DNA of 29,295 nt from a virus. Shown piece after piece: positions 1 through 29,295 of this stretch; the stretch's first letter is position 1; each line of letters opens with the position of its first letter. The DNA lies in IMG/VR virus record IMGVR_UViG_3300009129_000068, positions 1-29,295 of that record, one strand, 5' to 3'. The notes beneath the pieces are model-generated. The model ran no database searches. It was not told the DNA's origin and worked only from the letters and a program-made list of their open reading frames with translations. The translations under genes were made by a program, and so were the position numbers.

Positions 1-1
1 A

Positions 2-1189
2 AGGGAAATTGATGGGACGTATTATGCGTTCAATATTTTAATAGATGGGAACAACGCTACAAAACAGCAGATCTGGGAAAAGCACCAATACAATTTGAGG
101 CAAACCGTTAATATTGATCAACATGCATCTATATTTCAGCGCGGTGATACTGCAACAGATAAATTGAGCTGGGAGGGAACCACACTTGTTACAGCTCAAG
201 GCGTTTATGTTGATAACTTCCAGGCTGCAGAAGGCAGTGAATATATATTTACAGATGTTAACGGTGGGAGGCAATCAATACCGCCTACGGTAATATTCTC
301 AGCACCTAATATCATAGATGATAGCCGTATAAGGTTGTATAACGTTACGCAGGCTTCAGAGATTGAGAATACAGTAATTTCTGGTGGATCGGGATATAGC
401 AGAACCTTAACAACCAGTGATTACAATTCTGGTGATACATTAACGTTTTTGGCGACGTATCAAGTGGGTGGTGTTGCAAAGCAGGTATTCAGGGCGTCAA
501 CTGTTGTTACTAGCGCAAACGTGACAGCGACAGACAGCCAGGTTGACTGGGATGATCCAGGCCCTAACACTCTGGGCATTGATGGTTCAACGGTTACAGA
601 GTGCATTACAGACTATAGCAACATTGAGGTAGAAATAAGTGATCCAGACGATACAACTCAGAAGCAGAGGATCGCCGCCTTTATCGTTGACGCTATAACA
701 ACCGCCGATGGGATACGCAACTGGGTAAGCTTGGACGGTAATGCTGTGATTCGCTACTCTACAAACACCGCGGCGCAAATAGATGTTTCTGTAGCAGCTT
801 TAAATGTTGTTAATACGAAGGCTAGCGGTGAGCTAATAATTCAAGACACTTTTGAATTTGATTGGTCAGATGGTACTGATAGGGTGAGCACTGAAAACGG
901 GCCTAGTACTTTATGGTTAGCTCCTGCTAGGGTATTAACTATTGTTAGTGGTTCTGGTGTTACCGAGCAAGACAAGACGGACATCATTGATGGTGTACAT
1001 AGTAAAGAGACAGAGAACGGCGAGACCTTTATTGAGACCACTAGGGTAATTAGGTCTGCAACTGCAGGTAAGTCTAGCGTAAGTGGGACAAATTACACGT
1101 TTAGGGATGCCGCCGACACAAAAGACAGAATAACGTCTACAGTAGATTCGAATGGTCAGAGAACGAGTGTGACGACAGATGGCACGTGA
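2..1189 (+). CDS. Virion structural-type protein, 5' end cut by window edge
   Basis: The frame is open from base 2 with no stop, so the protein starts upstream; the TTG at 95 is only an internal codon. About 395 residues are visible. They are rich in Thr, Ser, Asp and Gly in short beta-like runs, with no membrane segment or enzyme motif. The C-terminal part (FRDAADTKDRI, then STVDSNGQRTSV) resembles the ends of tail or virion proteins I associate with environmental phages; that is recollection, not a search. The stop overlaps the next start by 11 bases, so the two are co-translated. Most likely a tail or virion surface protein; exact role unknown. Confidence 0.6.
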   Translation, partial: REIDGTYYAFNILIDGNNATKQQIWEKHQYNLRQTVNIDQHASIFQRGDTATDKLSWEGTTLVTAQGVYVDNFQAAEGSEYIFTDVNGGRQSIPPTVIFSAPNIIDDSRIRLYNVTQASEIENTVISGGSGYSRTLTTSDYNSGDTLTFLATYQVGGVAKQVFRASTVVTSANVTATDSQVDWDDPGPNTLGIDGSTVTECITDYSNIEVEISDPDDTTQKQRIAAFIVDAITTADGIRNWVSLDGNAVIRYSTNTAAQIDVSVAALNVVNTKASGELIIQDTFEFDWSDGTDRVSTENGPSTLWLAPARVLTIVSGSGVTEQDKTDIIDGVHSKETENGETFIETTRVIRSATAGKSSVSGTNYTFRDAADTKDRITSTVDSNGQRTSVTTDGT

Positions 1190-1496
1190 TAAAGATAAAG
1201 AGAAAAAAGATAAAGATAAAGATAAAAACAGGAGAAGACCAAGAGGCGTACAAGCTTCAGATAGGGGTGAAGACGACCCAGGCGGTGAATATGTTTCAAT
1301 ACAGGTTAAGGTGAACGGCCAAATTGTTTATATGAGGGACGCCGTTTTAGCAGCTATTAGGCCTAGCGGCCAAAGGCGTTACAAAGTGGATGATTCAGAC
1401 TATCTTTTGATGCCTAGAAAAGATCTTTCGCAAAACAGAAAAGCATATTTTGTGCAAATGGCTAGAAGACTTTTAAACCCAAGGGGTAAGCGTTGA
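1179..1496 (+). CDS. Small basic protein with Lys/Asp-repeat N-terminus
   Basis: A 105-residue protein starting at ATG 1179 inside the end of the preceding gene. Residues 3-16 are a charged run of KDK repeats encoded by an AAAGAT-like tandem repeat, followed by an Arg/Pro stretch (RRRPRG) and a more ordinary globular part (residues 35-105) ending in basic residues. No known domain recognised. The charged, probably disordered N-terminus could bind nucleic acid or another virion protein, but this is inference. Its stop (TGA 1494-1496) overlaps the TTG start of the next small gene, so it sits in one translational unit. Confidence 0.6.
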   Translation: MARDKDKEKKDKDKDKNRRRPRGVQASDRGEDDPGGEYVSIQVKVNGQIVYMRDAVLAAIRPSGQRRYKVDDSDYLLMPRKDLSQNRKAYFVQMARRLLNPRGKR

Positions 1497-1645
1497 GCTA
1501 TTTTAATAACTTTTTTACAAAAAAATATTATACGCCGGATTATTGGGGGCCAAGTACAGGTGATGACCCTGCTGAGTTGTCAAAGCTTTACGGGTGTCTA
1601 TATCTTGGCCTTTATGCTAATATTTACGTTAAACCAGCCTTTTAA
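1493..1645 (+). CDS. 50-aa aromatic-rich small phage protein (TTG start)
   Basis: The frame TTG 1493 to TAA 1645 gives 50 residues beginning MSYFNNFFTKKYYTPDYWGP, rich in Tyr and Phe. The start overlaps the previous stop as TTGA, and an AGGGG-containing ribosome site lies just upstream (about 1482-1490), which supports the unusual TTG start. Small proteins with a similar N-terminal aromatic pattern occur next to tail genes in other phages, as far as I recall; no function is known. It fills what would otherwise be an empty 160-base gap in a tightly packed operon. Confidence 0.5.
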   Translation: MSYFNNFFTKKYYTPDYWGPSTGDDPAELSKLYGCLYLGLYANIYVKPAF

Positions 1646-1659
1646 ACAGGTATTAAAGT

Positions 1660-1935
1660 ATGAATTTTGAACTAAAACCAGAGGACGAATATAGTCAAGA
1701 GTTCTCTTTTAAAGGCGATTGCTATATCTCTATAGTTGGGGATGGCATTGTTACGATTGAGCGTCGTGTGGGCAAGATTTTTGTACCCATGACACTGCAA
1801 GATGGGACGGAAATGACTTTTGCAGGGGAGGGCGTTATTTTTAACAGCTCAATCTCTGCAAATAAAGAGTTTAAACACCGACTCAAGGTTGCTACTTCTA
1901 GCGGCTTAATGGTTGATATTGTTAAGGAGCGCTAG
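1660..1935 (+). CDS. Hypothetical phage protein, beta-rich, 91 aa
   Basis: ATG 1660 follows the 50-aa gene by 14 bases with a weak CAGG ribosome site. The 91 residues alternate hydrophobic and polar positions (for example YISIVGDGIVTIERRVGK, then ITANK-like turns), suggesting a small all-beta fold of the kind used for decoration or fibre-attachment proteins. No motif or membrane segment is present. The next gene begins 2 bases after its stop, so it belongs to the same operon. Function unknown. Confidence 0.6.
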   Translation: MNFELKPEDEYSQEFSFKGDCYISIVGDGIVTIERRVGKIFVPMTLQDGTEMTFAGEGVIFNSSISANKEFKHRLKVATSSGLMVDIVKER

Positions 1936-1937
1936 GT

Positions 1938-2402
1938 ATGGGACTTTTAAATAAAAAAAGCTCTATTGATCCTAAAGAAATTGCCAAGCAAGCGGCTGAA
2001 CTACGCGCTCAAAGCGAGCGATTAGAGAAAGCAACCGAGGAATTCATGAAAGGCCGCTCAATCAAGAGGGCTGAGCAAGAAATTGCAAATGAATTAGAGG
2101 CTGTTAATCAAGTTCGTGAATCATTAAAGAATGATGCGGACAAGATTAAGCTTGAGGCTGCTGAGGAGTTAGACAAGGCTAAGCGCACAGTTTCAGGTGC
2201 TGAAGATAAGCTGAAAGTATTAGATCAGCGCGAAGTAGACTTGAATGATAGAGAAAAGGCCTTATCTGAAGAGGAAGAGGCTTTAAAAGCGTTTAAGGTT
2301 ACAGCGTCACAATCTTTGAAGTCTGCAAAAGAGATGGAGAAGAAATATAGTGATAAGCTGAAAGAAATCACTAGAACTTTGCAGGCTTTAATTAATGGCT
2401 AA
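1938..2402 (+). CDS. Coiled-coil protein, 154 aa
   Basis: The protein is almost entirely Glu, Lys, Ala, Leu and Gln with heptad-like spacing from about residue 12 to 150 (KEIAKQAAELRAQSERLEKA; DLNDREKALSEEEEALKAF), so a long alpha-helical coiled coil is the main visible feature. There is no signal peptide or catalytic motif. It overlaps the next gene by 8 bases. Coiled coils in this position may be fibre shafts, assembly chaperones or small scaffolds; nothing in the sequence chooses between them. Confidence 0.65.
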   Translation: MGLLNKKSSIDPKEIAKQAAELRAQSERLEKATEEFMKGRSIKRAEQEIANELEAVNQVRESLKNDADKIKLEAAEELDKAKRTVSGAEDKLKVLDQREVDLNDREKALSEEEEALKAFKVTASQSLKSAKEMEKKYSDKLKEITRTLQALING

Positions 2403-2730
2403 CTCGCCAGTTAATCGTAAGGTATCAACCACTCAACTAATTAACGATACAACCGTACAAGCGGCAGTGTCTACTAATTCAGTTAAGTTTGATGTTTTAC
2501 GTGAGCAGGTGGCAGTATTGCGAAGTACGAACCTGGACGGGTCTGCCGTAATATCTTTGTATTATGACGCACCAGACGGATCGGTTGATAACCCAGCTAC
2601 AGACGATAACGGAGCAGCAGTGACGCTTACGCCAACTAATCCAGAGCGTATTATTAACGTTCCAGGTACATACAGAACAGCGGTAACCACAGCGGCAACC
2701 ACTCAAGGCATAGTATTTATACAAGCATGA
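2395..2730 (+). CDS. Hypothetical virion protein, 111 aa
   Basis: ATG 2395 lies inside the end of the coiled-coil gene and the stop overlaps the next start (ATGA at 2727-2730). The protein is rich in Thr, Val, Ala, Asn and Asp with alternating beta-like segments (FDVLREQVAVLRS, GSAVISLYYDAPDG) and lacks Cys. Composition resembles the small beta-rich proteins at 12419-13416 in this same window, which sit among head and tail genes. A decoration or attachment role is plausible; no family was recognised. Confidence 0.6.
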   Translation: MANSPVNRKVSTTQLINDTTVQAAVSTNSVKFDVLREQVAVLRSTNLDGSAVISLYYDAPDGSVDNPATDDNGAAVTLTPTNPERIINVPGTYRTAVTTAATTQGIVFIQA

Positions 2731-3038
2731 CAATTACAGTTAAGTTAGGCACAGATAGACGACGATGGTTTGATGGAATCCAATTTACAATGGATAAGTC
2801 AGACATTCGCACATTAACGCTAGATTATTCAGGGGAGTTAGGTACTGATACCGTTTCAAGTGTAAGTACCTCTGATGAGAATCTAACAGCAGGTACGCCA
2901 GCTATATCTAGTAACGTTGTGACAATAAGTATAAGCGCAGTACAAGAGGGTTCGGTAGCCTATACAGACGTAACTATGACAACTACGGCAGGTGATGTAA
3001 TTAGTACTAAAGTACGTATAAAAGGGGTTGATAGATAA
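2727..3038 (+). CDS. Possible phage fibre-tail adaptor-like, Ig-like protein
   Basis: This 103-residue protein starts with the ATGA overlap at 2727. The pattern around residues 28-50 (TLDYSGELGTDTVSS, then a strand, then VVTISISAVQEGS) and the ending with a TTAGDVIST-type strand before a basic last strand resemble small Ig-like proteins annotated as phage fibre-tail adaptors, in which an LDY-x-LG-D-T-I-S motif precedes three beta-strands. The match is by memory of the pattern only. Position before the terminase genes and close to a structural gene fits a virion role. Confidence 0.5.
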   Translation: MTITVKLGTDRRRWFDGIQFTMDKSDIRTLTLDYSGELGTDTVSSVSTSDENLTAGTPAISSNVVTISISAVQEGSVAYTDVTMTTTAGDVISTKVRIKGVDR

Positions 3039-3235
3039 TGATATATCTTCTGTATGGTTTTTATGACGGGGTAATATACGAAGAGGATTTGTTGGGCGTG
3101 TTCTCTAGTGAAGAAAAGGGTTTAGAGGCATCAAAGATCCATAAGGCGGAGCGTGAAAATATAGAGTTTGGTTCGAAATACGACGGGTATAAAGTAAAGC
3201 AAGCACCTTTGGGTGAGTTGATAGGGGATAAGTAA
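3038..3235 (+). CDS. Small DUF7336-like protein, 65 aa
   Basis: The start ATG 3038 touches the previous stop (TAATG) and the stop touches the terminase start (TAATG at 3234-3237). The sequence MIYLLYGFYDGVIYEEDLLG followed by VFSSEEKGLEA resembles short proteins of unknown function in which a first strand is followed by a GVYST-EEKA helix start (DUF7336-like). No catalytic residues are evident. It is translationally coupled to the terminase genes, but no packaging role is known. Confidence 0.55.
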   Translation: MIYLLYGFYDGVIYEEDLLGVFSSEEKGLEASKIHKAERENIEFGSKYDGYKVKQAPLGELIGDK

Positions 3236-3606
3236 TGCCAGGCGGACACCCAACAACATATACAGAAAAACATAATGAGCAGGCAAAGGAATACATAGAG
3301 TATACGAGCGATGCCATTCCGTCTATTGCTGGTTTAGCACTCTTTTTGGGCGTGGATCGATCAACTGTGTACAAATGGCGTAATGAAAACCCAGAGTTCT
3401 CCCACACGTTAGCTTGTTTATTGCTCAAACAGGAGCAGACAGCGCTTAATAAAGGGTTAACCGGAGACTTTACACCAGCTATCACAAAGCTAGTTTTGGC
3501 TAATCACGGGTACTCTGATCGCATAGAGCAAAATACCACTGCAGTAGTTAAAGTAACTGGCGAAATGTCAGACGAAGAGCTTGAACGAATAGCCAATGGC
3601 AACTAA
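3235..3606 (+). CDS. terS: Terminase small subunit (DNA recognition)
   Basis: The 123-residue protein has a helix-turn-helix at about residues 30-50 (SIAGLALFLGVDRSTVYKWR) followed by a helical oligomerisation region, the usual build of phage small terminases (P22 gp3/Sf6 gp1-like). It would bind the pac or cos site and deliver the DNA to the large subunit. It directly precedes the large terminase and overlaps it by 11 bases, which is the strongest support for the name. The C-terminus (SDEELERIANGN) is the usual acidic tail. A packaging site is often inside or near this gene, but I could not identify one by eye. Confidence 0.85.
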   Translation: MPGGHPTTYTEKHNEQAKEYIEYTSDAIPSIAGLALFLGVDRSTVYKWRNENPEFSHTLACLLLKQEQTALNKGLTGDFTPAITKLVLANHGYSDRIEQNTTAVVKVTGEMSDEELERIANGN

Positions 3607-5092
3607 GCAGGAAGCAGCAAAGGAATTATTAGCACGTCGCAAGGGCAGAAAGGGTTTTGCTGACTTTTGCCGTTATACCACTCCAGAAGAGCCGCCAGCA
3701 GAACACCATGAGCTTATATGTGATATAGGCGATCGAATCATTAACGGTACGTGCAAGCGTGCTATGTTCTTTATGCCTCCAGGTTCAGCCAAGTCTACTT
3801 ATGCAACTGTTAGATTTCCTGCTTACTTCTTAGGAAGGATGGGAAAGAAAGGTGTTATATGTGCCTCATACAATGACACGCTAGCAACTCAGTTCGGGCG
3901 CAAGACTCGAAACCTAATAAGACAAAAAGAGACACAAACTCTATTCCCTGGATTACAACTCAAGGTAGATTCTCAAGCTAAAGGTGAGTGGGAGACAGAA
4001 GACGGTGGTTTCTATTTCTCTGTAGGTATAGGTGGGGGTGTAACTGGTCGTCGTGGTGATCTAGGTATTATCGATGATCCTATTAGGGGTCGAAAAGATG
4101 CTGATAGTGAACTGATCCGCGAAAATGGGTGGAACTGGTATCTAGAGGACTTTAGAACACGTCTTAAGCCTGAAGCGGCTGTATTGATCATAATGACTCG
4201 ATGGCATGAGGATGATTTAGCGGGCCGCATACTTCCTGATGATTGGGACGGCCAAAGCGGCAAGGTTATAGCTAAAGATGGCGAGGAATGGGAGGTTGTT
4301 TGTTTACCTGCTCAAGCTAAAGAAAACGACATATTAGGACGTAAGCCTGGTGAATGGTTGTGGACTGACTGGTTTACTCCTGATTGGTGGCTGCAGACTA
4401 AAGCCACAGTTACACAGCATGGCTTTAGGCCGTGGAATTCCCTGTACATGCAAACCCCAGCAGATGACGAAGGTGCATTCTTCAAGCGTGAGTGGTTTAA
4501 GCGTTTTGAGTTAGGCAAAGAGCCTGCTACATCAAACTATCAATCAACTGACTTTGCAACCCGTGATGGTGAAGGTGACTTTACTGAGTTGGGTGTATTT
4601 GGCATGTGCTCAAAAGGTGAGTTATGGGCAAAAGATTGGTGGTATGGACAAGAAACAACCGACGTATGGATAGATGCACAGCTAACACAGTATAATAAGT
4701 ATGATTGTTATGCGGCATTTGGTGAGACGGGGCAGATACGAAGAGCTATTGAGCCATTCCAAGAGATGCGAAGCAAGCAGCGCGCCATATATCCTCGCTT
4801 AGAGTGGTTGGTTAGGTCTGGCGATAAAGCTTCTATAGCAAGGGCGTTCCAAGGTATGGCTAGCATGGGTTTAGTCCATATACCTTACACTGAATGGGGT
4901 GATAGGCTAATTAACCAGTTATGTAAGTTTCCAACCGGAAAATATGATGACGCGGTTGATGTATGCGCATTAATGGCACTGGCTATACAGTCGGCTCATC
5001 CAGCTATAATTGAACATAAGAATGAAGACCAGCCAGTTAGAGACGCTTATAGCTGGTACGACGAAGACGAAGGCGAATCATGGCGAGCATAG
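3596..5092 (+). CDS. terL: Terminase large subunit (packaging ATPase/nuclease)
   Basis: This is the DNA packaging motor. Walker A is PPGSAKST at residues 61-68, and Walker B is LGIIDDP near residues 156-162. A TRWHEDD motif at 201-207 is typical of phage terminases. The C-terminal half is the RNase H-like nuclease: Asp319 in STDFA, an acidic residue near 376 and the KYDDAVD motif (449-455) are the probable metal ligands. The 498-aa length is normal for the family. It pulls DNA into the procapsid through the portal and cuts the concatemer. It overlaps terS by 11 and the portal gene by 13 bases. Confidence 0.95.
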   Translation: MATKQEAAKELLARRKGRKGFADFCRYTTPEEPPAEHHELICDIGDRIINGTCKRAMFFMPPGSAKSTYATVRFPAYFLGRMGKKGVICASYNDTLATQFGRKTRNLIRQKETQTLFPGLQLKVDSQAKGEWETEDGGFYFSVGIGGGVTGRRGDLGIIDDPIRGRKDADSELIRENGWNWYLEDFRTRLKPEAAVLIIMTRWHEDDLAGRILPDDWDGQSGKVIAKDGEEWEVVCLPAQAKENDILGRKPGEWLWTDWFTPDWWLQTKATVTQHGFRPWNSLYMQTPADDEGAFFKREWFKRFELGKEPATSNYQSTDFATRDGEGDFTELGVFGMCSKGELWAKDWWYGQETTDVWIDAQLTQYNKYDCYAAFGETGQIRRAIEPFQEMRSKQRAIYPRLEWLVRSGDKASIARAFQGMASMGLVHIPYTEWGDRLINQLCKFPTGKYDDAVDVCALMALAIQSAHPAIIEHKNEDQPVRDAYSWYDEDEGESWRA

Positions 5093-6939
5093 ATAAGATT
5101 AAAAAGCATTTTGAAGACTTTGTGGACGCAACAGAGGACGCTAGATCTGCAGCGGAAAAGCGCAGAGACTACCGAGATCTCAAACAGTGGACAGGCGAAG
5201 AGAAGCAGAAGCTTAGCGCTAGAGATCAAGCGGCTATTGTATTTGATCAGTTTAGCAAGAAGGTTGACGCTATTACAGGTCTTGAGGTTCAGCGCAGAAC
5301 CGACCCCAAAGCTTTGCCAGTTCACCCTAAAGACGAAAAGGCGGCCGAGGTTATTACTGACGGCTTACGGTTTGTTGAGTCAAAATCATTTCTTGATGAG
5401 TCTGCTACTGATGTATTCGAGGATAAACTTGTAGAGGGTTACGGTGGCGTAATAACTGAGGTAGAGCGCAAAGGTGAAGAGTTTGTCATTAGCCCTAAGC
5501 GCATACCATGGGATCGAATATATTTTGACCCACATTCAAGAGAAAAAGACTTTAGTGATTCATCCTACTTCGGTATTACGTTATGGATGGATCTAGAGGA
5601 TGCCATAGCTCTCAATGAGGAAAAGCGCGATGAGATAGAAAGCGCATTTCATGAGGCTGAATTCTCTGATGAGACTTTTGAGGATAGGCCTAAGTACTGG
5701 ATAAACACAGAGCGTAAACGAATTCGAGTGAATCAGGAGTTCTATTTACACAAAGGCGTTTGGCATGAGGTGTTCTACTCGGGTGATATCGAGGTGATTG
5801 AGTCCAAGCCCTCACCGTATGAAGACGAAGACGGCGAGCCGATGTGCCCTATTGAGCTTGAATGTGACTTTGTTGACCGTGAGAACGCTCGCTGGGGGTA
5901 TATGGAGCGTTTGATTGATGTTCAGGATGAGATAAACCACCGCCGGTCTAAAGGGCTTTACATGCTCTCAAGTAAGACGGTTATAGCTGATCGTGGGGCG
6001 TTTGGCAGTACCCCAATCGAAAAGGTCTTACAGCAGTTTAGAAAAGGCTTCACATTCATTGAGAAGCTTAAGGGCACAGAGGTTGAGATAGACAACCAGC
6101 AAGACCTAGGGCAAAGCCAGCTAGCATTTTATCAAGACGCTCAGAATGCTATGGATTCCGTAGGTATTAACCCAGAGTTATCAGGCTCAACTGATACCGC
6201 TATTAGTGGACGTGCATTTATTGCAAGACAGCAGGGCGGCATGGTTGAGCTTGCCCGTATTTTCTCTAATCATTCAGCCTGGAAGCGTAGAGTATACAGA
6301 CAGATATGGTTAAGAATGCGCCAGTTCTGGACTGAAGAAAAATGGGTAAGGGTTACGGATAATGAAAACGCATTGCGGTTCGTAGGCATTAATGTACCTA
6401 TTACCATGGTGGAGAAGCAGCTAGAAGAATCTGCAGGTATGGACATTAATAAGATTCGAGAGCGCAATCCTGATGCCGTAGACGCATTCATTAAACAAGA
6501 GATACAAGCCAACCCAGCACTAGGACAAGTAGTTGAAAAGCGCAACGATGTTAAGCAGCTTGAGATGGATATTATTTTAGAAGAAGTGCCAGACACAGCA
6601 ATCATCCAGCAGGAGCAATTTGAGATGCTGGCTAATTTGGCGGGTACTCGTGGCGATCCGCAAATGTTTGAGGCATTGCTTTCCTTGTCTAATATGCCAA
6701 ACAAAGACGCCGTTTTAGAGAAGTTCAAACCAGATGAGCAGGCGCAACAACAGCAGGCACAGGCTCAGCAGCAGGTTATGGAGATGGAAACAGCAGATAA
6801 AATGGCAGATATAGCCAAGAAGCAGGCGGAAGCACAGAAGACAGTAGCAGAGATACCGTTAGTGGAGGCTCAAACAAAAGACGAATTGGCCTCTGCAGTG
6901 GAGAGAGTTGGAAAAACAAGCACAATGGGTTTACAATAA
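5080..6939 (+). CDS. Portal protein, P22-like
   Basis: The 619-residue protein begins inside the terminase end and matches the P22-type portal pattern: a helical N-terminus (RDYRDLKQWTGEEKQKL), ITGLEVQRRTD near residue 67, a wing segment with PKRIPWDRIYFDPHSREKDF, and a mid-protein helix ending in SGRAFIARQQGG. The C-terminus from about residue 550 is a Gln/Ala-rich helix, corresponding to the barrel-type tail of P22 portals. It forms the dodecameric ring at one vertex through which DNA enters and leaves. Somewhat shorter than P22 gp1 (725 aa). The gene order terminase-portal-scaffold-capsid supports the call. Confidence 0.92.
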   Translation: MASIDKIKKHFEDFVDATEDARSAAEKRRDYRDLKQWTGEEKQKLSARDQAAIVFDQFSKKVDAITGLEVQRRTDPKALPVHPKDEKAAEVITDGLRFVESKSFLDESATDVFEDKLVEGYGGVITEVERKGEEFVISPKRIPWDRIYFDPHSREKDFSDSSYFGITLWMDLEDAIALNEEKRDEIESAFHEAEFSDETFEDRPKYWINTERKRIRVNQEFYLHKGVWHEVFYSGDIEVIESKPSPYEDEDGEPMCPIELECDFVDRENARWGYMERLIDVQDEINHRRSKGLYMLSSKTVIADRGAFGSTPIEKVLQQFRKGFTFIEKLKGTEVEIDNQQDLGQSQLAFYQDAQNAMDSVGINPELSGSTDTAISGRAFIARQQGGMVELARIFSNHSAWKRRVYRQIWLRMRQFWTEEKWVRVTDNENALRFVGINVPITMVEKQLEESAGMDINKIRERNPDAVDAFIKQEIQANPALGQVVEKRNDVKQLEMDIILEEVPDTAIIQQEQFEMLANLAGTRGDPQMFEALLSLSNMPNKDAVLEKFKPDEQAQQQQAQAQQQVMEMETADKMADIAKKQAEAQKTVAEIPLVEAQTKDELASAVERVGKTSTMGLQ

Positions 6940-6953
6940 GCAATAGGTGAAAT

Positions 6954-7190
6954 ATGGCAAAGTTTAGGTATATTGGCGAAAATATGGTTATTTACACCAT
7001 GGACGGGGAGCGTAAAGAGCTTCCAGTTAACGCTTACTTGGGGAACAAGCTTAAAAAGGGTGACACCATAGAGTTTGATGGGTGGATTGCTGAAAAAGCT
7101 AGAAAAAACCCCAGCTATGAAGAAGTAAAAGAAAAGAAGCGCGGGCCAAAACCAAAAAAAGAAGTAGTTCAAGAAGAGTCACAAGCTTAA
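6954..7190 (+). CDS. Hypothetical protein between portal and scaffold, 78 aa
   Basis: ATG 6954 has an AGGTGA ribosome site about 6 bases upstream (6946-6951). The N-terminal 55 residues look like a compact beta fold (KFRYIGENMVIYTMDGERK, then LGNKLKKGDTIEFDGW), and the C-terminus is Lys/Glu/Pro-rich (KKRGPKPKKEVVQEES) and probably disordered. Small genes of this size are often found between portal and scaffold genes. No family recognised; a head-assembly role is inferred only from position. Confidence 0.6.
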   Translation: MAKFRYIGENMVIYTMDGERKELPVNAYLGNKLKKGDTIEFDGWIAEKARKNPSYEEVKEKKRGPKPKKEVVQEESQA

Positions 7191-7200
7191 CTTGTGGGCG

Positions 7201-7245
7201 ACGACGGTCTGCGGTCGATTAACGGGACGACGCCATAACGGTCGA
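7201..7245 (+). repeat. Two imperfect tandem repeats, each able to form a hairpin
   Basis: ACGACG at 7201-7206 is followed by CGGTCGA at 7212-7218, and ACGACG at 7227-7232 by CGGTCGA at 7239-7245. Each copy can fold as CGAC, a loop of 8-9 bases, then GTCG. The repeats are GC-rich relative to their surroundings and occupy the whole gap before the scaffold gene; the last copy ends at that gene's ribosome site. A translational or processing signal is possible; the function is not known. Confidence 0.4.
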
Positions 7246-7259
7246 AGGTGAAATGTTTA

Positions 7260-8003
7260 ATGAGTGATATTGCTGCTGTATTTGATGATGAGGTTGTAGA
7301 GGAAGTAACTGAAGAGGTAAGCCAAGCCGAAGAGGTTAACGAGCCTGCAAAAGAATCTGAAAAGGTCGAAGAGGCACCAGAGGTAGAATCGAAAGACGAG
7401 CCGAAGGAGCCAGAGAAAGCGGAGACGACATCCGAAGAAGAAGCGGAAAAAGAAAATTGGACATTTCAAGCGGTGAAAGATGAGCGCCGTAAACGTCAAG
7501 AGTTGGAGAAGCAATTAGAAGAGCTAAAGGCAGGCCAAAATAATCCTGAGCCTAAAGAGCTACCAGACATTTTTGAAAATCAAGAGGGTTTTGTTAATGA
7601 CCTTCGAGAACAAATGCGGGTAGAAACTAGACAGCAGATTATTCAAAACCAACGGGATATGATGATCGAATTCAAGAGCGACTACGAAGAAAAAGAAGCC
7701 GCTTTTATTGAGTTCGGGAAAAATAACCCAACGCTTTTAGCAGAAGCTAATACGGCTGCTAATCCTGCTAAATTCGCTTATGAGCAAGGCACTAAAATCC
7801 TTGAGTATAAGCAGATGCAAGACGTTGACGGGATGAAAGCAAAGCTTAGGGCAGAGATCGAAGCGGAAGTGCGATCAGAGCTTGAAAGCAAGCAATCATC
7901 TATCGATAAGAAAGCGCAGAACCTATCACCATCTTTGGCAGGAGCTAGGGGAACGGTAGAGACTGAAGAGTCTGTTCCAGAAAACCCAGGCGATTTATTT
8001 TAA
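7260..8003 (+). CDS. Scaffolding protein (probable)
   Basis: I chose ATG 7260 (MSDIAAVFDDEV), preceded by AAGGTG at 7246-7250, rather than the GTG at 7248. The 247-residue protein has a very acidic, low-complexity N-terminus (about 60 residues of Glu, Val, Lys, Pro), a charged helix with a coiled-coil look (DERRKRQELEKQLEELKAG), a globular middle and a helical, charged C-terminus. This composition, no catalytic motif, and the position between portal and major capsid are typical of phage scaffolds, which direct procapsid assembly and then leave. It could also be a capsid chaperone. Confidence 0.75.
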   Translation: MSDIAAVFDDEVVEEVTEEVSQAEEVNEPAKESEKVEEAPEVESKDEPKEPEKAETTSEEEAEKENWTFQAVKDERRKRQELEKQLEELKAGQNNPEPKELPDIFENQEGFVNDLREQMRVETRQQIIQNQRDMMIEFKSDYEEKEAAFIEFGKNNPTLLAEANTAANPAKFAYEQGTKILEYKQMQDVDGMKAKLRAEIEAEVRSELESKQSSIDKKAQNLSPSLAGARGTVETEESVPENPGDLF

Positions 8004-8022
8004 TTTTAAAAGGTAAATTATT

Positions 8023-9177
8023 ATGGCTAACTCTACGATTAGCACCGATAACAAAACGACCCGGTTCCAAACCAAGGTTCGTAAAGAGTATGTTCGAGAA
8101 GGTCGTTTCGGCCCATATATTGGCGCTGATGAAAATGCGATCATTCAAACGAACAAAAACTTAAAGAAAGTATCAATCCCACTTGTAGGCAAGCTCAGCG
8201 GCGCTGGTGTAAATGGCTCATCTACCCTAACAGGGAATGAGGAAGCACTAAGCAACTACGCTGCTACCGGACAGCCAACATACTGGCGTAACGGTGTCTT
8301 GATTGATAACGAAGAGCGCGAGCTTTCAGAATTCGATCTATTCAGTGAAGCACGTCCTTCACTAATGAATTGGACTATGGAGAAGAAGCGCGACCAGATC
8401 ATTCAGGCAATGGGGGCGGTCGAAGCTGGCGGCACTTACTACAACTACGGCGGCGCTGAAGGTGCTTTTGGTTCAACTGCTGCTTCTGCTGCAAATATGG
8501 ACACGTGGAACACTAACAACGGTGATCGAATTCTATACGGTGCTGCTAAAGCAAACCGCACGGCAGGTGATCACACGGCGTCTCTAGCAACTATCGATAC
8601 TACAAATGATAAGCTAGACGCTGATATGGTTTCTTTGCTTAAGCGTATGGCTAAGAATGCAGCGCCTCTTATCCGTCCTGTAATGGTTAAGAACGACGAG
8701 CCAATGTTCGTTTTCTTTGTTGGTTCTTACGCTTTCCGTGATTTGCGTGCTGATCTTGATTCGCGTCAACAAAACGCATTACCACGAAACAAAGACGAAA
8801 ACCCAATTTGGACTGGTGGCGATTTATACTATGATGGCGTAATCATCAAAGAAGTACCTGAAATTGATTCAGTATTTATTGATGGCGACGGTACTGGTAG
8901 CCCATTCGATGGTGTTTGGGGTGCTAACGCTACTGGTGATGGTCTTAATGATGCCGGTGATACAGCAAGCCGCGTAGGTGTTGGCTTCTTCTGTGGCGCT
9001 CAGGCTGTAGGTATGCATATCGGTCGTATGGCTTCATTTAAGCGCCGTAAAGAAGATGATTACGATCATTTGTCGGGTGTTGGTGTTACTATGAAGCACG
9101 ACATCAAAAAAATCTTCTACAACAACAAGCAGCACGGCATGATTACTTCATTCCATTCTGCAGCAGCAGACAGCTAA
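8023..9177 (+). CDS. Major capsid protein
   Basis: A 384-residue protein directly after the scaffold gene. The N-terminal pattern (NKNLKKVSIPLVGKLSGAGV, then QPTYWRNGVLIDNEERELS) and the helix SLMNWTMEKKRDQIIQAMGA resemble the N4-gp56/DUF4043-type major capsid proteins, a HK97-fold group found in many podoviruses. The C-terminal half contains P-domain-like strands (PMFVFFVGSYAFRDL) and FKRRKEDDYDH. Optimised codon use and an AAAGGT ribosome site at 8009-8014 suit the most abundant virion protein. A terminator follows 36 bases after its stop. Confidence 0.88.
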   Translation: MANSTISTDNKTTRFQTKVRKEYVREGRFGPYIGADENAIIQTNKNLKKVSIPLVGKLSGAGVNGSSTLTGNEEALSNYAATGQPTYWRNGVLIDNEERELSEFDLFSEARPSLMNWTMEKKRDQIIQAMGAVEAGGTYYNYGGAEGAFGSTAASAANMDTWNTNNGDRILYGAAKANRTAGDHTASLATIDTTNDKLDADMVSLLKRMAKNAAPLIRPVMVKNDEPMFVFFVGSYAFRDLRADLDSRQQNALPRNKDENPIWTGGDLYYDGVIIKEVPEIDSVFIDGDGTGSPFDGVWGANATGDGLNDAGDTASRVGVGFFCGAQAVGMHIGRMASFKRRKEDDYDHLSGVGVTMKHDIKKIFYNNKQHGMITSFHSAAADS

Positions 9178-9212
9178 ACCTTCGGGTGCTAAATGCATCC
9201 CCTGTTGTACTT

Positions 9213-9234
9213 GGGGGCTTAGGCCCCCTTTTTT
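9213..9234 (+). terminator. Rho-independent terminator after the capsid gene
   Basis: GGGGGC at 9213-9218, loop TTAG, GCCCCC at 9223-9228, then six T from 9229 to 9234. It lies 36 bases after the capsid stop, so the head genes up to here can be a transcript unit in which partial termination raises capsid output over the tail genes. Confidence 0.9.
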
Positions 9235-9245
9235 ATAGGTGATAT

Positions 9246-9590
9246 ATGCCAAAAACAAAAGCAGAGTGCAGGAATAGAGCTTTACGCAAGCTGGGTAAGC
9301 TGGCTATAGGTCAAACTGCAGAATCACAGCTAGCCGCAGATATGGATGATGCCTATGATCAAACCTACGCCAGACTGGCTGAAATGGGTTTAGTTACTTG
9401 GGGTCCAGCGGATTCAGTGCCCGATGAGTTTGTTGAGGATGTGGTTTCCATAATGGCTTTTGAAAGATCCGAAGGAATACCAGACGGCAGGTATGCACGA
9501 TTGAGGGATGACGCTAGCAGAGCTTTGGTTGGTATATCGGCTTATATTTCGGGTACGTACGAATGCCCGCGTGATGTAGAGGACTTCTAG
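9246..9590 (+). CDS. Tail accessory/connector protein, P22 gp4-like
   Basis: This 114-residue, mostly helical protein starts KAECRNRALRKLGKLAIGQT and contains AADMDDAYDQTYARLAEMGL, matching the head-tail connector pattern of P22 gp4 and related proteins (an N-terminal RALRKLG helix followed by a conserved Asp-rich turn). It would extend the portal ring and bind the next ring of tail proteins. It comes right after the capsid and before the gp10-like gene, the same order as in P22. It lacks the extra C-terminal lysozyme domain described for P22 gp4. The stop overlaps the next start (TAGTG). Confidence 0.75.
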   Translation: MPKTKAECRNRALRKLGKLAIGQTAESQLAADMDDAYDQTYARLAEMGLVTWGPADSVPDEFVEDVVSIMAFERSEGIPDGRYARLRDDASRALVGISAYISGTYECPRDVEDF

Positions 9591-10999
9591 TGCCTAACGT
9601 ACCTATCCCATTAGTCGGCCCAACGTACACAAGTAGATCGCTTGAAGTAGCTTCTCAGGTCACTAAGAATTTTTATATTGAAGTAAATAACACCTCCCCA
9701 GACAATCAAACTATTGCAGCATTCCAACCTTTTCCAGGGTTAAAGCCATGGGCAACAACCACCGGTATTGATCGGGGTATGGGTGTGTACAAAAATGAAC
9801 TCTACAAGGTATCCGGCCAGAGTTTGTACAAGGTTGATAGTCTAGGCGTTGAAACCCTAATTGATACTATAAACGGCTATGAGCGGTGTGTTTTAACAGA
9901 AGATAATAACAATCTCATAATAACAACCAAGACAACCAAGCCTTATATATATGATGGCGCAGCAGTAACACTTGGCACTGACCCTGATTTATATACATCT
10001 AACACAGTAACTTATATTAAGAATCGCGTAGTTTATGATGGTAATAATGGAGATGTTATTTTTGCTGATCTAGGATCGCCAATAACTGTTAATAGCGTAA
10101 ATGTAACGAGTGCCGATAATAAACCTGATGATTCCTTAGCGGTTTACGCCTTTAAGGATCAGCTTTTTGTTTTTAGTAGTGAATCAATCACCCCGTATTA
10201 TGCGTCAGGTGTAGGAAACCCCCCGTACGATATAATTCAAAATTCAGTTCAAGAGATAGGTTTGGGCGCTGTTAATTCGATTAGCTCAAACAATAATTTT
10301 ATGTATTTCTTGGGCAGTGACCTACAGCCGTATAGGTTAGCAGGTTTACAACCTCAACCTATTGGTAACCCGTCTATTGGTAGGGCTATCGATGGATATT
10401 CAACTACAGCAAATGCCGTAGGTCATTGCTTTACATTTAATAATCAGAATTTCTACCTATTAAACTTTCCTGATCATGAAACATGGCTTTTTAGTGAGGG
10501 CGCAGGATGGACAAATTTATCTTATGGTGAGAATAGCCCTCATTTATTCGGCTCTTATGCTTATTGCTATGGCCGCCATCTCGTGGGTGACAGACGAAAC
10601 GGAAACATATACGAACTCGACTTTGACACCTACACAGACAACGGCGACACAATATTTAGACAGAGAGACACAGCAAAAGTAAGTGGTAAGTCTTTCGGTG
10701 TGCCAGGTAAAGAAATATTCATGGAGCGCCTAGAGATTGTTGTAGAGCGTGGGGTGGGTATTTTAAGTGGGCAAGGCTCAGACCCTCAAATAATGATGAG
10801 CTACAGCGATGATGGTGGCAATAGCTGGTCGGCTGAGCGATGGGCTGATATGGGCGAACAAGGCAAGTACGGCTCGATGATACCGCTGGCTTGGAATGAT
10901 TTAGGCTCGTTCTATGAGCGCATGTTTAGGTTTAAGGTAACAGACCCGGTAAAAGTTGTATTAATTAGCGCCAATGCGGACATCGAGGTTGGGCAATGA
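9590..10999 (+). CDS. Packaged-DNA stabilisation protein, P22 gp10-like
   Basis: The GTG start at 9590 overlaps the previous stop. The 469 residues match the P22 gp10 plug pattern: an N-terminal SRSLEVASQVTKNFYIEVN, a PFPGLKPW motif, GMGVYKNELYKVSGQSLYKV, and later KDQLFVFSSESITPYY and IGLGAVNSISSNNNFMYFLG, i.e. repeated beta-propeller-like blades. In P22 the gp10 hexamer closes the portal after packaging and anchors tailspike and needle. Length equals P22 gp10 (about 472 aa). Position between gp4-like and needle-like genes agrees. Confidence 0.85.
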   Translation: MPNVPIPLVGPTYTSRSLEVASQVTKNFYIEVNNTSPDNQTIAAFQPFPGLKPWATTTGIDRGMGVYKNELYKVSGQSLYKVDSLGVETLIDTINGYERCVLTEDNNNLIITTKTTKPYIYDGAAVTLGTDPDLYTSNTVTYIKNRVVYDGNNGDVIFADLGSPITVNSVNVTSADNKPDDSLAVYAFKDQLFVFSSESITPYYASGVGNPPYDIIQNSVQEIGLGAVNSISSNNNFMYFLGSDLQPYRLAGLQPQPIGNPSIGRAIDGYSTTANAVGHCFTFNNQNFYLLNFPDHETWLFSEGAGWTNLSYGENSPHLFGSYAYCYGRHLVGDRRNGNIYELDFDTYTDNGDTIFRQRDTAKVSGKSFGVPGKEIFMERLEIVVERGVGILSGQGSDPQIMMSYSDDGGNSWSAERWADMGEQGKYGSMIPLAWNDLGSFYERMFRFKVTDPVKVVLISANADIEVGQ

Positions 11000-11664
11000 G
11001 TACAAAGGTAGACCCGTACGTCATACAGCCACCCTTAAGGATTTCAAATCCAGACGGAACGCTAACCGCTGAATTTGCCGCATGGTTTCAGTATGACAAC
11101 CGTTGGAAGCATGACATGTGGGTTCGTACTGGTGCCGGTGATGATGCTATTGATGGGGGTTTAAATGGTGACGTTTATGGGCCTGGAATACAGACTGATG
11201 ATGTAGATACTGACAGCTCTGATGATTTCGGTTCTCAAGCTATTATTGATAGCCTTGCTGAGAGAGTGGAGGAGCTAGAAGCGTCCATTCAAAGGCAAAA
11301 TATAATAATATCTGAGCTAGTAGAGTCAAATAGTTACTTTAGTGCGGAAGATGATTTTTTTGATTTTGATATCTCATCAAGCGCTGACACCTCCGAAGGT
11401 GGCGGGCAGACTCTAATCTTTGAGGCCACCGGAACTAGCTTTGACACCACAGAGCCATCTATTATTATTTGCAACAATTCATCGCCGCTAACTATAAATC
11501 TTAACCAATTCCCAGGAGATGGCGAAAAGGTTACGGTGATCAGGCGCAATGCGTTGGTGACGATATCAGGCCAAATTAACGGCGGTACATCGACTATTTT
11601 ACCGTCAAAAAATGATATACTTGATTTGTATTACACTTTAGCGGCTGGGGAGTGGTCTGCGTGA
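10996..11664 (+). CDS. Tail-needle-like protein (coiled coil plus C-terminal knob)
   Basis: The 222-residue protein has an N-terminal head-attachment-like segment (residues 1-45), a linker rich in Gly and Asp, a coiled coil at about 80-108 (IIDSLAERVEELEASIQRQN) and a beta-rich C-terminal domain of about 90 residues ending KNDILDLYYTLAAGEWSA. It sits where P22 has gene 26, whose trimer is the tail needle (233 aa), and its length and layout agree. The C-terminal knob is also similar in style to the fibre gene at 17546. Sequence identity to gp26 was not visible, so this is a positional call. Ends in a GTGA overlap. Confidence 0.5.
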   Translation: MSTKVDPYVIQPPLRISNPDGTLTAEFAAWFQYDNRWKHDMWVRTGAGDDAIDGGLNGDVYGPGIQTDDVDTDSSDDFGSQAIIDSLAERVEELEASIQRQNIIISELVESNSYFSAEDDFFDFDISSSADTSEGGGQTLIFEATGTSFDTTEPSIIICNNSSPLTINLNQFPGDGEKVTVIRRNALVTISGQINGGTSTILPSKNDILDLYYTLAAGEWSA

Positions 11665-12416
11665 GCAGGATTGGAACTACTGATTTTTTAATACAGGTTG
11701 GCTTAGGTCTTGTTGATGGCTACAGCCAAGCCGCGCTAGTCTGCAGAAATACAAATGCAGACAATACCCAATTTACGGATATTTGGAGCGGTGGGGGTAA
11801 TATGACTCTTGCAACTTCTTCTGAGTCTTGGGAAATAGTAAGTGATGATGCAAATGATACTAGCGGGGGCACTGGGGCTAGAACCGTTTTAGTCTCTTCC
11901 CTTGATTCGGATTACAATATACAGACGCCGCAAACCGTAACATTAAACGGAACTACGCCGGTAGCCCTTACGGGTACGCATTTTCGCCCTCACAACCTTT
12001 CTTCAACCTCTACATTATTTTGTGTATCCGCTGGATCAAACGGCACTAATGCAGGAAAAATAACATTAAGAGTTGCGGGAGGTGGCGACACTAGGGCCGT
12101 TATAATGCCGGGAGTTGGCAAAAATGAGGATGGTCAAGTTTCTGTGCCTGCAGGTAAAACTATAATGGGATTGCAGGTTATACGGAATTTACCAATTAAC
12201 CAGTCGGCCGACTTTTTCGTTAGTATAAAGCCATTTGGGACTGACACAGCCCGAGTATCTAGCGGTGAATTAAGTTCTTATCAAAATGAGACTGATTTGG
12301 TTTTTCAAGCAAAATTCGTAACAAATGAGAAAACAGACTTTTCTTGGAAGGCTCGACCAACAAACAACGGATCATCTTTGGCCGTTATACAAGAATTCCT
12401 GATTGTGGATAATTAA
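11661..12416 (+). CDS. Virion structural protein, 251 aa
   Basis: I take the GTG at 11661 (MSRIGTTDFLIQVG), which overlaps the previous stop as GTGA and has GGGGAG upstream, instead of the GTG at 11652. The middle segment (DIWSGGG, then SDDANDTSGGTGARTVLVSS, then TVTLNGTTPVALTG) is a motif I recall from structural proteins of many environmental phages: a Trp-Gly strand, DTSAGTGART and VTLNGTT. It lacks catalytic residues and membrane helices. It is probably a virion surface or internal structural protein; exact place unknown. Confidence 0.6.
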   Translation: MSRIGTTDFLIQVGLGLVDGYSQAALVCRNTNADNTQFTDIWSGGGNMTLATSSESWEIVSDDANDTSGGTGARTVLVSSLDSDYNIQTPQTVTLNGTTPVALTGTHFRPHNLSSTSTLFCVSAGSNGTNAGKITLRVAGGGDTRAVIMPGVGKNEDGQVSVPAGKTIMGLQVIRNLPINQSADFFVSIKPFGTDTARVSSGELSSYQNETDLVFQAKFVTNEKTDFSWKARPTNNGSSLAVIQEFLIVDN

Positions 12417-12418
12417 AA

Positions 12419-12766
12419 ATGGCTAAGCTGATAGGAAAAAATAGAAACACTACAGACGAAACCGTTACTAACACATATACAATAAATAGCAATAACCCGG
12501 TAAATATTGCAGTTCCGAATCCAGACAGGCTTGAGTTAAGAGTCTGGCTTGACGGTGGAACAACTAATGTAAATGTCTTTATTCGAGAATATGAAGCATC
12601 CGTTGACTCAAATAAGGCGGGCGGGGTTATATCGAGACGAACTAGAAACAATGATGCTATTTTTTATCCGTTATGGGAAATGTCATCCAATGACGTAATA
12701 CATACTGGGTATGTTTCGGCGATAACTGATACCGGAAGCGTAGACGTTCACGTGGTAGAGAAATAA
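12419..12766 (+). CDS. Small beta-rich virion protein, 115 aa
   Basis: ATG 12419 follows the previous stop by 2 bases and its own stop touches the next ATG (TAATG at 12765-12768). The protein alternates polar and hydrophobic residues (VNIAVPNPDRLELRVWLDGG) with no Cys pair and no signal. It belongs to a run of five small genes of which the first three look beta-rich, between the 251-aa gene and the ejection-type proteins. Likely a decoration or fibre-linked protein; the family was not recognised. Confidence 0.55.
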   Translation: MAKLIGKNRNTTDETVTNTYTINSNNPVNIAVPNPDRLELRVWLDGGTTNVNVFIREYEASVDSNKAGGVISRRTRNNDAIFYPLWEMSSNDVIHTGYVSAITDTGSVDVHVVEK

Positions 12767-13065
12767 TGGTTACTAACACTAGCAGCATTAATTCCAATTC
12801 AGCGTTAGAAGTTGGCTCGGCTTTGTCTCTTACTGATGAAACTATTGTCACACTCTACATTTTGCCGACTAGCGGAGACCACAACAACCACCAGATGGGC
12901 ATTCAGATAAGCCCTGATAATGGCGTTAACTGGATTGATTACGGTCATTTAGTGGTCGGTGAATCCGCGCTTACTGAGATTTTTTCAGCAACGCAAGTAA
13001 GGGCCAAAGTTTACGTCCCCGAAGGCGCAGACAGTACTTTAACCGCTATACTTGTAGCTAAATAG
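12766..13065 (+). CDS. Small beta-rich virion protein, 99 aa
   Basis: The start is coupled to the previous stop. The 99 residues contain TIVTLYILPTSGDHNNHQMG followed by ISPDNGVNWIDYGHLVVGE, then a strand-rich C-terminus (VRAKVYVPEGADSTLTAILV). The arrangement of strands and the DNGVNW turn suggest a jelly-roll or Ig-like domain of the kind found in decoration proteins. No known family recognised and no enzyme motif. The gene lies in the P22-like virion module. Confidence 0.55.
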   Translation: MVTNTSSINSNSALEVGSALSLTDETIVTLYILPTSGDHNNHQMGIQISPDNGVNWIDYGHLVVGESALTEIFSATQVRAKVYVPEGADSTLTAILVAK

Positions 13066-13077
13066 AGACCTTTAAAA

Positions 13078-13416
13078 ATGGCTAGAGATCCGAAAAACTT
13101 TAAAAACACAACACAGTTAAGCAGCACGCCAGCTGATATTATCGATTCGGTTGAAATAAACACTAAATCGATAATAAGAAAGCTAAGCTTTTATAACTCA
13201 GGCACAAGTAGTCGCTCTGTTACTGTTTATATTTTAGCTTCTGGCGGGACAGCCGGAGATACAAATACCTTAGCAGTTAAGTCTATAGCCCCAAAGAAAA
13301 CCTGGAATGTTATAGAAGCGCAAGGCGAGGTTTTAGAAGAGGGCATGAAGCTTCAAGCTGACCAGGACGCAGGAACGGATATAAATGCGAATTGTTCTGG
13401 AACTAATGTCACTTAG
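13078..13416 (+). CDS. Small beta-sandwich virion protein, 112 aa
   Basis: ATG 13078 lies 12 bases after the previous stop. The sequence FYNSGTSSRSVTVYILASGG, then a TLAVKSIAPKKTWNV segment and GMKLQADQDAGTDIN, is a pattern I recall from small phage structural proteins: an N-terminal strand, a SIAPKKT turn, then GMKLQA. Function is not assigned; decoration or attachment is a guess. It is in the same operon as the flanking genes. Confidence 0.6.
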   Translation: MARDPKNFKNTTQLSSTPADIIDSVEINTKSIIRKLSFYNSGTSSRSVTVYILASGGTAGDTNTLAVKSIAPKKTWNVIEAQGEVLEEGMKLQADQDAGTDINANCSGTNVT

Positions 13417-13424
13417 GGCTATTT

Positions 13425-13574
13425 ATGAAATTTGTTTTTGAATGGTTTGATACCTCCTCATACACTCAAAGAAGTAAGGTTTTCGAGGGTGAAAAGCGGG
13501 ACTGTGTACGCAGGTTTAAAGAGCAGAACCCAAGTGTAAATATTAATAGAGTTTCGATATCTGAGGTTTCGTAA
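13425..13574 (+). CDS. 49-aa small protein coupled to the ejection gene
   Basis: The frame ATG 13425 to TAA 13574 encodes 49 residues starting MKFVFEWFDTSSYTQRSKVF and carrying a basic middle (EKRDCVRRFKEQNP). Its stop overlaps the next ATG (TAATG), and it begins 8 bases after the previous stop. No Shine-Dalgarno stands out beyond GGGCT upstream. The overlap pattern supports a real gene; the function is unknown. Confidence 0.55.
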   Translation: MKFVFEWFDTSSYTQRSKVFEGEKRDCVRRFKEQNPSVNINRVSISEVS

Positions 13575-14608
13575 TGGGGTTTATTACAGATGTTTTAGAA
13601 AGCACCTTTGTTGGTGACGCTTTAACCGCTGGAAAAGAAGAGAAAGAGGCGGCTAGAGCGCAGCAGCAGGGTATGCAGGCTGCTATCGAGGAGCAGAGGG
13701 CGGGCCGTGAGTCTTTCGAGCAAAGAACACAGCCTTTTGTGGATATTGGTCTAACTGCCGCCAATCCACTTATGCAGCTATTGGGTATTGGTGGGCCTAC
13801 TCAAGCTGGGCAGCAAATTGCTCAGCCTGCGCAGCCGTTTACGCCGCAACAGTTGCCAGCCACTCCAGAAATGATTGAGTTGCAAAACCAGATAGCGGGC
13901 CTTGATACTCAAATAGCTCAATCCCAAGCAACACAGAATGCTTTTGACACTGGGCAAGTCCCAGGCGTACCCGCTAATATTGCTGGACATATGGCTAGGG
14001 CCGGTCTTAGCCAAGAGGATATAGCGGCAAACCTAGCAAACATCAATCAGACACCGGTAGCGTCAGATCTTGCAGCGCAAAGGCAGCAATTAAAAGACCA
14101 GCTATCAGCTATGCAGTCTGCAAATGTAACCCAACCTACTGCAGTTACCCCTACTGTAGGCACCCCCGCGGCTAGTGTTGGCCAGGATCAACTTTTAGAA
14201 CAAATAAACCCTTTAGTATCCTTTTTAAGGCAGGAGGGTTTTGAGGATATCCAAGAGTCAGCAGCAGCAAGAGGGCGACTAGGTGCTGGTGGAACACTAC
14301 AAGACCTAACAAGGTTCAACACGCAGTTAACATCTACAATTGTGCCTCAGCTTCAAAATCAGAGATTCAACCAGTTATTTAATCTTTTGGGGTTGGGTCA
14401 AAGCTCAGCGGTTGGGCAAGGCCAGGCCGCACTGCAAACCGCTGGAAATATAGGCAATCTTCAATCAGGTATTGGCCAGTCTAGAGCCTCTGGCATATTG
14501 GGTGCAGAAGCTGCAAGAGATCAAACTAGGTCTGATATAGCCGGCTTCCTTGGCGGGTTTCAGGGTGGGGCGTTTAGCCCTCCACCGCAACAGTTTGGAG
14601 GTATTTAA
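13574..14608 (+). CDS. DNA ejection (transfer) protein, P22 gp7-like
   Basis: The 344-residue protein starts with a hydrophobic/Ala-rich segment (MGFITDVLESTFVGDALTAG), then a Gln/Ala-rich helical linker, and a C-terminal part with ESAAARGRLGAGGTLQDLTR and QNQRFNQLFNLLGLGQSS. These are typical of podovirus internal ejection proteins in the P22 gp7 position. Such proteins are packaged with the DNA and leave first to form a channel across the cell envelope. It is followed after 2 bases by the second candidate ejection gene. No transglycosylase motif was seen. Confidence 0.65.
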   Translation: MGFITDVLESTFVGDALTAGKEEKEAARAQQQGMQAAIEEQRAGRESFEQRTQPFVDIGLTAANPLMQLLGIGGPTQAGQQIAQPAQPFTPQQLPATPEMIELQNQIAGLDTQIAQSQATQNAFDTGQVPGVPANIAGHMARAGLSQEDIAANLANINQTPVASDLAAQRQQLKDQLSAMQSANVTQPTAVTPTVGTPAASVGQDQLLEQINPLVSFLRQEGFEDIQESAAARGRLGAGGTLQDLTRFNTQLTSTIVPQLQNQRFNQLFNLLGLGQSSAVGQGQAALQTAGNIGNLQSGIGQSRASGILGAEAARDQTRSDIAGFLGGFQGGAFSPPPQQFGGI

Positions 14609-14610
14609 TT

Positions 14611-15594
14611 ATGAGTAACCCACTGCAATCGTTCTTATCGGCAAAGCAGGCCGGTATAAGCATGCAAAACCAACAATTGAATAGAGATATAGCTCTAGAG
14701 AGACAGCGGCAAGATAGATCCTTGAAAGGCGCTCAGCTAATGGATAAGAGTATTGATTTTATTATGAAGTCAACAAATAATCCTGCGGCTAGAAGACAGT
14801 TATTTTTTAATCCTCAGTTAGAGCAGGTTAGGCAGTCTTTCGGGATTAAAGTCCCACAAATGGCAACTGATAATGATTTTACTGACCAGTCATTAATGCA
14901 GCTCAAGTCTGGCTTAGGTCAATCGATGCAGCAGATGACTAGCGGTCAAAGAGAGTTTGAACACTTAGCTAAGGTTGGAGGCTTTACGCCTGAGCAAAGA
15001 CAGCAAGCGGCTAGAGTTGCTGCAGGAATTGAGGCCAGCCCATTGGCTTTGACTCCTGAGATGGTCGCAGAAAGAGAGCGTCAAAAACTAGAAGCTCAAA
15101 AAGGATTAAAAGCTGATGTGGCTGGTGAGGTTGAGCTTGCTAAGGGTCAAGCTAAGGAAGATGTGAAAAAGCAGGTTAAGCAAGAAAAGGATAAAACCAC
15201 TTACAAGGTGTTTACAACAGCCCTTGATGGATTATCACAAGCTTTGGGCGCTACTTCTTTAACTGGGCCACTACTTGGGAGGCTTCCGGCGGCTACAACT
15301 TCAGCTCAAATTGCAGAAGGCGCTAAAGCGATTATGCTTCCAACCCTAAAAAATATATTTAGGGAAGCTGGCGAGGGCACGTTTACTGATGCTGATCAAA
15401 GGGCTTTAGAGCAGTTGCTTCCTAGGCGAGGCCAAACAAAAGCGGCTCAAGTTGCACAAATTGAAGCTATAGAGAAAATAGTTAAAGCTAAGCTAAACAT
15501 TCCTGAAGCTAAAGAGGGTGGCCAAATGATGATTGACGCTAACGGGAATAGAGCGATAGTCTATCCCGACGGCTCTTACGAAGAGGTTCAGTAA
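14611..15594 (+). CDS. DNA ejection protein, P22 gp20-like (probable)
   Basis: This 327-residue helical protein is rich in Gln, Ala and Lys (ISMQNQQLNRDIALERQRQD; KGQAKEDVKKQVKQEKD). The C-terminal third is more globular (LTGPLLGRLPAATTSAQIAE, then FTDADQRALEQLLPRRGQ) and ends with an acidic tail. It sits between the gp7-like gene and a larger ejection-type gene, the position of gene 20 in P22, and the TAATG overlap (15593-15596) couples it to the next. Function by order and composition only. Confidence 0.6.
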   Translation: MSNPLQSFLSAKQAGISMQNQQLNRDIALERQRQDRSLKGAQLMDKSIDFIMKSTNNPAARRQLFFNPQLEQVRQSFGIKVPQMATDNDFTDQSLMQLKSGLGQSMQQMTSGQREFEHLAKVGGFTPEQRQQAARVAAGIEASPLALTPEMVAERERQKLEAQKGLKADVAGEVELAKGQAKEDVKKQVKQEKDKTTYKVFTTALDGLSQALGATSLTGPLLGRLPAATTSAQIAEGAKAIMLPTLKNIFREAGEGTFTDADQRALEQLLPRRGQTKAAQVAQIEAIEKIVKAKLNIPEAKEGGQMMIDANGNRAIVYPDGSYEEVQ

Positions 15595-17426
15595 TGCCTT
15601 TTGATTTATCAACAGCAAAACCCTCTAGTGGAGGTTTTGATATATCTTCAGCGAAACTTATTGAAGATACTCAAGCGCCAAAACCTACAGACTTAAGCGG
15701 CATAAGTGAAAATGCAGTCTCGTTTCTTCAAGGGGCTAGAAGTGATGTCCCATTTGCTCAAAGAGTTGAAGCATACAAAGCTAATATAGCCCAAGGCATG
15801 CCAGAAAAGGCTGCTTTAGAGTCTGCTGCTTTCGGCTCTCAAGGGTTAGGTGAAACCATTAGCGAGGGTTTAGAGTTTGCAAAAGGCATTCCCGGCCTTA
15901 TACCCGCGGCAGCTAGTAGCGCAGTTCTTGAGCCTGTAGCGGGTATAGCGGGCATAGCTCAAGCTGTTAACCCATTCGCCGAAGAGGGCGCAGGCGCTAG
16001 AGCTGTTGAGGCGGTTAGAGGCTTAGCTATTGACCCTATAGGCGAGGCAGCACAAAAGACAGGGCAAACTATAGCCCAAGCATTTGAGCCTGTTGGTGAG
16101 GTATTAAAGGCACCAGCAGAGGCAACCCTAGAAGCTACAGGAAGCCCAGCGGCGGCGGCAGCAGTTGAAACGGCTACGGTAGCAGTGCCAGAACTAATAA
16201 CGGCTAGACTAGTGCTAAAGGGTGCAAAGAAAGCTGGTAAAGGCGTTGAATCTAAGATTGAAAAAGTTAGAGCTAAAAGATTAGAGAAGGTTCAATCTGT
16301 TTTAGATAACCCCCAAAGCGCTAAGAATGTAGAGTTTAGAATTGTTTCGGGTAGGCGTAGACCGGATAAACTTGCTAAGCAGGCCCTTAAGCAAGGCTTT
16401 AATGCGTCTACTGTTGCTTTTGCTAAAAGTGCAGACAAGGTAGATAAAGCTAAATTTAGTGAAATGCTAGATATTAAAGAGCGCGCGCTATCGGATTTAA
16501 AATTTGCATCAACAAATAGACCGTCCGATGTTGTTGGTAGATCAATATCTGATCGAGTTAAGCACTTATTGACAGTGAATAAAAGCGCAGGCCAACAAAT
16601 AGACAAGGTTGCATCAACTCTAGAGGGTCGTAGCGTTAACCTGAAAAATGCCAAAGATAGCTTTATTCAAAAACTTCAAAAGGAAGGCGTTACCGTTTCA
16701 GAGGATGGCGGGGTATTGCGGGCTAATTTTGATGGATCTAGCTTTTCAGGGTTGGATGCGCCACAAAATGCCATCAACCAAATGCTAGACCGCCTTAACT
16801 CTTTGGGTGAAAGCTCAGACGCACTACAGGCGCATAGGGCTAAAAGGTTTATCGATGAAAATATTACGCTTGGCGGCAAAGCTGGCGAGGGCTTAAAGGG
16901 TAGATCGCAAAACATTATTCTAGATCTTAGAAAAAATATAGACGATACGCTAGATAGTGAATTCAGAAATTACAAGCGGGTAAATGATGCATATTCAAAA
17001 ACTATCAATGCCTTAGATGATTTCCAGAAGGCGGCGGGGACAAAAATAGAGCTAGAAGGTGAAAACCTAGATAAGGCAGCCGGCACGACATCAAGGCGAT
17101 TACTTAGCAATGTCCAATCGAGGGTTAATTTGTCCGATGCACTAGAAAAGCTTGAGGAAGTAGTTTCCTCTACCGGTGGAAAGTTTAAGGATGATATTGT
17201 ATCTCAAGCTATGTTTGCCGACATACTAGATAGTGCTTTTGGCACTTCGGCGCAAAGAAGCTTATCAGGAGAAGTTGGAAAAGCTGTAACAGGCCCGCAA
17301 GTAACTAGAGCGGTTGAGGCCCCGGTATCAGCTACACTTGAAAGCGTTTTTGGCAAAATTTCAGAGATTAGAGGCATAAATCAAGATAAAGCTTTTAAAT
17401 CAATGAAGGCTTTACTATCTCGATAG
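15594..17426 (+). CDS. Large DNA ejection/internal virion protein, P22 gp16-like
   Basis: At 610 residues this equals P22 gp16 (609 aa). It has Gly/Ala-rich hydrophobic segments at about residues 95-125 and 150-215 (for example GIPGLIPAAASSAVLEPVAG and PEATLEATGSPAAAAAVETA-like runs), followed by a long charged helical part with several Lys/Arg-rich segments. Ala-rich segments that can enter membranes are usual for the large ejection proteins. It would be injected with gp7- and gp20-like partners to form the trans-envelope tunnel. No peptidoglycan-cutting motif was recognised. Confidence 0.65.
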   Translation: MPFDLSTAKPSSGGFDISSAKLIEDTQAPKPTDLSGISENAVSFLQGARSDVPFAQRVEAYKANIAQGMPEKAALESAAFGSQGLGETISEGLEFAKGIPGLIPAAASSAVLEPVAGIAGIAQAVNPFAEEGAGARAVEAVRGLAIDPIGEAAQKTGQTIAQAFEPVGEVLKAPAEATLEATGSPAAAAAVETATVAVPELITARLVLKGAKKAGKGVESKIEKVRAKRLEKVQSVLDNPQSAKNVEFRIVSGRRRPDKLAKQALKQGFNASTVAFAKSADKVDKAKFSEMLDIKERALSDLKFASTNRPSDVVGRSISDRVKHLLTVNKSAGQQIDKVASTLEGRSVNLKNAKDSFIQKLQKEGVTVSEDGGVLRANFDGSSFSGLDAPQNAINQMLDRLNSLGESSDALQAHRAKRFIDENITLGGKAGEGLKGRSQNIILDLRKNIDDTLDSEFRNYKRVNDAYSKTINALDDFQKAAGTKIELEGENLDKAAGTTSRRLLSNVQSRVNLSDALEKLEEVVSSTGGKFKDDIVSQAMFADILDSAFGTSAQRSLSGEVGKAVTGPQVTRAVEAPVSATLESVFGKISEIRGINQDKAFKSMKALLSR

Positions 17427-17522
17427 TGCAAGAATAACACCAACTAAAGCGGCAACGCCAAAAACAGCTAAGCCCAAAGTTGGGGATATTGCAAAAATAA
17501 TTAATATTAGTATCAGTTCCAT
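17415..17522 (-). CDS. Possible antisense 35-aa hydrophobic peptide
   Basis: On the minus strand ATG (17520-17522) to TAG (17415-17417) gives MELILILIIFAISPTLGLAV and a further hydrophobic segment, so two short membrane-like stretches. It fills most of the 119-base gap between the large ejection gene and the fibre gene. There is no clear ribosome site; a TATAAT lies just upstream on that strand. It runs against the late transcript and may be chance. Confidence 0.2.
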   Translation of the reverse strand: MELILILIIFAISPTLGLAVFGVAALVGVILALSR

Positions 17523-17545
17523 AGATACATTATAGAGGAATAACT

Positions 17546-18145
17546 ATGGCTTGGGCAGTAATGGCAGATGTTATGCAGTGGGTTGATGGCAACGGCGACC
17601 CAGCTAGCGGTTATATAATAAAGGCTTATGAGCCTGGAACCACCACACCTATTAGTATTGCAACCGACAGAAACGGTGGAGGCCTACAGGCCTCAGTAAC
17701 TCTAAATGCTGAGGGTAAGCCTGAAGTATCTGGAAATGAACAGACTTTATACATAGATCGTAATTATAAGTGGGCGATCTTTAGAAATGCGTCTGACGCC
17801 TCATCAAATTCAAACCCTTTTGCGGGGTTTTATGATAACGTTCCAGCTAATATATCCCCATTTACGATAACTAAAACATCAAGCGATACAAGTTACACTA
17901 TAACCTCAGCGGACATAGGCCACGAAACAAAGTTAACAGCAACATCAAGCGTAACTTTAAACCTAAACTCTGTAGCGGGATGGAATAAAGACGACGAGGC
18001 TATATTCTATCTGCCATCGGCTACCGGTGTTGACGCTACTATAGCTGGCTCCATAACAGTTAATGATAAAAGGGTTTTACCGCCAGGTTATAAAATGTGC
18101 ATTAAATACGAAGGTTCAAACATATTTAACTATACCGGGCCTTAA
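17546..18145 (+). CDS. Short tail fibre with head-binding domain, 199 aa
   Basis: Residues 1-100 resemble the P22 tailspike head-binding domain style: VDGNGDPASGYIIKAYEPGT, a LNAEGKPE turn, then LYIDRNYKWAIFRNASDAS. Residues 110-199 form a small beta knob (TSYTITSADIGHETKLTATS; then GSNIFNYTGP). A catalytic beta-helix, present in P22 tailspike, is missing: the protein is only 199 aa, so it would be an anchor rather than a receptor-destroying enzyme. It probably binds gp10-like protein at the virion neck and carries the next protein. AGAGGAA lies just upstream of ATG 17546. Confidence 0.65.
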   Translation: MAWAVMADVMQWVDGNGDPASGYIIKAYEPGTTTPISIATDRNGGGLQASVTLNAEGKPEVSGNEQTLYIDRNYKWAIFRNASDASSNSNPFAGFYDNVPANISPFTITKTSSDTSYTITSADIGHETKLTATSSVTLNLNSVAGWNKDDEAIFYLPSATGVDATIAGSITVNDKRVLPPGYKMCIKYEGSNIFNYTGP

Positions 18146-18146
18146 A

Positions 18147-18899
18147 ATGATTTTTACACCCATATATAATCAAGCGTCATCATTTATTAGTGGCGCTTAT
18201 ACTATTGTTTTAAACCAATTTGATGGAGATAATAGCGATCCGATTCCATTAACTGATGATGTTGGAATGACTTGGCGCACTGCATTAGGAAGTCCGATTT
18301 TAACCACATCAAGCCCTAATAGTGGAACCTCCTCACTTACAAAAGGAACTTCTGACCAAGTTATTATAACAACTGACGACCCGGAAAGCGCCAGCACATA
18401 CAGATCAGATTTAGATATTACTGAGAGCAAGGATTTTTGCATTGAATGTTTTATTAATTTGTCAAATATTAATGCGACATCATCTTTTGTCAACTTCAGG
18501 CTAGAGAATGACGCAGGGGAAGGTATAAGGATTATTAATACTATATCGTCCATAGGAACTTCTAAAATATCGCTATTTTGGGCCACAGTATCCGGCAATA
18601 ATGCAAACCCTACTGTGGAGCCAGACATTGCGACTGGAGACTGGGGGCATATTGCTGTTTGCCGTGAAGGATCTAATATAAAATATTATTTTAATGGGAT
18701 ATTAAGAGACACCCTACCAATAACTTTTGAACCTGATCAGGCAAATAAAAAATACATGCTATCGATAGTGCTCCCAAGCCAAGTTGACGCATTGACAGGC
18801 ATCAAAATAGACTCGTTAAGGGTTGTTATCGGTAAGCCTGTATACACTTCAAACTTCACACCACCTGAAGGCCCGTTAACTAGATTTATAAATCTATAA
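18147..18899 (+). CDS. LamG/concanavalin-like receptor-binding protein
   Basis: I use ATG 18147, directly after the fibre stop, rather than the overlapping start at 18063; the upstream residues would be an out-of-place extension. The 250 residues contain a LamG-like pattern: ITESKDFCIECFINLSN, then SFVNFRLEND, then ATGDWGHIAVCREGSNIKYY, and GKPVYTSNFTPPEGPL at the end. LamG/concanavalin sandwiches bind carbohydrates and in phages are used for receptor contact. As the last gene of the virion block and next to a short fibre anchor, it is the best candidate for the adhesin. No chaperone gene was seen. Confidence 0.65.
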   Translation: MIFTPIYNQASSFISGAYTIVLNQFDGDNSDPIPLTDDVGMTWRTALGSPILTTSSPNSGTSSLTKGTSDQVIITTDDPESASTYRSDLDITESKDFCIECFINLSNINATSSFVNFRLENDAGEGIRIINTISSIGTSKISLFWATVSGNNANPTVEPDIATGDWGHIAVCREGSNIKYYFNGILRDTLPITFEPDQANKKYMLSIVLPSQVDALTGIKIDSLRVVIGKPVYTSNFTPPEGPLTRFINL

Positions 18900-18900
18900 A

Positions 18901-18918
18901 AGGGGCAATTAAGCCCCT
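18901..18918. terminator. Hairpin between convergent operons
   Basis: AGGGGC at 18901-18906, loop AATTAA, GCCCCT at 18913-18918. It lies 2 bases after the last late gene and touches the stop codon of the convergent minus-strand gene, a usual place for a two-way terminator. T runs are short on both sides, so termination may need Rho. Confidence 0.55.
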
Positions 18919-19159
18919 ATCTACCATCCCTTATACGCTCACAAACACGACAGACTTTTGAAAGACAAGTTTTTCCGCGAGAGGTTCTCGGGCTAAAAAA
19001 CTCAGTATCCCAAGGAAGCCAATCATCACACCGCTTGCACTTGTATTCCCTTCCATGCGGCTCATCCCTATGCCTGCCCTCGTTAAAGAGTTTTGTTAAG
19101 GCTTTAGGCCCCATTACAACCGAATACGGCGCTTTATCTTCTGAGTAGCTAGCCCACAT
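18917..19159 (-). CDS. Zinc-ribbon protein, 80 aa
   Basis: Cys pairs in CKRCDDWLP (residues 41-44) and CLSKVCRVCERIRDG (residues 65-73) give a C-x2-C, then C-x2-C zinc site with an intervening DTEFFSPR loop, the layout of small phage zinc-ribbon proteins (the CK-C-pattern found near recombination genes). The start ATG 19159 has GGGGAT upstream. It is the last gene of the leftward early operon, downstream of SSB. DNA or RNA binding is plausible; the role is unknown. Confidence 0.6.
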   Translation of the reverse strand: MWASYSEDKAPYSVVMGPKALTKLFNEGRHRDEPHGREYKCKRCDDWLPWDTEFFSPRTSRGKTCLSKVCRVCERIRDGR

Positions 19160-19171
19160 ATTATCCCCTAT

Positions 19172-19188
19172 AGGGCCGAAGCCCTTTT
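19172..19188 (+). terminator. Hairpin with T tract facing + strand
   Basis: AGGGC at 19172-19176, loop CGAA, GCCCT at 19181-19185, then TTTAA. On the + strand this looks like a weak terminator that would stop readthrough of late transcription into the early region. On the - strand it is a TTCG-loop hairpin in the gap between SSB and the zinc-ribbon gene, lacking a T tract. Confidence 0.45.
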
Positions 19189-19222
19189 AATTAGAATGTT
19201 TATTTATGCCCTGTTGTGTCAT

Positions 19223-19768
19223 TCAGAACGGTATATCATCATCAAAGTTATCCATCCCAACACCCATTGCATTAGCTTGTGCTTGGGCTGGAATTTGAAC
19301 TGCTTGAGCTTGACGCATTTGTGCTTGCTGCTGATGCGCTCCCATAGGTTGCCCTTGTGGCGGTGCTTGATGGCCTGCAGGTTGTGCTTGTGGTGCGTAG
19401 CCTTGGTTATTCTGCTGACCGTTTCCCGAATCACGACTGTCTAGCATTTGCATTTCGCTAGCCACAATCTCAGTCGTGTATCGATCTTGTCCGCTTTGGT
19501 CTTGCCATTTGCGGGTAGTGAACTTACCTTCAATATAAACCTTGGAACCCTTTTTTAAATAATCGCCAATTATTTCAGCAAGCCGACCAAAAGCGGAAAT
19601 ATTAACCCACTCAGTTTTTTCTACTATTTGTCCGGTCTGCTTATCTTTGTAGTCATCACCGCAAGCTATCGAAAATGATGCGCAAGCTTTACCGCTTTGT
19701 GTGTATCTTATTTCGGGGTCTTTACCTAACCGGCCTATACCCATCCATTTATTTAAGTCTTTACTCAT
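19223..19768 (-). CDS. ssb: Single-stranded DNA-binding protein
   Basis: The protein has the SSB OB-fold sequence: [47 protein letters not shown], then a strand ending [20 protein letters not shown]. The C-terminal half is a Gln/Gly/Ala-rich linker and the last residues are DDDIPF, the acidic tip used to recruit partners such as recombination and helicase proteins. At 181 aa it is close to E. coli SSB (178 aa). It protects single strands made by the exonuclease and during replication; it is 3 bases from that gene. AAGGTG precedes the start. Confidence 0.95.
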
Positions 19769-19771
19769 TTA

Positions 19772-20392
19772 TTAACACCTTATCTGTTTTTCACATTCAT
19801 CTATAAGCCGCTTAAATTCATCTAGGCGACTATCTATCATTTTGAATTCGTCCTGTACTTCTGTTTTGTTTATCCTCTTTATAAAAAGCTGTTTATCTTC
19901 TGGGTAGGATGAGCAAAAGTTAATAAAATCTATCCATTCTCTACCCGTGAATTTGAGATTACCTATACACTGCCATTTGTGCTCGCTTGGCAATACACCC
20001 TTTTTAACTCTGTTAAAATGAACAGATGGAATAGAGCTTTTTATCTCACCTAAGCCGCAATCGCCAGCGTTAAAATCAGGTGAGCATCCTATCCAATCGT
20101 TACAATAAAACCCCCCGTTTTGAGTGTCTGTAAAGGTAAGCTGTTCATATAAGCGCCTAGCTATTGGCTCCTCTTCGTGGCCTCGCTCCGTATGCTGATT
20201 TGAAAAACCGCTAGGTATAGGCTTGCCTGTAATTCGCTCTATTGCGATGTCTATAGCATACTTCTTTGCAGGTTCGCCAAAGGGCTTGCCATAGTTGGCC
20301 ATGACGACACCTAGCTTTGAACTCGTAAGCCTTCCAGCTCTGAGTTCAAGCCATTCATCTGTGTTTTGATCAATATCAATAAACTTAAGCAT
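19772..20392 (-). CDS. YqaJ/lambda-type 5'-3' exonuclease
   Basis: The 206-residue protein is a PD-(D/E)xK exonuclease. A Q/W-containing N-terminus, LELRAGRLTSSKLG, is followed by ERGHEEEPIAR (residues 69-79, Glu at 75), GCSPDF (Asp106) and LGEIKSS (Glu116, Lys118), then HKWQCIGNLKFT (Gln141). These match the metal and lysine ligands of lambda exonuclease. It would digest one strand from duplex ends to make 3' overhangs for annealing. Together with SSB and the neighbouring 169-aa protein it makes a Red-like recombination set. Start ATG 20392 overlaps the upstream gene by 8 bases. Confidence 0.88.
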   Translation of the reverse strand: MLKFIDIDQNTDEWLELRAGRLTSSKLGVVMANYGKPFGEPAKKYAIDIAIERITGKPIPSGFSNQHTERGHEEEPIARRLYEQLTFTDTQNGGFYCNDWIGCSPDFNAGDCGLGEIKSSIPSVHFNRVKKGVLPSEHKWQCIGNLKFTGREWIDFINFCSSYPEDKQLFIKRINKTEVQDEFKMIDSRLDEFKRLIDECEKQIRC

Positions 20393-20894
20393 TTGCTTGT
20401 TGTGCTATTAGCTGTTGGTTTTGTGGGCTTATTGATACGTGTTTCAGTACAGCCTTTAAATTGCCATCGCGTTTAAATGCCTCCACTGCGTTATTCCATT
20501 GTGGTGAGTTTTGAAGCAGCTCGGCTTTAGGTTGTGGTTGTCGAGGCGATACACGAACCCCTCCGACCGTCTCTCCCTTCATTCTTACGCTGGGATCAAT
20601 ATACAACTCTAAAGTGATACCGGCCCAATCCTCTAGAAACGAGCTTTTAGCGAAACCTTTGATTATTGCGCCGTAAGTAGCATTCACCACCCACGGTTTA
20701 ACCTTCTTACCGTTTAATGGCTCAAAATAAACAACGTTATGATCACCTTTGCGACCGGCAACCATAACCCCGCGCTCTTGCTTTGCTTGCTTAATGGTAA
20801 AAACAAGCGGTATTTGGGACTCTATATAATCCTCTAGATCTGCCTGCCCTAAATGGTCTGACTTATAAACCTGTCTGTAATGCGTTTTATTCAC
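20385..20894 (-). CDS. Phage protein of unknown function in the recombination operon
   Basis: I use the GTG at 20892-20894 (MNKTHYRQVYKSDHLGQADL), which overlaps the stop of the upstream small gene as GTGA and has GGGGGT upstream; the longer version would start at TTG 20918. The 169-residue protein contains VYFEPLNGKKVKPWVVNATY and EDWAGITLELYIDPSVRMKG, a pattern seen in a phage family of unknown function commonly near recombination genes (NATN, then DWAGK-I-LY). It is not RecT, Erf or Red-beta by sequence. It sits where the annealing protein normally is, beside the exonuclease. Confidence 0.6.
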   Translation of the reverse strand: MNKTHYRQVYKSDHLGQADLEDYIESQIPLVFTIKQAKQERGVMVAGRKGDHNVVYFEPLNGKKVKPWVVNATYGAIIKGFAKSSFLEDWAGITLELYIDPSVRMKGETVGGVRVSPRQPQPKAELLQNSPQWNNAVEAFKRDGNLKAVLKHVSISPQNQQLIAQQANA

Positions 20895-20965
20895 AACAAG
20901 ACCCCCGCAAGAACACAAAATAAAATCAAAGGATAAATCAATAAAAACGCTGATTTATTTAGCAT
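20891..20965 (-). CDS. 24-aa single-span membrane peptide
   Basis: ATG at 20963-20965 to TGA at 20891-20893 gives a short basic N-terminus (MLNKSA) and an uninterrupted hydrophobic stretch (FLLIYPLILFCVLAGVLL). It is preceded by AGGGGG, overlaps the upstream gene's end by 11 bases and ends in a GTGA overlap with the next gene. Both overlaps are strong hints that it is translated. Function unknown; it resembles other tiny membrane peptides in early phage operons. Confidence 0.5.
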   Translation of the reverse strand: MLNKSAFLLIYPLILFCVLAGVLL

Positions 20966-21155
20966 GTAGCCCCCTAATAAAATCCTCTACTTTGGCTAGA
21001 TCGTGATCATCAAGCGATCCGACAGGAAAGCAGTTACCGCATTGCACGTTAGGATCGCAATCTATACCAGTGCTTTTAGTAGTTTTTATCTTCAAACCCT
21101 CAAGATCGCAAATATCAAAATATTCATATTCTTGCATGTATTTTGGCTCAAACAT
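20955..21155 (-). CDS. Hypothetical early protein, 66 aa
   Basis: A 66-residue acidic protein (MFEPKYMQEYEYFDICDLEG) with Cys at residues 16, 33, 39 and 42 (C-x5-C-x2-C in the middle), possibly a small zinc site. It follows a terminator and has its own weak promoter-like sequence upstream (TATAAC at about 21172-21177 on the minus strand). It is coupled to the 24-aa peptide. No family was recognised. Confidence 0.5.
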   Translation of the reverse strand: MFEPKYMQEYEYFDICDLEGLKIKTTKSTGIDCDPNVQCGNCFPVGSLDDHDLAKVEDFIRGLHAK

Positions 21156-21192
21156 TTTCTAAAATCCCCATTGTTATAATTGAAAGTAATAT

Positions 21193-21216
21193 TAAAAAAG
21201 CCCACATATTGGGGCT
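21193..21216 (-). terminator. Rho-independent terminator in the leftward operon
   Basis: On the minus strand AGCCC, loop CAATATGT, GGGCT, then a T tract (A run at 21194-21199 on +). It overlaps the stop of the first leftward gene, so genes beyond need readthrough, antitermination or another promoter. Good stem and tract. Confidence 0.8.
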
Positions 21217-21596
21217 TATTCGTGCGTGATATCGAAAAGCATTTCCGCTTCTATTTGGGCGTCGAAAGCTTGCACAAGTCGTTGTGATGCGTCGAAATAC
21301 TTCTTTGAGGTTGGCGCACAGTCGCATGATTTCATAACCTTATATAAGTTTAAAAAAGCCACAAAAACCTCATCCGTAACAAGAGCGTCCAGCATTTCCA
21401 TTTTTGCTTTTGGGTTGCGATCTTTACCGCTTAAAAAGTTATCAATTAACTCATTAGCACGGCGTTTAGCTTCAGCCATCATTTCCTCTTCTGAAGGCTT
21501 TTCTATTGGAAAAGTAGCATAAGGATTGCTAAGCGGATTGCCGCCTGTTTCTAGCTCGATTCCTGCTGTTCTATTGCGTAGTGTTCTGCCTGTCAT
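21216..21596 (-). CDS. First gene of the leftward early operon, unknown function
   Basis: A 126-residue acidic, helical protein (MTGRTLRNRTAGIELETGGN; PSEEEMMAEAKRRANELIDN; then ASQRLVQAFDAQIEAEM). It begins 29 bases from the predicted leftward -10 box with an AGACGAGA-type ribosome site, and a terminator follows at its stop. In lambda this place is taken by N, the antitermination protein, but no Arg-rich boxB-binding motif is clear; N-terminal RNRTAG is only mildly basic. No family recognised. It might also be a host-takeover or recombination accessory protein. Confidence 0.55.
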   Translation of the reverse strand: MTGRTLRNRTAGIELETGGNPLSNPYATFPIEKPSEEEMMAEAKRRANELIDNFLSGKDRNPKAKMEMLDALVTDEVFVAFLNLYKVMKSCDCAPTSKKYFDASQRLVQAFDAQIEAEMLFDITHE

Positions 21597-21624
21597 TTCT
21601 CGTCTCCCGTTGTTGATATTGGTA

Positions 21625-21653
21625 ATACTAGCCTAGTGTCAGATGAAACACAA
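21625..21653 (-). promoter_or_regulatory. Leftward early promoter
   Basis: On the minus strand the -35 box is TTGTGT (complement of 21648-21653) and the -10 box TAGTAT (complement of 21625-21630), with a 17-base spacer. It would start transcription about 20-25 bases before the 126-aa gene. Confidence 0.75.
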
Positions 21654-21663
21654 GCCTTGTGTT
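21647..21663. promoter_or_regulatory. 17-bp perfect operator palindrome shared by both promoters
   Basis: AACACAAGCCTTGTGTT is a perfect dyad around C21655. It contains the -35 box of the leftward promoter (ACACAA on +) and of the rightward promoter (TTGTGT on +). A second, weaker dyad, ACTAGCCTAGT at 21627-21637, overlaps the leftward -10 box; its centre lies 23 bases away. A repressor or the Cro-like protein could close both promoters. Confidence 0.7.
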
Positions 21664-21684
21664 ATTTTTATTTATGTGTATACT
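21657..21684 (+). promoter_or_regulatory. Rightward early promoter
   Basis: -35 TTGTGT at 21657-21662, 16-base spacer, -10 TATACT at 21679-21684. The AGGAGG ribosome site of the Cro-like gene follows at 21696-21701. Confidence 0.7.
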
Positions 21685-21706
21685 GAAAATATCTCAGGAG
21701 GAAACT

Positions 21707-21967
21707 ATGAAAAAGATAAATCGAGAAAGCATGAGAATACGCCTTAAACAGTATATAGATGGTAATTTTAAGAGCGTTAAGGAGTATTGTGATAAGTACG
21801 GATTCCACCCGCAGGGCGTACACAGGGTTTTAAGGGGTGAAAGACCAGTCACTCAAACTTATGCGGCTACTATTCAGGATGGCTATATATACACTCGAGA
21901 AGATGAAACATTAATAAAATTTAAGGTTTGTAAAGATGAAAAATCAAGCAGAGCAAAAAAACCATAA
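21707..21967 (+). CDS. Cro-like helix-turn-helix regulator, 86 aa
   Basis: I start at ATG 21707 with a strong AGGAGG about 6 bases upstream, not at 21659. Residues 20-45 (KSVKEYCDKYGFHPQGVHRV) look like an HTH: a helix, a turn at YGFHPQ and a recognition helix, followed by LRGERPVT. The small size, first place in the rightward operon and position next to the palindromic operator match lambdoid Cro. It would bind the operator at 21647-21663 and regulate both directions. The last 32 bases overlap a small membrane-peptide frame. Confidence 0.65.
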   Translation: MKKINRESMRIRLKQYIDGNFKSVKEYCDKYGFHPQGVHRVLRGERPVTQTYAATIQDGYIYTREDETLIKFKVCKDEKSSRAKKP

Positions 21968-22055
21968 GGCTGAAAAAATGGGTTGGCGTGTTTTTAACGT
22001 TGTGTGTTTTTTATTAGGTATATATTTGGGGTTAAAAGTAGATGTTGTCGGATAA
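21936..22055 (+). CDS. 39-aa single-span membrane protein
   Basis: ATG 21936 to TAA 22055 in another frame, overlapping the Cro-like gene end by 32 bases. It has a charged N-terminus (MKNQAEQKNHKAEKMGWR) and a hydrophobic span (VFNVVCFLLGIYLGLKV). No clear ribosome site (AAGG is 11 bases upstream). The clean N-terminal charge and single hydrophobic helix argue for a real gene; a role in cell-envelope takeover is only a guess. Confidence 0.45.
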   Translation: MKNQAEQKNHKAEKMGWRVFNVVCFLLGIYLGLKVDVVG

Positions 22056-22078
22056 ATCACCAATGAGGGCTTACTACG

Positions 22079-22261
22079 ATGAGCAACGAACAGCAACACA
22101 GCGAAGCGCAACGAAAACTAGACATTATCATATGCCAACCAAGACAGTCCTTGCGCCCGTTTCAGCTCATTTTTACACCATTTGCGGACAAAAAAAGCGA
22201 TGAGTACAACGAGTTACAGTTTGATTTTATTTTAGATGATTACGTTATAAGAGGTAAATAA
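22079..22261 (+). CDS. Hypothetical small early protein, 60 aa
   Basis: ATG 22079 with GAGGG 9 bases upstream encodes MSNEQQHSEAQRKLDIIICQ, ending FDFILDDYVIRGK. Its stop TAA overlaps the next ATG (TAATG). No known motif. Another frame, ATG 22042 to TGA 22203 (53 aa), overlaps most of it; I judged this one more likely because of the coupled end. Confidence 0.45.
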   Translation: MSNEQQHSEAQRKLDIIICQPRQSLRPFQLIFTPFADKKSDEYNELQFDFILDDYVIRGK

Positions 22262-22476
22262 TGAATAGTTACGAAGAAAAAAAAATAGTTATATATGCAA
22301 ACCCTGAAGAGTTGAGAAATCTCGCTGATGAGATGGAGGATCGATGGCCGAAGCTAAAGCCAGGCCAGCCGACATTTATCAAGTTTCTAGTTAATAAAGA
22401 TGGGTTAAAGGTTTGCCTTCATCTTGACCAGCAATATTTTCATAAAATGGATAAAGACCGTGAAAGTCACAAATAA
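22261..22476 (+). CDS. Hypothetical small early protein, 71 aa
   Basis: Starts at a TAATG overlap and contains KKIVIYANPEELRNLADEME and FIKFLVNKDGLKVCLHLDQQ, an alpha/beta pattern with a HLDQQYF ending. It resembles small proteins with an immunity-domain (Imm32-like) layout, but this is a weak memory-based comparison. No enzyme motif is present. The end overlaps the next gene by 17 bases. Confidence 0.5.
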   Translation: MNSYEEKKIVIYANPEELRNLADEMEDRWPKLKPGQPTFIKFLVNKDGLKVCLHLDQQYFHKMDKDRESHK

Positions 22477-22690
22477 AGATATTGCGCCAATCGTGACTAA
22501 TCCATGTATAAATGTGTGCAACGGTCCACTGACTAGCTCGGAGGATGGCGTTTGTACTGGCTGCTACCGAACAATAGCAGAGTGCGAAGAGTGGCCTAGG
22601 GCTAGCGACTGGCGAAGGTTGCAAATATTAGACAATTGCGAAGAGCGCCGCCAAGCATTAGGAAATGCCGAACAACTTAAAGGTTTATAA
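22460..22690 (+). CDS. DUF1289-type cysteine-rich protein
   Basis: The zinc-type motif is NPCINVCNGPLTSSEDGVC, then TGCYRTIAECEEW, matching DUF1289: C-x3-C, then C-x2-C, followed by RT-x-E-x2-W. I use GTG 22460 (76 aa; VKVTNKDIAPIVTN before the first Cys), because the upstream TTG 22424 has no ribosome site. The family is widespread in Proteobacteria, with no firm function; Fe-S or zinc binding is inferred from the Cys spacing. The rest is a helical C-terminus (WRRLQILDNCEERRQALGN). Confidence 0.75.
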   Translation: MKVTNKDIAPIVTNPCINVCNGPLTSSEDGVCTGCYRTIAECEEWPRASDWRRLQILDNCEERRQALGNAEQLKGL

Positions 22691-22703
22691 CATAGGGGGA
22701 TTT

Positions 22704-22982
22704 ATGGCGAGTTTAGAAGAGCTTTTTGTTGAGGCTGAAAAGTACGGGGTTGTAACTTTATTTGGTGATGACGATGGCCCAGGCCTTTATAACTGTAAGA
22801 TAGTATTCAATACAATTTCGCATGTAAAGCTTGAAGCTAAAAGCGATTGGGGATTATCTGTTAATGATGCTTTAACCCAAGCGATAAGAAAAGCTATACA
22901 GATAGTTGATAGCGTTGGCGGCGAGTTAAATAAGGTCGATACAAGCAACTCTATCCTTCTGTTAGGTAGAGATAAGACATAA
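22704..22982 (+). CDS. Hypothetical early phage protein, 92 aa
   Basis: I start at ATG 22704, preceded by AGGGGGA (22694-22700), instead of 22665. The protein has a beta hairpin (VVTLFGDDDGPGLYNCKIVF) and a helix (LTQAIRKAIQIVDSVGGEL). The arrangement is a pattern common to small early phage proteins of unknown function (a DD-G-x-YxC-I-F strand followed by an AL-x2-AI helix). Nothing suggests an enzyme. Confidence 0.6.
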   Translation: MASLEELFVEAEKYGVVTLFGDDDGPGLYNCKIVFNTISHVKLEAKSDWGLSVNDALTQAIRKAIQIVDSVGGELNKVDTSNSILLLGRDKT

Positions 22983-22995
22983 GAGGATAATAGTT

Positions 22996-23103
22996 GTGGA
23001 GTATACAATATCTGGATGGGGGGCGGCTTTATGTGTTTCATCCCTCTTAACTGTTGGATTTGTTTTAGGGATGATTTTTGAGGCTTGCAACAGAATAGAG
23101 TAA
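22996..23103 (+). CDS. 35-aa membrane peptide
   Basis: GTG 22996 to TAA 23103 with AGAGG about 9 bases upstream. It reads MEYTISGWGAALCVSSLLTV, then GFVLGMIFEACNRIE, so a single hydrophobic span of about 22 residues flanked by charged ends. A strong hairpin begins 2 bases after the stop. It adds to several other tiny membrane proteins in this early region; function unknown. Confidence 0.45.
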   Translation: MEYTISGWGAALCVSSLLTVGFVLGMIFEACNRIE

Positions 23104-23104
23104 G

Positions 23105-23132
23105 ACCATTTTACCCAAGCGGTAAAGATGGT
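23105..23132 (+). repeat. 28-base hairpin after the 35-aa gene
   Basis: ACCAT, T, TTACC-type arm at 23105-23115, loop CAAGC (23116-23120), then GGTAAA and ATGGT (23121-23132) with one bulged G. The stem is 11 bp. No T tract follows, so it is not a classic terminator; RNA stabilisation, processing or protein binding are possible. Confidence 0.55.
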
Positions 23133-23195
23133 GTATGAGGTTAACTTAAATAGAGGATAAGGCATAAAAAACCCGCTAGACATTTCTGAATAATC

Positions 23196-23216
23196 AGCCC
23201 TACGGGGCTTTTTTTA
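23196..23216 (+). terminator. Rho-independent terminator of the first rightward unit
   Basis: AGCCC at 23196-23200, loop TACG, GGGCT at 23205-23209, with a T run 23209-23215. It separates the Cro-like operon from the second unit that begins at 23313. Confidence 0.9.
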
Positions 23217-23231
23217 TATTTATTGCATTTA

Positions 23232-23283
23232 ATGTAAAATAACGCTTTACAAGTTAGCATTATTGGCTCATAATGTTTTACAT
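23232..23283 (+). promoter_or_regulatory. Promoter with flanking TTTTACAT operator half-sites
   Basis: -35 TTTACA at 23246-23251, 17-base spacer, -10 CATAAT at 23269-23274. ATGTAAAA at 23232-23239 and TTTTACAT at 23276-23283 form an 8-bp inverted repeat either side; TGTAAA (23233-23238) also pairs with the -35 TTTACA. This looks like a repressed promoter for the next genes. Confidence 0.6.
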
Positions 23284-23312
23284 CAACTAAGCAAACAACG
23301 GGAAACAACAAA

Positions 23313-23477
23313 ATGATTACTTCAGAAATTGACCAACTTAAAAAAGATTTAGAACTAGCTAATCAGAAACGCGCTAACCTCAAGGTTTTAATTGAAGAGC
23401 AGGAAAAAGAAGCTTTAGCTAGCCAGAAACAAGGCCCAACCAATCGCAACTACACATACAGGGGGAGCCGCCTATAA
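23313..23477 (+). CDS. Small coiled-coil protein, 54 aa
   Basis: ATG 23313 after an ACGGGA ribosome site. The protein (MITSEIDQLKKDLELANQKR; ending NYTYRGSRL) is a short heptad-rich helix with a basic tail. Its stop TAA overlaps the next ATG (TAATG). No family recognised; first gene after the promoter at 23246. It could be a small regulator or dimerisation module. Confidence 0.5.
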   Translation: MITSEIDQLKKDLELANQKRANLKVLIEEQEKEALASQKQGPTNRNYTYRGSRL

Positions 23478-23629
23478 TGGCTGCTTTCGGCTGGGGGGTT
23501 GACGGGTATGGAAGATTCCACGCGCACAAGCGAGGAAGTCTTAATATTATTTTTTGCGGGCTTCCTGGTGTGTCTGGTTGGGAGCTTGCAGTAATTCTTG
23601 AAGATCAGGATAAAGAAAATGACACTTAA
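23477..23629 (+). CDS. Hypothetical small protein, 50 aa
   Basis: The frame starts in the TAATG overlap with AGGGGGAG upstream. It encodes MAAFGWGVDGYGRFHAHKRG, then SLNIIFCGLPGVSGWELAVI, a Gly/aromatic-rich protein with a short hydrophobic strand. The end overlaps the HTH gene by 11 bases. No family recognised. Confidence 0.45.
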   Translation: MAAFGWGVDGYGRFHAHKRGSLNIIFCGLPGVSGWELAVILEDQDKENDT

Positions 23630-23804
23630 ACAATACATAGAAGCGCGCGGAATCAATCAAAACAAGCTAGCTATAGAATTAGGTATGTCCAGGCAGTTAA
23701 TAGGCCACAAGATCAAACATGGCTATTTAGTGGGGGATTTAGACGGGGTTATGATTATGTATAACCCTAGTGAGATTAGAGAGCTAAAACGACTTGAAAA
23801 ATAG
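23619..23804 (+). CDS. Cro/CI-type helix-turn-helix protein, 61 aa
   Basis: I use ATG 23619 (MTLKQYIEARGINQNKLAIE) rather than the upstream 23598 codon. Residues 12-36 form an HTH: NQNKLAIELGMSRQLIGHKI, then KHGYLVGDL. The rest is a small strand-rich end. It lies within a short operon behind a promoter with operator-like half-sites and just ahead of the large RNA. It may be a self-regulating repressor or a second Cro-like factor. Confidence 0.65.
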   Translation: MTLKQYIEARGINQNKLAIELGMSRQLIGHKIKHGYLVGDLDGVMIMYNPSEIRELKRLEK

Positions 23805-23821
23805 ATAAAACAAGGTAGTAT
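23794..23821 (+). promoter_or_regulatory. Promoter for the large non-coding RNA
   Basis: -35 TTGAAA at 23794-23799, 16-base spacer, -10 TAGTAT at 23816-23821. The expected start, about 7 bases on, is near 23828, exactly the first base of the TAAGCCGG helix. The -35 lies in the end of the HTH gene. Confidence 0.7.
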
Positions 23822-23827
23822 TAGAGG

Positions 23828-24262
23828 TAAGCCGGTTCACACCCGGTACAGATAAGAATCAAATGTAAGAAATCTATATCCGGCCCGGCTTAGGGTAATT
23901 ATAGCGTAACACCTCATTTCATTTCAAATCTGTATCGTGAATCGGCTCAACTATCCGGTAATTCCGTATAGTTCGTCGTTAGATCGACTGTAGTTCGACG
24001 TAAACCAACTTCTGCGGCCTTCTCAGGCGTTAAAACGAGAAACTAACCCGTAAGTTCAAGAGCTAACCAAACACCCTCAAGGAATAGCAGCAATTAGGCT
24101 AGAAGGGTGACAGCGAAAGTAGGTAAAAGGGATTACGGACTTCACTTGTCCGCCTGACTGCATTGGGAGAGACTATCTCGTAAAGCTATGAGTATCAGAA
24201 GAGCTAAGAAGGCACTATCTGGTACCTACCATAGTAGGGAGAAGTGGAAAGTTGTGCACGAT
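23828..24262 (+). ncRNA. Large structured RNA candidate (about 435 nt)
   Basis: The 480-base gap from 23805 to 24284 has no coding frame of 60 aa or more on either strand. Many helices can be drawn: TAAGCCGG 23828-23835 with CCGGCTTA 23885-23892; a nested CCGG pair and AGAT/ATCT; GTCG 23975-23978 with CGAC 23985-23988; TTCT 24020-24023 with AGAA 24038-24041 around CGTT/AACG; CACCCT 24072-24077 with AGGGTG 24104-24109; CGGAC 24136-24140 with GTCCG 24148-24152; GAGA 24167-24170 with TCTC 24176-24179; CCTAC 24225-24229 with GTAGG 24234-24238; ATCGTG 23934-23939 may pair with CACGAT 24257-24262. It is not tmRNA, RNase P or an obvious group I/II intron. GOLLD/ROOL-like large phage RNAs are the nearest known concept; no match was verified. 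The 3' end is unclear. Confidence 0.65.
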
Positions 24263-24284
24263 TAAAAAATATACAGAGGATAAC

Positions 24285-24605
24285 ATGGGATATTACACAA
24301 AGCATAATCTAGAGATTAAGAAAGGTTGTACCGGACTTATTAGCGAATTAAGAGAGTGGTGCGAAGATGCAAGGGACTCTTTTGATGATGATGGGAAATG
24401 TGAGGAAGAGACTAAATGGTATAGCCATAGAGAGGATTTAATCTCGTTTTCTAAAAACCATCCAGAGGCAATATTTTTACTATGCGGCCAGGGCGAGGAA
24501 TCCGGCGATATTTGGAGGGAATATTATAAGGGCGGAAGGATACAGGTGTGTAGAGCGGTTATATCGTTTGATGATTTTGACGAGAGTAGGCTTAAAAATG
24601 GTTAG
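24285..24605 (+). CDS. Hypothetical phage protein, 106 aa
   Basis: I use ATG 24285 with AGAGGA 5 bases upstream, not the TTG at 24252. The sequence MGYYTKHNLEIKKGC, then KWYSHREDLISFSKNHPEAI and ESGDIWREYYKGGRIQVCRA, matches a family of small phage proteins I have seen but whose function is unknown (WYSHEEDL, then a GEGEE-GD-W turn). It is a compact alpha/beta protein. The next gene starts inside its end. Confidence 0.7.
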   Translation: MGYYTKHNLEIKKGCTGLISELREWCEDARDSFDDDGKCEEETKWYSHREDLISFSKNHPEAIFLLCGQGEESGDIWREYYKGGRIQVCRAVISFDDFDESRLKNG

Positions 24606-24813
24606 AAAAGAATACTGGGATAACGCAAAAGGCTTGATTGATTGGTGTACAGAGGATGAATTGAAGGTATTGAGCCAGCAGGCCGCCAAAGCTCTAGATA
24701 AGCGAATGAATCACTATTTAGGCAAGTTTGACGAAGAGGAGCATAAACGACACGTAAACAACCAGCGTCTTGCAAAACGCAACGCTAAACGAAAGCAAAA
24801 CAAAGCCCAATAG
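24598..24813 (+). CDS. Hypothetical helical, basic protein, 71 aa
   Basis: ATG 24598 overlaps the previous stop by 8 bases and is preceded by GAGAGTAGG. The protein (MVRKEYWDNAKGLIDWCTED; then QQAAKALDKRMNHYLGKFDE) is helical with a very basic tail (RLAKRNAKRKQNKAQ) that could bind nucleic acid. No family recognised. Confidence 0.55.
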   Translation: MVRKEYWDNAKGLIDWCTEDELKVLSQQAAKALDKRMNHYLGKFDEEEHKRHVNNQRLAKRNAKRKQNKAQ

Positions 24814-24854
24814 CGGGGTAGTTACGTCTTAAATAAACGAGAGGAAAGAAGATA

Positions 24855-25049
24855 GTGAAGAAAAAATATTTTATTAGTTTTGATTATTCGGGTAGAGGTT
24901 TTAACAAGTTCATGTTTTTTATTTTTGAAATGGATTTAGAAAATCAAAGTTTAGTAGATGTATGCCGTCAAAGGATTAATAAAGAAGATGGTGAGGCTAT
25001 GGCTATAGAGGCTCAGATAAAGGTTTTGGCATTTAACAACGTCGAATAA
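24855..25049 (+). CDS. Hypothetical protein, 64 aa (GTG start)
   Basis: GTG 24855 with GAGGAAAG (24840-24847) upstream. It reads MKKKYFISFDYSGRGFNKFM then FFIFEMDLENQSLVDVCRQR, an alpha/beta pattern of small early phage proteins. No signal peptide: the hydrophobic segment is broken by charges. Function unknown. Confidence 0.55.
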   Translation: MKKKYFISFDYSGRGFNKFMFFIFEMDLENQSLVDVCRQRINKEDGEAMAIEAQIKVLAFNNVE

Positions 25050-25066
25050 ACAGAGAGGAATAAGTA

Positions 25067-25273
25067 ATGAGAGCAATAGCTTTAATCGTTTTATTGGTTT
25101 TTATGGCTGGATGCGTGCATAAGGAAGAATCTCACACAGAGCCGGAAGAGGTAAGGATTAAATGTATCAACGGTGTTGAATATTACATTTTTAGAGAGGC
25201 AGTTTTAAATCGTGGCTATGGTTATATGGCGGTAAAGTACACAAGGGAAGGGAATATTAGTTTTTGCGAATAA
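25067..25273 (+). CDS. Small lipoprotein, 68 aa
   Basis: The N-terminus MRAIALIVLLVFMAGC is a short lipoprotein signal with a lipobox (FMAGC, Cys16 lipidated). The mature part is charged and has a Cys pair (KCINGVEYYIF, then NISFCE) that may form a disulfide, a layout seen in other small phage proteins. AGAGGAATAA precedes the ATG. Lipid attachment to the inner or outer membrane would follow; the residue after Cys is Val, which does not signal inner-membrane retention. Superinfection exclusion is a known job of phage lipoproteins, but here it is only a guess. Confidence 0.7.
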   Translation: MRAIALIVLLVFMAGCVHKEESHTEPEEVRIKCINGVEYYIFREAVLNRGYGYMAVKYTREGNISFCE

Positions 25274-25332
25274 AGGTATAAACAAGGGTAAATAATACTA
25301 TTAATTATTAATGGATCTTTTAATAAATTAAC

Positions 25333-25361
25333 TTGCATCTATTGTTTGGATAACCTATTAT
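25333..25361 (+). promoter_or_regulatory. Promoter upstream of the KilA-N gene
   Basis: -35 TTGCAT at 25333-25338, 17-base spacer, -10 TATTAT at 25356-25361. An ATTAATTATTAAT dyad lies at 25302-25314. The 117-base gap (25274-25390) holds only this. Confidence 0.65.
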
Positions 25362-25390
25362 TTAGATACACCTTAACAATGAGATGAAAA

Positions 25391-26029
25391 ATGAAGACAC
25401 AAGTTATTATGAAGCGCGAAATAATGGGTATGGAGGTTCGCCAAAATCATAAAACCAAGATGTTTAATGCTAACGACCTACACAAGATAGGCAATAAGCA
25501 CAGAGAGGTTTTAGGGTTGGGGCCAAAGCAGCTTGCACAGTATTTCGCATTAGACAGCACTGAAGAGCTTATAAGGGAGGTTTGTTTAACTGAGGTTCTA
25601 AAGCTTGAGGACGTTAAAAAATCCTCTAGGGGTAGTAACGGGGGAACATGGGTAAACCCTATTATATTTGTGGATCTTGCTATGTGGTACTCGCCAAAAT
25701 TAAGAGTTCACATTATTAAATGGGTTCTTGATGGGTTGATGGAATTAAGGGATGAAAGCGGTGATTCCTTTAAAGCTATGAATAAAACACTTTCTAAAAA
25801 CTTCCCCGATGAGTTTTCAAGCCCTCTATCTTTTATCAAGGTTGCCAAGGGTATAGCGGCGGCTTGCAAGGTGGGAGAAGGTCCTGATAAGTGGCAAAAG
25901 GCGACAAAAGAGCAATTAAGCTTAAGGGATGCCATTCAAAAAAACATAGAGATTATAGCGGACTTATGCCCAAATTCAGGCGAGTGTTTGAATAAGGCAA
26001 TTGAGAAAGCTAGGTTTAGCACACAGTAA
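25391..26029 (+). CDS. KilA-N domain DNA-binding protein
   Basis: The first 120 residues match the KilA-N pattern: KTKMFNANDLHKIGN, a helix around residue 50, RGSNGGTWVNPIIFVDLAM (about residues 80-100), then WYSPKLRVHIIKWVLDG. The TWVNP-DLAMW segment is the conserved core found in P1 KilA and other phage and virus proteins. The C-terminal 90 residues (SFIKVAKGIAAACKVGEGPD; IEIIADLCPNSGECL) are a separate helical domain. KilA-N proteins bind DNA and often act as phage regulators or host-lethal factors. Has its own promoter. Confidence 0.85.
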   Translation: MKTQVIMKREIMGMEVRQNHKTKMFNANDLHKIGNKHREVLGLGPKQLAQYFALDSTEELIREVCLTEVLKLEDVKKSSRGSNGGTWVNPIIFVDLAMWYSPKLRVHIIKWVLDGLMELRDESGDSFKAMNKTLSKNFPDEFSSPLSFIKVAKGIAAACKVGEGPDKWQKATKEQLSLRDAIQKNIEIIADLCPNSGECLNKAIEKARFSTQ

Positions 26030-26045
26030 AGAAAGGGGGTGATAA

Positions 26046-26390
26046 GTGAGAGATATAAAATTCAGGGCTTGGGATTCCGCTATTCATGAGCTTTACAAGG
26101 TAAGAGCTTTGACGTGGGATAGATCGATCAACTTAGCGCCAGGCCAAGACGCAATAATGCAATATACGGGCCTTAAGGATAAAAACGGCGTAGAGATCTA
26201 TGAGGGCGATATTGTAATTAAGGATGGCGAGCCTAGAGAGGTTATTTTTTCAGAAAAGGCCGCTAAGTTTTGTGTGAGAAAGCCTAGCAAGCAATGGCAT
26301 GGTGTCGTAAATAAGGTTTATTCACTTATTGGGTGCGAGGTAATCGGCAATATATACGAAAACCCAGAGCTATTGGAGGATAAAGAATAA
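26046..26390 (+). CDS. YopX family protein
   Basis: GTG 26046 follows a strong GGGGGTGA (26036-26043). The 114-residue sequence starts MRDIKFRAWD, then contains IMQYTGLKDKNGVEIYEGDI and ends with VIGNIYENPELL, the standard YopX marks (a KFRAWD start, QYTGLKDKNG-EIYEGDI, and GNIYENPELL). YopX is widespread in phages; it forms a decamer-like ring in structures, but its role is unknown. Its stop touches the next start (TAATG). Confidence 0.92.
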   Translation: MRDIKFRAWDSAIHELYKVRALTWDRSINLAPGQDAIMQYTGLKDKNGVEIYEGDIVIKDGEPREVIFSEKAAKFCVRKPSKQWHGVVNKVYSLIGCEVIGNIYENPELLEDKE

Positions 26391-26662
26391 TGGTAACTAG
26401 GTTCAGCCCAGGTGTTAAATACTCTACAGAAATGGGCGTTTATTCGCCTAGTATGAACGTTAGATCAGGAGGGAATTACACCCTATACGACGACTACGCC
26501 AAGCTAGAAGCAGAGAATAAGGATTTAAGGGCTTACGCAAATAATATAATTAAATGCCTTAATGAGTATGAAGATTCGCAAACAAGCGAAGAGTACAAGC
26601 AAACATTGGATGATTTTCATCATGGTGTTTTTCTTTTATCTGAAGGGATAGCTAAGCTATAA
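26390..26662 (+). CDS. Hypothetical phage protein, 90 aa
   Basis: The protein has a Tyr-rich N-terminal part (FSPGVKYSTEMGVYSPSMNV) followed by YTLYDDYAKLEAENKDLRAY, a short coiled-coil start typical of small ORFs of this type, and a helical end. It is coupled to yopX by a TAATG overlap. Function unknown. Confidence 0.6.
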   Translation: MVTRFSPGVKYSTEMGVYSPSMNVRSGGNYTLYDDYAKLEAENKDLRAYANNIIKCLNEYEDSQTSEEYKQTLDDFHHGVFLLSEGIAKL

Positions 26663-26670
26663 TAACCAAT

Positions 26671-26764
26671 GCGGCTAGATGGGAGTAGCTACCCATTGAA
26701 AAAGGCTTCCTTTAGTGCCTCGCCGCAAAAACTAAACTAAAGGCTAAAAACTAAAGGGCAAAAA
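26671..26764 (+). promoter_or_regulatory. Structured leader with possible pseudoknot before the replication gene
   Basis: GCGGC 26671-26675 pairs with GCCGC 26722-26726 and encloses two hairpins: ATGGG/CCCAT (26679-26683, 26692-26696) and AGGC/GCCT (26703-26706, 26717-26720). The loop of the second contains CCTTTAGT (26709-26716), complementary over 8 bases to ACTAAAGG at 26736-26743 and at 26750-26757. The second copy includes the AAAGGG ribosome site of ATG 26765. Pairing could hide that site. No known riboswitch class was recognised. Confidence 0.5.
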
Positions 26765-27427
26765 ATGCACTACTATCAGTTTAATATTGCTGATTATCGC
26801 AAAGATACGCAGCACCTGTCACTTCTTGAGCATGCTATTTATCGCTCACTTTTAGATACTTATTACCTTGAAGAATCTCCATTATGCAAGGATGATGCGA
26901 AGCTTATGCGAACGCATAGCATACGCACTTCTGAAGAAAAAGAAGCCTTTAAAAACGTTATATCAGACTTTTTTACTTTTGAAGATGACGGTTATCATCA
27001 CAAAAAATGCGATGAAGAATTAAACAAAATATACGAAAAATCAGAAAAAGCTCGATTATCGGCTAAAAAACGATGGGAAAAGAAAGCGAACGCAATGCGA
27101 ACGCATAGCGAAGGCAGTGCGAACGGTATGCTACCTAATACCCAAGACCCAATACCTAATACCCAAGAACCTAAAAAGAATAAAGCTAAGCGCTTTACTC
27201 CGCCAACGGTTGACGAGGTTGCTGCTTACTGCCGCCAAAGAAACAACGGTATTGATCCTCAAAAATTCGTCGATCATTACAAAACCAACGATTGGAAGCG
27301 AGGCAATACAAAAATTAAAGACTGGCAAGCATGCGTTAGGACTTGGGAGAAAAGGTCAAACACTGAGCAACCTAGGCAGCGTCCAATGCTTTCAGACATC
27401 ATGAAGGAGCAGCGCAATGGAATATAA
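26765..27427 (+). CDS. DUF1376 replication-initiation-like protein
   Basis: The N-terminus MHYYQFNIADYRKDTQHLSL, then EHAIYRSLLDTYYLEESPL, is the DUF1376 (YdaU-type) domain of phage replication proteins, a winged-helix DNA-binding module. The middle (about residues 100-145) is a low-complexity linker with repeated MRTHS and NTQ-P segments, encoded by iteron-like repeats. The C-terminal part, TPPTVDEVAAYCRQRNNGID, then FVDHYKTNDWKRGNTKIKDW, is the replisome-organiser type that recruits helicase. It lies 11 bases inside the DnaB gene. It should act like lambda O. Confidence 0.85.
   Translation: MHYYQFNIADYRKDTQHLSLLEHAIYRSLLDTYYLEESPLCKDDAKLMRTHSIRTSEEKEAFKNVISDFFTFEDDGYHHKKCDEELNKIYEKSEKARLSAKKRWEKKANAMRTHSEGSANGMLPNTQDPIPNTQEPKKNKAKRFTPPTVDEVAAYCRQRNNGIDPQKFVDHYKTNDWKRGNTKIKDWQACVRTWEKRSNTEQPRQRPMLSDIMKEQRNGI
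26906..27168 (+). repeat. Iteron-like repeats, possible replication origin
   Basis: GCGAACG occurs at 26908-26914, 27086-27092, 27097-27103 and 27119-27125; two copies are the dyad ATGCGAACGCAT (26906-26917 and 27095-27106). Next comes a 21-base-period repeat, ACCTAATACCCAAGA at 27133-27147 and 27154-27168, and then an A-rich stretch (about 27170-27190). Iterons in the initiator gene followed by AT-rich DNA are the arrangement of the lambda O-gene origin. Confidence 0.5.
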
Positions 27428-28709
27428 AGAAACAGAGCAGAGCGTTATCAGTGGTCAGATGATCATAGGCGTATTGCTTAAAAATCCATCAAAGATAACG
27501 GAATGCAATCTTACGCCGCTAATGTTCTGGAATCAGACTGACGGCCTGATTTTTGGCGTTATGCTTGAAATGAACTCAGCTAATCAGCCAATTGATGTTA
27601 TCACCGTAACGGAAAAGCTTTTAGAGAAAACCGGTAAAGACTACCTACAGACCTTGATGGCTTACGCTACGAGTGGTGGAGGAACAGAGAAAAATATTAA
27701 GGCTTACTGCGAGATAATCACAGAGGCGCACAGAAAGACCCAGGCTAGAGAAATAGCAAACCTATTGATAGAGTCATTAAACGAACCAAACGCCGTAGAG
27801 ATCGCCATACAAGCCCTTATGGGGCTAACTAGTGAAAACCGTAATTATGAATATGATATTAATTCTGCTTGTAAGATAGCCCTTACAGCAATTAACGAAC
27901 GGGTTGAGAATAAGGATAAGCTGCCAGGCGTTAACACTGGATTAGGAAAGTTAAACGATTCTTTAGGCGGCTTTCACAACACTGATTTAGTTGTGATAGG
28001 CGCTAGGCCAGCAATGGGTAAAACGGCGCTTATACTTAATATGATTATTCGTGCCAATGCCAAATGCGGATTTATAAGTGCTGAGCAAGGAGTTTCACAG
28101 ATTGTGCAGCGATGTATGGCTATTGCTGGTGGTGTTAACTCTTCAAACATGAGGACTGGACACCTAACAGAGGATGATTGGAATTTTTTGCAGGCTGGAG
28201 CAACAAAAATTAAATCTCATCCTGGTTGCTGGTTTTACGATAAGAGCGCGCCCACTATCGAAGAGGTTGAAAGCATCGCCAGGCGGTGGAAGTACGAATA
28301 CGATATAGACGCTTTTTATATTGATTACCTTCAAAGGCTCTCAGTTGCGCCAGGAAAGACAAAAACGGAATCAGTAAGCGAGAATACCAGAAGGCTAAAA
28401 GACCTTGCTAGAGAGCTTGAGATACCTGTTATCGTACTAGCTCAGGTTAAGCGTGATGTGGAAAACCGCAATGATAAACGGCCCAATATGGGGGATATTT
28501 CAGATTCTTCTGAAGTGGAAAAAGAGGCTGACGTTGTGATGATGATGTATAGGGATGAATACTACAACCCTGACACCATGAGCGCTGGGATTATCGAATT
28601 GAACATAGAGAAGAACCGACACGGCCCGACGGGCTGCGTTCCAACCAAGTGGAGCAGTCAGATAATGAGAATTTCAGACCTCACGGAGTATACAGATGGA
28701 TACCACTAG
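27417..28709 (+). CDS. dnaB: Replicative DNA helicase, DnaB type
   Basis: The 430-residue protein has the DnaB N-terminal helical domain (about residues 1-115; LLKNPSKITECNLTPLMFW), a linker, and a RecA-like C-terminus. Walker A is GARPAMGKT at 195-203 and Walker B FYIDYLQ at 301-307. The DnaB motif SSEVEKEADVVMMMYRDEYY and KNRHGPTG near the end are also present. It is slightly shorter than E. coli DnaB (471 aa). Loaded by the DUF1376 protein, it would drive the phage fork. It replaces the P-type helicase loader used by lambda. Confidence 0.95.
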   Translation: MEYKETEQSVISGQMIIGVLLKNPSKITECNLTPLMFWNQTDGLIFGVMLEMNSANQPIDVITVTEKLLEKTGKDYLQTLMAYATSGGGTEKNIKAYCEIITEAHRKTQAREIANLLIESLNEPNAVEIAIQALMGLTSENRNYEYDINSACKIALTAINERVENKDKLPGVNTGLGKLNDSLGGFHNTDLVVIGARPAMGKTALILNMIIRANAKCGFISAEQGVSQIVQRCMAIAGGVNSSNMRTGHLTEDDWNFLQAGATKIKSHPGCWFYDKSAPTIEEVESIARRWKYEYDIDAFYIDYLQRLSVAPGKTKTESVSENTRRLKDLARELEIPVIVLAQVKRDVENRNDKRPNMGDISDSSEVEKEADVVMMMYRDEYYNPDTMSAGIIELNIEKNRHGPTGCVPTKWSSQIMRISDLTEYTDGYH

Positions 28710-28842
28710 TTTATTTGAGTTATGGAAATTGGCAGTTAAATCAAACAATTGGCCTATGGCTTGTTATATCGCTAGTGAATACGACCGTTTTAAGGTTGCA
28801 GAACATTATTTAGATAGAATTTATACAATGCTTGATAACTAA
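28696..28842 (+). CDS. 48-aa hypothetical protein after the helicase
   Basis: ATG 28696 overlaps the helicase end by 14 bases and has ACGGAG upstream. It reads MDTTSLFELWKLAVKSNNWP, then MACYIASEYDRFKVAEHYLD; a helical, aromatic-containing protein without membrane span. It is the last gene before the next promoter. No family recognised. Confidence 0.5.
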   Translation: MDTTSLFELWKLAVKSNNWPMACYIASEYDRFKVAEHYLDRIYTMLDN

Positions 28843-28849
28843 ATATTAT

Positions 28850-28878
28850 TTGCAAACATGAAAAAACTTATCTAGTAT
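28850..28878 (+). promoter_or_regulatory. Promoter for the structured leader and the small-gene operon
   Basis: -35 TTGCAA at 28850-28855, 17-base spacer, -10 TAGTAT at 28873-28878. The expected start is near 28885, at the first hairpin. The -10 is the same as those at 21625 and 23816. Confidence 0.75.
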
Positions 28879-28884
28879 TGAATT

Positions 28885-29009
28885 GTGACCTGATCACAGC
28901 ACTGTGCAAAAGTGCAAACAATTACAGCGGTTAAGAGTTTTCTGTTGTTCGACTCTGTACCGTATCTTAAACCACCTTGGTTCCCGTTGTAGCGGTATTG
29001 CACCAGGGT
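28885..29009 (+). ncRNA. Structured leader RNA (four adjacent hairpins)
   Basis: Starting at or next to the predicted transcript start: TGTGA/TCACA (28884-28888, 28894-28898); GCACT/AGTGC (28899-28903, 28911-28915); GGTTAAGA/TCTTAAACC (28929-28936, 28965-28973, one bulge); ACCTTGGT/ACCAGGGT (28974-28981, 29002-29009, one G-U pair) around CCG/CGG. No ORF of note on the + strand. The helices abut without spacers. It may be an antitermination (put-like), attenuator or small-RNA element. Confidence 0.5.
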
Positions 29010-29031
29010 CGAACACCAGAGAGCTTTTATT

Positions 29032-29118
29032 ATGAAATTTGAAGACACAAAACCCCAATTGATCGAAGCGTGGGCTATTGCCTGCATTAAAGCTAAGCTT
29101 AAAAAGGAGGGTAAGTAA
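29032..29118 (+). CDS. 28-aa peptide ahead of the membrane protein
   Basis: ATG 29032 to TAA 29118 with AGAGAG upstream encodes a helical peptide (MKFEDTKPQLIEAWAIACIK, then AKLKKEGK). It ends in the AGGAGGG ribosome site and stop of the next gene, so the two are coupled. It might be a leader or a short functional peptide; not recognised. Confidence 0.4.
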   Translation: MKFEDTKPQLIEAWAIACIKAKLKKEGK

Positions 29119-29292
29119 ATGGAGCGATTAAAAGCGTTTTTATTTATCGTATGCACCCCATTAATTGGACAGCATTACGTTGTGTGGTGCTTTAAGGGTA
29201 ACTTTATTCCCGATGATGAATATGGTTTTAGTGCTGTTATTGCGGTTGGCTGCATTATTTTTATGTCTGCAATATATAGGGAGGCCAAATAA
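29119..29292 (+). CDS. Small membrane protein, 57 aa
   Basis: ATG 29119 directly follows the previous stop and has AGGAGGG about 8 bases upstream. It encodes two hydrophobic segments, FLFIVCTPLIGQHYVVW (residues 7-23) and FSAVIAVGCIIFMSAIY (37-53), separated by a polar loop (KGNFIPDDEYG). It may be a two-span membrane protein; holin-like size is noted but nothing proves it. A further ATG at 29293-29295 starts the next gene, cut by the window edge. Confidence 0.55.
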   Translation: MERLKAFLFIVCTPLIGQHYVVWCFKGNFIPDDEYGFSAVIAVGCIIFMSAIYREAK

Positions 29293-29295
29293 ATG

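Follow-up and report, generated by a model that had tools for sequence, protein, structure and literature searches.

The window, meaning the whole 29,295-base stretch of DNA that was analysed, carries the tailed-phage genes for terminase, portal, major head protein and head closure, together with one leftward and one rightward early cluster. These clusters encode SSB and a YqaJ-type exonuclease, both identified by eye (19223-20392), and KilA-N, a primosomal protein and a DnaB-like helicase (25391-28709). Within the rightward early cluster there is an intercistronic region without genes (23805-24284, + strand), with the primosomal and DnaB-like genes following 2.5-3.6 kb further downstream. It is preceded on the + strand by a small ORF of 63 aa (23613-23804), HTH-like by eye, which had no match in Pfam and PHROG searches and is 83% identical over 59 residues in a related phage. 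The + strand ORF that follows (24285-24605) belongs to phrog_6306, of unknown function, and the related phage has a different neighbour at this place. Relatives of phrog_6306 occur in otherwise very different phages, including those of Cellulophaga, Vibrio and Streptomyces.

The absence of coding potential in 23805-24284 was consistent across ORF, periodicity and protein searches. The longest stop-to-stop frame in any of the six frames has 35 aa, the 3-base periodicity reaches 1.17, compared to 4.65 for the median coding window, and the three + strand frames had no match in a phage protein search at E 1. A reading of this DNA made earlier from the letters alone (the sequence-only reading) had pointed out 480 bases without a 60-aa frame, and these results confirm it. 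Counted as sequence without an ORF of at least 60 aa, the longest such region of the record has 447 nt, ending at a TTG-started extension at 24252, followed by regions of 266, 163 and 162 nt.

Folding of the whole 480 nt gave a z of -2.2 against shuffles. In the 5' part, the predicted folds and their pair list contain a long-range helix on the + strand that closes a 74-nt loop, here called domain A (23831-23946). The predicted helix has 19 pairs, with a 10-bp half (23831-23840/23937-23946) and a 9-bp half (23845-23853/23928-23936) separated by a 4-nt bulge (23841-23844), and its irregular pairs are two G-U and no A-C. Domain A, folded as 129 nt (23824-23952), had a z of -4.8 on the + strand, with none of the 500 shuffles as stable, and -2.8 on the - strand. 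It also ranked first among 449 + strand windows of 130 nt in this phage (z -6.2), in a ranking on a 65-base grid with 30 shuffles per window where one window was placed at the domain start, which flatters domain A; across tests its z was about -5 to -6. The 3' part (23990-24284, + strand) is likewise ORF-free and folds at the shuffle level, with a z of -1.0 and 81 of 500 shuffles equally stable for the ~340 nt of 23944-24284. The short direct repeats of the region are irregularly spaced.

The sequence-only reading had listed at least seven helices, which appear in the predicted fold; however, only the 5' domain beats shuffles. Its perfect 8-bp helix (23828-23835/23885-23892, + strand) does exist as an inverted repeat, I3, but is absent from the minimum-energy fold, because it uses bases of the 19-bp helix, which that reading had missed; the two are mutually exclusive and the 8-bp helix is much weaker. 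These statistics support a domain of ~120 nt rather than an ornate RNA of 480 nt. The earlier description of the region as non-coding with RNA structure is thus supported on the + strand, also by a comparably strong domain in the syntenic relative, and domain A is a real yet modest structured RNA; a giant RNA machine is unsupported.

A Rfam scan of the whole window at the gathering score had no match to ROOL (RF03087), GOLLD (RF02032), group I intron, RNase P or tmRNA, and ARAGORN found neither tRNA nor tmRNA in the window; the sequence-only reading had seen no intron core, tmRNA or RNase P signature. At E values up to 10, 23700-24400 gave just chance-level matches to unrelated families, and the relative's region had no Rfam match either. 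Targeted searches for ROOL and GOLLD were also empty; these carry little weight, since the control genomes gave no signal. Extensive secondary structure of the kind that covaries over about 400-800 nt in ROOL and GOLLD was not seen, only ~120 nt being more stable than shuffles. The proposal of a large, ornate RNA, either a GOLLD/ROOL relative or a new giant class, is not supported, in view of the lack of a Rfam match and of a nearby tRNA and of the 3' parts folding at the shuffle level.

A promoter-like site, TTGAAA-16-TAGTAT (23794-23821, + strand, 9 of 12 consensus positions), lies immediately before domain A. It had been read as a promoter, and the motif is indeed present, but such sites occur at chance level, with five found in the region against 5.2 expected. 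In the syntenic relative, no counterpart was flagged just upstream of the corresponding domain. A leftward promoter-like site, TTGAAA-18-TATAAT (23898-23927, - strand, 11 of 12), found by consensus match only, is located inside domain A; it points leftward, antisense to the small upstream gene (23613-23804), and recalls the position of lambda OOP.

The syntenic relative, locus L236 of the 37.1-kb record G417, was located via the protein of the upstream gene (23613-23804). Its early block shares with the window the SSB (50% identity), two small leftward proteins (86% and 74%), a DUF1289 protein (77%) and the 63-aa protein (83%). Behind the latter come a gene for an HNH endonuclease (Pfam HNH_3) and then a long hairpin with six T, after which L236 is ORF-free on the + strand until 6556, which leaves ~630 nt after the terminator-like hairpin, compared to 480 nt in the window. 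The hairpin, at L236:5810-5925, is a terminator-like long inverted repeat ending in six T that may be an attenuator, and a shorter hairpin, GGGCT...AGCCC, overlaps it. Elsewhere in the relative, its longest stretch without a 60-aa ORF (1876 bases, L320:15888-17763, G417 33888-35763) is possibly a decayed or frame-shifted gene.

The region in its full length had no homologue in DNA searches. A segment of 38 nt (23946-23983, + strand) matches L236:6160-6197 with 84% identity in blastn (E 5e-5; E 2e-6 for the record). Just 5' of this segment, L236 has a perfect long-range helix of 14 bp (6037-6050/6130-6143, one pair being G-U), continued by 6 bp beyond a U-U. The fold of L236 6025-6200 had a z of -5.6, and that of 6030-6155 a z of -5.2 (0 of 300 shuffles as stable) against -2.0 on the opposite strand, while the domain window ranked first of 569 in G417 (z -6.2) on a grid also positioned on the domain. 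The 240 nt 3' of the domain are unstructured (z 0.1). Accordingly, in both phages the strongest + strand structure of the genome is found directly 5' of the shared 38-nt segment, and the three irregular pairs in the outer helices of the two phages are all G-U, with no A-C.

The helix arms of the two phages have little sequence in common. In an alignment of the cores (23844-23853/23928-23937 and L236 6042-6051/6129-6138), nine pairs persist, with none broken among them and two maintained by two-sided changes (G-U to U-A and C-G to U-A), and the tenth aligned pair is a U-U in L236. Covariation is unprovable with two sequences, and this pairing evidence is suggestive only. Of 3000 shuffles, 42 had helix arms as similar as those observed, as did 118 out of 6000 background windows. 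In a purpose-written simultaneous fold and alignment, the pair of domains beats shuffles (0 of 60 reach it), but separation from unrelated, equally stable decoys is not clean (6/150 and 13/150 as good). Because similar arms recur in shuffles and background and some decoys give as good a joint fold, the case for homology of the helix is largely positional; for the domain it is made mainly by synteny, by rank and by the shared segment next to it. Pair counts from MAFFT/RNAalifold for the two sequences were discarded, since that alignment puts the 3' arm of domain A in the wrong place.

Searches beyond this relative were extended to several collections. A covariance model of domain A alone (R1) matched only the window itself in ~2.35 Mb of loci, blastn against phages and plasmids had no match for the region, and the loci of portal-protein relatives (80 viral and 52 genome loci) had no DNA match at E <=0.001 in the records searched. 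The KilA-N relatives have little in common with the window beyond the KilA-N gene. In 369 gammaproteobacterial genomes, the window region matched only at a palindrome, in four rhuM genes, and the relative's region had no match. A region of the partly related record G009 (L109:9060-9370) was considered as a positional analogue and rejected, as it has no common sequence and different neighbouring genes; it is gene-free and moderately folded (z -2.1), closed by the long inverted repeat AGACGCTCTGCC/GGCAGAGCGTCT, and has no Rfam match. The motif GGTAATTCCG-N6-YTCGTCGTTAGA, together with the 63-aa protein at 23613, could serve as a handle for relatives of the early region.

These observations bear on the possibility of a stand-alone phage ncRNA of a new class, ~450-630 nt long and acting in trans on host or phage, where domain A would be the 5' domain and the hairpin behind it plus the next 300 nt the body. 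The similar or longer gene-free stretch of the relative (480 compared to ~630 nt), the common 38-nt segment behind domain A and the promoter-like site immediately before it are in line with this possibility, as is the joint fold of the 3' parts, which is slightly above shuffles yet marginal (3 of 60 reach the score). However, the 3' parts have shuffle-level stability in both phages (z -1.0 and 0.1), the promoter-like site is no more than chance would give and lacks a counterpart in the relative, and Rfam has no match, so that such an RNA is considered rather unlikely. The full form of the proposal, a new trans-acting class of ~450-630 nt that would be early-expressed and fast-evolving and would combine a 5' domain built on a long-range helix, the hairpin of the palindrome and a conserved UCGUCGUUAGA segment, is unlikely in much the same degree or slightly more so; as only one relative was found, a new RNA class keeps some probability.

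The shared segment contains an imperfect palindrome, AACTATCCGG-TAATT-CCGTATAGTT (23949-23973, + strand), which can form a hairpin and is a one-mismatch copy of a palindrome found in phages and in rhuM. The parent palindrome is AACTATCCGG(A/T)AATTCCGGATAGTT, with a one-base variant in a few contigs; it was not found printed in the literature examined. In the gammaproteobacterial set it lies inside rhuM in four of the 369 genomes (L173-L176), where it encodes TIRKFRIV, and an exact scan found it in 59 viral contigs (L177-L235), mostly outside the RhuM frame, in several frames and in non-coding DNA. About a quarter of these 59 contigs carry, within 170 bases, a second palindrome of the same layout, AACCTGTAAG-N5-CTTACAAGTT or nearly so, several of the contigs with both being near-duplicates. 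One copy (L180:8950-9110) is flanked by arms, CATAACGATTGAGTT...GTTAGCCG, that by eye resemble those of an integron attC site, and it seems to sit as an insert in the variable loop of such a site. Between the window and L236, the hairpin has a single pair changed on both sides and one mismatch that is repaired, and two of its pairs are broken; the hairpin of L236 is another palindrome, GTTCGG-TAATT-CCGAAC.

The palindrome resembles a phage element of mobile or operator type, and the hairpin may be a DNA-level element that happens to fall within the transcript; since the palindrome is scattered in other DNA, conservation of the hairpin alone is no argument for RNA. The region as a whole could then be a DNA element, either a replication or single-strand initiation site or an operator, with 23949-23973 as the binding site and the folding being that of DNA or a by-product. 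Near-copies in coding and non-coding DNA of many phages, sometimes beside the second palindrome, fit such an element, together with the different palindrome at the same place in the relative and the primosomal and DnaB-like genes 2.5-3.6 kb downstream. This explanation is nonetheless judged quite unlikely, given that folding is strand-asymmetric, the irregular pairs are G-U rather than A-C, the spacing of the direct repeats is irregular, and 23949-23973 is the sole palindrome in the window with a 10+5+10 layout and at most one mismatch. One frame of the palindrome reads STIR*FRIVRR*, which is RhuM-like with stops and would suit a coding sequence in decay, or recent junk DNA in which an inverted repeat arose by chance. 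A rhuM pseudogene was rejected, because the palindrome alone matches, with no further RhuM-like stretch in the region and no phage-protein match of the + strand frames. Decay in general is highly improbable, since the palindrome is found elsewhere in many frames and in non-coding DNA, and the top-ranking structure of this genome has a counterpart at the syntenic position in a second phage.

Here it is tentatively proposed that the early rightward transcript carries an RNA element in this region. The most likely candidate is a two-turn helix of the RNase III type that would act in cis between cistrons, a choice that falls short of firm confidence. In this model, 23805-24284 would be an untranslated part of the rightward early transcript between the HTH-like gene and a variable block of genes, and its 5' part a selected RNA structure, in which strands ~75-100 nt apart would close into an interrupted helix of ~20 bp, or two A-form turns. 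This helix would serve in cis as a double-stranded cleavage site for RNase III, parting the regulator message from the downstream genes. Transcription and cleavage are predicted steps, and any role of the hairpin or of the 300-nt tail is putative. A helix of ~20 bp in both phages, although most of the sequence differs, fits a double-strand site of the RNase III type; against it, such a site does not need a 300-nt untranslated tail, and the shared 38-nt segment has its own DNA-level explanation in the palindrome.

With the upstream gene conserved and the downstream genes different, the element is not the leader of, or tied to, one downstream gene. The same arrangement of conserved upstream and variable downstream genes in an early operon would suit a put-like cis RNA, comparable to that of HK022, which would modify RNA polymerase so that transcription passes terminators and enters the variable early genes. 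The put RNAs known so far are structured early-operon leaders (PMC9378689), and in the relative a long hairpin with six T lies ~110 nt upstream. This possibility is nevertheless improbable, as domain A is larger than the ~70-nt put (PMC9378689), has a single arch and sits far into the gene cluster, and no + strand terminator was flagged downstream, the relative's terminator being upstream.

As an RNase III-type intercistronic processing site, the element would be ordinary in kind, although undescribed in these phages; if it acted in trans, it would extend the short list of large phage RNAs by a class. A comparably strong, strand-specific domain at the same operon position in two phages with little common sequence would cleanly exemplify a phage RNA element that is missed by sequence searches yet within reach of synteny plus folding.

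Like ROOL and GOLLD, the region is phage-borne, ORF-free, hundreds of nt long and of unknown function. It differs from them in having no covariance-model match, a single structured domain and no neighbouring tRNA, although proximity to tRNA genes is usual for these RNAs and not obligatory (PMC12286853). The put RNAs, structured leaders of early operons of ~70 nt with two stem-loops near early promoters (PMC9378689), are similar to the region in that HK022 put, too, is structured and lies in the early part of the genome of a temperate-type phage, and the element of the window is possibly on an early transcript. By description, and not by sequence comparison, the region is set apart from HK022 put by a predicted fold in which a single long-range helix closes a 74-nt loop and a small hairpin comes next, midway in the gene cluster. 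This fold does not contain two adjacent stem-loops within ~70 nt near an early promoter. RNase III processing sites occur in phage early mRNAs, such as the intercistronic sites of T7. Unlike the T7 sites, the region has a 74-nt loop and at least 300 nt of untranslated sequence behind it. Like them, it is intercistronic in an early cluster, with a predicted interrupted helix of ~20 bp and pairing kept over sequence, so that about two turns of double-stranded RNA are predicted between genes in both phages (19 bp with a 4-nt bulge in the window, and 14 + 6 bp around a U-U in L236).
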